Shown piece after piece: positions 1 to 64,000 of a stretch of 64,000 bases of DNA. Position 1 is the first letter of the stretch. Each line of letters starts with the position of its first letter. Where the stretch lies: positions 1 to 64,000 of the forward strand of contig CAMJUL010000005.1 in the NCBI GenBank assembly GCA_946408995.1, read 5' to 3'. The notes beneath the pieces are model-generated. The model was not told the DNA's origin. It was given only the letters and a program-made list of their open reading frames with translations, and searched no databases. The position numbers and the translations under genes were made by a program. The stretch comes from an uncultured Clostridia bacterium. GTDB taxonomy: Bacteria > Bacillota > Clostridia > Christensenellales > Aristaeellaceae.

Positions 1-52
1 GCATGAGCGGTGGTGTGGGAGGACGGGGGTTAGCCACCCCCTCCTACCCGAT
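1..52 (+). mobile_element. 3' end (domain VI and 3' terminus) of a group II intron, truncated by the window start
   Basis: GTGGGAGGACGGGGGTTAGCCACCCCCTCCTACCCGAT folds as a DVI hairpin (GGGGG/CCCCC, GGA/TCC, GGG/CCC) with a bulged A at 46, 7th from the putative 3' end (..CCCGAT, 52), the usual branch-point position. Confidence 0.65.
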
Positions 53-85
53 TATAGCCACAGCTGGATTTCAGAGATTGAGCGT

Positions 86-131
86 AAAAAAACAAGCCTG
101 CGATTCGGCACGAAAGAACCGGATCGCAGGC
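86..131 (-). terminator. Intrinsic terminator of the threonine aldolase gene
   Basis: GCCTGCGATCCGG...CGAATCGCAGGC stem followed on the minus strand by TTGTTTTTTT. Confidence 0.7.
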
Positions 132-140
132 AGATCATTT

Positions 141-1208
141 TTAATGAGCCCGGAGTCTTTCATCCCGCAAAAGGGCTTCCAGCATGGAAAGAAGCCGGTC
201 GACTTCGGCCTCCTCGGTAGCCCAGGAGGTACAAAAGCGCATTACCGTATGGGTGTCATCCGCTTTTTCCATGAAGGCAAGCACACAATGCTCTCTCAGA
301 CGTGCTGTCAGCGAATCAGGAAGACAAGCGAACACCTGATTGGTTGGCGTAGGGAACAGAAGCCGGATGCCCAGGTCGGACAGTCCAGTTTGGATCCTGC
401 CGGCAAGACGGACCGCAGAATCGCCGATGTGCAAATAAAGGTCGTTTGAAAAAAGGGCATCGAACTGGGCGGCGATGACGAATCCTTTTGCGCAAAGAGC
501 GCCCATCTGTTTGATGATCGTGAAAAAATGGGGGATCGTTCCGGCCTTCGGAACGACGACTGCTTCCCCGAGCAATGCGCCGCATTTTGTACCGCCGATA
601 TAGAAAACATCGCACAAACGCGCCAGATCAGGAAGCGTAACGTCGTTTTGCGGGGAAGATAGCGCGTAAGCAAGGCGGGCGCCGTCAATATACAAGAACA
701 AACGGTTCCTATCGCAAACCCTTCTTATGGCGGAAAGCTCCGGGAGCGAGTAAAGCGTGCCGTATTCCGTTGGCTGGGAGAGGTAAACCATTCCAGGCAT
801 GACCATGTGGTCGTGGTTGTCATCCGCATGGAACGCGTCCATGAAAGCTTCCAAATCGGACGCGTTGATCTTTCCCTGGGACTGGGGCAGGGGGAGAACT
901 TTGTGCCCTCCAAACTCGATAGCGCCTGCCTCATGCGTAGAGACATGACCGGTCTCGGCCGCGAGCACTCCCTGATAAGGCCTGAGCAGCGCACGGATAA
1001 CGACCGCGTTGGTTTGTGTGCCTCCTTCAAGAAAATGGATTTCAGCCTCCGGGCAATGGCATGCGTTTCGAATGCGGGATGCCGCAGATTGGGTGACAGG
1101 ATCCGTGCCATATCCGGGGAAATGGCAAAAATTTTGTTCCTGAAGCTTTTGCAGAATGGAAGGATGGGCGCCTTCCATATAGTCTGAGGCAAAATAAAGC
1201 ATGTCCAC
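141..1208 (-). CDS. Low-specificity L-threonine aldolase / beta-eliminating lyase family PLP enzyme
   Basis: ORF 141..1238; protein MLYFASDYMEGAHPSIL...ETGHVSTHEAGAIEFGGHKVLPLP...LYIDGARLAYAL; GTG (1208) or ATG (1202) start after GGAG. Confidence 0.88.
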   Translation of the reverse strand: MDMLYFASDYMEGAHPSILQKLQEQNFCHFPGYGTDPVTQSAASRIRNACHCPEAEIHFLEGGTQTNAVVIRALLRPYQGVLAAETGHVSTHEAGAIEFGGHKVLPLPQSQGKINASDLEAFMDAFHADDNHDHMVMPGMVYLSQPTEYGTLYSLPELSAIRRVCDRNRLFLYIDGARLAYALSSPQNDVTLPDLARLCDVFYIGGTKCGALLGEAVVVPKAGTIPHFFTIIKQMGALCAKGFVIAAQFDALFSNDLYLHIGDSAVRLAGRIQTGLSDLGIRLLFPTPTNQVFACLPDSLTARLREHCVLAFMEKADDTHTVMRFCTSWATEEAEVDRLLSMLEALLRDERLRAH

Positions 1209-1450
1209 GATTCCATCTCCTTTGCGGGAATAGGACAATTGTAATCAAAAAGGGAACGAATGGCAAGAGTGAATTGAAAAGATGCCGCGGTAGAAACAAA
1301 ACATGTCATCTTTTGTTTCTGCTAATATTAGAACATACGATGTTCTGTTTAAAAAAAGTGCTGGATTATCATGTTTTTTGCAGGATCCTGCTGCTTTCCT
1401 GGTGATCTCCCTGTACTATTTATGACATGTAGCGCGTGTATGGGGAAATG

Positions 1451-1480
1451 TTGACAAAACGCCCTTCCTTCTGTTATTCT
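1451..1480 (+). promoter_or_regulatory. Putative sigma-A promoter for the alpha-oxoamine synthase gene
   Basis: TTGACA - 18 bp - TATTCT. Confidence 0.5.
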
Positions 1481-1587
1481 TCAAAGGTCATTTTGAGTTA
1501 TTTGAACATTTTATTCAAAATGTTAGGAAATGACAACGCCGTTTTCTGCTTTTGCCTGTCTTCTTGAACGAAAGGAACGCCGCGCTT

Positions 1588-2829
1588 ATGAATGACGGAA
1601 AAACAGTCACCCCGATAACCCGTTTTGAGGATTCTCCGGAGTATCTTGAGTTCGCCCTTCGCCGCGCCGAAATGGTCAAAGCAACCGGAAACCGAGATCC
1701 TTATTTCATCAGGCATGATTCCGCCCTTAAAGATACCTCTTTGGTGGACGGCGTCAAAAAGCTCAATTTTGCAAGCTACAATTATGTTGGCATGTCCGGA
1801 AGAAAAGAGGTCTCTGAGGCGGCCAAACACGCCATCGACCTCTACGGCACCTCTGCAAGCGGAAGCAGGCTTCTTGCCGGCGAAAAAAGCCTGTACCGCG
1901 AATTGGAAAAGGAGATCGCTGACTGGAAGAAATCAGACGATGCCCTTGTTCTTGTTTCCGGGCATGCGACCAACGTGACCTTTGTCGGCAATTTCTGCGG
2001 AGAGGGGGATCTTATCCTATATGATTCCTTATCCCACAATTCCGTTTGGCAGGGCTGTCAGCTGAGCAGGGCTACCTGCAGGCCTTTTCCCCACAATGAC
2101 GTTGAAGCGCTTGACCGGATCCTTTCCACAAGGCGCCATCGTTTTGGAAAGGTGCTGATCGTTGCCGAGGGTGCCTATTCCATGGATGGGGATATCGGGG
2201 ACATTCCCGGCCTGGTACGGGTGAAAAAAAAGTACGGCTGCTTCCTGATGGTGGACGAGGCCCATTCCTCCTGTGTGCTCGGCCCCACCGGGGGTGGTGT
2301 TGACGAGTATTTTTCCCTTGCCCGGGGAGACATTGACATCCATATGGGAACCCTTTCCAAGGGACTGGGCGCCTGCGGCGGCTATCTGGCAGGGAGTCAG
2401 GCCATTATCGATTACATGCGGTATATGCTGCCGGGCTTTGCTTTCTCGGTGGGAATCTCTCCTCCGCTTGCCGCTGCGGTGCTGACAGCCATCCGCCTGC
2501 TGAGGCAGGACGCTTCCATCATGGAAAAGCTTCATCACAACATCCGGTTTTTCTGCTCGGAAGCAAAAAAGAGGGGGCTGAATATCTGCCGTGCCGGGGA
2601 AACGGCCATCATCCCGGTGCTCATCGGGGATGACCTGAATGCCTATGTCCTGTCCAACGCGCTTCGGGATAAAAACGTTTGCGTACCGCCGGCGGTCTTT
2701 CCTGCCGTGCCAAGGGATCAGGCCAGGCTGCGCTTTAATGTCATCAGTGAACATTCGGACGAGCAGATCCTGTATGCGCTGGATACCTTGGTGGATTCCG
2801 CCAGGGAATTGGGCATCACTCTCCCGTAA
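1588..2829 (+). CDS. Alpha-oxoamine synthase family PLP enzyme (KBL/AONS/serine palmitoyltransferase-like)
   Basis: NFASYNYVGMSG, GTSASGSRLLAG, YDSLSHNSVWQG, FLMVDEAHSSCVLGPTGGG, GTLSKGLGACGGY. Confidence 0.85.
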   Translation: MNDGKTVTPITRFEDSPEYLEFALRRAEMVKATGNRDPYFIRHDSALKDTSLVDGVKKLNFASYNYVGMSGRKEVSEAAKHAIDLYGTSASGSRLLAGEKSLYRELEKEIADWKKSDDALVLVSGHATNVTFVGNFCGEGDLILYDSLSHNSVWQGCQLSRATCRPFPHNDVEALDRILSTRRHRFGKVLIVAEGAYSMDGDIGDIPGLVRVKKKYGCFLMVDEAHSSCVLGPTGGGVDEYFSLARGDIDIHMGTLSKGLGACGGYLAGSQAIIDYMRYMLPGFAFSVGISPPLAAAVLTAIRLLRQDASIMEKLHHNIRFFCSEAKKRGLNICRAGETAIIPVLIGDDLNAYVLSNALRDKNVCVPPAVFPAVPRDQARLRFNVISEHSDEQILYALDTLVDSARELGITLP

Positions 2830-2923
2830 AATGAAGCATTTTCCTTCTCTTCATACAATGTTATCTTATTAAGACCCCCCTGCCGGGCAGACAGGAAGAA
2901 TCAACAGAAAGGAAATCCAAGCT

Positions 2924-3784
2924 ATGAAACCGTTCAAAGAGGGCAAAGTCAGAGAAATCTATGATGCCGATGCATCCCTGATTATGGTAGCGACCGATCG
3001 GATCAGCTGCTTTGATGTGATCCTGAACAATACAGTGACCGGCAAAGGGAAGGTCCTGACACAGATGTCCAGGTTCTGGTTTGAAGTGACCAAGGACATC
3101 CTTCCCAACCACATGATCACCTGTGACGTTAAAAAGATGCCTTCTTTCTTTAATTCGGACTATTTTGAGGGACGGACGATGATGTGCAGGAAGCTCCACA
3201 TGCTTCCGCTTGAGTGTATCGTGCGCGGATATATCACGGGCAGCGGCTGGGCAAGCTATCAGAAGAACGGTACGGTCTGCGGCATTTCCCTTCCGGAGGG
3301 CCTTCAGGAATCCCAAAAGCTTCCTGAGGCGATTTATACGCCGTCCACCAAGGCAGAAATCGGGGACCATGACGAAAACATCTCCTATGAGCAGTCCATC
3401 GCGCATCTGGAGAAGCATGAACCCGGTCAGGGAAAACGCCTTGCTGAGGCTCTGCGCGACGCCTCCCTGACGCTGTACCGGACCTGCGCCGATTATGCGC
3501 TGAAGCGCGGCATCATCATCGCCGATACAAAATTTGAGTTTGGTCTGGATGAGAATGGCAATCTTTGCCTGGCTGACGAGGTTTTGACGCCTGACTCAAG
3601 CCGGTTCTGGCCTGTGGAAGGATATACCCCCGGAAAAGCGCAGCCGTCCTTTGACAAACAGTTTGCAAGGGATTATCTGAAGGCTCATCCGGATTGCAAC
3701 TGGACGCTGCCCCAGGATGTGGTCGACAAAACCATCGAAAAGTACCACATGGCTTATGAGATGCTGACAGGAGAGCGGCTCTGA
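2924..3784 (+). CDS. purC: Phosphoribosylaminoimidazole-succinocarboxamide synthase
   Basis: MKPFKEGKVREIYDADASLIMVATDRISCFDVIL...LECIVRGYITGSGW. Confidence 0.96.
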   Translation: MKPFKEGKVREIYDADASLIMVATDRISCFDVILNNTVTGKGKVLTQMSRFWFEVTKDILPNHMITCDVKKMPSFFNSDYFEGRTMMCRKLHMLPLECIVRGYITGSGWASYQKNGTVCGISLPEGLQESQKLPEAIYTPSTKAEIGDHDENISYEQSIAHLEKHEPGQGKRLAEALRDASLTLYRTCADYALKRGIIIADTKFEFGLDENGNLCLADEVLTPDSSRFWPVEGYTPGKAQPSFDKQFARDYLKAHPDCNWTLPQDVVDKTIEKYHMAYEMLTGERL

Positions 3785-3792
3785 AGCCATGA

Positions 3793-3814
3793 AACGCCGG
3801 AAACGGCGTTTTTT
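3793..3814 (+). terminator. Intrinsic terminator after purC
   Basis: AACGCCG-GAAA-CGGCGTT followed by T-tract. Confidence 0.75.
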
Positions 3815-3843
3815 CTTTGCCCGGAAAGCCTTGGAAACGGTCT

Positions 3844-3889
3844 CCCTTTTTGCAGATGAAGCAGGTCCCCTTTTGCAGATGAAGCAGGT
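3844..3889. repeat. Two-copy tandem repeat, 23-bp period
   Basis: CCCTTTTTGCAGATGAAGCAGGT / CCCCTTTTGCAGATGAAGCAGGT, one mismatch. Confidence 0.9.
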
Positions 3890-3964
3890 TGGAGATTTAC
3901 TTTTTCCCGCGTTTTTGCTATACTTTACAGACACCGTTTGGCGTATTCTGTATTGGGGGAAATC

Positions 3965-5842
3965 ATGAGGCTGAACGCTTTGACTGGCCCGGATGAACTG
4001 AGAAAGGCATCTGTGGAGGATCTTGAGGAACTGGCGAAGGAAATCCGGAAAGTCATGCTCCGGACGGTTTCCGAAAACGGAGGACATCTTTCCTCGAATC
4101 TTGGGACCGTAGAACTGACGCTTTCGCTGTATCATGTTTTTGATTTTTCCAAGGACAAGCTTGTCTTTGATGTGGGCCATCAGTGCTATACTCATAAACT
4201 GGTGACTGGCAGATACGATTCCTTTTCCACACTACGGCTCGACGGCGGGATCAGCGGCTTTCCAAGAACCGCCGAAAGCGTGTATGATCTGTTCAACACC
4301 GGTCATTCCTCGACGGCGCTGTCCCTCTGTGCCGGCCTTTGCCGTGCGGGAAAACTGCTGGGGGATACGGGTAAAGTGATCGCCGTCGTTGGGGACGGCG
4401 CCATGACGGGCGGAATGTGCTATGAAGCGCTGAACGACATCGGGAATGACGACAGCCTGCGGCTTATCATCGTGCTCAACGACAACGGGATGTCCATTTC
4501 CAACAACGTCGGCGCGCTCTCAAAATATCTGACATACATGCGTCTCAGCAAAGGATGGCAACGGCTGAAACACCGTTTTTCGGACGTTCTGCTGAAAGTG
4601 CCCTTCGGCGGGAAGTGGCTTCACGAACGGTTTCAGAACATCAAGGACCATATCCGAAATGTGTTTATCAACGACAAGTTTTTTTCCTCTCTGGGGATCA
4701 GATACCTGGGACCCGTGGACGGACATGATATCCATAATCTTTCGATGGTGCTTCATAAGGCCGCTTCTTTGGATGGCCCGATTCTGATCCACGCCGTTAC
4801 CCAGAAGGGAAGGGGATATCTGCCGGCAGAGCAGGATCCGGAACGCTTTCATGGCACGGGCCCCTTCTGTATCGAAGACGGAAAACCCAGGGACCCAGCC
4901 GGCGGTCCTTCCTTTGGAAAGGCAGCCTGCGAGTGTCTGCTGGATCTGGCCGGGAAAGATCCCCGGCTGGTTTTGCTGACTGCGGCAATGACCCATGGCA
5001 CAGGGATGGAATCGTTTGCAAAACGCTTCCCGGACAGAAGTTTTGATACGGGCATCGCCGAAGAGCATTGCGTGACCATGGCCGCCGGAATGGCAAAGGG
5101 CGGCCTGAGGCCTGTCGTAGCGATCTACGATACGTTTCTCCAAAGGACTTATGATCAGATCATGGAGGACATCTGCTTTCAGAATCTTCCTGTCATTTTT
5201 CTGATCGACAGGGCAGGTCTGGCGTCCGGAGACGGGGGAAGCCATCACGGGATCTACGGCATCAGCTATCTGCGGACCATCCCGAACATGCGTATCTTTT
5301 GCCCAAGATGTGTCGAGGAACTGAAGGAGATCCTTGTTTGGGCCCTCTCGGCTTCCTTCCCCGTGGCCATTCGGTATCCGAAAGAGGACCCTTGCGCGGG
5401 GGTCCCATATCCCACGGAGCCGTTTAGACCCGGCAAATGGGAAATGCTTGCCGACGGACGGCAGGCCTGCATCGGCGCTGTCGGAAGCATGGTTCCCGTC
5501 GCATTGGAGACGGCAAAAGAATTGAAAAAGCGCGGGGTGGACGCGGCTGTCTACAGCTGCACCTCTGTGACCCCCTTGGATACCGCGGTCCTTCGTACCC
5601 TTTCGGAGAAGGATATCCCCTTTTTCACCATGGAGGAAAATGAGCTTGCGGGCGGCTTTGGCAGCGGCGTCGCGGAATGGTGCGCCGATAACGGCGTTCG
5701 TGTCCCGGCCAGGATCTTTGCGCTCCCCAAAGCCTTTCTCCCGCACGGAAGCCGTGAAATGGCGTTGACAAGGGCAGGAATGAATCCTGCTCAGGCCGCA
5801 CAAACGATTATGGAGAGGGTCCAACGTGAAGGAAAGAGCTGA
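3965..5842 (+). CDS. dxs: 1-deoxy-D-xylulose-5-phosphate synthase
   Basis: LSSNLGTVELTLSLYHVFD...DVGHQCYTHKLVTGR...VVGDGAMTGGMCYEALN; ATG after GGGGGA. Confidence 0.95.
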   Translation: MRLNALTGPDELRKASVEDLEELAKEIRKVMLRTVSENGGHLSSNLGTVELTLSLYHVFDFSKDKLVFDVGHQCYTHKLVTGRYDSFSTLRLDGGISGFPRTAESVYDLFNTGHSSTALSLCAGLCRAGKLLGDTGKVIAVVGDGAMTGGMCYEALNDIGNDDSLRLIIVLNDNGMSISNNVGALSKYLTYMRLSKGWQRLKHRFSDVLLKVPFGGKWLHERFQNIKDHIRNVFINDKFFSSLGIRYLGPVDGHDIHNLSMVLHKAASLDGPILIHAVTQKGRGYLPAEQDPERFHGTGPFCIEDGKPRDPAGGPSFGKAACECLLDLAGKDPRLVLLTAAMTHGTGMESFAKRFPDRSFDTGIAEEHCVTMAAGMAKGGLRPVVAIYDTFLQRTYDQIMEDICFQNLPVIFLIDRAGLASGDGGSHHGIYGISYLRTIPNMRIFCPRCVEELKEILVWALSASFPVAIRYPKEDPCAGVPYPTEPFRPGKWEMLADGRQACIGAVGSMVPVALETAKELKKRGVDAAVYSCTSVTPLDTAVLRTLSEKDIPFFTMEENELAGGFGSGVAEWCADNGVRVPARIFALPKAFLPHGSREMALTRAGMNPAQAAQTIMERVQREGKS

Positions 5843-6629
5843 TGTCCATCTGGTCCGTGCCGGGCAGGCGGAAAGCAGGGAAAAGGCGCAGGCCATGATC
5901 ATGGCCGGAGAGGTCTTCCTGGGAGAGAAACGGATCAATAAAGCGTCCGAGTCCGTGGAGGAAGACGCCGTTCTGATCTTGCGGGGCAATGATCTCGCTT
6001 ATGCCAGCAGAGGCGGCCATAAGCTTGAGAAAGCGCTGGATGTTTTCAAAACAGAGGTTGCCGGACGCATCGCCATGGATGTGGGGGCGGCGGCGGGCGG
6101 TTTTACGGACGTGCTTCTTCGGCACGGCGCCGCGCACGTTTATGCCATTGACGTTGGATACGGTCAATTTGATTGGAAGCTCAGAAACGATCCGCGGGTA
6201 ACCCTGATGGAAAGGACCAACGCAAGACTCCTCACCCGGGATCATTTTTCGGCCGTGCCTTCCCTGGCTGTCATGGATGTGTCCTTTATTTCGGTGCGGC
6301 TGATTCTGCCGGCCCTGGTCGGCATTCTGGGAGAACAGGGCCGGATCGTCAGCCTGATCAAGCCTCAGTTTGAAGCCGGAAAAGGTTCGGTTGGAAAGAA
6401 CGGCGTTGTCCGGGAAGCGGAAACCCATATCCGTGTCCTGACGGAGATCCGAGATTTTTGTCCGTCTCTTGGATGGCATGTAAATGATTTTACTTTTTCT
6501 CCGATCAAGGGTCCCAAAGGGAATATAGAGTTTCTCGCTGACCTGTCTTCCGGGAGAGAGGAATGCGTGACCGGGGAGGAGATTGGCTCCCTTGTCCGTC
6601 TTGCGCATGAGACGCTGAGAGGCGCCTAA
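5826..6629 (+). CDS. tlyA: TlyA family rRNA (cytidine-2'-O)-methyltransferase
   Basis: S4 domain N-terminus plus ASRGGHKLEKAL...DVGAAAGGFTDVLLRHGAAHVYAIDVGYGQ. Confidence 0.92.
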   Translation: MKERADVHLVRAGQAESREKAQAMIMAGEVFLGEKRINKASESVEEDAVLILRGNDLAYASRGGHKLEKALDVFKTEVAGRIAMDVGAAAGGFTDVLLRHGAAHVYAIDVGYGQFDWKLRNDPRVTLMERTNARLLTRDHFSAVPSLAVMDVSFISVRLILPALVGILGEQGRIVSLIKPQFEAGKGSVGKNGVVREAETHIRVLTEIRDFCPSLGWHVNDFTFSPIKGPKGNIEFLADLSSGREECVTGEEIGSLVRLAHETLRGA

Positions 6630-6694
6630 GCTTTTTCCGGCCGGACACGGCAAGGAGAAAAGCCGGAATCTCTTTTGAGTTGCGGCAAAAACCA

Positions 6695-6723
6695 TTGACG
6701 CTGATAATTTAATGTGCTAATAT
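6695..6723 (+). promoter_or_regulatory. Sigma-A-type promoter of the yerC-his operon
   Basis: TTGACG - exactly 17 bp - TAATAT. Confidence 0.7.
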
Positions 6724-6740
6724 GCTATTGCGCTAAAGCG

Positions 6741-6796
6741 AACGGCCGATCCTGAATGCGTCCCTTTCAGGGAAGGACGGCCGGACCTTTTTTTGC
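6741..6796 (+). terminator. Leader terminator/attenuator candidate upstream of the yerC-his operon
   Basis: CGGCCG...CCTGAA...TTCAGG...CGGCCG nested hairpin followed by CTTTTTTT, downstream of the promoter and upstream of yerC. Confidence 0.55.
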
Positions 6797-6842
6797 CCGG
6801 ATGCCTGCATGGGCAGCCTGAACCAATGAAAGACGGTGCGTC

Positions 6843-7157
6843 ATGGATCTTTTGAACAACGGAAATGTGCAGCTGCTTGTCAAGGCGTTGACCAGTATCG
6901 ATTCACAGGAGGACTGTCAGGCTTTTCTGGAAGATCTTCTGACCGCCCAGGAACTGATGGAGATCGCGCAGCGGATCAAAGTCGCGGAGATGCTGGTGCA
7001 AAAACGCACGTATGAGGAAATTGCCAGAACGACTGGAGCCAGTACCGCTACCATCAGCCGGGTAAACCGCTGCATCCGGTTCGGGGACGGCGGCTATCAG
7101 CGGATTCTGGATAAAATCAACGGGCAAACGCTGCCATCCAGCCCCGGTGCGTGCTGA
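6843..7157 (+). CDS. yerC: YerC/YecD family TrpR-related protein
   Basis: MDLLNNGNVQLLVKALTSIDSQEDCQAFLEDLLTAQELMEIAQRIKVAEML...TGASTATISRVNRC. Confidence 0.88.
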   Translation: MDLLNNGNVQLLVKALTSIDSQEDCQAFLEDLLTAQELMEIAQRIKVAEMLVQKRTYEEIARTTGASTATISRVNRCIRFGDGGYQRILDKINGQTLPSSPGAC

Positions 7158-7218
7158 GGGAATGGAAAGCAGGACACGGGAAGATGGATCCGATCATCTG
7201 AAAGGAACGAAATGGGTC

Positions 7219-8292
7219 ATGGAACAAAAATGGGACGTGCTGACAGTGGAGGAAAGCACAGGCATCGAATTGAGGCGGATCTATGCCTCTCACGGATATA
7301 CGCCCTATAAAATGTGTAAATTCGAGCCCTATGATCTCTACGCCGCAAACCGAAGCTTTATTACGGGAGAACACATTCTGACCTTTACGGACATCAACGG
7401 GAAACTGATGGCCCTGAAGCCGGATATTACCATCTCCATCATGAAAGGCTATCAGGGAGGAGAGCAAAAATCCTACTACAATGAGTATGTTTACCGGGAA
7501 GGAAGTACGGCAAGGGAGTTCCGCGAGATTCCCCAGGCAGGTGTGGAACGGATTGGTCACGTGGACCTTTACGAGGAGCTGGACGTGCTCTCCATGGCGG
7601 CTGAAAGCCTGGAACACATAAGCGAAGCCTGGATATTGAACCTGGGTTCCATGCAATTTCTTAAGGGCCTCCTGGAGGAGACGCACTGCTCAGAGGAAAC
7701 GGTGAAGCGTCTCCTGTCGTGTATCAAGAGCAAGAACAGGCACGAGATCGAGGAGATCCTGAAGCAATTATTCATGGACAAACGGATCCTCGAGGCCTGG
7801 AGAACGCTGGCTGTTTTGTACGGGCCCTTCAAGGAAACGCTGCCCGTGCTTGAAAGCATTTCCCTGAATGACCAGATGACAGAGGCTTTTCGGGAATTGA
7901 GCGCGCTGGACCGGGCGCTTGACGGAACGGCCTTTCAGGATCGGATCCATCTTGATTTTTCCATCATCTCGGATCTGGGGTATTATAACGGTTTGGTATT
8001 TCAGGGATTTACAGAGAATGTTCATGCCGCTGTTCTTTCCGGCGGAAGATATGATCATCTGGCGGAGCGGTTTGACAAGCACGCTCAAGCCATCGGGTTC
8101 GCGGTCTATCTGGACCTGATCCGGCCGCGGGATCGCTCCGGAGCGCAGAAGGATCCGGAGACGCTGATGCTCTATTACGATGAGCGTATCCCGCCGGAGG
8201 AGGTATTGGCGCAGGCAGCCAGAAAACGGAATGAGGGGTACAGCGTCCGCATTGCCAGGAGAGACCCGGACAGTAAGACTCTGAAAGGATAG
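7219..8292 (+). CDS. hisZ: ATP phosphoribosyltransferase regulatory subunit (HisZ)
   Basis: Class II aaRS-like core (LKPDITISIM..., GRYDHLAERF) directly upstream of short-form hisG. Start uncertain (ORF opens at 7147). Confidence 0.85.
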   Translation: MEQKWDVLTVEESTGIELRRIYASHGYTPYKMCKFEPYDLYAANRSFITGEHILTFTDINGKLMALKPDITISIMKGYQGGEQKSYYNEYVYREGSTAREFREIPQAGVERIGHVDLYEELDVLSMAAESLEHISEAWILNLGSMQFLKGLLEETHCSEETVKRLLSCIKSKNRHEIEEILKQLFMDKRILEAWRTLAVLYGPFKETLPVLESISLNDQMTEAFRELSALDRALDGTAFQDRIHLDFSIISDLGYYNGLVFQGFTENVHAAVLSGGRYDHLAERFDKHAQAIGFAVYLDLIRPRDRSGAQKDPETLMLYYDERIPPEEVLAQAARKRNEGYSVRIARRDPDSKTLKG

Positions 8293-8299
8293 ACTAGCC

Positions 8300-8989
8300 A
8301 TGATGATCCATGTGGCGCTTCCAAAGGGAAGACTTGGGGAAAAGGTGTACGAACTGTTTGAACAGGCCGGGTACGGCTGCCCCTCTATCCGTGAAAAAAA
8401 CCGGAAACTGATTTTTGAGAACCCGGAAGCCGGGATCAGTTTTTTCTGGGTCAAGCCCACGGATGTCGCCATCTATGTCGAACGGGGGGCGGCAGACGTA
8501 GGCGTTGCCGGAAAAGACATCCTGAATGAATACGAACCGGACGTGTATGAGCTTATGGACCTTCAGCTGGGGAAATGCAGAATGTGCGTCTGCGGGAAGG
8601 CGGACTTCACCCCGGACGCGAGCCGTCCGCTGAAAGTGGCTACCAAGTTTCCCCGGACGGCCAAGGCTTATTATTCGGGCCGCTCCAGGGATATCGACAT
8701 CATCAATCTGCATGGCTCCATTGAGCTGGCGCCGCTTCTTGGGCTGAGCGATGTCATTGTGGATATCGTGGAGACGGGAAAGACCCTGGCTGAAAACGGC
8801 CTTGTGCCTCTTGCGGAGGTCTATTCCATCAGTGCGAGGCTGATTTCCAACAAAGCCTCTTTGAAATTCAAATACCAGGCCATTGAATGCCTGAGAAGTT
8901 CCCTGGAACGTTGCGTAGAGAACGTACGGCCCGCTGGGGGCCAGGAGGCGGGTTTGTCTTCCGCCGGTCCTGTGAAAGGAGAAGTATGA
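8300..8989 (+). CDS. hisG: ATP phosphoribosyltransferase, short form
   Basis: VALPKGRLGEKVYELF...VERGAADVGVAGKDIL...DVIVDIVETGKTL. Confidence 0.94.
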   Translation: MMIHVALPKGRLGEKVYELFEQAGYGCPSIREKNRKLIFENPEAGISFFWVKPTDVAIYVERGAADVGVAGKDILNEYEPDVYELMDLQLGKCRMCVCGKADFTPDASRPLKVATKFPRTAKAYYSGRSRDIDIINLHGSIELAPLLGLSDVIVDIVETGKTLAENGLVPLAEVYSISARLISNKASLKFKYQAIECLRSSLERCVENVRPAGGQEAGLSSAGPVKGEV

Positions 8990-10281
8990 AAATATTCAAT
9001 CTTCAGCAGCTCGGGATCGAAAAGATCCTGAACCGGGAGGAACAAAAGACCCAGGAAGAAAGCATTCGCGCCACGGTTGCCGGGATCCTGGAACAGGTTC
9101 GCCTCAGGGGGGATGAGGCCCTTCGCGAATACTCCAAACGCTTTGACGGATGGGAGGAAGGGGCGCTTGAGGTCACAGAGCAGGAAATCGAGAAAGCGTT
9201 CAGCGAATTGGATCCGGAGCTGGTCCGCGTCATGCGAAAGGCAGCGGACCGCATTCGCGCCTTCCATGCCAAGCAGATCCACCAGAGCTTTATTATGACA
9301 GAAGAGATGGGAACGGTCCTTGGGCAGAAGTATCAGCCGATCGAAAAAGCAGGCCTGTACGTTCCGGGCGGTACGGCCGCTTATCCAAGCACGGTGCTGA
9401 TGGATGCGATCCCTGCGCAGCTGGCCGGCTGTCCGCATATCGCAATGACCACGCCTGCAAAGAACGGGGTGGTCCCCCCGGCCATTCTGGCGGCGGCCAG
9501 GATCGCGGGCGTCCATCATATTTATAAGGTAGGCGGAGCGCAGGCCATCGCCGCGCTCGCGTACGGAACGCAGACCATCCCCAAGGTGGACAAAATCGTA
9601 GGGCCGGGCAACGCGTTCGTTGCGGAAGCCAAACGACAGGTATATGGCCTCGTTTCCATCGACATGATCGCCGGGCCCAGCGAGATCCTGATCATCGCGG
9701 ACGGGCGCTCGGACGCAAGTCATCTTGCGGCGGACCTGCTGTCCCAGGCCGAGCATGACAAAATGGCGACGGCGGTCCTTGTTACAGACGACCCGCAGCT
9801 CGCCAGGCAGGTCTCCCTTCAGGTGGATAAGCAGCTTGAATCCCTGCCAAGACGTGAAATCGCCTCCGCATCGATCGAGAACAACGGAAAAATCATCCTT
9901 ACCGACAGCATTGATACCGCCATAGAGGTGTCCAACCGCATCGCGCCGGAGCATCTTGAATTGTGCCTGGAAGATCCCTTCAAGTATCTGGACCGGATCA
10001 AAAACGCGGGATCGGTCTTCATGGGACGATACTGTCCGGAGGCGCTTGGGGATTATCTGGCCGGGCCGAATCATACCCTGCCGACCAGCGGGACCGCACG
10101 GTTTTCCAATCCGCTTTCGGTGGATGATTTTGTCAAAAAGACCCAGTTTACCTATTTTACCAGGGAGGCGCTGGACAGTGTCCGGGAGGATGTGGCGCTG
10201 TTTGCCCGGTCAGAGGGACTGGAAGGCCACGCCCGGAGCGCGTTGATCCGCGGACTCGCGTTAGAAAAACCCCTGGACTGA
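8986..10281 (+). CDS. hisD: Histidinol dehydrogenase
   Basis: [15 protein letters not shown]...[13 protein letters not shown]...[17 protein letters not shown] opens at 8887, likely ATG at 8986. Confidence 0.96.
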
Positions 10282-10312
10282 AAGGGCCTTTGGCCCGGAC
10301 CGGAGGAAAGCA

Positions 10313-11371
10313 ATGAGCAGATTTCTGAAAGAAGCGTATCGTGAACTCAGGGAATATGTTCCGGGTGAGCAGTATCCTTCCGCCCGTTATATCAAGCTGA
10401 ACACGAACGAATCCCCCTATCCGCCCTCTCCCGGGGTCGCCCGCAAGGTCCAGGAAGCCGCCCTGACGCTGCGTCTTTACTCAGACCCGGAAAACGTCCT
10501 CCTGAGGGAGAAGCTTGCACGCCATTTGAACGTCGATCCCGCCAATCTGCTTGTTACCAACGGTTCCGACGAGGCATTGCTGTTCGCGTTTATGGCCTAC
10601 GGAGACAAAACGCATCCGTTTGTATTTCCTTTTCATACCTATGGCTTCTACAAAGTCCTGTGCGACGCTCTGGAGATCCCCTATCGTCAGATCCCGTTAA
10701 ATCCGAATTTTACCGTGAAGAGCGCGGATTACATGGGAACAGTGGAGAACGTCGTCCTTGCCAATCCAAACGCGCCGACAGGGATCGCGCATCCGATCCA
10801 TGAGATCGAACGGATCCTTGCGTCCAACCCGGACCGGATCCTGATCGCAGACGAGGCATACGCAGATTTCAATGTTGAAAACTGTCTGCCCCTGGTGGCC
10901 AGGTATGAAAATTTGGTGATTGTCCGCACGTTTTCCAAATCCTGGTCCCTGGCCGGGGCCCGGCTTGGGTACGTGATCGCCAATCCCACTTTGATAGCGG
11001 ACCTGAACAGAGTCAAGAATTCTATTGCGCCTTATAATGTGAATCGAATGACCGCTCAGGCTGCGATCACGGCGATCGAAGAATTCCCTTATTACGCCGC
11101 GATGCGGGATAAAATCGTCGCTACCCGGGAAAAAACCTCCAAATCCTTGCGGGAAATGGGGTTTGAGGTCCTTCCAAGCAGGACTAATTTTGTTTTCGCC
11201 CGTTACCCTGGGCTGGATGGGGAAAGGCTTTACCTTCGCCTGAAAGAAAAAGGGATCCTTGTGCGCCATTTCTCCACGGAGGGGATCCGGGATTTCAACC
11301 GGATTTCCATTGGCCTGGAGGAAGAAATGGATACCCTTTTGGCCCGGTTGCGGGAAATCATCCAAGAATGA
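10313..11371 (+). CDS. hisC: Histidinol-phosphate aminotransferase
   Basis: IKLNTNESPYPPSP...LIADEAYADF...VRTFSKSWSLAGARLGYVI within the his operon. Confidence 0.94.
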   Translation: MSRFLKEAYRELREYVPGEQYPSARYIKLNTNESPYPPSPGVARKVQEAALTLRLYSDPENVLLREKLARHLNVDPANLLVTNGSDEALLFAFMAYGDKTHPFVFPFHTYGFYKVLCDALEIPYRQIPLNPNFTVKSADYMGTVENVVLANPNAPTGIAHPIHEIERILASNPDRILIADEAYADFNVENCLPLVARYENLVIVRTFSKSWSLAGARLGYVIANPTLIADLNRVKNSIAPYNVNRMTAQAAITAIEEFPYYAAMRDKIVATREKTSKSLREMGFEVLPSRTNFVFARYPGLDGERLYLRLKEKGILVRHFSTEGIRDFNRISIGLEEEMDTLLARLREIIQE

Positions 11372-11383
11372 AGGGAGACGTCT

Positions 11384-11971
11384 ATGCGCACCGCTGAGAT
11401 TCATCGTCAGACGAAGGAAACGGATATCCGGGTCAGCCTTGCCCTGGAGGGGAAGGGAAGTACGCAAATCCAAACCTCGTGCGGTTTTTTGGACCATATG
11501 CTTGAACTGTTTGCGGCGCATGGCCGGTTCGACCTCCGGATCTCATGCATGGGGGATACCCACGTGGATTATCACCATACCACGGAGGATGTAGGCATCA
11601 CCCTGGGAGAGGCGTTCTCCAAAGCGCTTGGCGGCAAAAAAGGCATTAAGCGGTATGGCAGTTTTTTGCTTCCGATGGACGAATCTCTGGTTTTGTGCGC
11701 CCTGGACCTGTCCGGACGGACGATGCTCCGGTATTCTCTCCAGCCGCCGGCGGAAAAAGTGGGGGATTTTGATTCTGAATTGGTCCAGGAATTCTTTTGG
11801 GGCTTCGTCCGTGCCTGTCCCATGACGCTGCATTTGAAACAATTGGACGGCATCAATACCCATCATCTGTTTGAAGCGGCCTTCAAGGGCTTTGGACGCG
11901 CGATGAAGGAAGCCGTGACGGTGGATGTCGATTTTCCGGATGCTGTTCCGTCCACCAAAGGAGTGTTATGA
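11384..11971 (+). CDS. hisB: Imidazoleglycerol-phosphate dehydratase (monofunctional)
   Basis: GFLDHMLELFAAHGRFDL...HHTTEDVGITLGEAF; 195 aa. Confidence 0.96.
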   Translation: MRTAEIHRQTKETDIRVSLALEGKGSTQIQTSCGFLDHMLELFAAHGRFDLRISCMGDTHVDYHHTTEDVGITLGEAFSKALGGKKGIKRYGSFLLPMDESLVLCALDLSGRTMLRYSLQPPAEKVGDFDSELVQEFFWGFVRACPMTLHLKQLDGINTHHLFEAAFKGFGRAMKEAVTVDVDFPDAVPSTKGVL

Positions 11972-12579
11972 TCACGATCATCGATTATGGCGTCGGAAAC
12001 CTGTTTTCGCTGAAAAGCTCTCTTCAGGCGATCCATGTCGAGGCGCAGGTGACAGCGGACATGGATACAATCGTCCACGCGGACAAGATCATTCTGCCTG
12101 GAGTCGGCGCCTTCGGGGATGCCGCGAAAAAGCTCAGACAAACGGGCCTGGACAAGATCGCGGTGGAAAGGGCTTCGGAAGGGATCCCCCTGCTTGGAAT
12201 CTGTGTGGGAATGCAGCTTTTGTTTGAAAGAAGCCATGAGTTTGGCGTACATCCCGGCCTGGGTCTGATCCCCGGTGAAGTGAAGCCCATTCGGGAAACG
12301 ATTTCTTCCGAATTGAAAATACCTCAGATCGGATGGAATCAGCTTCAAATGATTCAGAAAGAGCATCCGTTATTCAGATATCTCCGGGACGGTGCGTATG
12401 TGTATTTTGTCCATTCCTACCATGCCGTGACGCCCAGGGAATATGTGCTTGCCCGGACCGATTACGGCGGCCTTCTGACTGCTGCTGTCGCCAGGGAAAA
12501 CGTGATGGGATGCCAATTCCATCCGGAAAAAAGCGGAAGGGCCGGTCTGGCTATTTTGAAGGCATTTGCCGAACTGTGA
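11968..12579 (+). CDS. hisH: Imidazole glycerol phosphate synthase subunit HisH
   Basis: IIDYGVGNLFSLKSSL...GICVGMQLLFE...GCQFHPEKSG. Confidence 0.96.
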   Translation: MITIIDYGVGNLFSLKSSLQAIHVEAQVTADMDTIVHADKIILPGVGAFGDAAKKLRQTGLDKIAVERASEGIPLLGICVGMQLLFERSHEFGVHPGLGLIPGEVKPIRETISSELKIPQIGWNQLQMIQKEHPLFRYLRDGAYVYFVHSYHAVTPREYVLARTDYGGLLTAAVARENVMGCQFHPEKSGRAGLAILKAFAEL

Positions 12580-12587
12580 GGTGCGTC

Positions 12588-13301
12588 ATGCAGATTTTAC
12601 CTGCGATCGATCTGATGGAAGGGAGAGCCGTCCGCCTGTACCAGGGGGATTACAGCCAAAAAACCGTCTATGGAAACGATCCGGCTGAGACGGCGCTGTC
12701 CTTTAAAAAGGCAGGGGCCAAGGCCCTCCATCTTGTGGACCTGGATGGGGCAAAAGCGGGATATGCCGTAAACGCGGAGGCTATCAGGCGTATTCTTGCC
12801 GGGACGAAGCTTCCGGTAGAGGTTGGAGGCGGGATCCGGAACATGGAGACGCTCAAGCAGTACTTGGACTTGGGCGTCGAACGCGTCATCCTTGGGACTG
12901 CCGCTACCGGGCAAACGGCGTTTCTTGAAAGCTGCCTTGCCCGCTACGGAGAGAAAATCGCCGTTGGCGTCGATATCAAGGACGGCAGGGTCGCGGTGAA
13001 AGGCTGGACCGAGACGGTGGAAGGCAGCCCGGAGGCATTTTGCGGACGCCTTGCCGGCATGGGTGTACAAACCCTCATCGTGACCGATATCAGCAGGGAC
13101 GGCGCGATGCGGGGGACCAACCTGGAATTGTACGGCACGCTGGTCCAACGCTGTCCCTGCCGGCTGATCGCTTCCGGCGGTATTTCTTCCCTGGAGGAGC
13201 TTGTGCGGCTGAAAGCGCTTGGCGTTTACGGTGCGGTGCTTGGGAAAGCCCTTTATACCGGCGCGCTTGACCTGCATACGGCCATTGAGGTGAGCGAATG
13301 A
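12588..13301 (+). CDS. hisA: HisA isomerase (ProFAR isomerase)
   Basis: MQILPAIDLMEGRAVRLYQGDY...VGGGIRNMET...TDISRDGAMRGTN. Confidence 0.96.
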   Translation: MQILPAIDLMEGRAVRLYQGDYSQKTVYGNDPAETALSFKKAGAKALHLVDLDGAKAGYAVNAEAIRRILAGTKLPVEVGGGIRNMETLKQYLDLGVERVILGTAATGQTAFLESCLARYGEKIAVGVDIKDGRVAVKGWTETVEGSPEAFCGRLAGMGVQTLIVTDISRDGAMRGTNLELYGTLVQRCPCRLIASGGISSLEELVRLKALGVYGAVLGKALYTGALDLHTAIEVSE

Positions 13302-14086
13302 TCACAAAACGCATTATTCCCTGTCTGGACGTCAGGGACGGAAGAGTCGTCAAGGGGACGCGTTTTTTAGGCCTTCGTGATGTGGCTTCTCCGGTGGAAC
13401 TGGCCGCCCTGTATTCGGATCAGGGGGCGGACGAATTGGTCTTTTATGACATTACCGCCTCCAGCGACGGCAGAAAGATCTTCACAGAAATTCTCAGGGA
13501 AACCGCCTCCAGGGTTTTTATCCCGCTGACGGTGGGCGGGGGGATCTCCACCATAGAGGATTTTGACCGCGTGCTCAAATGCGGCGCTGACAAAGTCAGC
13601 GTCAATTCCGGGGCGCTGCGGGATCCGGAGCTGATCTCCCAGGCCGCCAAAAAATATGGCAGTCAGTGCGTGGTCCTTTCCGTGGATGCGAAAAGAGTGG
13701 ATGGTCAATTCCGCGTGTTTTCCAAAGGCGGGCGGGAAGATACCTCCCTGGATGCACTTGAATGGATCCGTAAAGGGGTCGGTTTGGGCGCGGGGGAGAT
13801 CGTGCTCAATTCCATCGATACGGATGGGGTCAAAAAAGGATTTGATCTGGAAATGCTGGAGGCGGTATGCGCCGCTGTTCAGGTGCCCGTAATTGCCTCC
13901 GGCGGTGCCGGAAGCATGGAGGATTTTGAGATCCTCTTCAAAACCCTTCCGGGGGTTGACGCGGGGCTTGCTGCTTCCATTTTTCACTTTGGTCAGATCC
14001 GGATCCCGGATCTGAAACAGTTCCTTGATGAAAAAGGGATCAATATGAGAATAGAAAAGAGGGATGAAGATGGTTTCGCTGGATGA
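13298..14086 (+). CDS. hisF: Imidazole glycerol phosphate synthase subunit HisF
   Basis: [23 protein letters not shown]...LTVGGGIST...[15 protein letters not shown]. Confidence 0.97.
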
Positions 14087-14756
14087 ACTTCAATTTGATT
14101 CCAACGGACTGATTCCGGCGGTGATCCAGGAAGAGGGCACAAACAAGGTGTTGATGCTGGCCTATATGAATCGGGAAAGCCTGAAACTGTCCATGGATAA
14201 GCGCCTGACCTGCTTTTATTCCAGGTCCAGGCATCAGCTTTGGCTGAAAGGGGAGACCTCCGGTCACTTTCAGCATATCCACTCAATCCGTACCGATTGT
14301 GACCATGACGCACTTTTGATCTCTGTCACAAAGGACGGGCCCGCCTGCCATACCGGCAGCGACAGCTGCTTTTTTAATCCAATCATGATCGAAGAGGACC
14401 GGGAAGCCGCCTTTTCCATGCAGGACCTGTATGCGCTGATCGAGGGCAGGAAGAAAGAAAAAAAGGAAGGCTCCTATACCAGTTATCTGTTTGAAAAGGG
14501 ACTGGACAAGATCCTGAAAAAAATCGGCGAAGAATCCACGGAAGTGGTCATCGCCGGAAAAGCCGAGGACAGGGGAGAAACCGTTTATGAAATCGCGGAT
14601 CTTGTCTACCATGTGCTGGTTTTGATGGTGGAAATGGGGATCAAGCCCGGGGAGATCATGGAAGAGCTGGAGTCCAGGCATGTGATCGACCACAAGGTCA
14701 AGCAGGAAAAAATGACCGGAAAACCTGAAGGGGAAACAGCATCCCGGAAAGGATAA
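14070..14756 (+). CDS. hisIE: Bifunctional phosphoribosyl-AMP cyclohydrolase / phosphoribosyl-ATP pyrophosphatase
   Basis: [12 protein letters not shown]...[18 protein letters not shown]...[15 protein letters not shown]. Confidence 0.95.
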
Positions 14757-14758
14757 AC

Positions 14759-15556
14759 ATGCAGAAGAAAAGCATCGGATTGATCGGCTGCGGGAACATG
14801 GGCGAAGTCCTTCTCCGGGGCATGACTGCTGGGGGGACCGCACCGGCAGAGATTCTTGTCTCAAGAAAAAACAGGAGTCTCCTTAAGGAGATCACGCAGA
14901 AGTATCCGGTCCGGGAAGCCGAAAACCGGGAAGCCGCGGCTTGCGATGTGGTCCTGTTTGCGGTTAAGCCACAGCAGTATGCTTCCGTGGTCCCGGACAT
15001 CAAAGGGGCCCTTCGTAAGGACGCGCTGTTTGTATATCTGGCGCCCGGCTTTTCTCCAGAGAAAATCGTCCAAATGACCGGCCTGGATTCGCTGCGCGTA
15101 ATCCATCTGATGCCGAACACCCCTTGTAAAATAGGGCAGGGCGTTTTGGCCTATTCCTGCGGGACGGGGGTTACGGCCGAGGATGAAGCCCTTCTTCGGA
15201 CCCTTTTTGGGGATCTGGGCCTGCTTTTGAAGGTGGAGGAAAGCAAAATGAGCGCCGTGGTCGGCATCAGCGGATCTTCGCCGGCCTATTACTACATGAT
15301 GCTGGATGCCCTGGTGTGCGCCGGTATCCGGGCAGGCCTCAAAAAACAGGACGCGCTTGAAATGGCCGCACAGACCATGAAGGGTTCAGCCATGCTTGCC
15401 ATGGAAGGGAAACACGTGGCAGCGCTGCGGGATGAAGTATGCTCGCCGGGCGGGACCACCATAGAAGCGGTTTATGCCCTCGAAAAAGCCGGGTTCGGCG
15501 GGATCATCATGGAAGCGGTGCAAAAGTGCATCGACCGGTCCAAGGCGCTGGGCTGA
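14759..15556 (+). CDS. proC: Pyrroline-5-carboxylate reductase
   Basis: IGLIGCGNMGEVLLRGM...MPNTPCKIGQGV...SPGGTTIEAVYALEKAGF. Confidence 0.94.
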   Translation: MQKKSIGLIGCGNMGEVLLRGMTAGGTAPAEILVSRKNRSLLKEITQKYPVREAENREAAACDVVLFAVKPQQYASVVPDIKGALRKDALFVYLAPGFSPEKIVQMTGLDSLRVIHLMPNTPCKIGQGVLAYSCGTGVTAEDEALLRTLFGDLGLLLKVEESKMSAVVGISGSSPAYYYMMLDALVCAGIRAGLKKQDALEMAAQTMKGSAMLAMEGKHVAALRDEVCSPGGTTIEAVYALEKAGFGGIIMEAVQKCIDRSKALG

Positions 15557-15569
15557 CCGAACGAAAGCG

Positions 15570-15618
15570 AAAACCGCATGTCTCCGGGAAAGTTCCCCGG
15601 TGAGACATGCGGTTTTTT
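15570..15618 (+). terminator. Terminator after proC
   Basis: AAACCGCATGTCTC...GAGACATGCGGTTTTTTT. Confidence 0.85.
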
Positions 15619-15632
15619 TGGAGACCGCACCT

Positions 15633-18600
15633 TCACAGCCAGACTGCGGTGCTGCCATTGTTTCCCTTGGTGACCGCGAGTTGATCGTCGATCTCCTGCT
15701 TCAATTCGGAAACATGGGAAATGATGCCGATCAACCGTTTTGAACCGGCCATTTCCTTCAGGACGCGGACAGCCTGTCCCCGAGCGTGGTCATCAAGACT
15801 TCCAAAGCCCTCATCGATGAACATCATGTCCAGATGCAGGGCGGCGCTTTGGGCTTGAATACGGTCCGCCATGCCAAGGGCCAGGGAAAGCGCGGCCATA
15901 AAGGATTCACCGCCGGAAAGGGTCCTGATTTCCCTGGTTTTGCCGGTGACAAAAGAATACACCATCAGATCGAGCCCATGATTTTTCCCTTCTCCGGCAC
16001 GTTCCAGGTCGATCATTCGCATTTCATACTGTCCGCCGGTCATTTCGGTGAAGCGCTGATTGGCGGCATAGAGGATGTTTTGCAAATAAGAGCGCTGCAC
16101 AAAAGTTTCCAGATCCATTCTGCTTCCGGAGACGTTTCCGCTGAGCAGCTTGTAAAGCGTATCCAGGATCGTATACGCCTCGAGCAGGGCTTTCCGCTCG
16201 GTCCTGTGATGGACCAGCATATCCAGCACCGAAAGATTCAGCGCGAGAATGGACTGGATCTGCTGATGTGTCCGCTGCTTTTCCCTAAAGAGCCGGTCCG
16301 CTTCGGCAAAATCCTGTTCCGCGGCTTTTTTGTCCATAGGTTTCCGGCCGGAAACCAGCTCCTCCGCCGCCTGGAGCCGTCCGGAAACCAGGGAACGTCG
16401 GCTTTCCCATGACCGGACTTCCTGCCGGAGCCGTTCGATGTCCTCTTTTTTTCTGCCCTGGATCAGGGACATCCATTCCTCCTGCGTAAGATCCCTTTGA
16501 TCCAGGGCGGCTTCGTACTGCTCCCTTAACGACAAGGCCTGTCGGCTGATATCCGGCAGGCCAGCCTCTGCTTTGGCCAAAAGGGCTTTGAGATGACTGA
16601 CTTCCTCCTGCGCCCTTACCGCCGATTCTCTGGCCAGCTTTTCCTCCTTCAGCCGGAGCGCGTGCTCCTGTTCAGCCTGTGAAAGCAGCCGGTCAGCTGC
16701 CTCCATGGTATCAAGATCAACCCCCTTGCGCTTTTCACTCAGCGTTGCCTCACAAGCGGAGAGCGTACGCAGCTTTTCATTCAGGATCTCCTTGGCCCCT
16801 TCAAGCCTCCGGGCGCTGCCCTGTATGCTTTTTTCCAGCTGCTCCTGCTCGTCTCTGAGGGAAAGAAGCTGCGTCTTTCGTCTCCCGGCTTCTACGCCCT
16901 CTGCTTCGATCCGTTTGAACACTTTTTCCGCTTCCGCTGAGAGCGTATCAAGGGACGCGTCCTTTGATACGTCCACCTCAAGGGCCGCAAGCTGCTCCCG
17001 GAACAGACTGATCTCAAGGTTATACTGTTTTTTCAGTTCAAGAAACCGCGCTGCCGCGGAACCGGAGGCAGCCGAACGGGTTTCCCTTTCGCCTTCAAGG
17101 GCCTTCATACGTCCTTCTATGGCCTCAAGCGCGGCCCGATCGATCAGGGGCTCATTCTCCGTCAGGCGGGCTTTTAAAGGATGGTCGGTGGAACCGCAGA
17201 CCGGGCAGGGGTGGCCGGGAATCAGTTCCCTGGCCAGCAGTCCCGCTTGCGCTGTAAAAAAGGCGGAACGGGCCGAAAGGTATTCCTGAGAAGCCGTCTG
17301 GGCAAGTTTGGCCGCGTCGGCATACGCCCTGGCGGCTTTTTCCGCTGACGCTTCCGCTTCTTTGACTTCAAGGGACCGCGCACGCAGGGCTGTGTCCATG
17401 GCCTTCAGCTGCTCCGCGCTGTTTTGTTTCCGGGACCATAGAAGCCATTCCTCCTCCGCTCCCTGAAGGAGCCCCAGAAGGGTCGCAAGGCGATTTTTTT
17501 GGTCAGTCAGGCGATCCAGTTCCCTTTGAAGCATGTCTGCCTGCCGGCTTTCTTCCTCCCATTGGCGTTTTACCTGTTCAAGCTCCCCTTCAGCTTCCTT
17601 AACGCGCTGTAAAGCGTCCTTTGCCCGCAGGACCCGGTCCTGCACACGGGTCAGGAGGTCTCTGGCCCGGGCTGTATCTTGAAGAGAGGCGAGGTACTTT
17701 TCCTGTGCGTCGGAGGAATGCCGTTCGCTTTCCGGCAGCTTGGTCCGGCAGTTCTCCATTTCGTTTATCAAAATACGGCGCTGATCATCGTCCCTCTTCC
17801 AGTTCTGATAAAGCTGTGACAGCTCGAACGCGGCTGAGAGCTGGTCCGCCAGACGGCTGTTTGCCTCGTTTTCCTCCCGGTGGGCAAGGATCTCCTCCAG
17901 TTCTTCCCGCGCGGTCCTGCAGGCGGTGAATTGCTTTTCCGTCTCAGAGGCGAGTGCGCAGACCGCCTGCTTTTCATCCCTGTTGCCGGACAGGACTTCC
18001 AGCTCCTCCCGGGATTTGAGCACAGTCTCTTTCTCTGCAAGGCAAAAGGCGCTGAGTTCCTCCGTCAGCGCTTCAAGGTCGGTGATGGAGAACTTCCCGG
18101 TCAGGATCTGCTTGCGCGATTCCAAAAGGGGAGACCCCTCCGGAAGGGAGGGCAGTTGGATCTGCGCGCATTCACTGACTGCGGCCCTCAGGTGTGCCTG
18201 TGCGGCAGCCTCTTTTTCTTTTCGTCTTCTGGCGATTTCATTGGTAACGTCCTGATAAAATCCGGTATTGAACAGCTTCCGGAAGATGATCTTTTTATCA
18301 TCCGACTTTGCCCGAAGAAGGTCCATGAATTCGCCCTGGGCGATCATGGCGATCTGCATGAACTGCCCCTTGGTCAAGCCGATCAGTCCCTGCAGGTAAG
18401 CGTCTGTTTCTTTGACCGGATAAAGACTGCCGTCCGGCATCGTCAGTTCGACGGAGCCGGGCTGCTCCTTGCTGCCGGCGCCTCTTTTCAGTTTCCGTAT
18501 GTGACGGGGGACGCGATGGACCGTATATACCTGTCCGGCCTCCTGAAACGTCATGTCGACGCAAGGGGTCACGCCTTCATCCGTGTATTGGCTCTGAAGC

Positions 18601-18797
18601 TCGATGCCGCTCTTTTTGTTGCTCTCGCTGCTTGCTTCCCCGTAAAGCGCAAACACGATCGCATCAAAAATGGTGGTTTTTCCGGAGCCGGTGTCCCCGG
18701 TGATCAGAAAAAAGTTTTGTTTGGGCACGGTAAAATCGATCACCGTGGGCTTGCCGTAGGAACCAAAGGCCTGCATGGTCAATCGAAGCGGTCTCAT
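15633..18797 (-). CDS. sbcC: Exonuclease subunit SbcC (SMC-like ATPase)
   Basis: MRPLRLTMQAFGSYGKPTVIDF...ITGDTGSGKTTIFDAI, zinc hook CPVCGST, LSGGESFMAALSLALGMAD; ORF opens at 18917. Confidence 0.93.
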   Translation of the reverse strand: MRPLRLTMQAFGSYGKPTVIDFTVPKQNFFLITGDTGSGKTTIFDAIVFALYGEASSESNKKSGIELQSQYTDEGVTPCVDMTFQEAGQVYTVHRVPRHIRKLKRGAGSKEQPGSVELTMPDGSLYPVKETDAYLQGLIGLTKGQFMQIAMIAQGEFMDLLRAKSDDKKIIFRKLFNTGFYQDVTNEIARRRKEKEAAAQAHLRAAVSECAQIQLPSLPEGSPLLESRKQILTGKFSITDLEALTEELSAFCLAEKETVLKSREELEVLSGNRDEKQAVCALASETEKQFTACRTAREELEEILAHREENEANSRLADQLSAAFELSQLYQNWKRDDDQRRILINEMENCRTKLPESERHSSDAQEKYLASLQDTARARDLLTRVQDRVLRAKDALQRVKEAEGELEQVKRQWEEESRQADMLQRELDRLTDQKNRLATLLGLLQGAEEEWLLWSRKQNSAEQLKAMDTALRARSLEVKEAEASAEKAARAYADAAKLAQTASQEYLSARSAFFTAQAGLLARELIPGHPCPVCGSTDHPLKARLTENEPLIDRAALEAIEGRMKALEGERETRSAASGSAAARFLELKKQYNLEISLFREQLAALEVDVSKDASLDTLSAEAEKVFKRIEAEGVEAGRRKTQLLSLRDEQEQLEKSIQGSARRLEGAKEILNEKLRTLSACEATLSEKRKGVDLDTMEAADRLLSQAEQEHALRLKEEKLARESAVRAQEEVSHLKALLAKAEAGLPDISRQALSLREQYEAALDQRDLTQEEWMSLIQGRKKEDIERLRQEVRSWESRRSLVSGRLQAAEELVSGRKPMDKKAAEQDFAEADRLFREKQRTHQQIQSILALNLSVLDMLVHHRTERKALLEAYTILDTLYKLLSGNVSGSRMDLETFVQRSYLQNILYAANQRFTEMTGGQYEMRMIDLERAGEGKNHGLDLMVYSFVTGKTREIRTLSGGESFMAALSLALGMADRIQAQSAALHLDMMFIDEGFGSLDDHARGQAVRVLKEMAGSKRLIGIISHVSELKQEIDDQLAVTKGNNGSTAVWL

Positions 18798-18831
18798 AGC
18801 CTGTCCCTTTCCGTTTTCCGTTTCGTTCAGC

Positions 18832-19983
18832 TCATCCGCCGGTTTGGTCCCGAACCGTGTTGATGACGTCCTGAAGGATCGTTCGCTCCCTTTCATCCGC
18901 GGATTTGAGAAAATCAAGGATCATTTCAAACGGATCTTTCAAAGCCTCTTCCGGAACAGGGCGAAGATCCGCCCTGCGAATGTCACATCTGCGGACCTGC
19001 AGAAGATTCGGAAACGCATTCCGAAGGCGATCCAGGGCATCCGCGGAATCCAGATCCACCGGATCGGTCAGCAGGACAGTCACATAATCATCGCAGGCAT
19101 CTTCAAGGACGTCTTTCAGAAGGCCTTTGATGACCCGAACCTGTCTGAGGGGCGTCAGCGGGAGGCTTTGGACGGACAGCCGGCCCTTTTCTTTCAATTC
19201 GACGCACAGCAGCGCTTTCTGCTGGCCCGCTTCCGATACAGAACTGCAGAGAGGGGTTCCGGAGTAGCGGAAAGCTTTATTCCCAACGGTCATGGGTTTG
19301 TGGATGTGCCCAAGCGCCGCATAATCAAAGGGGGCGAGGACCGCGGCGGGGATCGCGTCGATGTTTCCGGCCATTCGGATCTCGCTGTCCGCGCGTTCGA
19401 TCTCTTCCGGAAGGGCGCCGGCAGGCAGATAAAACTGATGACTGACAAGAACGTTCCGGTCACGTGTGTCGATGCGTTCGCGTTCGATCATCGCCGAGAC
19501 GGCTTCCGCATATGAAAGGCAGGATCCATCGGGCCGGTTTCCCGTGATCGAGCGGACCATAGACGGACGGATAAAAGGAAGAAGATAAAAATGAACGTTT
19601 CCGTAAGGATCCTGCAGCGTGACTTTTTCCAATGATTCCCCGGCAGCCTTCGGAGGATGTCCGGCCATATAAAGGCGCTGCCTGCGAAGGAACCCTCTGT
19701 ACAGATTCAGCCTGTCCGGGCTGTCGTGATTTCCGCTGATCACCATGACCGCTGCGTCAGGAATGGCGGCGCACAGGTCGGAGACAAAGGCGTCGAACAC
19801 CTCCACGGCCTCCGCGCTGGGAAGTGGTTTGTCAAAGATATCCCCGGCGATCACGAACGCGTCCGGCTTCTCGGCGGCGGCAATGCGGCAGATCTGGCGC
19901 AGAATATGACACTGATCCTCTTTCAGATCGTGGTTGATCAGTTTGAGCCCGATATGCAGGTCACTGGTATGAAGGATTTTCAT
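18832..19983 (-). CDS. sbcD: Exonuclease subunit SbcD
   Basis: MKILHTSDLHIGLKL...VIAGDIFDKPLPSAEAVEVF...ISGNHDSPDRL. Confidence 0.95.
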   Translation of the reverse strand: MKILHTSDLHIGLKLINHDLKEDQCHILRQICRIAAAEKPDAFVIAGDIFDKPLPSAEAVEVFDAFVSDLCAAIPDAAVMVISGNHDSPDRLNLYRGFLRRQRLYMAGHPPKAAGESLEKVTLQDPYGNVHFYLLPFIRPSMVRSITGNRPDGSCLSYAEAVSAMIERERIDTRDRNVLVSHQFYLPAGALPEEIERADSEIRMAGNIDAIPAAVLAPFDYAALGHIHKPMTVGNKAFRYSGTPLCSSVSEAGQQKALLCVELKEKGRLSVQSLPLTPLRQVRVIKGLLKDVLEDACDDYVTVLLTDPVDLDSADALDRLRNAFPNLLQVRRCDIRRADLRPVPEEALKDPFEMILDFLKSADERERTILQDVINTVRDQTGG

Positions 19984-19993
19984 AGGCGTCCTC

Positions 19994-21526
19994 TCAGGAA
20001 CGTTTCAGGTCCGGATGAAGCTGCACAGGGAAAGGAAGAAGGGACAGAACGTCTTTTTCCATATCCACCCCTGGATAGACCTCTTTCAGGCATAGCCCTG
20101 AGGGACACAGTTCAAAGACGCACCTTTCCGTGACGTATAATACCCGCTGTCCGTTCTTTATTGCCCGGTCAGCCGAAAAACTGACGGAACGGACGTTGGA
20201 AACAAATTTAGGAATGACGCCGTTCTGGAGAATGGTGACTTCGTCTTTTTTCCGCTCGATCAAAAGCCCGTGTGTGTTGAATGTCAGGCAGAAAATGACC
20301 GTAGGGGTATTGGCCGTGATATTGGCGAACCCACCGATGCCCGAGAAGGCATCCGGCCCCCGGTGGGAATTGGCATTCCCGAACCGGTCCACTTCAAACG
20401 CCCCCATAAAGCAAATGTTGAGTCCGCCGGAATCATACAAATCAAACTGGTTGGCCATATCATAGACCGACGCGGCGCCGATCATGGCGCCGAAGACGGT
20501 TCCGGACGCGGGAAACCCGCCGATGCCTCCGGATTCGACGGTCAGGGTGATTTTATCCAGGAGGTTGTTCTTCCTGGCATATTTGGCGACCGTTTCCGGA
20601 ATGCCGATGCCGATATTGACGATATCGTCCTCGCGAAGCTCCCGCGCGGCCCTTCGGCCAATGGTGTTGTACGCAGGATTGCTTTTGCTTTTGGCCTGAC
20701 TCAGCTCGTCGATCATCTCCTGCCAGCCCTTCCATTCCTCATAGGGGATCTCAAAGGAACCGGTCAGTGCCTTGAAGGCCACAGGCCTGGTTTCAGGCTC
20801 CGTCACTACAAGTACATCTACCAGGCATCCTGGAATAATGGTGTTGCGGGGCCGGGAAGGCGTGGTTACAAGCCGGTCCACCTGCACGATGACCAGACCA
20901 TGGTTGGCTTTGGCCGCCTGACATATGGACAGGGCGTCCCCGGACATGTACATATCGTCAAAGGAAACATTGCCGAACCGGTCCGCAGCGGTGCCCTTGA
21001 TCAGGGCGACGTTGATAGGCGGCAGCTGGTAGTACAGAAACTCCTCGCCGTCCACCTGGACCAGCTTGCAGAGGGAAGCATCCTTGGAAAGACGGTTGAT
21101 CCCGGGCCCTTCTCGTCTGGGATCCACAAAAATATCCAATCCCACCTTGGAGAGCGCCCCGGGAAGGCCTCCGGCCTGGGCCCGTATGGCGTGGGAAATG
21201 CAGCCAAGGGGGAGATTGTATGCCTCGAACCGGTCTTCCATGACGATTTTTTTGGTTGAAAGCATGGCGCCGAAATGGCCGCAGATCAGTTTTTTGACTG
21301 CGCCTTCCCGGATATATCCCTCCGCGTTTCTGTTTTCATCCCAAACGCCGAATCCTGCGCTTGAGATCAAGGTCAGGTTGTTGGGTTCCCCAAATGAATG
21401 GAACCGTCTGTAAAGCGCTTCGTGAAGCTCCACAGGGTTTTCGATCCCGACAAAGGAGTTCACGCAAATGCAGTCCCCGTTTCGGATCAGTTTGACGGCG
21501 TCGTCGGAAGACAAAATTCTAAACAT
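19994..21526 (-). CDS. Acyl-CoA:acetate/3-ketoacid CoA-transferase (single-chain, class I)
   Basis: Fused alpha/beta architecture; ...NIGIGIPETVAKYA...LTVESGGIGGFPASGTVFGA, catalytic-Glu region TVESG. Confidence 0.87.
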   Translation of the reverse strand: MFRILSSDDAVKLIRNGDCICVNSFVGIENPVELHEALYRRFHSFGEPNNLTLISSAGFGVWDENRNAEGYIREGAVKKLICGHFGAMLSTKKIVMEDRFEAYNLPLGCISHAIRAQAGGLPGALSKVGLDIFVDPRREGPGINRLSKDASLCKLVQVDGEEFLYYQLPPINVALIKGTAADRFGNVSFDDMYMSGDALSICQAAKANHGLVIVQVDRLVTTPSRPRNTIIPGCLVDVLVVTEPETRPVAFKALTGSFEIPYEEWKGWQEMIDELSQAKSKSNPAYNTIGRRAARELREDDIVNIGIGIPETVAKYARKNNLLDKITLTVESGGIGGFPASGTVFGAMIGAASVYDMANQFDLYDSGGLNICFMGAFEVDRFGNANSHRGPDAFSGIGGFANITANTPTVIFCLTFNTHGLLIERKKDEVTILQNGVIPKFVSNVRSVSFSADRAIKNGQRVLYVTERCVFELCPSGLCLKEVYPGVDMEKDVLSLLPFPVQLHPDLKRS

Positions 21527-21730
21527 TGGTTTGTCCTTTCAATAAAGAAACAATCCGGTCCAGGCGCGTTTGCAGGGCTGAAAAAAAGAACCAGTCAACT
21601 ATAGCACGGACTTGAGAAACTGTACAGTTCCTTTTTGAAAACAGGCTTGCGGGATTTGTCTTTCGGGCATATAATAATGTAAAAGACTGTGTCTTGGCAG
21701 ACACAAATCAATAAAAAGAGGAACACACAA

Positions 21731-22099
21731 ATGACCGAACAGTATCGTTCTTTGACTGCATATATCGAGCCCATCAAACGGATGTCGGAAAGCTGTCATG
21801 AGGGCTGGAGCAGAGAGGGGGACTCCGCCCTGGTCCATTCCTTTGCCGATACCTTCCATGATTTTGTAAATGAGCGGACGGATCTGCGTCTGGATTATTA
21901 CCGGGATATCCTGGCCCAGAACGGGATCGTGACAGACCGGCTGGACGAGGCGGACGTTTCCTCCAAAGACGCCGTCTGCGTGCTTGCAATGATGTTCGCG
22001 GCGGTACGCGCGGAACGCTTCTGCGATGGATTTTTGCTGGAAAATTGCAAGAACGGCACCATCGTACGCTGGCTTGAGCGTCTCAAAAGCCTGGATTGA
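21731..22099 (+). CDS. Small uncharacterised protein (DUF6508-like guess)
   Basis: MTEQYRSLTAYIEPIKRMSESCHEGW...VRWLERLKSLD; preceded by TTGCGG-17-TATAAT (21647-21675). Confidence 0.65.
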   Translation: MTEQYRSLTAYIEPIKRMSESCHEGWSREGDSALVHSFADTFHDFVNERTDLRLDYYRDILAQNGIVTDRLDEADVSSKDAVCVLAMMFAAVRAERFCDGFLLENCKNGTIVRWLERLKSLD

Positions 22100-22112
22100 A
22101 CCGGAGGCAGGT

Positions 22113-23231
22113 TCAGGATCGCTCCTGATGCGGGTCCACCCAGGTAACGCTGCCGGCGGCCGCTCTTTTCTGATCCTCATCCGAGGCGGCGTAATGGGAA
22201 CGGGTCGTATTGACATTGGAATGCCCAAGACTTGCGGCCACAAGATAGATATCGCCTGTCTCCCTGTACAGATTTGTACCGTAAGTGGAACGCAGTTTGT
22301 GGGGGCTGAGTCGCTTTTTGAGCGGCGCGGCACAGGAGGCGTATTTCTTGACCAGATCCTGAAGTGCGCGCGCGCTGATGCGCTTTCTTTGCGTAGAGAG
22401 GAACAAGGCGTTCTCATGTCCGGGAAACGGTTCGATTTCCTTCCGCTGGCGGTAATACGCCTCAAGTGCGTCCCGGACCTGGTCGTTAAAATATAAAATC
22501 ACCTGATTTCCGCCTTTCCGGGTCACGACAAATCCCTTGCTGTCCAAATCTACATCGTCCATATCCAGGCCGATCAACTCGCTTGCCCGGATCCCGGTCC
22601 CGACCAGCATACAAATAATGGCCATATCCCTGAGCCGGGTGTTGTTCAGGTATTTTTTTTGCCTTTCGCTCAGACCTTCTCCACTGTATACCGTATCCAG
22701 CATCCGGCTGACTTCCTCCCGGTCCAGATAGACAATGGGCTTTTCACGGATCTTGGGCATGGCTATTTTCTCTGTGACGTTCTGTCGGATGTATTCGTGT
22801 GTATACAGGTATTTATAAAAGGACCGGATGGCAGATAGTTTTCTGGCAATGGATACATCCTGATTGGTGGTAAATTCCGGAAGCGCCTCCTGATCCTCAA
22901 ACAGCGCGTCCGAGCCGTAATCCGGCTTGACGTATAAACGAAGGTATTCCTGATACATCTCCAAATCCCGCAGGGTGACTTTTTCCAGGTCCGAAGCCGT
23001 AAAACCGTCCGGCTTGAGATGACCAAAGGGAGGACGCTCAAGCACCAGGTAAAAGAAGAACGTCCGCAGATCATGCACATAGCCGAGCCTGGTCAGCGGC
23101 GTCGTTGTCGACAGAATGGAACGGATATAGTCATGGCAAAGTGGCGGAAGTTCCCGGAGGATCTCCGTTACCTGTCGCTGGATTTTTTGTCTGTGGGCTT
23201 CCTGATAGCTCAAAGGGCTTTTGCCGGCCAT
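22113..23231 (-). CDS. Tyrosine-type site-specific recombinase/integrase
   Basis: SAM-like N-terminus; LVGTGIRASELIGLDMDDVD, PHKLRSTYGTNLY, LGHSNVNTTRSHYA (R..HxxR..H..Y). Confidence 0.92.
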   Translation of the reverse strand: MAGKSPLSYQEAHRQKIQRQVTEILRELPPLCHDYIRSILSTTTPLTRLGYVHDLRTFFFYLVLERPPFGHLKPDGFTASDLEKVTLRDLEMYQEYLRLYVKPDYGSDALFEDQEALPEFTTNQDVSIARKLSAIRSFYKYLYTHEYIRQNVTEKIAMPKIREKPIVYLDREEVSRMLDTVYSGEGLSERQKKYLNNTRLRDMAIICMLVGTGIRASELIGLDMDDVDLDSKGFVVTRKGGNQVILYFNDQVRDALEAYYRQRKEIEPFPGHENALFLSTQRKRISARALQDLVKKYASCAAPLKKRLSPHKLRSTYGTNLYRETGDIYLVAASLGHSNVNTTRSHYAASDEDQKRAAAGSVTWVDPHQERS

Positions 23232-23317
23232 AAGCATGGACCTCCGATGGTTGAATCAATCCGGATTAAAACCACTGCCGGATGCTTTTAGTATACTCCC
23301 CCTGCTTTCGGATGTCA

Positions 23318-23351
23318 ATCTCTGCCGAAAAGTGACATTTTCGGCAGAGAT
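23318..23351. repeat. Perfect 14-6-14 inverted repeat upstream of the recombinase
   Basis: ATCTCTGCCGAAAA-GTGACA-TTTTCGGCAGAGAT. Confidence 0.95.
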
Positions 23352-23352
23352 A
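23334..23352. repeat. Direct repeat copy 1 (second arm of the palindrome)
   Basis: GACATTTTCGGCAGAGATA; partner at 23693-23711 differs at one base. Confidence 0.9.
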
Positions 23353-23692
23353 TAGAATGATTCCCCCCCTTTCCAGATTCCGTGAAATCGCGCCGATGGT
23401 CTGGCGTCACCGCACGCCTCTTTGATCATCGCAGGATTTCGATAAGTCCGATGTGTTCAAGACGCTTCTCTCCGGTACGGCATCCCGATCAGAAAATCCT
23501 TTTTCCTGTTTTCAATAGGATTATTCGTACAGCCACACAAAAACAGGCCGTTTTTCGTTCATGGTCCTTTTCATCTGGTTCAGGGGGCTTGAAAGGTCTT
23601 TTTGCATTTTCTTTCAATTTGTCAAAAGAAGGATGCCTTGCAAGGTGTACCGGATCCTTCCCCTCCCGGTTTTCTTGCAGGATGCCTCCCTT

Positions 23693-23711
23693 GATATTTT
23701 CGGCAGAGATA
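23693..23711. repeat. Direct repeat copy 2
   Basis: GATATTTTCGGCAGAGATA. Confidence 0.9.
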
Positions 23712-23762
23712 GGGATTTGCTCCTCCCCCTTCCATGCGCCGCGAAAGATTCGATCTTCGGAA

Positions 23763-23791
23763 TTGACCTTTTCTTTCTGAACAGGTATAAT
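23763..23791 (+). promoter_or_regulatory. Strong sigma-A promoter for the PRTase/deaminase unit
   Basis: TTGACC - 17 bp - TATAAT. Confidence 0.75.
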
Positions 23792-23841
23792 GATATCAAT
23801 CGCTTCCACGCGTCTGAACACATAAACCGGAGGGATGTAAA

Positions 23842-24483
23842 ATGGCCATTCAGCTTTTTGATATGCCCAGTGTTGACGGGAGTCTTCCTTTCCGCGCGGC
23901 AAGGGGGCATTTTGCGACCAGCCACAGTCATGTCAATTATTATATCGACCTGACGATGACAAAGCATCGTTTGTCCGAGGCAAGGCTTGCCGCCAGAATC
24001 CTTTGCAGCAAGTATCAGTCCTCTACCATTATTGACACCATTCTTTGTCTGGATGGGACGGAGGTTCTCGGCGCGTGCCTTGCCAGCGCTCTTTCGGAAG
24101 CGGGCTACATGAATATGAATGCCCACAGAACCATTTATGTGCTTACGCCGGAACATACCTCCGGAAGTCAGCTGATTTTCCGCGACAACACGGCCCCGAT
24201 GATCGTCGGCAAGCATGTTTTGGTGCTCTCCTCCTCTGTTACCACCGGCTATACGGCCCAGGCCGCAGTTGAAGCCATTCGTTATTATAACGGCATCACG
24301 GTCGGGATCAGCGCCATTTATTCTTATCTGGATCAATGCGAGGGGTTCCCGGTGATGAGCATCTTCAATACCCGGGACAATCTTCCGGATTATATGACCT
24401 GTTCCTCACATGACTGTCCCCTTTGCAAAGCGGGCAAAAAGCTGGACGGCATGATAAACAGTCATGGCATTTCCACTTTCTGA
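23842..24483 (+). CDS. Phosphoribosyltransferase-family protein (orotate PRTase-like)
   Basis: Type I PRTase-like core; PRPP-loop region HVLVLSSSVTTGYTAQAAVEAIRYYNG; C-terminal CSSHDCPLCKAGKKLD. Confidence 0.75.
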   Translation: MAIQLFDMPSVDGSLPFRAARGHFATSHSHVNYYIDLTMTKHRLSEARLAARILCSKYQSSTIIDTILCLDGTEVLGACLASALSEAGYMNMNAHRTIYVLTPEHTSGSQLIFRDNTAPMIVGKHVLVLSSSVTTGYTAQAAVEAIRYYNGITVGISAIYSYLDQCEGFPVMSIFNTRDNLPDYMTCSSHDCPLCKAGKKLDGMINSHGISTF

Positions 24484-24546
24484 CGGAACATCCCGGCTTT
24501 GAAAAAAGCCGGTTTTCGCTTTTATAGTGAGGTGGGAGGTTCCGTC

Positions 24547-27048
24547 ATGGCATACTTTGGACAGTTTTATCTGGACAAGGAAAAGGATCTGATCGTTGAC
24601 CTGTATATGGAAGACGGTACGCTTTCCTATGTACTGAGTACGCCAAATCATCATACAGGCAATCTGATCACCAACCTTGCGTCGCTCTGCGGGCTTCCGC
24701 TGAGTCTGGATGCGGCTGGAATGAAAACCATCCGGGGCACAATCCCATGCTATGTTGACGGAAACGGCAGGAGGATCTACATTTTCCGTCTCCGGGATAC
24801 AAAAATCGCAAATATCTTTCCGGATGGAACCGTTGAACGGAAAGCGACGATCCCTGCCATTTCCAAAACGCTGATGAGCCAGACCAAGGATTATCACCTT
24901 GATTTTTACAAAACCGTGGTCAAGGCCTGGATACGTGAGGACTGCAAATTCAGGACGGATCTTCACACGCATATGAACGCCAATCTGTCTCCGGATCTCC
25001 TGATCGCACTGGGGATCTGCCATCAGATCGGCTATCCGCTGTACTACATTAAAAAGCTCGGGCTGAAAGTGACGGAGGCGCAGGCTCGTCTTCTGGCGCA
25101 GCGCAGGGCGGAAGCCGAAAAACGGATCAGGCTTTCTACCGCGCTGACCGGGAAAAACCTGGAGAGGCGCATCGATGATCATACGCTTCTCAATTTTGCT
25201 TCGCTCCTCCTTGAGGAGCCCGCCAACGCCCTTTGGAATATCAGACGCATTCGGGCATCGCTTGCCATTTTAAAAGACGGACAGGCTGTTTTTACCAACC
25301 TTGAGAAGGTCTATCTGTACCGGTATGTATTTACAAAAGGGACTCCTGCTCCGGACCGCTATTTGCTGAAAGGGGATGCGGAATCCGTGGGGCGTCCCGC
25401 CTTCCCCATGCTGGATCCCGCGTTGCTCCCGGATGAAGATATCCTGAACGCCGTACGCCGGATCCAGCAGGACCGTGGCCATCCCGTCTTCGGGAGCAAT
25501 ACGCTGTTTGAGGACAAGCTTCTTTGGATCGCCCGATCCTGCGCCAAATGCTGCCTGAAGTATATTGAGATTTCGGATACCTCCCTGGTCAAACAGGAGC
25601 AGGCCTTTGAAACCCTCCGGCAGGTCCACAGGGTCATGCCTGCGATCACCCGGGAAACGGGCGTTCTGATCCGTTTGCTTGCCGCCGTAAGAAGGATCCC
25701 GCTGACCCTTGTCAAGGACCAGGTGCCCAATGCGGATTATATCCTGGAAAACCTGAGTGTGCTTCGCGCTGTCGCGCCGGACCCCTACGTTGCAGGCAGC
25801 GATATCATCGGAGAAGAAATCAATGACATTCGGGAAATGCGTCCTGTGATCGAGGCCATGGTGCGGATCGCGCGGGAGATCCCCGGGTTCGTCATCCGGA
25901 TTCACGCGGGTGAAAACGATTCCCTGCGGGACAACGTGGAAGGCAGTATCACCTGCGTGCTGGACGCGCTCGCACCCGGGCAGCCTGTGCCCAGGATCCG
26001 GATCGGGCATGGCCTGTACACTGCGAATCTGGCCTCGGCGAAAGGCCAGAAATTGATGGAATTGATCCGAAAATGCGGCGCGGTTCTTGAATTTCAGATC
26101 ACCTCCAACGTACGCCTGAACAATCTGAGCAATCTGAGCCGCCATCCGCTGCGGAAATACCTGCAGGATGGCATTCTGTGCGTGCAGGGGACGGACGGAG
26201 GTGCCATTTACGGGACGGATTCCATCGACGAACAGCTCGCCCTTGGAAACCTTTTGAACCTGACCCAGACAGAACAAATGCAGATGCGTTCTGCGGAGGA
26301 CAGGATCCTCGCCCAAAGTCTTAAGGATTTCGAGGATAAACAAGCCGCCGTCTCCGGGAAATCGACCGGAGAATGGATCGAGGAACTGCGCTCACGGCTG
26401 GGATCCCTTCCTTCCTCTTGCAGCACACTTGAGTCCGGAGAAAGCAAGCTGGACAGCGCCAGGGTTCTTTCCGATGCTGTCTCCCCTCTCCCCGCCGAAG
26501 GCATTCCCCTGATGATCGTGGGGGGAAGCTTTAACAGCTCCGGAAGAGCGTCTCGAATTCGCCCCGGAGAGGCCGAATTGATCCGTCAGATCTTGGACCA
26601 CGTGGATCCTGAAAAGGTTTTTCTGGTCCTTGGGCACACATTGAGCGGTCAGGAGAAGCTCTTTCACGCCCTGAACCGGGGCAGACTGCGGGAGTGGGCT
26701 TTTGTTCCCTCAAGAATCACCGAAAAGGAAGCGAAAACCCTGCGTGACAGCGGAGTTGGCATCCGGATCGCCATCGAGCCTACGGCCATGGGGGTCTACA
26801 AAAGCGTTTCCTATGAAATATTCAAGCGAAGAGCTTCCGTTCTGATGGCGTTTGACGGGAATTCGGCAGGCTGCAACATGATCCAGGAAGCCAGAAACGG
26901 CAAAGGGAAGTGCGCCATTTTGGTCAGCGGACGTTCCCGTTTGCTCCGTTCCAAAGCCAACACCCTCGAAGGCTATGTCTCGCTTTGGGATACCGGCGTG
27001 CAGGCCGTTTCAAAGGTCCTTGAAGCGCTCGAACAAAACCGATCATAA
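24547..27048 (+). CDS. Adenosine deaminase-like metallohydrolase with N-terminal extension and C-terminal Rossmann/SLOG-like domain
   Basis: TDLHTHMNANL, RIHAGENDS, RIGHGLYTAN, QITSNVRL, QGTDGGAIYGTD match ADA active-site motifs; ~180 aa C-terminus MIVGGSFNSSG...VLMAFDGNSAGCNMIQEARNGKGKCAILVSG. Confidence 0.75.
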   Translation: MAYFGQFYLDKEKDLIVDLYMEDGTLSYVLSTPNHHTGNLITNLASLCGLPLSLDAAGMKTIRGTIPCYVDGNGRRIYIFRLRDTKIANIFPDGTVERKATIPAISKTLMSQTKDYHLDFYKTVVKAWIREDCKFRTDLHTHMNANLSPDLLIALGICHQIGYPLYYIKKLGLKVTEAQARLLAQRRAEAEKRIRLSTALTGKNLERRIDDHTLLNFASLLLEEPANALWNIRRIRASLAILKDGQAVFTNLEKVYLYRYVFTKGTPAPDRYLLKGDAESVGRPAFPMLDPALLPDEDILNAVRRIQQDRGHPVFGSNTLFEDKLLWIARSCAKCCLKYIEISDTSLVKQEQAFETLRQVHRVMPAITRETGVLIRLLAAVRRIPLTLVKDQVPNADYILENLSVLRAVAPDPYVAGSDIIGEEINDIREMRPVIEAMVRIAREIPGFVIRIHAGENDSLRDNVEGSITCVLDALAPGQPVPRIRIGHGLYTANLASAKGQKLMELIRKCGAVLEFQITSNVRLNNLSNLSRHPLRKYLQDGILCVQGTDGGAIYGTDSIDEQLALGNLLNLTQTEQMQMRSAEDRILAQSLKDFEDKQAAVSGKSTGEWIEELRSRLGSLPSSCSTLESGESKLDSARVLSDAVSPLPAEGIPLMIVGGSFNSSGRASRIRPGEAELIRQILDHVDPEKVFLVLGHTLSGQEKLFHALNRGRLREWAFVPSRITEKEAKTLRDSGVGIRIAIEPTAMGVYKSVSYEIFKRRASVLMAFDGNSAGCNMIQEARNGKGKCAILVSGRSRLLRSKANTLEGYVSLWDTGVQAVSKVLEALEQNRS

Positions 27049-27077
27049 AAAAAGTCATACAAAAAAGGAGGCAGCCT

Positions 27078-28100
27078 ATGAAAAAGGCGTTATTCATCGG
27101 CGGGACCGGCACCATCAGCATGGCGATCACAAAAAGACTGTCCAAGGATCCTCAGTGGCAGCTTTTTCTGATCAACAGGGGCCGACGGCTTGAGGAGATT
27201 CCTGAAAATGTAACGGTCATACAGGCAGACATCAATGATGAGGAAACGGTCAGGAACGCGTTGGACGGGCTCACATTTGACTCCGTCTGTGATTTCATCG
27301 CATTTGTTCCCCAGCAGCTGGAAAGAGATATCCGGCTTTTCGAGGGAAAAACCAGGCAGCTGATGCTTATCAGCTCCGCTTCCGCATATCACAAGCCTGT
27401 TCGGGATTACCGGATTACAGAAGGAACTTCCCTGGCCAATCCGTATTGGGAATACTCCAGGAACAAAATCGCCTGTGAAGCGCTTTTGATGAAAGCCTAC
27501 CGGGATAAGGGACTTCCTGTGACCATCATCCGTCCCAGCCATACCTATGACAATCGCTCCGTTCCCGTAGGCGTTCACGGGGACAAAGGACCCTGGCAGG
27601 TGATTCGGAGGATACTGGACAACAAACCCGTTTTGATTCCGGGAGACGGGACCTCTCTTTGGACCGTCACTTATAACGAAGACTTTGCGAAAGGGTTTAT
27701 CGGACTGATGGCGAATCCGCACGCGATCGGTGAAGCCTTCCATATCACCTCCGATGAGGCACTGACTTGGAACCAGATCCATGAAACCATCGCTGCCATC
27801 CTTGGACGTACCCTAATCCCCTGCCATGTGTCCTCGGACTTTCTTGCAGAGACCGCGCCTTACGATTATCGCGGTTCCTTACTTGGTGACAAGGCTTGTT
27901 CCGTTGTCTTTGACTGCACCAAGCTCAAGCGGGCTATCCCGGGGTATCAGGCGGATATCCGCTTTGAGCAGGGCGCTGCCATAGCCCTGGAGAACATTCT
28001 GGCCCATCCGGAACTCCAGACCCCGGACCCCGAATTTGACGCCTGGACGGATCGTGTGATTTGCGCGCTTGACACAGCAAAGAAGACCCTTCTTGGCTGA
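27078..28100 (+). CDS. NAD-dependent epimerase/SDR family oxidoreductase
   Basis: MKKALFIGGTGTISMAITKRL Rossmann motif; ISSASAY; YSRNK. Confidence 0.85.
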   Translation: MKKALFIGGTGTISMAITKRLSKDPQWQLFLINRGRRLEEIPENVTVIQADINDEETVRNALDGLTFDSVCDFIAFVPQQLERDIRLFEGKTRQLMLISSASAYHKPVRDYRITEGTSLANPYWEYSRNKIACEALLMKAYRDKGLPVTIIRPSHTYDNRSVPVGVHGDKGPWQVIRRILDNKPVLIPGDGTSLWTVTYNEDFAKGFIGLMANPHAIGEAFHITSDEALTWNQIHETIAAILGRTLIPCHVSSDFLAETAPYDYRGSLLGDKACSVVFDCTKLKRAIPGYQADIRFEQGAAIALENILAHPELQTPDPEFDAWTDRVICALDTAKKTLLG

Positions 28101-28105
28101 ACCCA

Positions 28106-28147
28106 AAACAGCCTGCCGTTCTTTCTGGGGGACGGCAGGCTGTTTTT
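28106..28147. terminator. Bidirectional terminator between convergent genes
   Basis: AAAACAGCCTGCCGT...ACGGCAGGCTGTTTTT. Confidence 0.85.
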
Positions 28148-28160
28148 GAGTTGTCTTTTT

Positions 28161-29339
28161 TTATTTTCTTTCTTCCGGATCTCCTGCCGTGTATTTCTTG
28201 GCGACCTCACGAACGATCCCCTGCATCGCGTCCATCTTTTTCATCATATCCTTCGCAAGGGCGATTTGACAGCGCGCGCGGACAAGATTATGATCCTGAT
28301 AATGGATATGGAAATACTTGTCTCCGGTGATATAATCGTCCAAAAAACGGGCTGCCAGTTCGCAAGCCAGGCAAAAACAGCTGTTTGCCAGGGAGAAGAT
28401 CTCCGTGTCGGTCAGCTTGGAAGCGGTCTTTTGCAGAAAGCCCTCGGCAAAGGCCCAAAAAACATTCAAATCCAGGCCTGCACGCGCCGTATCCCGGGAA
28501 TCCTCCTCTACATAATTGGCAGAAAACCGGACCGCGTCTCCAAAGTCATGTCCGACAAGCCCAGGCATGACAGTATCCAGATCAATGACTACAAGCGGTT
28601 TTCTGGTCTGCTCGTCAAACAGGACATTGTTTATTTTGGTGTCGTTATGGGTGACCCGCAGAGGCAGACGGCCCTGCGTATACAGGTCGGTCAGCAGACA
28701 GGCCTGGTCCTGGACCTTCAGGAGGTAGTCAATTTCCTCCCTGGCCGTCTGGGCCCTTCCGATCGGATCCTGCCGGATGTCCGAAATCAGGGTCTGATAC
28801 CGTTTGCGGGTGTTGTGAAAATCGGGAATGGTATAATGCAGGGTGCCGGGATCATAGTCAGAGAGCATCATCTGAAATTGTCCAAAGGCCTTGCCGGCGT
28901 CCCGGACCATTTCAAGATCCTTGCAGGCACTGAAAGTCAGGGAAGGGATATAGTTGCACATCCGCCAAAATCCGCCGTCTTCTTCGGACAGATAGTTGGT
29001 GCCTTCAACTGTCCTGTAGTAGTGAAGGCAGAGCTTGGTTGGCTGCTGTTTGTGAATGTATTCGGTGACGTTATCGATGTTCTCCATCAGGAAAACAGGT
29101 TCCCGGAAAGCGTAGGTGTTGATCTTCTGGACAAGATAGCTCTTGATCCTTGCCATGTGGTTTTCATCAGAAAGGATGTAGTTGACTTTATAGGTGTGGT
29201 TCACATTGCCGACTTTAATCTCTTCATAGCTAAGGAAAGGAGCATTGATCCCGAATTGTCTTCCAACGCGCTGCAGGGTTTCAGCCATCATGGGGTCTTT
29301 GCTCAGCGGAATGCTCATGGAAGCAAGTTCCTCCTTCAT
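28161..29339 (-). CDS. Aminoglycoside-phosphotransferase-fold kinase (N-acetylhexosamine 1-kinase-like)
   Basis: RVTHNDTKINNVLFDEQTRKPLVVIDLDTVMPGLVGHDFGDAVRF. Confidence 0.78.
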   Translation of the reverse strand: MKEELASMSIPLSKDPMMAETLQRVGRQFGINAPFLSYEEIKVGNVNHTYKVNYILSDENHMARIKSYLVQKINTYAFREPVFLMENIDNVTEYIHKQQPTKLCLHYYRTVEGTNYLSEEDGGFWRMCNYIPSLTFSACKDLEMVRDAGKAFGQFQMMLSDYDPGTLHYTIPDFHNTRKRYQTLISDIRQDPIGRAQTAREEIDYLLKVQDQACLLTDLYTQGRLPLRVTHNDTKINNVLFDEQTRKPLVVIDLDTVMPGLVGHDFGDAVRFSANYVEEDSRDTARAGLDLNVFWAFAEGFLQKTASKLTDTEIFSLANSCFCLACELAARFLDDYITGDKYFHIHYQDHNLVRARCQIALAKDMMKKMDAMQGIVREVAKKYTAGDPEERK

Positions 29340-29358
29340 CAGTCCGAAACGGGAGCGA

Positions 29359-30507
29359 TCAAAAAGGAGATCTCCCTGTGCTGAGGGTATAGGTTCTTCC
29401 CCCCAGACGTTCTATCGTTCCTTCAAGTTCAAGCATGGTCAAACGCGCGCCCAATTCCTGCGGGCTCATCCGAAGCTCCTCCGAGAGCTCCTCAAAGGTC
29501 TTGGATTCGAGCCGGAGTGCCTCCAGAACAGGGTCTGTTGCTTCCCCTGTTCCTTTGTCGGCGGACGGCGGATCAAAAAGAGAAAGCTGTTTTTCCTTTC
29601 GGTCCCAGGACATTTCCTGAAGGATGTCCTGCCCGGATATGCAAAGGTGTGCGCCCTCTCTGAGCAGCTGCAGCGGCAGTTCGCTTCCTGGCGCGTCCAC
29701 GTTTCCGGGAAGGGCAAAGATCTCCTTCCCCTGGGAAAGGGCGTGATGGACCGTGCTGGCGGTTCCGCTTTTCCGCTGCGCCTCAATAAGCAGCAAGGCG
29801 TCACTTAATCCGCTGATCAGCCGGTTCCTGATCGGGAAATGAAAACCGAGCGGATCGCTGTCCGGCGCGTATTCGCTGATGACCGCGCCTCCTGAGGCAA
29901 TGAGCCGTTCGCACAGGTCCCTGTTTTCCGGCGGATATACGCTGCTGATACCGTTTCCGAGCACAGCCACGGTGATCCCGCCGGCATCCAGGGCCCCGGA
30001 ATGGGCTGCCGTGTCAATGCCGCGGGCCAGTCCGGAAACGATGACCACTCCGTTTTCGGCAAGCTCCCTGGCGATCCGGTAAGCCTGATTTCTGCCATAG
30101 CGCGTATCCCGTCGCGCACCGATGACGGCAACGGCCGGACAGCGCCCGGAAGGAATCTTTCCCCGGAAAAACAGCACTCTTGGCGGATCTGAAAGACTTT
30201 GAAGCCGCGAGGGAAACTCCTCGCTTGCGCTTGTGACCGCCTGCGCACCGACCCTGTCCAGTGCTGAAAGGAGGCTGTCCAGTCCTTTCTCCCTGATCGA
30301 CAGAAGATGATGGGCAGTCTTCTCCCCCAGCTGTTCCAAAACGCCTGGATCCTGTAAATGCGTCCAAAGGGCAAGGGCAGTGCCGTAGTGTTCAAGGAGT
30401 TTGTCGATCCCCCTCCAGGCTCCAACCGGCGTATGCTGAAGTGCGATCAGGCACATTTCTTCCTGGCTGTAATTCATATGCCCTCCATATGGGCAAAAGA
30501 AATGCAT
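29359..30507 (-). CDS. dprA: DNA-processing protein DprA
   Basis: VAVIGARRDTRYGRNQAYRIARELAENGVVIVSGLARGIDTAAHSGAL...VYPPENRDL. Confidence 0.95.
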   Translation of the reverse strand: MHFFCPYGGHMNYSQEEMCLIALQHTPVGAWRGIDKLLEHYGTALALWTHLQDPGVLEQLGEKTAHHLLSIREKGLDSLLSALDRVGAQAVTSASEEFPSRLQSLSDPPRVLFFRGKIPSGRCPAVAVIGARRDTRYGRNQAYRIARELAENGVVIVSGLARGIDTAAHSGALDAGGITVAVLGNGISSVYPPENRDLCERLIASGGAVISEYAPDSDPLGFHFPIRNRLISGLSDALLLIEAQRKSGTASTVHHALSQGKEIFALPGNVDAPGSELPLQLLREGAHLCISGQDILQEMSWDRKEKQLSLFDPPSADKGTGEATDPVLEALRLESKTFEELSEELRMSPQELGARLTMLELEGTIERLGGRTYTLSTGRSPF

Positions 30508-30644
30508 GACGAATGACCGTATAAAACCATACGCTAAACGGTCTGAAATGATTCGGACAACAGATTATAGCACGGTTTCCGCATTTTACGCAACTTTCTT
30601 TAAATGACGGCTGCTTTCCTGGACATGGCCTGCTCAGCCGACAG

Positions 30645-30680
30645 AAAAAGCCGGAGCAGCATCAAAAGCGTATCTCCGGC
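30645..30680 (-). terminator. Terminator downstream of pcrA
   Basis: GCCGGAG...CTCCGGC + TTTTT on minus strand. Confidence 0.65.
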
Positions 30681-30719
30681 GATTTTTGGCATATGCAAAA
30701 GCAATGGGCGCTGTGTTTA

Positions 30720-33011
30720 TTAATGGGTTTCAATCTTCACGATCGGAGCCATGGAGAGGGAAAAGATCTTTTCGCCGTACGCGGTAAAAAAGATCCGGAT
30801 GCGGGCGTCGGACCCATTTCCAAAGACTTCAAGCACCTTTCCCTCGCCAAATTTCCGGTGCAGGACCGAATCCCCCGGGCTGAAGAGCATTTTGAGCGTC
30901 CCGTTTTCCGCCTCTCTGACCTTGGAAGGCACGAATCCTTTGGTAACGCCGGGAATATTCAGAACGCCTTTCTGCTTCATGCCGGGCGTACCAAAGGAAA
31001 GATTGGGCTTCCGGGCCTTTGGAAAATCCATGCGCGGAGGGGTCTCGCGTTTCCAGGCAGGGGTGGAGGCGGCCAAAGCTCTGTCATGCACACCGGTCCA
31101 TTGATCAAGGAGCAGCCGGTCCGGGATCTCGCGAAGAAAGCGGGAGCGTTCGTTATGCATGATCTCGTTGTAGAGGTTCCGGCGCTTGGCATAAGACAGG
31201 AACAGACGCTCCTTTGCCCGGGTGATCCCGACATAGCACAGTCTGCGTTCCTCCTCCAAACGCTCCGGGTCGGAAGCGGAGCGGTTATTCGGAAACAGGC
31301 CTTCCTCAAGACCGGCGATGAAGACGGCTCTGTATTCAAGCCCTTTGGCGGAATGAAGGGTCATCAGCGTCAGGTACTGAGGGGCCTCCCCTTCACGGTC
31401 CAGATCCGTTACCAGGGCCACATTTTCCAGGAACGCCTCCAGGGTGGGCTCCTCGCTTTCGTTTGCGAATTGCCGGGCGGCTCCGATAAACTCTTTCATA
31501 TTTTGGATCCGTTCCAGGTTTTCCTCGGAGGTCTCCCCTTTGAACTGGGAAATCAGGCCTGTCTTGTCTACAACAAGCTGCATGAAGTCCCCCAAAGGCA
31601 TCCCGTTACGTTCCTTCTCAAGCCCCTCCATCAGGGTATAAAAATCCTGGATGCATTTTCGGGGCCTGGATGAGAGCGACTCCGGAGGGGTCCGGACCGA
31701 GTCATAAAGCGATTGATGAAGCATCAGGGCATGTTCGCGAAGAGCGTCTACAGTGGAATCCCCGATAGAACGCCGCGGAGTGTTGATGATTCTTTCGAGG
31801 GACACGTTGTCGTCATGGTTGACCAGCAGCCGAAGATAAGCCAGGATATCTTTGATTTCCTTTCGGTCGTAAAACCGGGGTCCGCCGAAGGTTTTGTAAG
31901 GAATACCGGCCCGGGTCAGCATTTCTTCCAGTACACGGCTCTGCGCATGGGTCCTGTAAAGAACGGCGATATCGCTGTATGCGTATTGTTTTTCATGCAG
32001 CTGCTTGACACGCTCGCATACCCAAGCGGCTTCTTCCCGTTCGTCACCGGCCCTGAACAGCAGGATGCTTTCCCCCGGAGCTGTTTCAGTCCAGAGGGTC
32101 TTCTCCTTCCGGCCGCTGTTGTGGGCGATCACCTGATTGGCTGCGTCCAGAATGTTCGCGGTGGAGCGGTAGTTTTGTTCAAGCTTGATGACCGCAGCTT
32201 CGGGATAATCCTTTTCAAAATCGAGGATGTTGTGAATATCCGCTCCGCGCCAGCCATAAATGGACTGATCGTCATCGCCCACCACGCAAAGGTTCCTGTT
32301 GGTCATCGACAATAAACGAACCAATTGGTATTGGGTCTGGTTTGTATCCTGGTATTCATCCACGTGGATATACTTGAATTTCCGACGGTAATAATCCAGG
32401 ACCGGAGGATGATCCACAAAAAGCTGTAACGTTTTGAACAGCAGATCGTCAAAATCCAATGCGTTGGCGTTTTTCAGCTTGGCTTCATACCGTACAAATA
32501 CATCGTGGATCCGTTGGCACCGGTAATCCTTCGGCCCTTTGGCGAACCATTCGTCGGCGGTAAGCATTTTGTTTTTGGCGTCGGAAATATACCGGCGTAC
32601 TTCCTTTGGAGGCAGGGTCTTATCGTCGATATCCAGTTCCTTGAGGGATTCCCTGCATACCTTTACGGAATCATCCTCGTCATAAATGGTGAAAGACCGG
32701 CTGTAGCCGATTTTCTCGATATCGCGGCGAAGGATACGCACGCAAATCGAATGAAAGGTGCCTACCCACATGTCCGTCACTTCACTGCCGATCAACTGCT
32801 CTATGCGGTTCTTCATTTCTTTGGCCGCTTTATTGGTAAACGTCAGCGCGAGAATGGCATAGGGCGGGATCCCGTGCGCGATCAGATTGGCGATCCGATA
32901 AGTAAGCGCGCGGGTTTTCCCGCTGCCTGCGCCGGCGAGGATCAGGACAGGGCCTTCAAGCGTCTCTGCCGCCTTTCGTTGCATCGGGTTTAAGGCATTC
33001 AGATCAAACAT
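30720..33011 (-). CDS. pcrA: UvrD/PcrA-family DNA helicase
   Basis: LNPMQRKAAETLEGPVLILAGAGSGKTRALTYRIANLI...VDEYQDTNQTQYQLV...GDDDQSIYGWRGAD. Confidence 0.95.
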   Translation of the reverse strand: MFDLNALNPMQRKAAETLEGPVLILAGAGSGKTRALTYRIANLIAHGIPPYAILALTFTNKAAKEMKNRIEQLIGSEVTDMWVGTFHSICVRILRRDIEKIGYSRSFTIYDEDDSVKVCRESLKELDIDDKTLPPKEVRRYISDAKNKMLTADEWFAKGPKDYRCQRIHDVFVRYEAKLKNANALDFDDLLFKTLQLFVDHPPVLDYYRRKFKYIHVDEYQDTNQTQYQLVRLLSMTNRNLCVVGDDDQSIYGWRGADIHNILDFEKDYPEAAVIKLEQNYRSTANILDAANQVIAHNSGRKEKTLWTETAPGESILLFRAGDEREEAAWVCERVKQLHEKQYAYSDIAVLYRTHAQSRVLEEMLTRAGIPYKTFGGPRFYDRKEIKDILAYLRLLVNHDDNVSLERIINTPRRSIGDSTVDALREHALMLHQSLYDSVRTPPESLSSRPRKCIQDFYTLMEGLEKERNGMPLGDFMQLVVDKTGLISQFKGETSEENLERIQNMKEFIGAARQFANESEEPTLEAFLENVALVTDLDREGEAPQYLTLMTLHSAKGLEYRAVFIAGLEEGLFPNNRSASDPERLEEERRLCYVGITRAKERLFLSYAKRRNLYNEIMHNERSRFLREIPDRLLLDQWTGVHDRALAASTPAWKRETPPRMDFPKARKPNLSFGTPGMKQKGVLNIPGVTKGFVPSKVREAENGTLKMLFSPGDSVLHRKFGEGKVLEVFGNGSDARIRIFFTAYGEKIFSLSMAPIVKIETH

Positions 33012-33183
33012 GATTCAACCCCCCATCCTTTTTCAAGGCACAACGCCCTATCGGCGGGAAAACGAAAACAATACAATCCTTAACCATTATACATGGAAAA
33101 ATCTGCGGTTTCAAGTGAAAAGTTGCATTTTGCTTACCCTTTTGGACATTATTCTATCCGGTCAAACGGAGAAAACAAATGAA

Positions 33184-33206
33184 AGCCGGCCCCTTCGGGC
33201 CGGCAG
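33184..33206 (-). terminator. Hairpin terminator downstream of the ACT gene
   Basis: GCCGGCCC/GGGCCGGC stem then T-rich stretch. Confidence 0.55.
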
Positions 33207-33227
33207 AATGCAAGATCCGGGCAGCGT

Positions 33228-33662
33228 TCACAGATCAGCTATGTCCTCATTGGACATGATGTGGAGTCCAAGCCCCTGCAGGCGACTTTCGGCGGCTTTC
33301 GTGTCCCCCACGCGGAAAATCATGCAGGCGTGATCGGCTTCCTTGCCGCCGAGAAAAGCGTACATGTATTCGATATTCACTTTGGCTTTGTCAAACACAT
33401 CCAGCAATTTGTCCAGTCCGCCGGGCTCATCCGGGATCGCAACGGCCAATACCGAGGTCAGGCTGGCGACAAATACGTTTTCTTTCAGAATATTGGCGGC
33501 CTCATAGGCATCGTCCACGACGACGCGGGCGATGCCAAAGTCCTTGGTTTCGGCGATGGAGAGCGCGCGCATATCGATCTGATGCTGTGCGAGGACACTG
33601 GTCATTTTCTTCAGCTGGCCTGGCTTGTTCTCCAGAAAAACGGAAATCTGCTTGATGCTCAT
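33228..33662 (-). CDS. ACT domain protein
   Basis: MSIKQISVFLENKPGQLKKMTSVLAQHQIDMRALSIAE; two ACT repeats; adjacent to paaK/iorAB. Confidence 0.85.
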   Translation of the reverse strand: MSIKQISVFLENKPGQLKKMTSVLAQHQIDMRALSIAETKDFGIARVVVDDAYEAANILKENVFVASLTSVLAVAIPDEPGGLDKLLDVFDKAKVNIEYMYAFLGGKEADHACMIFRVGDTKAAESRLQGLGLHIMSNEDIADL

Positions 33663-33678
33663 GGCGTACCTCCTTGTG

Positions 33679-34980
33679 TCAGATCTTCCTTTTGTCGATG
33701 ACGCGAACGGCTTTTCCTTCGCTGCGAGCAATGCTCTTGGGCGAAACAAGGGAAACCTTGGCCTTGATGCCCAGCATGGATTTGAGACCATCGGAGAGCT
33801 TCTTCTGACGTTCTTCGATCTCGCCAACGTTGTCCGTGAACATTTCGGGAGTCATTTCCACCTGTACGTCAAAGGTGTCCGTATTGTTCACACGGTCCAC
33901 GATAATCTGATAATTGGCCGCATAGCCATGGTTGAGAAGAACGGTTTCGATCTGGCTGGGGAATACATTGACGCCGCGGATGATCAGCATATCGTCACTG
34001 CGCCCCTTGGGCTTGGACATACGCACGTGGGTCCGCCCACAGGAGCACTTTTCACGCGTCAGGGTGCAGATGTCCCGGGTACGGTAGCGGATCATGGGAA
34101 AAGCTTCCTTATCAATGGCGGTAAACACCAGTTCCCCCTGAGTGCCTTCCGGAAGCACTTCCCCGGTATCCGGATCGATGATTTCGGCAATGAAATGATC
34201 CTCGTTGATGTGCATTCCTCCCTGGGCGGAGCATTCAAAGGCGACCCCGGGGCCGGAAAGTTCAGTCAGTCCGTAGATATCATATGCTTTGATGCCAAGG
34301 GTGCTCTCGATCTCCCTGCGCATCTCCTCGCTCCAGGCCTCGGCGCCAAAGATACCGGCCTTCAGGGGAATATCGTCGGGACCATAACCCATTTCACGCA
34401 TTCTTTCCCCAAGATAGGCCGCGTAGCTGGGCGTGCAGCAAAGAATAGTCGCCTTCAGGTCCATGATGAACATGATCTGGCGGTCCGTATTGCCTGAGCT
34501 GGTGGGAATGGTCAGACACCCGACCTTGTGGGAGCCCCCGTTGAGTCCGGGCCCGCCGGTGAAAAGACCGTATCCGTACGAAACCTGACACACATCCTCA
34601 TCGGTGCCGCCCGCGGCGGTGATGGCGCGTGCGCAGCATTCCTCCCAAAGGTCAATGTCGTGCTGGGTATAAAAAGCGACCACTCTTTTGCCGGTGGTCC
34701 CGGATGTGGATTGTATCCGGACGCACTCCTTCAGCGGTTTGCCCAGCAGCCCGTAGGGATAGGCTGTACGCAGGTCGTCCTTGGATAAAAAAGGAAGCTT
34801 TGAAAGATCTTCAATGGAATGGATATCCTCAGGCGCAACGCCTTTGGCTTCCATTTTTTTTCTGTAGTAGGGAACGTTGTCCCATACACGGCGAATTTGA
34901 GCGACAAGCCGTTCGTTCTGAATACGGACGATTTCTTCCCTGCTGGCACACTCAATGGTCTCCTGATAATATCTTTCCAT
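33679..34980 (-). CDS. paaK: Phenylacetate-CoA ligase family protein
   Basis: LPFLSKDDLRTAYPYGLLG...QSTSGTTGKRVVAFYT...YDIYGLTELSGPGVAFEC. Confidence 0.92.
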   Translation of the reverse strand: MERYYQETIECASREEIVRIQNERLVAQIRRVWDNVPYYRKKMEAKGVAPEDIHSIEDLSKLPFLSKDDLRTAYPYGLLGKPLKECVRIQSTSGTTGKRVVAFYTQHDIDLWEECCARAITAAGGTDEDVCQVSYGYGLFTGGPGLNGGSHKVGCLTIPTSSGNTDRQIMFIMDLKATILCCTPSYAAYLGERMREMGYGPDDIPLKAGIFGAEAWSEEMRREIESTLGIKAYDIYGLTELSGPGVAFECSAQGGMHINEDHFIAEIIDPDTGEVLPEGTQGELVFTAIDKEAFPMIRYRTRDICTLTREKCSCGRTHVRMSKPKGRSDDMLIIRGVNVFPSQIETVLLNHGYAANYQIIVDRVNNTDTFDVQVEMTPEMFTDNVGEIEERQKKLSDGLKSMLGIKAKVSLVSPKSIARSEGKAVRVIDKRKI

Positions 34981-35000
34981 AACAGATCTTCCTTTCTTTT

Positions 35001-35579
35001 TTATTCGGAAGCCTCACGACCGAGCCGGAAGGCGTTCTGGTTCATTTCAAGGAATTTGGCCGGGACATTGGCTTCGATGGATCTCATCCAGGCTTCCAGG
35101 GGAAGATCGAAATAGTGGGAAAGCCGACCGAGCAGCACGATGTTGACCGCTTTGGCGGAGCCGGCCTCCTGGGCCAGTTTCAGGCAGTCAAGGGCGTCCA
35201 CTTTTGCGCCGGCGTCCCGCATCTTATCCACAAGCTGATCCGGATAAACCGCGGCCCCCGTGATGACGGGCATCGGATCGATCTGCTGGGTATTGGTTAC
35301 GATGACGCCGCCCTTCCTCAGGTAGGAGATCCAACGCGCAGCCTCCAGAAGTTCAAAGGATACAATGAAATCCGCTTCCCCCTGGTCGATCACCGGCGAA
35401 TAGACATGGTCCCCGTACCGGACATAGGTTACCACGCTTCCTCCCCGCTGGGACATGCCGTGGACCTCTGAAACCTTTACGTCATACCCCTGGGACAAAA
35501 GCAGATGTCCAAGCAGTTTGCTGGCAAGCAGAGAGCCTTGACCGCCCACGCCGACAATCATGATGTTTTTAGCTTTCAT
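35001..35579 (-). CDS. iorB: Indolepyruvate oxidoreductase subunit beta
   Basis: KNIMIVGVGGQGSLLASKLLGHLL...EVHGMSQRGGSVVTYVRYG. Confidence 0.92.
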   Translation of the reverse strand: MKAKNIMIVGVGGQGSLLASKLLGHLLLSQGYDVKVSEVHGMSQRGGSVVTYVRYGDHVYSPVIDQGEADFIVSFELLEAARWISYLRKGGVIVTNTQQIDPMPVITGAAVYPDQLVDKMRDAGAKVDALDCLKLAQEAGSAKAVNIVLLGRLSHYFDLPLEAWMRSIEANVPAKFLEMNQNAFRLGREASE

Positions 35580-35582
35580 GTC

Positions 35583-37343
35583 TTAGGCCTCCTTCCCGGT
35601 GCTTTCAAACGCGCCGAAACGGCACAGCTGACTGCAGACACCGCAGCCAACGCAGAGGGTATTGTCTACATGCGCTTTTCCCGCTTTAATGGAGATGGCG
35701 GGGCAGCCGATCCGCATGCAGGATTTGCAGCCGACACAGCGATCCGAAGAGACCCGGAGAGGCGCCTTGTGCCTGACATATTTGAGCAGCGCGCAGGGAC
35801 GCCTTGAAATGATCACGGAAGGAGCGGCGATGGACAATTCTTCCTTCAGGACAGTGTCGCACTGGGCCAGGTCGTAGGGGTCCACCACGCGTACGCATTC
35901 AAACCCCATGGCCCTGCACAGGGCTTCCAGGTCGATTTTGCCTGCAGGGTCTCCCTTGATGTTGTATCCGGTGGTCGGATTCTGCTGATGGCCCGTCATG
36001 CCGGTGATCGAGTTGTCCAGGATGATGACCGTAGAATTGGATTGATTGTAGGCTACATTCGCAAGACCGGTCATGCCGGAATGCATGAAGGTGGAATCAC
36101 CGATCACGGCCACGGTTTTCCCTTCGCTTTCAGCGCCACGAACTTTGTTGAAGCCGTGAAGCGCGCCGATGGAGGCGCCCATGCACAAGGTCATCTCAAT
36201 GCTGCTCAGGGGAGCGACGGCACCCAGGGTATAGCAGCCGATGTCTCCAAGCACGGTACAGTTGTTGCGCTTGAGGGTGTAAAACAGTCCCCTGTGGGGG
36301 CATCCGGCGCACATGACGGGCGGACGGCCCGGGATGCTTTCCCCGAGGCTGTAAGGCACATCGCATGTTCTTCCAAAGGCACGGGCAATCAGGTTCTGGG
36401 AGAATTCACCGCAAACAGGCAGCAGGTCCTTGCCGGACACCGTAAGTCCAAGTCCGCGGACGTGGTTTTCAATGATGGGGTCCAGTTCCTCGACCACGCA
36501 AAGCTTTTTGACCCTGGAGGCGAATTCACGGATCAGACGGACGGGAAGCGGATGGACAAGTCCCAGCTTCAGCACGCTCACCCGGTCCCCGAAGACTTCC
36601 TTTACATACTGATAGGAGGTCGAGGAGGTGATGATTCCAAGCTCCGTGCCGCCCATCTCGACCCTGTTCAGCGGGGAGGTCTCGGCGTATTCGATCAGCG
36701 CACGGGTACGCTCCTCCACGATGGGGTGGCGCCTGATGGCGTTTCCGGGCATCATAACATATTTGGGAATGTTCTTCTCATAGGGCTTGTCAGGGACCGT
36801 ACGGGTCCCCGTTTCAACAATCGATTGAGAATGCGCAACCCTTGTGCACATTTTCAGGAGCACGGGGGTATCGAACCGTTCGGACAATTCGTATGCAAGC
36901 CGGGTATATTCCAGGGCTTCCCGGGAATCGGAGGGTTCGATCATCGGCACCTTCGCGGCGATGGCGTGGTGCCGGCTGTCCTGCTCGTTCTGGGAGGAAT
37001 GCATGCCGGCGTCATCCGCGACTGCAATGACGAAGCCCGCGTTGACGCCCGTATAGGACATGGTATAAAGCGGATCCGCCGCCACATTGAGTCCGACGTG
37101 TTTCTGGGCGCAGAAAGCCCTGCGGCCGGCCAGACTCGCGCCAAAGGCAGCCTCCATGGCAACCTTCTCGTTGGGGGCCCACTCGCAGTAGATTTCGTCG
37201 TATTTGGCCGCTTCCTCTGTAATCTCGGTGCTGGGGGTCCCCGGATAGCTGGAAATGAAGCAAACGCCGGCTTCGTACAGGCCGCGGGCAACCGCTTTGT
37301 TCCCAAGCATCAGTTCTTTTTGTTTTTCAGTCATGCCACCCAT
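35583..37343 (-). CDS. iorA: Indolepyruvate ferredoxin oxidoreductase subunit alpha
   Basis: LMLGNKAVARGLYEAGVCFISSYPGTPSTEI; MCAGCPHRGLFYTLKR; C-terminal 2x[4Fe-4S] CVGCKSCMRIGCP / CVGCGVCSQLC. Confidence 0.95.
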   Translation of the reverse strand: MGGMTEKQKELMLGNKAVARGLYEAGVCFISSYPGTPSTEITEEAAKYDEIYCEWAPNEKVAMEAAFGASLAGRRAFCAQKHVGLNVAADPLYTMSYTGVNAGFVIAVADDAGMHSSQNEQDSRHHAIAAKVPMIEPSDSREALEYTRLAYELSERFDTPVLLKMCTRVAHSQSIVETGTRTVPDKPYEKNIPKYVMMPGNAIRRHPIVEERTRALIEYAETSPLNRVEMGGTELGIITSSTSYQYVKEVFGDRVSVLKLGLVHPLPVRLIREFASRVKKLCVVEELDPIIENHVRGLGLTVSGKDLLPVCGEFSQNLIARAFGRTCDVPYSLGESIPGRPPVMCAGCPHRGLFYTLKRNNCTVLGDIGCYTLGAVAPLSSIEMTLCMGASIGALHGFNKVRGAESEGKTVAVIGDSTFMHSGMTGLANVAYNQSNSTVIILDNSITGMTGHQQNPTTGYNIKGDPAGKIDLEALCRAMGFECVRVVDPYDLAQCDTVLKEELSIAAPSVIISRRPCALLKYVRHKAPLRVSSDRCVGCKSCMRIGCPAISIKAGKAHVDNTLCVGCGVCSQLCRFGAFESTGKEA

Positions 37344-37502
37344 TCCTCCTTCATTTTAGTATACTTCCCAGACGAGAATCCACGCAAGGGTGGATTCCAG
37401 CGGAAAGGAGTCCAGACAAAAAAAATACAATCCGGGCAAGAAACCGTCCTGCCCCTGACCGCGTCCGACGATCCCTGAGACGGTATGCCATACCCATGCC
37501 CA

Positions 37503-38651
37503 TTATCCGGGAAAAACCGTTGTGCCGGACGCAATATAGTTGCGCTGCACCCGTTTGCTGATCCCGCAGACCACTTCGTAGCCGATGGTGCCGATCATTT
37601 CGGCCATCTCATCCGCCGTCAGTTCAAGATTGCCGCTTTTCCCGATCAGGATCACATCCGTACCGATGTGAACATTCGATATTCCCGTCACGTCCACCAT
37701 GATCTGGTCCATGCAGACCCGGCCGAGCAACGGGGCCTTCTGACCGTTGATGAGCACATACCCAAGGCCGGAAAGCCTTCTTGAATAGCCGTCGGCGTAT
37801 CCCGTGGGAATGGTCGCGACCCTTCGCGGCGTATCCGCCAGGTAGGTCCGCCCGTAGCCAACGGATTCTCCGGGCCTGACAGACTTGATCATGGACACGA
37901 CAGAATGCCATTCCAGCGCAGGGCGGATCCCTTCGGGCAGGAGAACACATGCATCCGGCTTCAGGCCATACATCATGATGCCAAGGCGAACGATGGAATC
38001 GTATTTGCTTTTGTATCGTAGCCCGCCCGCCGTGTTCATGCAATGGATCATTTCAAGGTTCAGGTCCTGTGTCCGGTCCGCAACGGCCTCGAATTTGCGG
38101 ATCTGACCTTCGGTAAAGATCCTGTCACTTTCACGGTCACTGTCCGCACAGCACAGATGGGTGAACAGCCCTGTCAGTTTCAGCGGACCACGGGCAGTCT
38201 GGCGAAGAACCCTTTCGCACATTTCAGGATCATCCGCGTCCAGGCCGATCCGGTTCATGCCGGTGTCCAATGCCATCTGACAGCGGATAGGCAATCCCGT
38301 GGAGGCGAGCATGCGGGTATAGTCCTCATCCAGAAGCGCCTGATCCAGTTCAAGATCCATCAGCCTTGCCGCTTCATGCACCGGCGTGTATCCAAGAATG
38401 AGGATGGTTCCGCCAATGCCTTCTTCCCGAAGGCCGGCGGCTTCCTCGATATTGGAGACCGCGAACAAACGAATGCCGTGATTCCAAAGGAAGCGGGCTA
38501 CCTGCCGATCGCCATGCCCATACGCGTCTGCCTTGACGACGGCCATGATCCGATTCGGGCGGCCCAATGCTTCCTGGTAAAAGCGGATATTGTTTACAAT
38601 TACGGAAGGGTCCACATTGACCCAGGACCGTTTGATGAACATCGCAGCCAT
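37503..38651 (-). CDS. alr: Alanine racemase
   Basis: AVVKADAYGHGDRQVARFLW...DTGMNRIGLD...VGYGRTY...YADGYSRRLS. Confidence 0.95.
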   Translation of the reverse strand: MAAMFIKRSWVNVDPSVIVNNIRFYQEALGRPNRIMAVVKADAYGHGDRQVARFLWNHGIRLFAVSNIEEAAGLREEGIGGTILILGYTPVHEAARLMDLELDQALLDEDYTRMLASTGLPIRCQMALDTGMNRIGLDADDPEMCERVLRQTARGPLKLTGLFTHLCCADSDRESDRIFTEGQIRKFEAVADRTQDLNLEMIHCMNTAGGLRYKSKYDSIVRLGIMMYGLKPDACVLLPEGIRPALEWHSVVSMIKSVRPGESVGYGRTYLADTPRRVATIPTGYADGYSRRLSGLGYVLINGQKAPLLGRVCMDQIMVDVTGISNVHIGTDVILIGKSGNLELTADEMAEMIGTIGYEVVCGISKRVQRNYIASGTTVFPG

Positions 38652-38805
38652 TTCCTTTCCGTTTACAGAAAAACAATCCGAGCAGGGAGTCCCCCGTCGG
38701 CCGTTTCAAATCTGTCCTACAAAGTCTATCATTAATCGAAAGGCAAGTCAAATCCTTTCCAAGTTTCCCGGTTCATGCTATAATCCGCATACAGGAGGTG
38801 ACGAA

Positions 38806-40275
38806 ATGGACAGAAAACGGTATCTGAAGCAAATTGAGCAGGTGATCCGGGACGGGAAATACCATGCGGATTGGGAAAGCCTTGCGGAGCATCCGATCCC
38901 CGCCTGGTACAGGGAACTGCGGCTTGGGATTTTTCTGCACTGGGGCCCCTTCTCCGTGCCGGCATATCATGATTGGTACGCAAGAAACATGTATATCCAG
39001 GATTCCCCGGAATACAGGCACCACCTGCAGGTCTACGGGGATCACAAGGAACATGGCTATAAATCCTTTATCCCCGCGTTTACAATGGAGCAGTTTTCCC
39101 CCGCTCAATGGGTAGACCTGTTCCGCGCGGCAGGCGCGGATTATATCGTTCCCGTGGCGGAGCATCATGACGGCTTTCAGAATTACAGGAGCGAATTGAG
39201 CGCTTGGAACGCCGTTGAAAAAGGACCCCACAGAGACATTATGGGGGACCTTCTGCTGGAAGGGGAAAAAGCCGGGATGATGAGAGGCGCGTCTTCTCAC
39301 CGGGTGGAGCATTGGTGGTTCCTTGGCAACGGCAGGGAGTTTGACAGCGACGTCAACAGCTGCCAAGACAAGGACGATCTGTACTGGCCCGCCCGCAAGG
39401 AGCCCGCCAACCAGCATGACCTTTACGGAGAGCCTGCTCCGGATGAGGCCTTCCTGGAGGATTGGCTGCTTAGAAGCTGTGAAATCGTCGACCGGTACCA
39501 TCCCAGGGTTTTTTATTTTGATTGGTGGATCCAGCACAGCGCGGTCAAGTCCTGGCTGATGAAATTTGCGGCCTATTATTTCAACCGGGCCGAAAGCTGG
39601 GGCGGATGCGTGATCAATTACAAGCACGATGCCTTCCCCTGGGGGATCGGGGTGCCGGATATTGAACGCGGACAGTTTGCCGAGGCCAAGCCTTTCCTTT
39701 GGCAAAGCGATACCAGCGTGATGCGCAATTCCTGGTGCTATTCCCGGTTCGCCGATTATAAGGCTCCGATCGAGATCCTGTGGGATCTGATCGACGTGGT
39801 CAGCAAAAACGGACGACTGCTCCTGAACTTTGGACCTCGTCCGGACGGGACCCTGACGGAAAAGGATCTGGAGATCCTTGAAGTTCTGAAGAACTGGATG
39901 AGGATCAACGACGAGGCCATTCACGCAGCAGGGCTGTGGCGCGTTTCCCAGGAAGGGCCCACCCGCGTTGAGGAGGGACAGTTTGCCGACAGTAAAAGCC
40001 GCGGGTTCACCAGCGATGATATCCGGTTTACTTGCCGCGGACCGTACATATATGCCATTGCCATGCGTTTTCCGGAAAACCGAGAACTGTGTATCCGCAG
40101 CCTGAGGAAAGCGGACGCAAGCCGGCTTCCCCTTTGGCACGGCATCATTCAGGAAGTGGAGGCCCTCGGATACGGTCCCGTCAAGTGGCGCAGGGACGAA
40201 GAAGGACTGCATGTGCGTTTCAAGCAGGAAGATGCCGGGGATTATCCCGTCGTCATCCGCGTCAAAACCACATAA
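38806..40275 (+). CDS. Alpha-L-fucosidase (GH29), no signal peptide seen
   Basis: WYRELRLGIFLHWGPFSVPAYHDWYARNMY...DYIVPVAEHHDGFQNYRSELSAWNAVEKGPHRD...GRLLLNFGPRPDGTL; ORF opens at 38590, AGGAGGTGACGAA-ATG at 38806. Confidence 0.9.
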   Translation: MDRKRYLKQIEQVIRDGKYHADWESLAEHPIPAWYRELRLGIFLHWGPFSVPAYHDWYARNMYIQDSPEYRHHLQVYGDHKEHGYKSFIPAFTMEQFSPAQWVDLFRAAGADYIVPVAEHHDGFQNYRSELSAWNAVEKGPHRDIMGDLLLEGEKAGMMRGASSHRVEHWWFLGNGREFDSDVNSCQDKDDLYWPARKEPANQHDLYGEPAPDEAFLEDWLLRSCEIVDRYHPRVFYFDWWIQHSAVKSWLMKFAAYYFNRAESWGGCVINYKHDAFPWGIGVPDIERGQFAEAKPFLWQSDTSVMRNSWCYSRFADYKAPIEILWDLIDVVSKNGRLLLNFGPRPDGTLTEKDLEILEVLKNWMRINDEAIHAAGLWRVSQEGPTRVEEGQFADSKSRGFTSDDIRFTCRGPYIYAIAMRFPENRELCIRSLRKADASRLPLWHGIIQEVEALGYGPVKWRRDEEGLHVRFKQEDAGDYPVVIRVKTT

Positions 40276-40285
40276 TGCGCCCATC

Positions 40286-41326
40286 TCAGACGCCGGCTGA
40301 ACCGGCGTCTGTTTTTTCTTGCCCGAATTCCGGTCCGTCTGTCAGAAAAGCGTCCCGCCCCTCATCCAATTCCAGCAGGATGTCTGTGACCTCGCTCAGG
40401 GTTTCAGCCTGATTGATTCGGGTACGAAGCCTGGCGCAGCCTCGTCTGCCGGATATATACCAGGAAAAATGCTTGCGCATTTCAAGCACGGCACGATGCT
40501 CGCCTTTCCAGGCAGACATTTCCTCCGCCTGGCGAAGAGCGGTTTGCAGGATTTCTTTATAGGACGGCGGGGTCCACGTATTCCCTTGGAGGAAGGCCTT
40601 GATCCGGGAAAACACCCATGGATTCCCAAGCGCGGCCCTGCCCACCGAAAGGCCGTCACAGTTCGTTGTCCTCAGCATCTCCAGGGCGCTTTCTCCGCTG
40701 TCAATGTCCCCGTTGGCATAGACCGGGATATGGACAGCGTTTTTGACCATGGCGATCTTTTCCCTGTCCGCTTTTCCGGCGTAAAACTGACTGCGATAAC
40801 GGCCGTGAACCGTCAGGCAGGCCGCGCCGTTCTCTTCTGCAGCCCTGGCGACCTCCACAGCCGTAAAGCAGCTATCGTCCCATCCAAGCCGCATTTTGAC
40901 CGTTACGGGAAGGACCGTGGCTCTCACGCATGCCTCAACGATTTTTCCGCACAGGGAAGGGTCTTTCATCAGGGCGCTCCCGTTTCCCCCGCCGGTCACC
41001 TTTTGGGCCGGACAGCCCATGTTGATGTCGATCGCGCTGAACCGTCCAAGCCCCGTCAGAACATCTGTGGCCATCGACATCCATTTAGGGTCCCGGCCGA
41101 AGATCTGCACGGCAACGGGACCTTCGCCGGGAAGGGTTTTCAGCAGGTTCCCATACGCTTCCAAGGCCTTCGGGGCGGTTATATATCCCTGAGCGCTGAC
41201 CATTTCGGTGGTGGCTCCGTCACAGCCCTGTTCAAAGCAAAGACGCCTGAAAACACAGTCGGTGATCCCCGCCATGGGTGCGAGAACCACGGGATTGAAA
41301 GATGCTTTCTTTGTGCCTGCGGTCAT
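40286..41326 (-). CDS. dusB: tRNA-dihydrouridine synthase (FMN enzyme)
   Basis: VLAPMAGITDCVFRRLCFEQG...INMGCPAQKVTGGGNGSAL...VYANGDIDS. Confidence 0.93.
   Translation of the reverse strand: MTAGTKKASFNPVVLAPMAGITDCVFRRLCFEQGCDGATTEMVSAQGYITAPKALEAYGNLLKTLPGEGPVAVQIFGRDPKWMSMATDVLTGLGRFSAIDINMGCPAQKVTGGGNGSALMKDPSLCGKIVEACVRATVLPVTVKMRLGWDDSCFTAVEVARAAEENGAACLTVHGRYRSQFYAGKADREKIAMVKNAVHIPVYANGDIDSGESALEMLRTTNCDGLSVGRAALGNPWVFSRIKAFLQGNTWTPPSYKEILQTALRQAEEMSAWKGEHRAVLEMRKHFSWYISGRRGCARLRTRINQAETLSEVTDILLELDEGRDAFLTDGPEFGQEKTDAGSAGV
40287..40317 (+). terminator. Fucosidase terminator embedded in the 3' end of dusB
   Basis: CAGACGCCGG-CTGAA-CCGGCGTCTG-TTTTTT. Confidence 0.85.
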
Positions 41327-41859
41327 GGATTTACAACCTCTCGCTGCGTTAAGTTCCGGATAATCCAGCGTCCGTTTTCCCTGGCCAGGATGGCGTCATA
41401 GCGGATGGTTTGCCAGGCCGGGGGCGCAATGCCAAGGCCCATTTCCATCGCCTGTGTGCGCACGGAAGCTTTCAGCCTCCCGTCGATCCCGCGTACGGAT
41501 TCCACAAAAACAGCGGTCGCCGTATCATCCCAGGGCCAGCACCATACCCGTTCAAGACTCAGTCGGTGATCAATGCCCTTAATATCATAATAATTCGTAT
41601 ACACGGAACCCTGGGTGTCCATGTTTTTGAGCATGGTATCCCTTTCAAGGTATGATGCCGAAAAGTAATTGTTCAGGGTCTCAAGGTCGCTGTTCATCAT
41701 GATCACCTGGGTCCGCCTGGCCATGCCGTCCTTGAGAATGACATAGATGTTGCTTGCGTTCATGGAAAAGTAGAAAACAGTGACGAGGATTCCGAGGACA
41801 GCCACGAGTACCAGCAGCCGTCCCGCAACAAACAGAACGAACCGTCTGAAATACTTCAT
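41323..41859 (-). CDS. Uncharacterised membrane-anchored protein
   Basis: N-terminal TM segment LFVAGRLLVLVAVLGILVTVFYF; start overlaps preceding CDS, stop overlaps dusB start. Confidence 0.7.
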   Translation of the reverse strand: MKYFRRFVLFVAGRLLVLVAVLGILVTVFYFSMNASNIYVILKDGMARRTQVIMMNSDLETLNNYFSASYLERDTMLKNMDTQGSVYTNYYDIKGIDHRLSLERVWCWPWDDTATAVFVESVRGIDGRLKASVRTQAMEMGLGIAPPAWQTIRYDAILARENGRWIIRNLTQREVVNP

Positions 41860-42761
41860 GCTTCCTCCTCCCCGTTTTCAAACATTTCCACCAGCCTGGC
41901 GCCGACCTTCAGGCTCAGTTCCGGAACCAGGTACTTCATATCGTCAGGCAGATATCTGCCGAATTCCTGCACTTCAAAGGTGAGGTCTCCCTGATAACGG
42001 ATATCCCGCAGGCCCAGCATGCACTGCTTCCAGTCGATGGAGCCAAAGAACGGAAGCAGATGCTCATCGCTGTTCCCGTGGTTGTCCTGTACATGGAGGG
42101 CTTTGAGACGGTGGGAGATCATGTTCAGATTCTGTCTGTGACAATTCGGACCGGTCAGGTTGGCATGGCCGAAATCATAGCAGATCCCGGCGTGCTCGTC
42201 ATCCCCAAAGGCGTCACACAGGTCAACCAGCTCCGCGATGCCCGCACAGTAGACCCGGCCTGCGGGCTGTCCTGCCCGGTACTCAAAATCGTTTTCCAGG
42301 GCGATCCCGATCCCAAGTCCGGCAGCCATGTCCACAAGGGGCGTAAAATACGCCAGATTGGCGTTGCGGACAGCGCATACATCCGGTCCGAAAGAAGAAA
42401 CCGTAAAGGGATGGGTTACGGCCCAGCGGGCCCCCAGAAGGGCTGTTCCTTCAACGGAACGGCGGATCAGTTTTTCCATTTCCCGGCCCACTTCCGTTTC
42501 CCTCTCCTGTTCAACCGGATAATACGGAAGATGGCTTTGATTGAATCGGATGCCATACCGGGCAGCCAGATCCCCAATGGAAAGGACATATTCCTTCCAT
42601 CGGTCACCCCGCATGGGCGAGTCCGGATTCAGACTCATGCAGAAATTGATATCCAGCACCCGATAACCGGCCTGAGCGCATTCCATAATGCTTTTCTCCA
42701 CCGGAAGGCGTTTTCTGCCGGGACCAAAGGCGCATATGTTGGTGGACGTAGAAATCTCCAT
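41856..42761 (-). CDS. Sugar phosphate isomerase/epimerase (xylose isomerase-like TIM barrel)
   Basis: IALENDFEYR...AGICYDFGHANLTG...ALHVQDNHGNSDEHLLPFFGSIDW. Confidence 0.85.
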   Translation of the reverse strand: MEISTSTNICAFGPGRKRLPVEKSIMECAQAGYRVLDINFCMSLNPDSPMRGDRWKEYVLSIGDLAARYGIRFNQSHLPYYPVEQERETEVGREMEKLIRRSVEGTALLGARWAVTHPFTVSSFGPDVCAVRNANLAYFTPLVDMAAGLGIGIALENDFEYRAGQPAGRVYCAGIAELVDLCDAFGDDEHAGICYDFGHANLTGPNCHRQNLNMISHRLKALHVQDNHGNSDEHLLPFFGSIDWKQCMLGLRDIRYQGDLTFEVQEFGRYLPDDMKYLVPELSLKVGARLVEMFENGEEEA

Positions 42762-42797
42762 GGTGTCTCCCGCCTGCGTAAAATATCCTTTGAAGGT

Positions 42798-44138
42798 TCA
42801 ACGGTTGTTCCGGGCGAATTGCTCAAGCATCCCTGTCAGGTCTTCCTCCATCATCTGTGCGGTTTCACTCGCGGACAGGTCCTGATCGAGCATTTCGGAG
42901 ACATCGTTCATGATGGAATAGTAGAAATCCGCGGAAGGACCGACTGTAACAGAGCGCATCATGACCGGGGTAAGGGCAAGCTGCTCCGCACCCGCAGCAT
43001 ATTGCGGATGCTGAAGGATGAAGGAGCGCCAGGTATCCGTTTGCAGGGCGGATCCCACGGCGGGGATGTATCCCGCCTTCATGGCAAATTCCGCCTGCGC
43101 TTCAGGGCCGGTCAAAAAACGGATCACTTTCCAGGCCGCTTCGCGCTTTTCCTGCCCGTGATCGAACATGACCAGGCAGCTTCCGGATACAGTAGCGCCG
43201 GAAGAGGATGCTTCATTGACCTTTGGATAGGCACAGACCCCCAGCTCAAACCTGCCGCCGATCTTGTTTTCAAGGCTTGCGATGGTCGAGGAGGATGCCG
43301 TCATGATCAGCAATTTGCCGGCGGCGAACTCGTCCGTGGAAGCTTCCCTGTTCGCAAGCGCGCCGGTGTCGTACAAATCCTTCCAAACCTGCAGGAAGGT
43401 CTCCAATGCGCCGTTTTGGATGCAGTCCAGGCGCTCTGCCATGCCGGCTGACCCGTTTTCGCAGTCGACCAGGTAGCTGCCAAGCTGTCCAAGCCAGTTG
43501 GCAAGAGAAGGCGTATTGGGAATACACGCGTAAACCGTGGCATCCTCCTCCAGGGGGAATGCGGCAATCCGACCGATCTCCTGCAGCGTTTCAGGCGCCG
43601 GAATCCCCAAACCGTCAAGGACCGTTTTGTTGTAATACGTCAGGGTGGTAGAAGTCGCAAAGGGGACGCCCAGCTGTACTCCGTCCACATTCCAGTTCTG
43701 CAGCGCCGAAGGCAGATAGTCGCTCAGGTCCGTATCCGGCGCCTCCTGCAGGAGCTCGTCGACGGTGTACGCAGCGTCTGCCGCGCCATATACGATTTTG
43801 CCGGTAGCGTCCAGCTGCATCACATCAGGCAGATGCTCCGTATCCCCGGAATTGAGCATGCTGTTCATTTTTGTCACGGAATCGACGTATTTCCCTTGAT
43901 AAACCAGGGTAACATGGATCCCTTCCTCGGCGCCGGTCGTTTCGTTATAGCGTTCCACAATGCGGGAAAGCGCTTCGCCCGCTTCCTCGGACATGGAATG
44001 CCAGAAGGTCACATCGACAGTCGTTTGGGCAAGACCTGAAAAGGGAAGAGCGCTTGTCAGCAAAAACAGTGCGGAAAAGAGGGCGGAAAGGACGTGCTTT
44101 TTCATGTTCGGGTTCCTCCTTGTCAAATTGAAATGCAC
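42798..44138 (-). CDS. Extracellular solute-binding protein (family 1, UgpB-like)
   Basis: Signal peptide, VDVTFWHSMSEEAGEALSRIVERYNE...VPFATSTTLTYYNKTVLDGLGI...RFLTGPEAQAEFAMKAGYIPA. Confidence 0.9.
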   Translation of the reverse strand: MHFNLTRRNPNMKKHVLSALFSALFLLTSALPFSGLAQTTVDVTFWHSMSEEAGEALSRIVERYNETTGAEEGIHVTLVYQGKYVDSVTKMNSMLNSGDTEHLPDVMQLDATGKIVYGAADAAYTVDELLQEAPDTDLSDYLPSALQNWNVDGVQLGVPFATSTTLTYYNKTVLDGLGIPAPETLQEIGRIAAFPLEEDATVYACIPNTPSLANWLGQLGSYLVDCENGSAGMAERLDCIQNGALETFLQVWKDLYDTGALANREASTDEFAAGKLLIMTASSSTIASLENKIGGRFELGVCAYPKVNEASSSGATVSGSCLVMFDHGQEKREAAWKVIRFLTGPEAQAEFAMKAGYIPAVGSALQTDTWRSFILQHPQYAAGAEQLALTPVMMRSVTVGPSADFYYSIMNDVSEMLDQDLSASETAQMMEEDLTGMLEQFARNNR

Positions 44139-44181
44139 AGGCTAAATAACGTAAATCAGGCGAAAAAGAGGAAAGCAGCGC

Positions 44182-45015
44182 TCATCCGGACACCGCGCCC
44201 TCCGTAAGGGAATGACTGATCAACCGTCTGACCAGAATAAAGAGAAGCACGGGCGGCAAAATGGCGGCAACGGTCCCGGCCAGGATGACCTGGTAATTGG
44301 TGTCTTCGGTGCTGGTCAGCATCGAGATGCCCACCTGGACTGTACGCATCCGGTCGCTGTTGGTGACAAGCAAGGGCCACAGATAAGCGTTCCATTGGGC
44401 GACAAAGGCCTGCATGAACAGCGTTACCCATACCGGCCGGCAGTAGGGCAAAAGCACCGAAAACAGAAAACGCAGATCCGAGCAGCCGTCCAGAAAGGCC
44501 GCTTGTCTAAGGGCCAAGGGAGCTTGGGAAAACGCCTGGGTAAGCATGAACATCTGGCTGGCACCGGCAAAGGACACGATGGCGATCCCGAGCCACGTAT
44601 CCGTCAAAGCAAGTCTTGAAACCGTCTGATAGTTTGTGACGATAACGGTATCGGCAGGGATCATCATGGTTCCGAGCAGGAAAACAAACAGCGTCTTTTT
44701 GAAACGAAAATCAAAATAGGTAAAAGCATAGGCCGCGAGCATGGCGGAGAGCAGCTTTACGATGCATACCAGAAGGGTCGTTCCTGCACTGTTGAAAAAA
44801 TACCTCCCCATAGGTGCCAAAGTAAAAACGGCCTCATAGTTGGACAGATTCAAAAAACTGTCCGGAAAAAGGCGGGGAGGCAGGCGTGAAAACTCGTCCG
44901 CGGTTTTGAAGGAACCGAGAAAAGCGTACACGCAGGGAAAGACCACCAGCAGGCAAAGAAAGATGCGGAGCAGAAGAAGAGCGGCGTCCGGCAGGGAAAA
45001 AGAATGCTTTTTCAT
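44182..45015 (-). CDS. Carbohydrate (CUT1) ABC transporter permease, UgpE-like
   Basis: EAA-type loop ALRQAAFLDGCSDLRFLFSVLLPYCRPVW; ATGA overlap with upstream permease; ORF opens at 45237. Confidence 0.88.
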   Translation of the reverse strand: MKKHSFSLPDAALLLLRIFLCLLVVFPCVYAFLGSFKTADEFSRLPPRLFPDSFLNLSNYEAVFTLAPMGRYFFNSAGTTLLVCIVKLLSAMLAAYAFTYFDFRFKKTLFVFLLGTMMIPADTVIVTNYQTVSRLALTDTWLGIAIVSFAGASQMFMLTQAFSQAPLALRQAAFLDGCSDLRFLFSVLLPYCRPVWVTLFMQAFVAQWNAYLWPLLVTNSDRMRTVQVGISMLTSTEDTNYQVILAGTVAAILPPVLLFILVRRLISHSLTEGAVSG

Positions 45016-45890
45016 CCGATCCCCTCCCCTTTGTTGCTTTGCAGGCTGACCAAGGTAAACAGGAGCGTCAGGAAGAAGCTGACGATCGCGATGCAGGCGG
45101 CCATTGCGTAATTGCCTGATCCGTATCCTGTGGTATACATCAGATAGATCAGCGTGGTGGTTGCACGGCTGGGTCCTCCTTTGGTGATGATCATCACCGG
45201 CCCGGAGGTCATCAAGGCAAGAATGGTGTTGGTGCATACGGAATACAGGATGGTCGGCCGGATCAGCGGAAGCTCAATCAGAAGCAGGATTCGCATCCCG
45301 CCTGCGCCGTCGAGCCGGGCGCTGTCGACCACGGAACGGTCCACATTCCGGAACGCGGCCTGAAACAACAGGAATCCAAAGCCGATCCCCATCCAAACGG
45401 TAACCATCAGGATGCCGTAGAGGGCTGTGTTCCGGTCCTCATACCAGCGGACGCCGATGCCTAAAAAGGCATTCAGCCAGCCAATCGTAGGGTTGAGAAG
45501 CACCCGGAAGGTCATGGAGGCGGCACTCATGGACACGGCCATGGTGGAAGCGATCAGCGTCTGAAACAGGCCGTTCCCCGGACGGGAATTGGAAAAGAGC
45601 TTCCCCAGGCAGAGGGCGATCAGCAGAGTCAGCGGGACATTGATGGCTGTCAGACGAAGGGTATTGCCCAGTGCTGCGGAGAACTCCCTTCTGGAAAACA
45701 GGTACCTGTAATTGTCAAGCCCGGAAAAGCCTGTGATCTCTCCCATGAAATTGACGGTCGAAACGGAAAAAAGCGCGGTTTTCAGGAACGGGTAATAGAC
45801 AAACACCACAGAAAAAAGCAGGATTGGAAAAAGATACAGGTACGCGCGCGCCTGTTCCCGTTTTTTGTGCCGTTTCAAGGACATAAGCAT
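45012..45890 (-). CDS. Carbohydrate (CUT1) ABC transporter permease, UgpA-like
   Basis: VVDSARLDGAGGMRILLLIELPLIRPTI EAA loop; ATG at 45890 behind GGAGG. Confidence 0.9.
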   Translation of the reverse strand: MLMSLKRHKKREQARAYLYLFPILLFSVVFVYYPFLKTALFSVSTVNFMGEITGFSGLDNYRYLFSRREFSAALGNTLRLTAINVPLTLLIALCLGKLFSNSRPGNGLFQTLIASTMAVSMSAASMTFRVLLNPTIGWLNAFLGIGVRWYEDRNTALYGILMVTVWMGIGFGFLLFQAAFRNVDRSVVDSARLDGAGGMRILLLIELPLIRPTILYSVCTNTILALMTSGPVMIITKGGPSRATTTLIYLMYTTGYGSGNYAMAACIAIVSFFLTLLFTLVSLQSNKGEGIG

Positions 45891-45902
45891 GCGTACCTCC
45901 AT

Positions 45903-45933
45903 AAAAAAAATCTTCCGAAAAAACTTCAGAAGA
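45903..45933 (-). terminator. Riboswitch expression-platform terminator
   Basis: Minus strand TCTTCTG-AAGTTTTTT-CGGAAGA-TTTTTTTT, directly followed by ATGGAGG RBS. Confidence 0.75.
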
Positions 45934-45953
45934 CGGAAAGCGGCCAAAACCGC

Positions 45954-46066
45954 ATTCTTCTTTCATCCAGACTGTACTGTCGGCTCCGGAATTGGACCGG
46001 ATCGGCCAAAAGGCTCGCGGGCTAACACCGCCGGTGGGGACTTTCACCCCGCCCTGAAGAATTCTT
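45954..46066 (-). ncRNA. FMN riboswitch (RFN element)
   Basis: Minus strand AUUCUUCAGGGCGGGGUGAAAGUCCCCACCGGCGGUGUUAGCCCGCGAGCC...GAUCCGGUCCAAUUCCGGAGCCGACAGUACAGUCUGGAUGAAAGAAGAAU; conserved RFN blocks and a closing P1 stem. Confidence 0.95.
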
Positions 46067-46225
46067 TAATTGCGATTATTATAGCCGCAGCGCCCCTCCC
46101 TGTCAATATCAACCGGTGTCCGGTCCGCTCTTTTTACCCCCTTTTCCCGCACGCACTTTACAAAAAGGGGCCGGGAGGATATGATAGGGGCAGGAAAATC
46201 ATCCAGACGAAAAGGAGCTGAGATT

Positions 46226-47893
46226 GTGCGAAAAAGATGGATTTCGTGGCTGCTGGTCCTCCTGATCGCAATTCTGCCTGTCCAGGTCTATGGAACCACC
46301 CAGGAAGCGTGGAATGAAACCTGCCGATATAAAACCAGCAGGGACACGGCCGTTTATGACCGCACCGTTTCCGGTGCCTCCTCATATTTTTATCAGACGG
46401 ACATCCTTCCCGCGGGCACTTACATCAACGTGATCAGCGGAGAAACAAACGGGAAACGCAGGATCCTTTATTTGAAGGACGGAAAGGAAACGGTTGCCTG
46501 GCTGGACACGGACGCCTTTACCTCCGCCTTGAAAACCGTCATCGCGGCAGACGGAAATACCTATTCCCTTCCGGAAGCTGTCTGGGGAAATGAAACCGCT
46601 GTTCGCCGGTTCATGGCATCCTATTATACCCCCGATCAGATCCAGATGGTCCTCAACCAGATGTACGCAGAGGCACAGTCTTATGCCGTGCTTCCGGAAG
46701 ATAGCTGGACGTGCCCCGTCTGCGGACGCGCCGGAAACACGAATCTTTTCTGCCCGGAATGCGGAACAAGACGCGGCACCGTCCCCATGACCACGGTCCC
46801 TTATCAGAGGCCGGCTGTCTCCGTTGGAGAGGTTCTTCTGATCGGCAGATACGGCGGGGAAGAGCTTCTTTGGCAGGTAATTGGCGTTCAGGGCAGCAAA
46901 GTGCTCCTGCTCAGCCGCTATGGGCTTGAGAAAAACTGTTTCAACACCAATTGTGCCGGACAGACGTGGGAAAACTGTACCCTTCGCAAATGGCTCAACG
47001 GCGCTTTCCTCAGCCAGGCGTTTTCCGCCGCCGAGGCCCAGGCCATCCTGGAAACCTATGTCAACGAAGCGGAAGACCAGGCCTCCAAAGCATTCGCCCC
47101 GAAGCGGATCGGCGCGAGTACGTACGACCATCTGTTCCTCCTGAGCTACGCGGAGCTGACGGCATACCTGCCTTCCATCCGGGACAGGCAGTGCGTTCCC
47201 ACAGCACATGCCCTCGCGGAGGGCTGCAATTACAGCGATACCCTTCTGATAGACGGCCAGCCGGCCTGCTGGTGGTGGCTCAGGTCTCCCGCTTACAGAA
47301 ACAACGCCCTTGTCGTCAATGCCTCCGGCAACGTGGAGGCCTGTATGATGAGCCAGTCCTATGGCGCCGTTCGTCCGGTCATGTGGGTGGATGTGGATAC
47401 GCTTGACAGAAACGGAGAACTGTCCTTTGGAAGTCCTTACAGTCATGCTCCGGTACGCGTACCTGTGGGGACCTCCAATCCGGCTGCCCGCATCGCTACC
47501 CAGAACACGCCTTCCCCCACCCCCGGCGTACCGACCGCACAGCCGTCGCAAAAAGACGCCCGCCAGGAAGTATGCCGTTCGTTCATCCTCAATGCCCAGT
47601 ATCAGAGCTTCTCCGGCTCCTTTGACAGCGACAGGATCTCCTTCGCCCTGCACGATACAGACGGGGACAATGCGCCGGAACTTCTGGTCCACAATGGGGA
47701 AACGGAACAGGGAAGATCCCGCATTTATGTGGTTGCGCTCTACGACAACGGGTACCGTTTGCTCCAGGTTCTTACGCAGGATAAAGAACAGGTGATCTAT
47801 ACGGAAACCAACGGTTTTGTGGCAGACTTCTGGTCTCTTCAGAACATCCTCTCCTTTGGCTGGAACGCCTTCTTTGCTACGGCGAACCGCTGA
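46226..47893 (+). CDS. Secreted DUF6273-like protein with zinc ribbon
   Basis: GTG start after AAAGGAG; signal peptide; CPVCGRAGNTNLFCPECGTRRG; WENCTLRKWLNGAFL...WWWLRSPAYRNNALVVNASGNV...GAVRPVMWVD. Confidence 0.8.
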   Translation: MRKRWISWLLVLLIAILPVQVYGTTQEAWNETCRYKTSRDTAVYDRTVSGASSYFYQTDILPAGTYINVISGETNGKRRILYLKDGKETVAWLDTDAFTSALKTVIAADGNTYSLPEAVWGNETAVRRFMASYYTPDQIQMVLNQMYAEAQSYAVLPEDSWTCPVCGRAGNTNLFCPECGTRRGTVPMTTVPYQRPAVSVGEVLLIGRYGGEELLWQVIGVQGSKVLLLSRYGLEKNCFNTNCAGQTWENCTLRKWLNGAFLSQAFSAAEAQAILETYVNEAEDQASKAFAPKRIGASTYDHLFLLSYAELTAYLPSIRDRQCVPTAHALAEGCNYSDTLLIDGQPACWWWLRSPAYRNNALVVNASGNVEACMMSQSYGAVRPVMWVDVDTLDRNGELSFGSPYSHAPVRVPVGTSNPAARIATQNTPSPTPGVPTAQPSQKDARQEVCRSFILNAQYQSFSGSFDSDRISFALHDTDGDNAPELLVHNGETEQGRSRIYVVALYDNGYRLLQVLTQDKEQVIYTETNGFVADFWSLQNILSFGWNAFFATANR

Positions 47894-47913
47894 AACACTT
47901 GTCCCCAAATATC

Positions 47914-47949
47914 AAGGCCGGATTTCGCTGCGAGACGAAATCCGGCCTT
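47914..47949. terminator. Bidirectional terminator
   Basis: AAGGCCGGATTTCG-CTGCGAGA-CGAAATCCGGCCTT. Confidence 0.8.
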
Positions 47950-47995
47950 GTTTAGTTTATTGCAAACAGGGATCGCACCCGACGTCAAAGCCTGC

Positions 47996-48988
47996 TCAGG
48001 AAGGATCCTTCTCTTCCAGCCAGTGGCGCTTGCTTTCTTCCCAGGTGCGTTCACTGATGATGTAGCGGGGTCTGCGTTTACTCTCCAGATATGTTTTCCC
48101 GACATACTGTCCGATAATACCGGTTGAAATGAGCTGAATGCCGCCAATGATGCAAATCAGGCACACAGTGGAAGCCCATCCCGCGACAGACTGTCCGCGA
48201 ATCGCTTCCACAATGGCCCATACCGCAGCGGCAAGTCCGGCAAGGCTGAAAAAGATGCCCACCCCCGTAACGATCGAAAGGGGCTTGACAGACAGACTCG
48301 TGATCCCGTTGAACGCGAGGGCAAGCATTTTTTTCAGCGGATAATGGCTCTCCCCGGCCAGGCGTTCCGCCCGTTCATAATACACTCTGGTGCTCTTGAA
48401 GCCCACAAGGGGGAACAGGCCCCGAAGGAAAATATTGACCTCTTCATAATCCGCAAAGTGCTGCAGCACCAGACTGCTGACCAAACGGTAATCCGCGTGA
48501 TTGAAAATGACCTCGGCCCCGAGGGTATTCATCAACTTATAGAAGCTTTCTGCGGTAAAACGTTTGAACCAGGTGTCCGTTGTCCGCTTGGAGCGGACAC
48601 CATAGACCACCTCGCTGCCCTCCAGGTAAGCGTCCACCATCTGGTCCATGGCATGAATGTCATCCTGACCGTCACAATCAATGGATATGGTGATATCGCA
48701 GCGGTCCTTCGCCTCCATAAGACCTGCAAGGACCGCGTTTTGATGTCCCCGGTTACGGCTTTGACTGATGCCGATATAATGGACGTCCTGTTTGGAAAGG
48801 TCCTGTATGATCTGCCAGGTCCGGTCTCTGGAACCGTCGTTTACAAACAGTACACGGCTGGAATCGCTGATTTTTCCCTGATCCCTGAGGGAACAAATCT
48901 CCTCCAGGAACATCGGAGCGGTCATTGGCAGCACTTTTTCCTCGTTATAACAGGGAATCACAATCCAAAGAACAGGTCTTGCTTCCAT
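47996..48988 (-). CDS. Family 2 glycosyltransferase with two C-terminal TM helices (GtrB-like)
   Basis: LWIVIPCYNEEKVLPMTAPMFLEEI...ISQSRNRGHQNAVLAGLMEA...ISIDCDGQDDI. Confidence 0.92.
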   Translation of the reverse strand: MEARPVLWIVIPCYNEEKVLPMTAPMFLEEICSLRDQGKISDSSRVLFVNDGSRDRTWQIIQDLSKQDVHYIGISQSRNRGHQNAVLAGLMEAKDRCDITISIDCDGQDDIHAMDQMVDAYLEGSEVVYGVRSKRTTDTWFKRFTAESFYKLMNTLGAEVIFNHADYRLVSSLVLQHFADYEEVNIFLRGLFPLVGFKSTRVYYERAERLAGESHYPLKKMLALAFNGITSLSVKPLSIVTGVGIFFSLAGLAAAVWAIVEAIRGQSVAGWASTVCLICIIGGIQLISTGIIGQYVGKTYLESKRRPRYIISERTWEESKRHWLEEKDPS

Positions 48989-49093
48989 TTTAGTAAACTC
49001 CTTTTCAATAGCAGCCATGCATTTGCCAAAGCAGTATACCATAAGCCGGACCAGGAGTAAAGTAAAAGACCGTATGGGGCAGCGTTGCGGGAA

Positions 49094-50482
49094 TCAGCGG
49101 ACCTTTTCCAGTTCCCCGAGGAGTTTTTCCCGCTGTGAGGTGCGAACCAGGAAACGTGCCCCATCCACCGACGCGGCATCATAGAAAAGATCATGGGCAA
49201 AAAAACGCACTGCCTTTTCCGTACCGTCCGTAAGCGTATAAAAAAGAGTCAGGGTTTCATTCCCCCCGGGAGGGGCGTAAAGCAGATCATCCACCGTCAT
49301 CCCGACAACGCAGCGATAGATTTCGGAATAGCGCTCAGGATCGACAGCCTGGCCGTCCAGGAAATACAGGGTTTCTTCCCCCTGGGCTTTCCTCTCCAGC
49401 AGATGCTCCCCGTTCTGGTGGACGATCTTCAGCGAACGAACAAGATCTGCCGAGATCAGATAGACGAAAGGATCCAGAAGCGCGTTTGGAGGACAGTCTT
49501 CCAAAAAGCGAATCTGGTCTGTTCCGACGGTGTACACCGCGTCGCTCCGGTCAAACCGGATGTATCTTTGCCCGGTTCCCGTATTTCCGCCAACAGTATA
49601 ATCCAGCACGCTTCCGTCCGAAAATGCGGCAAGCAGTCTTTTTCCCGTATCAAGGCCGAAGGCGCGCATCTCTTCCGGGGTCTGAACCGTCCCGGCGTAT
49701 CCTTCAGCGTGAAGGGCACAAATTCCTGTCACATATTTTTCAACGAAAGCGGTATTGGCGTCATGGGTAAATGGGGCTGTCATCTGCCATTTGGCAAGGC
49801 TTCCTTCCCTGCCTTTCCGCGTGAGGATCCAGGAGGTATCCCGGTCCACCAGGGCCGCCTGTACCGCGTATTCTGCATGCTGGACCGACGCGCCCGGCAG
49901 CGCATGAAGCGAATAAAGCGGCTGCGTCACTGTTTCATAAAAATCGCTTGGTGCCAGATAAACCGTTGTTTCCCCGGCGACGGCAACATAGCACCCCAGC
50001 TGGGGCGAGAGATAATTGCCCACCAGCAGGGTCAGCATCTCCTCCCCGGAATAGCGGAGGGTCAGTTTTGCCTTTGGCGGATTCAAACCGCAGGCCGTTT
50101 GGTCCAGGCCTTCCCACCGTGCGGTAACAGGCAGGTGCTGCGCTGCGACCATAAAGACCTGCCAGGCGTTCTCCTGCAGGGCGAAGCCAGGATGGTCCTG
50201 TACGGTAAGCGGCTGTCCAAGAACATTGTTGACCCCAAGAAGAAGGCCATCCTCAGAATAGACCAGGTCGCTTATAAGGGTATACCGCTCCTCAGGCAGT
50301 TCCAGCGTCAGGGACTGAAAGGATGGCAGCTTCCGTTCGTACAACATCTCATAGTTGGAGCGGACCGTCTGCTCATCTGCGAAAGGCCCAGTGCCCTGCA
50401 CAGGAACGCAAAGAAGCTGCCAAAGAAGAACAAGGCAGACACAGGCGGCCAAAAGGCAGAATAGTTTTCCTGTTCTGCGCAT
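49094..50482 (-). CDS. DUF4340-type protein
   Basis: N-terminal TM, DUF4340-like repeats; directly follows GldG-like gene. Confidence 0.72.
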   Translation of the reverse strand: MRRTGKLFCLLAACVCLVLLWQLLCVPVQGTGPFADEQTVRSNYEMLYERKLPSFQSLTLELPEERYTLISDLVYSEDGLLLGVNNVLGQPLTVQDHPGFALQENAWQVFMVAAQHLPVTARWEGLDQTACGLNPPKAKLTLRYSGEEMLTLLVGNYLSPQLGCYVAVAGETTVYLAPSDFYETVTQPLYSLHALPGASVQHAEYAVQAALVDRDTSWILTRKGREGSLAKWQMTAPFTHDANTAFVEKYVTGICALHAEGYAGTVQTPEEMRAFGLDTGKRLLAAFSDGSVLDYTVGGNTGTGQRYIRFDRSDAVYTVGTDQIRFLEDCPPNALLDPFVYLISADLVRSLKIVHQNGEHLLERKAQGEETLYFLDGQAVDPERYSEIYRCVVGMTVDDLLYAPPGGNETLTLFYTLTDGTEKAVRFFAHDLFYDAASVDGARFLVRTSQREKLLGELEKVR

Positions 50483-51895
50483 TTACAGGCGCCTCCTTTT
50501 GATCAGGACTGCCGCCATCGTCAGCAGCAGGATGCACGGCAGCAAAGCAAGCAGAAAGATGGATGTCCGGATGCGCACCTGTTCATTTGGGAAACGGATG
50601 GTATGGGCAGGAAGGCGCTTGACCCCCGCATCCAGGGAATAGGTTACCTCCTGATGCGTCATCCGGAGCAGCATAGAAGAGATCAGGTCCAGGTTTTCGC
50701 TTGCATCCAGCCATTCCCCATCCCGGAGCATATCCGCGCTGCCAAGCAACAGAAAACGCATTCCGGCGCTGTTCCCCGCGTAAGCCCCCAAAAGGAACCC
50801 GCCTGTTACGTCCCCTTCCGCGCTTTGGTCCGCGCGGCCCGTGCTGTCCCTGTGGAGCACGGCGCGCCCGGAAGTGGATAAAAGCCGCTCCAGCGTAACG
50901 CCGGGACGGTAAAGGGGGGACGACAGAGCGGCCGCGTTTGGCAGGATCAGCCTGCCGGACAGGTTGTCTGCCAGGGATTGATCCCCCTCAAGCCTCGGAT
51001 TCAGCCATTCGACCCGGTCAATATACCGCTGCGTCTCCAAAGGGTTTTCAACCAACCAGCCCTGTTCCATACCAAGCCCATACAAAGAGCACACGGCCTG
51101 AAGCCTCGAAAGACCAGAAACCGGCGTACCCGATCCGAAGGACAGGAAAAACGCTCCTCCGCGGTCAAGGTGATCCGCGAGCATCAACTGTTCCCTTTCC
51201 GTAAGGTCCGTCCTGGGGTCGATCATCAGCAGCACATCGTTCGGCTCGGCGGTAAAGTTGCTCAAATTCGCGGTGATGACCCGTAATCCAACGGCATTGA
51301 GCTGCAGCGAGAGGGAGGTGCAGTCCTGCTCGCCAGTCTCGCCATGCCCGCTGAGGAACACTGCGCGCGCGGCAGATGGACTGCTTACATGGGAAACAGC
51401 GCCGATCACACGGGCTTCCCCTGTATAAATGGTGTAGATCTCCTCCCCGATCCTGGTTGAAAAGAGCAGTTCGGAGGGAAGGATCCGTACGGTACGGGTG
51501 CCGTCACTGCCGCGCACAAACAGGGTCCCTTCTTCCACCAACGTGCTTCCGTTCAGGGAAAGGAGGCGCTGTGGTTCCCCGGCGGGATTCACCTCCGCCG
51601 TTTTCAGATTGGGATTGATCGAACGCATGCGGCTCAAGGTTTCCTGCACCAGGTCCAAAAGGGAAGAATGTGTACCGGGCGTATGCACCAGGTAAACAGA
51701 AACCTCCGTGTCAAGGGATTTCAGTTTTTCCGTGGTATAATCGCTCAAAGCCGAAAGACGGTCCGGGGACAAATCCCATTTGAGATACCAGCGGTCCTCC
51801 GCCGCCTGAAAGCAAAGACACAGCAAGATGCAGAAGATCACCGCAAGAAGACACAGCAGCAGGTTGTAAAGGGGAAAACGCATGCCTTTATTCAT
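50483..51895 (-). CDS. GldG-like auxiliary protein of ABC-2 system
   Basis: WDLSPDRLSALSDYTTEKLKSLDTEVSVYLVHTPG...FLSGHGETGEQ...DVLLMIDPRTDLTEREQLMLADHLDRGGAFFLSFG. Confidence 0.8.
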   Translation of the reverse strand: MNKGMRFPLYNLLLCLLAVIFCILLCLCFQAAEDRWYLKWDLSPDRLSALSDYTTEKLKSLDTEVSVYLVHTPGTHSSLLDLVQETLSRMRSINPNLKTAEVNPAGEPQRLLSLNGSTLVEEGTLFVRGSDGTRTVRILPSELLFSTRIGEEIYTIYTGEARVIGAVSHVSSPSAARAVFLSGHGETGEQDCTSLSLQLNAVGLRVITANLSNFTAEPNDVLLMIDPRTDLTEREQLMLADHLDRGGAFFLSFGSGTPVSGLSRLQAVCSLYGLGMEQGWLVENPLETQRYIDRVEWLNPRLEGDQSLADNLSGRLILPNAAALSSPLYRPGVTLERLLSTSGRAVLHRDSTGRADQSAEGDVTGGFLLGAYAGNSAGMRFLLLGSADMLRDGEWLDASENLDLISSMLLRMTHQEVTYSLDAGVKRLPAHTIRFPNEQVRIRTSIFLLALLPCILLLTMAAVLIKRRRL

Positions 51896-52626
51896 CCCGC
51901 CCGCCTCCTTTGATGCTTGCGCGCCTCAAGCAAACGTGTCGTCAGAAACAGCATCAGAAACGAAAAAACAAGGTAATAGACCAGGTCCGATAGGCTCAGA
52001 ATGCCGTTGGCAAAATCCCCGAGCCTGTCCTGCCCGGGAAGGGCGGAAAGAAGACCGCCAAGAACGTTCCACGGCCGATTCGTCAACTGAGGCTGGATAT
52101 AATGCTCATTCAGATACAGAAATACGTTGATGCCAAGGGTTAGGACGCCGGCGGTCATCTGATTGAAACACAGGGAGGAGATCAGCAATCCGACGGAAAG
52201 CAGGGAGGTCCCCAGCAGATAATAGCCCAAATAAGTGCAAAGCGTCTCAAGAACGGAGATCTGCGCGAACCGTGAGATCACCAGGGTGTAAAGCCCTGTC
52301 AGGAGCATTGCGATCAAAAGCATGACGCAAGCAGCAAGAAACTTGCCAAATACGATCGCGCCTGTCCGGACCGGAAGGGTAAACAGCAGCTGATCGGTAC
52401 GCATGCGCCTCTCCTCCGCGAAAAGACGCATGGTCAAAAGCGGCGCGATCAAAAGAAACGGCAGATGCATGGCGGAAAGCATCACGTTCATGCTCGCGCT
52501 CATTTCCTGCCCAATGTTGACAAAAACAAACACAATCCCGGACAGAAGGGTATACATTGCCAGAAACACGTACCCGACAGGAGTCGCGAAATACCCGTGC
52601 AGTTCCCTGAGAAAAAGCGTCTTCAT
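51892..52626 (-). CDS. ABC-2 type permease (GldF-like)
   Basis: LFLRELHGYFATPVGYVFLAMYTLLSGIVF...PLLTMRLFAEERRMRTDQLLFTLPV. Confidence 0.85.
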   Translation of the reverse strand: MKTLFLRELHGYFATPVGYVFLAMYTLLSGIVFVFVNIGQEMSASMNVMLSAMHLPFLLIAPLLTMRLFAEERRMRTDQLLFTLPVRTGAIVFGKFLAACVMLLIAMLLTGLYTLVISRFAQISVLETLCTYLGYYLLGTSLLSVGLLISSLCFNQMTAGVLTLGINVFLYLNEHYIQPQLTNRPWNVLGGLLSALPGQDRLGDFANGILSLSDLVYYLVFSFLMLFLTTRLLEARKHQRRRAG

Positions 52627-53549
52627 GATTCCGGCGCTCCTTTCCCGGTCAAACGGAGAAACGCATCTTCCAGTGTTTCTTTTTCGTCCCGCATTTCCGC
52701 CAAAGCGCCTTTCATTTTTTTGAATGCCTCGTACACTGCCGGGCCGCAGTCAGCTTCCGGCCGGTAGCGGATGACGATTTCATCCCCTTGTCTGGATACG
52801 GAAAGGATCCCAGGCAGGGAGGAGACCGCCTCCATAGAGGCGTCCTCCCCCTGATACCGTACACGCAATTCGCCCTTTTTCCGAAGAAGGGCGGACAGCG
52901 GACCATCGTAAACAGCCTGTCCTTCCTCCAGGACCAGCGCCCTTGAGCAAATGCCCGTAAACTCACTAAGCATATGGGAGGAAAGCAGCACCGTGCTTGT
53001 TTCGCCTGCCTGCCTGATCACATCCCGCATCTGCACCATCTGAAGCGGGTCCATGCCGCTTCCGGGCTCGTCAAGGATCAGCAAGGGAGGGCTGCCAAGC
53101 AGCGCCTGGGCCAGTCCCAGCCGCTGCCGATACCCCTTGGACAGGCTTCCGCTCAGCCTGTTTGCCCAGTTTCCCAGACCGGCCGCGGCAATCACCCGTT
53201 CCGTTTCGCTTTTCTTTTTTGATTCAGGGATCGGCTTCAGGTCCGCGCAGAACCGCAGATATTCCTTAACCGTCATGTCCGGGTACAGAGGAGGCTGCTC
53301 CGGAAGGTATCCGATACAGGCGCGCGCCTTCAGGGAGTCCTCCGTCATGTCGTGGCCGCAGATCCTCACCTGCCCGGAAGTGGGGGCAAGATAACCGGTC
53401 AGGATATTCATCAGGGTGGATTTGCCTGCGCCGTTCCGGCCCAGCAGCGCGATGATCTCGCCCGGACTTGCCGTAAAGGAAACCTCACGAAGGGCGTCCC
53501 TTTTCAGATAGCGCTTGCAGATCCGTTCAGCCTTCAGGAGACACATCAC
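52623..53549 (-). CDS. ABC transporter ATP-binding protein (GldA-like)
   Basis: LLGRNGAGKSTLMNILTGYLAPTSG...LSGSLSKGYRQRLGLAQALLGSPPLLILDEPGSGMDP. Confidence 0.93.
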   Translation of the reverse strand: MMCLLKAERICKRYLKRDALREVSFTASPGEIIALLGRNGAGKSTLMNILTGYLAPTSGQVRICGHDMTEDSLKARACIGYLPEQPPLYPDMTVKEYLRFCADLKPIPESKKKSETERVIAAAGLGNWANRLSGSLSKGYRQRLGLAQALLGSPPLLILDEPGSGMDPLQMVQMRDVIRQAGETSTVLLSSHMLSEFTGICSRALVLEEGQAVYDGPLSALLRKKGELRVRYQGEDASMEAVSSLPGILSVSRQGDEIVIRYRPEADCGPAVYEAFKKMKGALAEMRDEKETLEDAFLRLTGKGAPES

Positions 53550-55779
53550 TTCCGGGTTCCTCCTTGCTTCGTTTGAACTGCATGGGCGTCATCCCTACTT
53601 TTTGCCGGAACCGTCTGATAAAGGAACCGGCGTCATAATACCCGACCGCCTCGGCGATTTCCTTGACGGAAAGATCCGAATTTACAAGGAGATCCTTGGA
53701 ATGTTCAACCCTCAGCATGGTCAGGTACTCAAGCGGGGTGACCCGCATTTTGCTTTTAAAGAGCTGTGAAAGCCTTGCGTTTGGCATGTTGAAGGTCTCG
53801 GCGATGGCGCTGATGGAAAGCTCCTTGTCGTAGTAATGCGTGTCGATATAGCCGACGACACGGTCCATCAGGTCACCGGATGCCTCATCCGGCTCGGCAG
53901 GGGCGCTCCCCTCCCCACAGGAAAGGATAAAATGGCACAAACGTCTCAGCAGTTCGCTGACATCATCCATGCTGGCACACCCGGAAAGCATGAGGATATC
54001 GTAAACCTCCTGTGCCCCGCGTTCCCTGCTCAGCGCGTCCATATGCTCCTTGAGAAGCGTCTCTATGACGTTGTTGTATATCAGCCTGAAGGAGAAGGAA
54101 GACATGCTGTTCCGTTTTAAAAAATGCAGCAGCTCGGCGATCTTGCTGTTGAGCAGATCCTCACTGCGAAGCAGGAGGGCCTGATGAATCCCTTCCGTAA
54201 TCCGCTGTGCCTGCGGAAGGATCTCTCCGAAATTCGTGGGAATGCTCCCGTAAAACAGCGGCTTGTCGGCATCCATGACAAACCGGTTGTCATAGGTGGC
54301 TGCCGCCTCAAGGTAGGCGCTGGAGACCTCGGAAAAGTCCTCATGGATCCCAGAGATCGTCGTTACCGCCTGGCCGCTCTGTTCCTGGGTACGGCGGTGG
54401 ATCTCCTCCGCCATGGAAACAAGGGCCTCCTGGCTGTCTGCAAATACGAGGTACAAAATGGCGTCCAGGGCCACAAGCTCCGTCCCGCAGGCGCATACGC
54501 CCGGGATTGGGCAGTCGCCACCCGCAAATACCATGGGCTGCCTCCCGGCCTCCTGGTCAAAGCAAAGCACAACCGCGTAGTATTTCCGGTCGATCTTTAA
54601 TTCGACTCCGGCCGCGGCCTGAAGCGCATCCTGCCTGGTCGGATAGTGGTTTTTCAGGAAGCTGAGGACAAAATCGTGTCTGCGCATGGGCAGCGCGTTT
54701 TCCAGCTGGATGCTTAGGGCCGCATTCTGCCTGGAGAGCTCGCTGATGCCCTGCTTGATTTTCTGCCATTCATCCCCCTGTTTTTCCTCAGAGGAAAGCA
54801 GGCTTGATATCTCATGGACCGGCTGCCAATTGCGTCGGGCCAGCCGATAGGCAATGAAAAACGCCAGGAGACTTCCAACGGCCAGGATGATCAATCCCCC
54901 GCTCAGATTGGCGGCAAGGGATGCGGCAAGATCCCCGCTCCGGATCAGGGAAACATACTCCATGCTCCAGCCGGGCACCGTTACACGGGAAAGAATGTAT
55001 TCGTCCCCCTGGAAACGGAAGGCGTCCAGGCCACTGACCATGGCTGAGCGGATCTCCTCGTCCGGAATTGAATAGCTGCACGAGGAAACAAGCGTCCGAT
55101 CCCGGTAAAAAATATACGTATTGTTCTTTGTGGCGATGGCATCAGAGAACATTTCGTCAAACACGGTCTTGCGAACCAGAAACATCAGGCATCCCCGTTC
55201 CTCCCGAAGCATGCCAAAGGGCATAAAATACGTGATGATGGGTTCGCTGCTGCCGTCGAGCAGCGTTCCCTGGACCCGCTGAGCAGGAAGAATGGTCAAT
55301 TCCTCGGAGCCATGCAGCACGCTTTCCAATTGGGAAGCGGAGAAATGCTCAAAGTGGGTCAGACTGGTCAGCGCGTCCAGCGTCATGGAATTCTGCGAAG
55401 AGTAAATATGGCTGTCGATGGCAAAGCAGAGGAACATCCTTTCGCAGAAAGTATTTGTGGCTGCATATAAGGAAAGGTATTTCATCAGCTGATACGCCAT
55501 GTCGGGGTGTTCCTGAAAGACAAAAGCCTTGATAAAGGGGGAAATGCTCATCTGGTCCGCAGTATTCTGCATGGCCGTCAGGTATTCGCCGTGACGTTCC
55601 GCGATGCGGGCAAGGCGGTTGAACTGGCTGTTCCTCGCCTCCGTCCACATGGAATCATAGGTGCGCAGCGTCATAAAGAAAGAAAAAACGACCGCCAGCA
55701 GCACGATGACGATGATATAGGAGAACAGGAGCCTTTTAAAGGCGCCAGACTGAAAGAAGGATCGCTTCCCTCCGGTCAT
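53527..55779 (-). CDS. Membrane-bound AraC-family sensor/regulator
   Basis: Two TM segments flanking an extracellular region; C-terminal HTH ISAIAETFNMPNARLSQLFKSKMRVTPLEYLTMLRVEHSKDLLVNSDLSVKEIAEAVGYYDAGSFIRRFRQKVGMTPMQFK. Confidence 0.9.
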   Translation of the reverse strand: MTGGKRSFFQSGAFKRLLFSYIIVIVLLAVVFSFFMTLRTYDSMWTEARNSQFNRLARIAERHGEYLTAMQNTADQMSISPFIKAFVFQEHPDMAYQLMKYLSLYAATNTFCERMFLCFAIDSHIYSSQNSMTLDALTSLTHFEHFSASQLESVLHGSEELTILPAQRVQGTLLDGSSEPIITYFMPFGMLREERGCLMFLVRKTVFDEMFSDAIATKNNTYIFYRDRTLVSSCSYSIPDEEIRSAMVSGLDAFRFQGDEYILSRVTVPGWSMEYVSLIRSGDLAASLAANLSGGLIILAVGSLLAFFIAYRLARRNWQPVHEISSLLSSEEKQGDEWQKIKQGISELSRQNAALSIQLENALPMRRHDFVLSFLKNHYPTRQDALQAAAGVELKIDRKYYAVVLCFDQEAGRQPMVFAGGDCPIPGVCACGTELVALDAILYLVFADSQEALVSMAEEIHRRTQEQSGQAVTTISGIHEDFSEVSSAYLEAAATYDNRFVMDADKPLFYGSIPTNFGEILPQAQRITEGIHQALLLRSEDLLNSKIAELLHFLKRNSMSSFSFRLIYNNVIETLLKEHMDALSRERGAQEVYDILMLSGCASMDDVSELLRRLCHFILSCGEGSAPAEPDEASGDLMDRVVGYIDTHYYDKELSISAIAETFNMPNARLSQLFKSKMRVTPLEYLTMLRVEHSKDLLVNSDLSVKEIAEAVGYYDAGSFIRRFRQKVGMTPMQFKRSKEEPGSDVSPEG

Positions 55780-57341
55780 TTTTCAGCCTCCCCCGTTCTT
55801 CCGGTATGACGGTTGTAGATCTGCTGATAAAGCTCCCGGTATTCCAGCGCGCCCTCGGCTTTCAGATCCTCTATAAAAGCGTCAAACGCCTGATCCGTAA
55901 CGCCGTGAACAACAGCATTCACGATAAAATCATCCACAACCGTCTTTATGCGTTTTTTCAGCTGTGTCAGACGGGCCGATTCCTGACTGGTTTTCGCCGA
56001 TTCCACCGTCAGCACCTTTTCCGAAACGGGCTCCAGCACGCCAGATGCGTCATAGGCCTCGCAATACCCGCTTTTTTCCACCCGATGCGGCGCGGGCACG
56101 TATACAGAACGGTAATACTCCTTCGGCGCAAAAAACTGGCCGCAGATAACGGGAACGATCTCGTACAGCCGGTTGGCCTCCGGAACGGCGATCACCTGGT
56201 ATCTGCCGTCCTCCCCCCGCTGGAGCATTTCCCCCACCGGGCCATTTTGGGAAACAAGCATGGTTTCCGTATCCATCTGGGCATCCAGCCAGCGAAGGGA
56301 AGCGGGGATATCCCGGTTTTGGATGGTGAGCGCAGCGCCGAATTCAACGGTATCCTTGATCCTGGATAGGCGCGCATCGTATCCATCGGCGTGCACCGGA
56401 AGCATGCAGACGAACTGGGACGCGATCCCGGCCTGCAGGGCCGTATTGCCCAAGCGCCAGTAACTGAAAAAGCCGGCCGTATTCCGGTTCACTTTCGCGC
56501 TCCACAGGTTGGAACCCTGCGTAATGCTTTCCACGTCCAGAAGCTTTTCCTCGCAGAGAAGATGCATCCATTCCGCCGTTTCGCGGAAGCCGTCCTGAAA
56601 CGGCGCAAAACGGACGATGCCGTCTGAACCCGCGAAGACGAAATCTTCATTCATCGGGATCCCCCAGGCACTGAAAAGATTATACAGCCCCGTATTACAG
56701 TCATCCAGGGTCGCTTCATAAGGGACCTCGTCCTTCAGCCCGTTGCCGTTTGGATCCCCGTCCCGGAAGGCGCGGAGCACGTCCGTAAGCTCGCGGACGG
56801 TCGTCGGAACCTCAAGGTGCAGGCGGTCCAGCCATTGCCGGTTGATAAAAAAATGCCCGTTAACGCTGACATCCTGGGAAAGAAGAAAACCGACATAGTA
56901 ACAACGCCCATCAGAGGAGGGAATGACCTCCGCCATATCGCTCTCCGCAAGCCTTGCGGAATAGACCGGCATGTATTCCTTCAAATACGTATCAAGCGGC
57001 ACAAGAAGGTGACGATTGACGCCGTATTCCTCGGTATCCAGAGAACCCCGAAGGACAAGATCCTTGTATTGTCCGGAAGCAAACATCAATTGCTGACGGT
57101 TCTTCCATTCGGCGTCCCTGACCGTTTCAAACTCCACATGCACATGGGTCTTCTCTTCCAGTTCCCTGTAAAACCAGAGATTCGCAAAATCAATGGCCTG
57201 GTTCTCCAATTCGTATTGGAGGGCCGTTAGATCTGTTTTTCCTTCCGTCCTGACGGCAGGATCCGGCGCGCACCCGGACAGGAGCACGGTCAAAGCCAAC
57301 AGCAGAAATGCAAAAAAGCGGTTTCTCCTTGATGTTTTCAT
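55776..57341 (-). CDS. Solute-binding lipoprotein (LplA-like)
   Basis: Lipobox LLSGC; paralogue of 59659..61164; overlaps regulator start by 4 nt. Confidence 0.85.
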   Translation of the reverse strand: MKTSRRNRFFAFLLLALTVLLSGCAPDPAVRTEGKTDLTALQYELENQAIDFANLWFYRELEEKTHVHVEFETVRDAEWKNRQQLMFASGQYKDLVLRGSLDTEEYGVNRHLLVPLDTYLKEYMPVYSARLAESDMAEVIPSSDGRCYYVGFLLSQDVSVNGHFFINRQWLDRLHLEVPTTVRELTDVLRAFRDGDPNGNGLKDEVPYEATLDDCNTGLYNLFSAWGIPMNEDFVFAGSDGIVRFAPFQDGFRETAEWMHLLCEEKLLDVESITQGSNLWSAKVNRNTAGFFSYWRLGNTALQAGIASQFVCMLPVHADGYDARLSRIKDTVEFGAALTIQNRDIPASLRWLDAQMDTETMLVSQNGPVGEMLQRGEDGRYQVIAVPEANRLYEIVPVICGQFFAPKEYYRSVYVPAPHRVEKSGYCEAYDASGVLEPVSEKVLTVESAKTSQESARLTQLKKRIKTVVDDFIVNAVVHGVTDQAFDAFIEDLKAEGALEYRELYQQIYNRHTGRTGEAEK

Positions 57342-57689
57342 GGCATTTCCTTCAGCGTTCGTTCTGTTCGCCCTTTCGTGCAGACAAAGATCCGTTCCAA
57401 ATAAGCCGCACAGAAGGCAAAGAGCCTTGTTTCAGGGGATTTTTGCTTTTTCTGTTTGATAATTATACAGGAAAAACGTCCAAAAGGGAATAGGCAGAAC
57501 TTTTGCCAATGCCCCAAAGGGCTTCATTCGGACCTTCCAGGCGATATGCGCAATAATTTTGTCTATTTTCAAGCGGTAAAAAACATGCTATTATATGACC
57601 AGATAAACAAAATGAAGCACAGCACGCGTTCCGTTTTTGACGGAACTGTTCTCTCGGATCCAGATTCGACCAATGGAAGGAGGATCCTT

Positions 57690-58646
57690 ATGCAGGTCTC
57701 CCCCAAAAAGAACACGCGTTCCAAGCCACCGCTCGCCACCCGTTTTGCAAAGGCCGTTTACCGGGACTGGCAGCTCTGGGTTTTTTTGCTGCCCGCACTG
57801 CTGTTCTTCCTTTTTTTCTGCTATTTTCCCATGTATGGCGTGCAAATCGCCTTCAAGGATTACAAGGCAGCCTTTGGTATCATAGGGAGCAAATGGGCCA
57901 ATCCCTGGTTCAAGCATTTCAGGACCTTCTTTAATTCCTTCTACTGCGGAAGGATGTTCGCAAATACCTTCCTTTTGAATCTATATGGCCTTTTGGTCGG
58001 GTTCCCGGTCCCCGTGCTGCTGGCCATCCTGCTCAATCAACTGACGCACAAAAGGTTCAAGGGATTCGCCCAGACCGCCATTTATGTGCCCCATTTCATT
58101 TCCACGGTGGTTCTTGCCGGCATGATCTATCTGTTCTTTTCCCCTTCCAGCGGGATCGTCAACAAAGCCATTGAGGCCTTCGGAGGAAAAGCGATCTACT
58201 TTATGCTGGAGGAAAAATGGTTCCGTCCGCTCTTTATTGGGTCGGATGTGTGGCAGAACGCTGGATGGAACACCATCCTTTATATCGCGACGCTGACCAG
58301 CATCGATCCGCAGCTGTATGAGGCCGCCACCATTGACGGCGCATCCCGCTTTCAGCGTATCCGGCATATTGACCTGCCCCACCTGATCCCCATCTGCGTG
58401 ATGATGCTCATCCTCAACTGCGGCTCCCTCCTGTCTTCGGATACCAACAAAGCCCTGCTTCTGCAGACCAGCGGAAACATCAAGACTTCTGACATTATCG
58501 GCGTTTATGTATACAACACAGGCATCGGCAAGGCGCAGTACAGTTACACCTCCGCCATAGGGCTGTGCCTGAATGTGATCAATTTCGCCATTATCATTCT
58601 CGTTAATACCATCTCCCGCAAGGTAAGCGAAATCAGCCTGTTCTGA
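57690..58646 (+). CDS. ABC transporter permease (LplB-like)
   Basis: FYFPMYGVQIAFKDYKAAFGI-type N-terminus (FCYFPMYGVQIAFKDYKAAFGI); YEAATIDGASRFQRIRHIDLPHLIP EAA loop; ATG after GGAGGATCCTT. ORF opens at 57456. Confidence 0.92.
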   Translation: MQVSPKKNTRSKPPLATRFAKAVYRDWQLWVFLLPALLFFLFFCYFPMYGVQIAFKDYKAAFGIIGSKWANPWFKHFRTFFNSFYCGRMFANTFLLNLYGLLVGFPVPVLLAILLNQLTHKRFKGFAQTAIYVPHFISTVVLAGMIYLFFSPSSGIVNKAIEAFGGKAIYFMLEEKWFRPLFIGSDVWQNAGWNTILYIATLTSIDPQLYEAATIDGASRFQRIRHIDLPHLIPICVMMLILNCGSLLSSDTNKALLLQTSGNIKTSDIIGVYVYNTGIGKAQYSYTSAIGLCLNVINFAIIILVNTISRKVSEISLF

Positions 58647-58667
58647 CGCAGAAGGGAGGAACCTGCC

Positions 58668-59594
58668 ATGACAGCAGCACCGCATACCGGTACCCGGATC
58701 CGCGAGACAAAGCAGGACCGGATCTTCAATTTTTGCAATACGGTTTTCTGGGTCATCGTACTTCTCATTGTGCTTTATCCCCTTTGGCTGATCATTGTAG
58801 CCTCGGTATCCGATCCGGACGCCGTTCTGGCAGGTAAGGTTTTTTTGTGGCCGGTCAATTTCTCCACCATGGGGTATGACGCTGTATTCCAGTACAGCGA
58901 ACTGTGGGGCAGTTATCTGAATTCCATCTTCTATACCCTGGTGGGCGGCGGACTGAGCGTCTTTGTGACAATGATGGCAGCCTATGCCCTCAGCCACCGC
59001 TTTTCCGGCAAAAAGTTTGTAAACCTTGCCATTACCTTTACGATGTTTTTTTCCGGCGGCCTGATCCCCATCTTTCTGAACGTCCGGGATCTTGGCCTGT
59101 ACAATACCCGCACAGTGATGATCCTGATCAACCTGGTATCCGTTTGGAACCTGATGGTGGCCCGCACTTATATCCAGTCTTCCATCCCCTATGAAATGTA
59201 TGAGGCAGCCACCATTGACGGCGCAGACCATTTTACCTATTTCTTCCGCTGCGTTCTCCCCTTGTCCGGCACCATTCTTGCGGTCCTTGCCGTTTATTAC
59301 GGGGTCGCCAGGTGGAATGACTATTTTACAGGGCTGGTCTTTTTGCGGGACCGCACCAAATTCCCTCTCCAGACCGTTTTGAGGGAAATCCTGGCTTCGC
59401 TCTCCGTCGGCAATTCGGATACGTTTTTTGAAGCCTACGCCGACAACCTTGGCGGACTGCAGGAAGCCCTGCGGAAAGCTGAAGTCGCCAAATACTGCTG
59501 TATTGTCGTTTCAACGGTCCCCTGTGTCGTCCTGTACATCTTTATGCAGAAATTCTTTGTCAAAGGGGTCATGATCGGATCCCTGAAAGGCTGA
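58668..59594 (+). CDS. Carbohydrate ABC transporter permease (LplC-like)
   Basis: YEAATIDGADHFTYFFRCVLPLSGTILAVLAVYYGVARWNDYF. Confidence 0.93.
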   Translation: MTAAPHTGTRIRETKQDRIFNFCNTVFWVIVLLIVLYPLWLIIVASVSDPDAVLAGKVFLWPVNFSTMGYDAVFQYSELWGSYLNSIFYTLVGGGLSVFVTMMAAYALSHRFSGKKFVNLAITFTMFFSGGLIPIFLNVRDLGLYNTRTVMILINLVSVWNLMVARTYIQSSIPYEMYEAATIDGADHFTYFFRCVLPLSGTILAVLAVYYGVARWNDYFTGLVFLRDRTKFPLQTVLREILASLSVGNSDTFFEAYADNLGGLQEALRKAEVAKYCCIVVSTVPCVVLYIFMQKFFVKGVMIGSLKG

Positions 59595-59658
59595 GCCGCG
59601 CGGAATTCTCGTCCGCCGCGGGGCGGGCGCGGATCATAAAAAGAAAGGAGTTGTCCCC

Positions 59659-61164
59659 ATGAAAAGAATCGCAGCATTGTTTCTGGCACTGATGATGCTT
59701 TCCTGCGGCCTGGCCGTGGCCGAAGAGAAAGTCAACCTGACCGCTTTCCAGTATGAGCTGGACAACCAGAGCACCGATTTCAACCAGATCTGGTACTTCA
59801 AGATGATCGAGGAACTGACCAATGTGCACGTGGACTTCCGTATGGTGAAGGATTCCGATTTCGACATGCAGGTGAACCTGATGTTCGCTACGCCCAATGA
59901 AATGGAAGACATGATCCTTCGCCGCAGCGTGGATGTGGAAGAATACGGTGTCTCCCAGGGCCTGCTTCTGCCGCTGGATCAGTATCTGACGGAAGACCTG
60001 ATGCCCAACTATGTCAGCCGTCTGAACATGAACGAGGCCAATGCTTCCATTCCCGCCTCCGACGGCCAGAGCTACTTCATCGGCTATCTGCTGGCGCAGA
60101 GCGTAAATCATGAACCCACCTGGTATATCAATGTCGATCTCCTCGCCAAGCTGGGTCTTGAAGTTCCCACCACCATTGAAGAATACACCAATGTGCTGCG
60201 GGCCTTCAAGGCGGACGGCATCAAGTACCCGCTTGCCACCGCCTTTACCGATTATGGCCCGGAAACCCTCTGGTACCAGTTTGCTTCCTTCGGTGTGCCG
60301 ATCAACGTGCAGACGTTCCTCTTCATCGACAAAGACGAAAAGGTTGAGTTCGCCGGTTTTGCAGACGGTTTCCGCGCCGGGCTCGAATGGCTGCACAGTC
60401 TGTATGAGGAAGGCCTGCTGGATCCCGAATCCCTGACGCAGGATTCCAACCTCTGGGCCAATAAGGTCAACGCGGGCGAGGTTGCCTCCTTCAATTACCT
60501 GCGCCTGATCAACACCGCCCTGACCCCCGACACCTATGCCCACTTCAAATCCATGCTTCCTCCTGCCGCCGAAGGCTACAAGGTCGCGGTCCCCAGCGTT
60601 CTGGAAGTTCCGGAAGCCGGTGCCTACCTGACCAGCACCAACCCGAATCCCGAAGCCTCTCTTCGCTGGATCGATGCGCAGCTGGAAACCGAGAACATGT
60701 ACGTAGCCCAGAACGGACAGATGGGTGAACATCTGAAAGTCAACGATGAAGGAAAATACGAAGTCATCTACGTGCCTGAGAACAATGGCCTGTATCAGAT
60801 CGTTCCTGTTTCCATGGGCCAGTTCTTCGCCCCCGGCGATTTTCAGAGCGCGCATTATCAGATGGCTCCGCATCGCGTGGAACGCTATGAGGACAGCAAG
60901 ACCTACGCTGCCGCCGACGTACTGGAGTACAAGTCTTTCCACTACCTGTCCAAGCTCAGCAAGATGAACAATGAGGATTCCGTGGAAGCCGCCAACATTT
61001 ACACCGAACTGAAGAAATTCATGGGTGAATCTGTGGTTGACTTTGTCAAGAGCGGCGTGACGGACGCTTCCTTCAACGAGTTTATGAACAATGCCAAGTC
61101 CCTTGGCGTGGATCGCTACATTGAACTGTATCAGGCCGCGTATGACGCCTATATGGCAAAATAA
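59659..61164 (+). CDS. Extracellular solute-binding protein (LplA-like)
   Basis: Signal peptide; NLTAFQYELDNQSTDFNQIWYFKMIEELTNVHVDF; operon with two permeases. Confidence 0.9.
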   Translation: MKRIAALFLALMMLSCGLAVAEEKVNLTAFQYELDNQSTDFNQIWYFKMIEELTNVHVDFRMVKDSDFDMQVNLMFATPNEMEDMILRRSVDVEEYGVSQGLLLPLDQYLTEDLMPNYVSRLNMNEANASIPASDGQSYFIGYLLAQSVNHEPTWYINVDLLAKLGLEVPTTIEEYTNVLRAFKADGIKYPLATAFTDYGPETLWYQFASFGVPINVQTFLFIDKDEKVEFAGFADGFRAGLEWLHSLYEEGLLDPESLTQDSNLWANKVNAGEVASFNYLRLINTALTPDTYAHFKSMLPPAAEGYKVAVPSVLEVPEAGAYLTSTNPNPEASLRWIDAQLETENMYVAQNGQMGEHLKVNDEGKYEVIYVPENNGLYQIVPVSMGQFFAPGDFQSAHYQMAPHRVERYEDSKTYAAADVLEYKSFHYLSKLSKMNNEDSVEAANIYTELKKFMGESVVDFVKSGVTDASFNEFMNNAKSLGVDRYIELYQAAYDAYMAK

Positions 61165-61178
61165 GTCCGTACAGTCTG

Positions 61179-61206
61179 CCCGGGTCTCTCATGACCCGGG
61201 TTTTTT
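61179..61206 (+). terminator. Terminator between solute-binding protein and esterase genes
   Basis: CCCGGGTC-TCTCAT-GACCCGGG-TTTTTT. Confidence 0.85.
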
Positions 61207-61230
61207 ATGCCCAAAAGGAGATGAAACCAC

Positions 61231-63801
61231 ATGAAATCCGGGATATTTCGGGCCATTTTGGCCTCCTTTACGGCCCTGTGCCTGTTGATCGGCCAGGCGG
61301 GGGCTGTCAATGACAGCCATATCCTGACCTATACCGATCCCTATGACGCCCAGGCTTATCCTCCAAACCAGGCAAGCGCTGCCTTTACGCAGGACAAGAT
61401 CCTTCTTGACGGACTTCGGGACGATGGCTACGGGATCGCCACTTCATCTTCCGTTTCCTTCGCGATCCCTATAAATAAAGAATACCATGCTCCTGCGTCC
61501 GGCGTTTTGACCGCGGTATGGAATGGACCTTTGCTCTATTTGCTGGTGGAAGTCAAGGACACAACAAGAGCGCGCACGCCGACAGAAGAAGGACCGACCG
61601 GTGACAATCCGGCCGCCCCTGGACAGACCGACAGCGTAACTTTTGCCTTTGACCTTTACAACGATAAGGTCAATTTCGGCACAGACACCACCGGCGCCTT
61701 TACGGTGGATGCCAATGGAAAGCTGCATTTTTTCCATAGCGGGATGATTTCTTCTCAAAGCTCCGTCCTTGCCGACCCCGAAGCGCCGGAATATACCGGA
61801 CGTCTTGCGGGGTGGGCAGCAACGGAAACCGATGAAGGGTACAACGTCGAGATCGGTCTGCACCTGGAGGAGCTGGGGGATCTTCAGGAATACCATATGG
61901 GGCTTGAAGTCGTACTAAATGACGCGCATATCCCCAGCGAAGCGGAATCCATTCTTCCGGAACCCTCCGGAGATCCCTTTGCCCCTGCCCCAAAGCTGCC
62001 CTCAACGGTGGACGGGCGCGTGTTCTGGAGCCATCAAATGCAGGAACTGTACGCCGTCATTGACGAATCCAACCCCAACGGATTGGATTGGGGGGTCCTC
62101 ACCCTGACCGGGTGGGACGGAACGGCTCCGTTCGCCTACAGTGACTGGCGTATAACCAATACCCTGCGCTATATCGACTCCCTGGCCTTCGCCAAAGGCG
62201 TCTATACCGAAGCGACCCAGCGCCGGCTGGATGAGGCGGTTGCCAGGGCACAGGAGCTGCTTGACAACAGCGAAAAGGACAAGGCGCAGACAGACACAGC
62301 GGCCGACGAACTGCTTGCCGCTTTGAAAGGACTTCGCTGGGCCGACGAACGGTACCCGGATCCATTTGATCTGCCTGAGGTGTTTACGCTTCCGGATCCA
62401 TATCGGTTTTTTCTGAGTGAACGAAGGGTGGAAACCGTTTCCGATTGGGCAGAACGGCGTTTGGAAATCCTGGATCTGGCGCAGTTTTATGAATACGGTT
62501 ATAAGCCTGACGCTCCGGAAAGTCTGTCTGTCGAAGCCATATCGCATTTTGAACCCGGAGAAGTCCGTTCTGTTCTTTTCTGGGGCTTCTGGCCGATGGA
62601 TGTGCCGGTTACCTGTCCTACGGACATCGTCACGGTCAGAATCACGGACCATGGCGTTTCCGCCACCCTTGATTTTACCGTGTATCTGCCAACGCAGGTG
62701 CAGCTGCTTTCCGCCGGCGTTTCAGGCAAATCCCCTGTGGTCCTCTCCTATGACGGAGATAACGAGACGTACCGGAATGCGGGCTTTGCGGTCGTGGAAG
62801 TTCCATCCGGCAGCGGTGGAGACGGCCGGACAAACGAGTATGCCTGGGGCGTACGCACGGGGGCCTTCTATGAACTGTATCCCTATTCAAGGAACGGAAA
62901 AGAAGCCCTCAAGGAGGTCAGCAGTGAAATGGCTGCTGCCTGGAGCGCCTCCAGGGTCCTTGATGCCCTTGCGATCATCGCGGACAGTTCTTTGCCGTAT
63001 GCCGATGAAATCGCCGCCGGCACGGATGCGGATCGAGCAGCGGTAAGTGGTTTTTCCATCAACGGAAAATATGCCTTTGTGGCGGCGGTCTTTGATGAAA
63101 GGATCGACGTCTGCATCCCCGGTGCGGCAGGCGCAACCGGGCCTTCCCCCTGGCGGTATGTATACACAGGCCATGTCTATGACTGGACAAATACCCTCTT
63201 TGCTCCGGGCGAAGGGGTCCAAGCCCCCGCTCTTCAGGTCTCCTGGGGCACGGAAACCCTGGGAAACAGCGTAAGGCATAACCGTGTCCGGGAAACCGAA
63301 GTGTTCCGCAAATTCCTGACCCCGGGCAATTTCTATCAGCGACTTCCCGGTGCGTGGGGATATGCCGCCCGCCTTCCCTTTGACCAGAATGACCTGGTGT
63401 CGACATTGGCCCCAAGAGCGATCGTACTTGTCAACACCGTCAACGATTACAACGACGGCTGTGAGGCGGATGCGCTTGGTCTGGAAGCAGCCAAGTCTGT
63501 TTACCGGAACCTGGGATATGACGCGGATGAGCTGGTCAAATTCAACTATCGTTCTGTCCAGGACGGCGATCCGCACGGCACGGATACGCTTCAAACCAAG
63601 CGGACCGCGGAATACCTGCGTCATTATTTCTTTGGCACGCAGCTAACGGACGATGTAGCCCATTGGCTGAATACAGATCCCTTCCTGCTGCCAGTCAGCG
63701 AGGGGGCATCGCCATTTGAAACCTATTATGGCGGCTTTAACACCATCACCGGTGGCCATGCCTCGGAAGATGGATGGTATTTTACAAAACTGAAAGATTG
63801 A
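61231..63801 (+). CDS. Secreted CBM9-like + glucuronoyl-esterase-like (CE15) protein
   Basis: Signal peptide; N-terminal CBM9-like ILLDGLRDDGYG...; C-terminal CE15-like DADRAAVSGFSINGKYAFVAAVFDERIDVCIPGAAGATG. Confidence 0.78.
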   Translation: MKSGIFRAILASFTALCLLIGQAGAVNDSHILTYTDPYDAQAYPPNQASAAFTQDKILLDGLRDDGYGIATSSSVSFAIPINKEYHAPASGVLTAVWNGPLLYLLVEVKDTTRARTPTEEGPTGDNPAAPGQTDSVTFAFDLYNDKVNFGTDTTGAFTVDANGKLHFFHSGMISSQSSVLADPEAPEYTGRLAGWAATETDEGYNVEIGLHLEELGDLQEYHMGLEVVLNDAHIPSEAESILPEPSGDPFAPAPKLPSTVDGRVFWSHQMQELYAVIDESNPNGLDWGVLTLTGWDGTAPFAYSDWRITNTLRYIDSLAFAKGVYTEATQRRLDEAVARAQELLDNSEKDKAQTDTAADELLAALKGLRWADERYPDPFDLPEVFTLPDPYRFFLSERRVETVSDWAERRLEILDLAQFYEYGYKPDAPESLSVEAISHFEPGEVRSVLFWGFWPMDVPVTCPTDIVTVRITDHGVSATLDFTVYLPTQVQLLSAGVSGKSPVVLSYDGDNETYRNAGFAVVEVPSGSGGDGRTNEYAWGVRTGAFYELYPYSRNGKEALKEVSSEMAAAWSASRVLDALAIIADSSLPYADEIAAGTDADRAAVSGFSINGKYAFVAAVFDERIDVCIPGAAGATGPSPWRYVYTGHVYDWTNTLFAPGEGVQAPALQVSWGTETLGNSVRHNRVRETEVFRKFLTPGNFYQRLPGAWGYAARLPFDQNDLVSTLAPRAIVLVNTVNDYNDGCEADALGLEAAKSVYRNLGYDADELVKFNYRSVQDGDPHGTDTLQTKRTAEYLRHYFFGTQLTDDVAHWLNTDPFLLPVSEGASPFETYYGGFNTITGGHASEDGWYFTKLKD

Positions 63802-63820
63802 TCCAAAGCAGGTATTTCGT

Positions 63821-63860
63821 AAATACACAGGGACCGGGTGAACCCGGTCCCTGTGTATTT
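63821..63860. terminator. Perfect 18-bp bidirectional terminator
   Basis: AAATACACAGGGACCGGG-TGAA-CCCGGTCCCTGTGTATTT. Confidence 0.85.
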
Positions 63861-63943
63861 AAACAACCTGTGTTTTTCAGCATCGCAAAGCCTGCGGCCT
63901 CTTGGAAAGGCCCCCGGACCGCGCGAATGGAAAACGGAAGCAA

Positions 63944-64000
63944 TTACCGTTTGACCCTGGCGCCGGCGCCACCCATGATGGCTTCCACTTCGCTCTTGCG
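63944..64000 (-). CDS. C-terminus of an unidentified protein, running off the window
   Basis: Minus-strand frame ...RKSEVEAIMGGAGARVKR*; convergent with esterase across a bidirectional terminator. Confidence 0.4.
   Translation of the reverse strand, partial: RKSEVEAIMGGAGARVKR

Follow-up and report, generated by a model that had tools for sequence, protein, structure and literature searches.

The solute-binding protein (SBP) of the spirochaete system RfuABCD is BMP/PnrA-like. RfuABCD is an ABC importer that can be placed under an FMN riboswitch (PMC4418817) and in this resembles the operon described here, although its SBP is of another type and it has its own ATPase. RibXY of Chloroflexi is likewise an ABC importer encoded behind an FMN riboswitch with no ATPase gene in the operon (PMC3766115), but it is ThiXY-like, not CUT1/UgpB-like, and was described as a riboflavin importer. 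ECF-RibU shares with our operon the regulation by an RFN element, the (here proposed) import of flavin in riboflavin auxotrophs and, in sister genomes, the same RFN position. It relies however on an ECF S component, which is not homologous to the CUT1 SBP and permeases, and in the family a kinase gene often adjoins RibU. The RibU of Listeria also imports FMN and FAD (PMC9973259). Nearest in sequence and fold are UgpABCE and, from Thermus, the dinucleotide (U3G)-binding protein, with conservation of the phosphate-coordinating Tyr/Ser/Ser/Tyr (PMC12718374); unlike UgpABCE, the operon is RFN-controlled and devoid of an ATPase gene, and the Glu, Arg and two Trp holding glycerol are replaced.

Among the published systems that we found (RibU, RibXY, RfuABCD, RibM, RibN, ImpX, RfnT, RibZ and RibV), none appears to correspond to this importer; Pfam assignment puts its SBP in SBP_bac_8/SBP_bac_1. 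Our search of open-licence papers retrieved neither a CUT1 flavin transporter nor a dedicated FMN importer of such type. We consider it probable that the operon, located in a window of 64,000 nucleotides from an uncultured Clostridia bacterium, encodes a CUT1-type ABC importer for a flavin, most likely FMN, and is repressed by FMN.

The RFN element and the operon behind it

The features are collected in Table 1. The aptamer matches the RF00050 covariance model over its full length (model positions 1-138, not truncated), far above the gathering score of 66.2 bits, and is the only RFN element of the genome (3.5 Mb, 97% complete). The terminator hairpin downstream constitutes its expression platform. 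A terminator-like hairpin was observed at the equivalent position in 27 of 28 loci examined, the window locus included, and in many relatives AGGAGG is the 3′ strand of the hairpin itself. The RFN element on the minus strand and the intrinsic terminator near the ribosome-binding site had both been proposed in a sequence-only reading, within a few bases of the positions given here. Gene order and strand also stood, while the start sites and gaps of that reading had to be revised for permease 1 (45890) and the SBP (44105): the likeliest SBP start lies 76 nt past permease 2, and the 43-nt gap assumed earlier needs a GTG start.

Table 1. Features of the RFN-controlled operon (window positions)
Feature	Coordinates	Strand	Remarks
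Sigma-70-type promoter TTGACA-17-TATAAT	46078..46106	-	12/12 consensus positions; precedes the riboswitch; predicted, consensus match alone
FMN riboswitch aptamer (RFN element, RF00050)	45951..46065	-	115.7 bits, E 2.9e-26
Intrinsic terminator hairpin + T8	45910..45934	-	11 pairs, 3 G-C; abuts the ribosome-binding site
Permease 1, UgpA/MalF type	45012..45890	-	PF00528; likeliest start ATG 45890, GGAGG just upstream
Permease 2, UgpE/MalG type	44182..45015	-	PF00528; 4-nt overlap with permease 1
SBP, UgpB-like, proposed FMN-binding protein	42798..44105	-	PF13416
TIM-barrel protein, xylose-isomerase-like/AP-endonuclease-2 family	41856..42761	-	PF01261
178-aa protein, without family, one apparent N-terminal membrane helix	41323..41859	-	
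dusB, tRNA dihydrouridine synthase	40286..41326	-	TIGR00737, 326.1 vs cut-off 293.3 bits

The permease and SBP genes of a CUT1 importer are present, with two PF00528 permeases and an SBP matching PF13416/PF01547. Best NCBIfam matches were UgpA, UgpE and UgpB, each below its equivalog cut-off (91.5 vs 411 bits for the SBP), and permease 1 orthologues behind RFN elements elsewhere are 48-72% identical to the window protein. No ATPase gene was found within the operon; seven matches to MalK/UgpC-type ATPases with OB domain occur elsewhere in the genome and are available in trans. Further down, overlaps of 4 nt join the TIM-barrel gene to the 178-aa gene and the latter to dusB.

Conservation of the unit and its accessory genes

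Homologues were located by tblastn, longest-ORF calls in GC-rich genomes having yielded long antisense frames. The unit RFN-permease-permease-SBP was recovered in 28 of 37 loci with intact upstream sequence, in ruminant-gut genomes, so that the suggested survey of related genomes bore out a pairing conserved across genera (28 genomes). Nearly all carriers have one RFN element per genome, sitting on the CUT1 operon. A single RFN gain suffices for the tree (SH-aLRT 98), and RFN apparently joined the operon in one acquisition. Among early-branching members without RFN, those of g20 stand beside genes for L-fucose isomerase, Fe-ADH and DeoC/LacD aldolase, and the L146 locus has aldolase and Zn-ADH neighbours. 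With the RFN-linked units we recognised no sugar catabolic genes besides the TIM-barrel protein, itself often lost. A plasmid search returned only distant SBPs, with identity under 60%.

The accessory genes are much less constant. Only in the window genome do dusB and the 178-aa gene directly follow the TIM-barrel gene; in G005 both lie about 3.5 kb further on, and other RFN-CUT1 loci are without dusB. dusB is an incidental last gene, outside the conserved unit. A flavin-tRNA regulon including dusB was rejected since operon membership is not conserved, and the link of flavin supply to DusB and tRNA modification, suggested earlier, is not supported, the gene being part of the operon in one genome only. 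Similarly, the TIM-barrel protein was discarded as an essential part, since roughly half of the related loci carry its gene and the others have lost it. Its putative metal ligands, E156, D196, H199, H223 and E263 among others, are invariant in 22 homologues, and it weakly matches CbiR, a cobamide-remodelling phosphodiesterase. An ORF of about 800 aa after the TIM-barrel gene in G001, G003 and G005 was rejected as a core component because it is absent elsewhere; an ORF of like size in G015 is unrelated to these.

Flavin genes and putative ligand residues

The genomes compared are draft MAGs, in which absences may be gaps, yet these absences recur across species. RibE (Lum_binding) was found in 0/40 CUT1 carriers (controls 11/14) and RibH (lumazine synthase) in 0/28 genomes of the family (controls 14/14). 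On these counts the CUT1 carriers are predicted to be riboflavin auxotrophs, unable to make the vitamin. RibU (profile A1) is missing from 35/40 CUT1 genomes, whereas 39/40 relatives lacking CUT1 have it, mostly directly behind an RFN element; this anticorrelation gives a Fisher p of 7e-16 with related genomes treated as independent. Swaps between RibU and CUT1 were observed within genera (g8, g12, g27, g31, g33, g39 and g49). The window genome (G000) has no match to the RibU profile at E 1e-10. Other ECF S components are present there, one of which could bring in riboflavin without RFN.

Of the CUT1 genomes, 29/40 have no flavokinase domain (PF01687), G000 and its genus among them, whereas this is so for 2/40 RibU genomes (p 3e-10, related genomes again treated as independent). 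In the high-quality subset the domain is missing from 10/15 CUT1 carriers. Loss of this kinase is not a strict mark of the carriers; eleven CUT1 genomes keep the domain and two RibU genomes are without it. FAD synthetase was present in all genomes tested, in G000 and its kin as a stand-alone RibF of about 200-220 aa without kinase domain. In nine RibU relatives riboflavin kinase adjoins RFN-RibU.

UgpB and the dinucleotide-binding protein of Thermus come closest to the SBP in fold (model pLDDT 81) and sequence, and the nearest solved relatives of the SBP bind G1P/G3P, glycerophosphocholine or a dinucleotide. UgpB holds phosphate by Tyr64, Ser143, Ser266 and Tyr342 (PMC12718374); these align with Tyr73, Ser152, Ser271 and Tyr346 of the SBP, which are conserved among homologues. 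The glycerol readers Glu88, Arg393, Trp188 and Trp191 correspond to Ala100, Tyr395, Pro196 and Pro199, respectively. None of the seven other SBP-like proteins of the genome carries all four phosphate residues, and one carries three. The four residues fall short of proving FMN, because they are conserved also in members without RFN, of which some lie next to genes for fucose isomerase and aldolase.

Substrate and proposed mechanism

FMN is the most likely substrate, rather than riboflavin or FAD, in view of the missing PF01687 domain, a RibF reduced to FAD synthetase and the conserved phosphate residues. An importer of riboflavin, equivalent to RibU and combined with an unrecognised kinase making FMN, would explain RFN control and RibU displacement alike, and riboflavin would be usable in the eleven CUT1 genomes keeping PF01687. 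We regard it as unlikely, since 29/40 carriers, the window genome and its genus among them, have no PF01687 while FAD synthetase stays, and since the phosphate-binding residues are invariant. Still less probable is the import of FAD or of several flavin nucleotides, perhaps processed by the TIM-barrel protein. The resemblance of the SBP to a dinucleotide-binding protein, the weak CbiR match and the uptake of FMN and FAD by Listeria RibU (PMC9973259) speak in its favour, but FAD synthetase, kept in all tested genomes, would be needless if FAD entered whole, and half of the loci are without the TIM-barrel gene.

It is very improbable that the operon imports a sugar or polyol under flavin control, with flavin import encoded elsewhere, as its CUT1 type, the fucose isomerase, aldolase and ADH genes beside RFN-less g20 and L146 members and the other ECF S components of the genome might suggest. 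In nearly all carriers the one RFN element of the genome is on this operon, RibU was repeatedly lost exactly where the operon occurs, and RFN-linked units are, the TIM-barrel gene excepted, without recognised sugar catabolic genes. The sequence-only reading had admitted that sugar import might simply be coupled to flavin status; this is unlikely because several genomes would be left with no recognised flavin uptake. Its other proposal, an undescribed flavin importer, gains from the pairing with RFN across genera and from the replacement of RFN-controlled RibU in predicted riboflavin auxotrophs. FMN as likely substrate had not been foreseen there.

In the FMN importer that we favour, the SBP would capture FMN outside the cell and the two permeases would carry it inward, powered by a MalK-type ATPase encoded elsewhere. 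Intracellular FMN would bind the RFN element, the terminator would form and the operon would be switched off, a direction taken from known RFN switches; at low FMN, transcription would read through. Imported FMN would be ready-made, FAD synthetase alone being then needed for FAD. The CUT1 module would have taken over from the RFN-RibU(-riboflavin kinase) module that was ancestral in this bacterial family.

We lean slightly towards a wider picture, in which this whole group of free-living gut bacteria would be obligate FMN scavengers that have lost riboflavin synthesis, uptake and kinase and import FMN by a CUT1 system under an FMN riboswitch, with the imported molecule itself as regulator; operons for flavin breakdown may include older relatives of the importer. 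If the importer reading holds, flavin transporters would gain a new class, in which a sugar-type CUT1 importer has come to serve a vitamin cofactor, probably in its phosphorylated form. The predicted dependence of uncultured ruminant-gut Clostridia on FMN, not riboflavin, would bear on their culturing and on models of vitamin sharing in which riboflavin and RibU-type importers alone are counted. An RFN element together with patterns of absence can expose a non-homologous replacement, where annotation alone would say sugar transporter.

The RFN-linked CUT1 unit

The sequence-only reading had placed an FMN riboswitch aptamer (RFN) before a sugar-type (CUT1) ABC importer, and the element is real: RF00050 matches it at full length (115.7 bits, E 2.9e-26). 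It is the only RFN of the window genome (3.5 Mb, 97% complete) and is followed on one strand by genes for two CUT1-type permeases, a UgpB-like solute-binding protein (SBP), a PF01261 TIM-barrel protein, a 178-aa protein with no family assigned, and dusB. Start codons of the permeases and the SBP, read from the sequence, lie at 45890, 45015 and 44105. Overlaps of 4 nt join permease 1 to permease 2, the TIM-barrel gene to the 178-aa gene and the latter to dusB; gaps of 76 and 36 nt lie 5′ of the SBP and TIM-barrel genes respectively. Two further genes lie nearby: one, on the other strand (38800-40275, +), for a protein of the alpha-L-fucosidase family, and one (37503-38651, -) for an alanine racemase that strongly resembles the serine racemase domain of VanT.

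RFN elements and their signals in the window and in L146, a locus of a Lachnospiraceae MAG
Locus	Feature	Position	Strand	Remarks
Window	sigma-70 promoter	46106-46078	-	12/12 consensus; 5′ of RFN
Window	RFN	46065-45951	-	before CUT1 operon
Window	terminator hairpin	45934-45910	-	11 pairs + eight Ts; 3′ of RFN, abuts GGAGG and permease 1 start
L146	RFN promoter	12335-12307	-	11/12 consensus
L146	RFN	12293-12175	-	faces end of CUT1-TIM-aldolase-ADH operon on opposite strand
L146	RFN terminator	12163-12144	-	3′ of L146 RFN

SBP homologues (47-64% identity) were found in 40 of 309 family genomes, counting the window genome, and these span 10 of the family's 50 genera. Most of the named records are Clostridia MAGs from the ruminant gut, for example RUG13460, RGIG6132 (from the omasum of sheep) and a Christensenellaceae MAG from red deer. 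The pairing of RFN with the transporter recurs in these relatives: RFN lies directly 5′ of permease 1 in 28 of the 37 loci whose upstream sequence is intact, and not in the other nine (three more CUT1 loci are truncated and stand outside the 37). A terminator-like hairpin follows the aptamer in 27 of the 28 RFN-linked leaders examined, the window's included, its 3′ strand being in many of them the AGGAGG of the ribosome-binding site. In genome G273, a shortened RFN (L157:6465-6359, 93.9 bits), almost fused to permease 1 and with no terminator hairpin, may be in decay or may switch in some other way.

The TIM-barrel gene is present in about half of the CUT1 loci, and dusB with the 178-aa gene follows directly only in the window. 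The conserved unit is thus RFN, permease, permease and SBP, and the link to tRNA modification proposed earlier through dusB is not supported. In three genomes of one genus (L039, L041, L042) the gene after the TIM-barrel gene encodes a protein of ~800 aa that is conserved, contains CxxC repeats and is probably secreted. On a tree of concatenated permeases and SBP, RFN-linked loci form a single clade (SH-aLRT 98) with one RFN gain; the mixing of genera on the tree suggests that the loci spread horizontally.

Displacement of RibU and loss of riboflavin kinase

Judged by gene content, the Aristaeellaceae cannot make riboflavin: lumazine synthase was detected in 0/28 family genomes (controls 14/14) and riboflavin synthase in 0/40 CUT1 genomes (controls 11/14). 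FAD synthetase was present in all 28 genomes tested. In relatives without the CUT1 system, RFN precedes the gene of a RibU-type ECF S component. A profile built from these RFN-linked proteins matched 39/40 genomes without CUT1 versus 5/40 with it (Fisher p 7e-16, without correction for relatedness). Among the five, G333, G335 and G338 have a CUT1 locus without RFN, and G329 and G349 carry two RFNs, one per system. The swap recurs inside genera g8, g12, g27, g31, g33, g39 and g49, and this recurrence carries more weight than the p-value. In g31, six CUT1 genomes have neither RFN nor RibU, so that the CUT1 system is the sole candidate importer recognised there. Four g31 genomes carry NiCo riboswitches ~2.5-3 kb past the SBP gene (L165:5954-5877, L166:807-886, L168:8441-8361, L172:7550-7485). 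The persistence of other ECF S components in the window genome limits the flavin-importer reading.

The riboflavin kinase domain PF01687 is absent from 29/40 CUT1 genomes, among them the window genome and the others of its genus, versus 2/40 RibU genomes (Fisher p 3e-10, related genomes taken as independent), and from 10 of 15 high-quality CUT1 genomes. In the window genome and its kin, RibF stops ~36 residues past the FAD synthetase domain and has kept both the HxGH and the SST motif. Since, in addition, the kinase gene adjoins RFN-RibU in nine relatives (G006, G035, G043, G053, G055, G059, G073, G085 and G086), the replaced unit is, on this genomic evidence, often riboflavin uptake plus riboflavin kinase. 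With FMN taken up, both would be dispensable; FAD synthetase would not, and it is retained. Two RibU-bearing relatives, G020 and G021 (the latter 99% complete), also lack PF01687, and their RibU may import FMN.

Binding protein and energy coupling

An AlphaFold2 model of the SBP from ten homologues (pLDDT 81, pTM 0.78) was nearest to UgpB, M. tuberculosis UgpB with glycerophosphocholine and a Thermus dinucleotide-binding protein, and the sequence profile agrees. UgpB holds phosphate by Tyr64, Ser143, Ser266 and Tyr342, residues common to glycerophosphocholine- and dinucleotide-binding but not glucose-binding proteins, and the glycerol part by Glu88, Arg393, Gly303 and Trp188/191 (PMC12718374). 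In the profile alignment the former correspond to Tyr73, Ser152, Ser271 and Tyr346 (numbered from the ATG at 44105); Gly303 is kept as Gly308, and Glu88, Arg393, Trp188 and Trp191 are replaced by Ala100, Tyr395, Pro196 and Pro199. All SBP members examined keep the four phosphate residues; none of seven other SBP-like proteins of the window genome has all four, and one has three. The pattern is consistent with a ligand that is phosphorylated but has another kind of tail, possibly an aromatic one. RFN-less members carry the four residues too, and they are therefore supporting evidence only.

CUT1 systems often share one ATPase. The window operon has no ATPase gene, and the MalK OB domain has seven matches in the window genome. 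RibXY, too, is encoded with no ATPase gene (PMC3766115).

Possible origin, and comparison with known flavin transporters

The earliest-branching members lack RFN and keep catabolic neighbours. In g20, RFN-less loci (L183:3-2379, L188) adjoin genes for L-fucose isomerase, a glycerol-1-phosphate-dehydrogenase-like Fe-ADH and a DeoC/LacD aldolase; in L146, aldolase and Zn-ADH genes lie within the CUT1-TIM operon. Two origins are conceivable: recruitment of a sugar importer to flavin transport or, as a lead, flavin handling by the older RFN-less operons themselves. C. scindens converts riboflavin to lumichrome, and its high-riboflavin-induced genes include an aldolase and an alcohol dehydrogenase (PMC12934955), a likeness to the fin genes by description. 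Also in favour of flavin handling by the older operons, a convergent RFN, which carries a promoter and a terminator of its own, is directed into the L146 operon. It has no plausible gene behind it and may drive an FMN-controlled antisense RNA, by which high FMN would switch the operon on.

Published bacterial flavin transporters comprise RibU, RibM/PnuX, RibN, ImpX, RfnT, RibXY, RibZ, RibV and RfuABCD; none is described as CUT1/UgpB-like (PMC4418817, PMC6593275), and these descriptions set the window system apart. Uptake of FMN in itself has precedents: RibU of Listeria is able to import FMN and FAD (PMC9973259), and a dependence of rickettsiae on FMN from the host has been inferred (PMC5615194). 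We infer the FMN substrate and the importer role from the genomes analysed, which are draft MAGs. Judged from the open-licence literature, a CUT1 FMN importer appears to be new, as do free-living gut bacteria that lack riboflavin kinase and would depend on such an importer.
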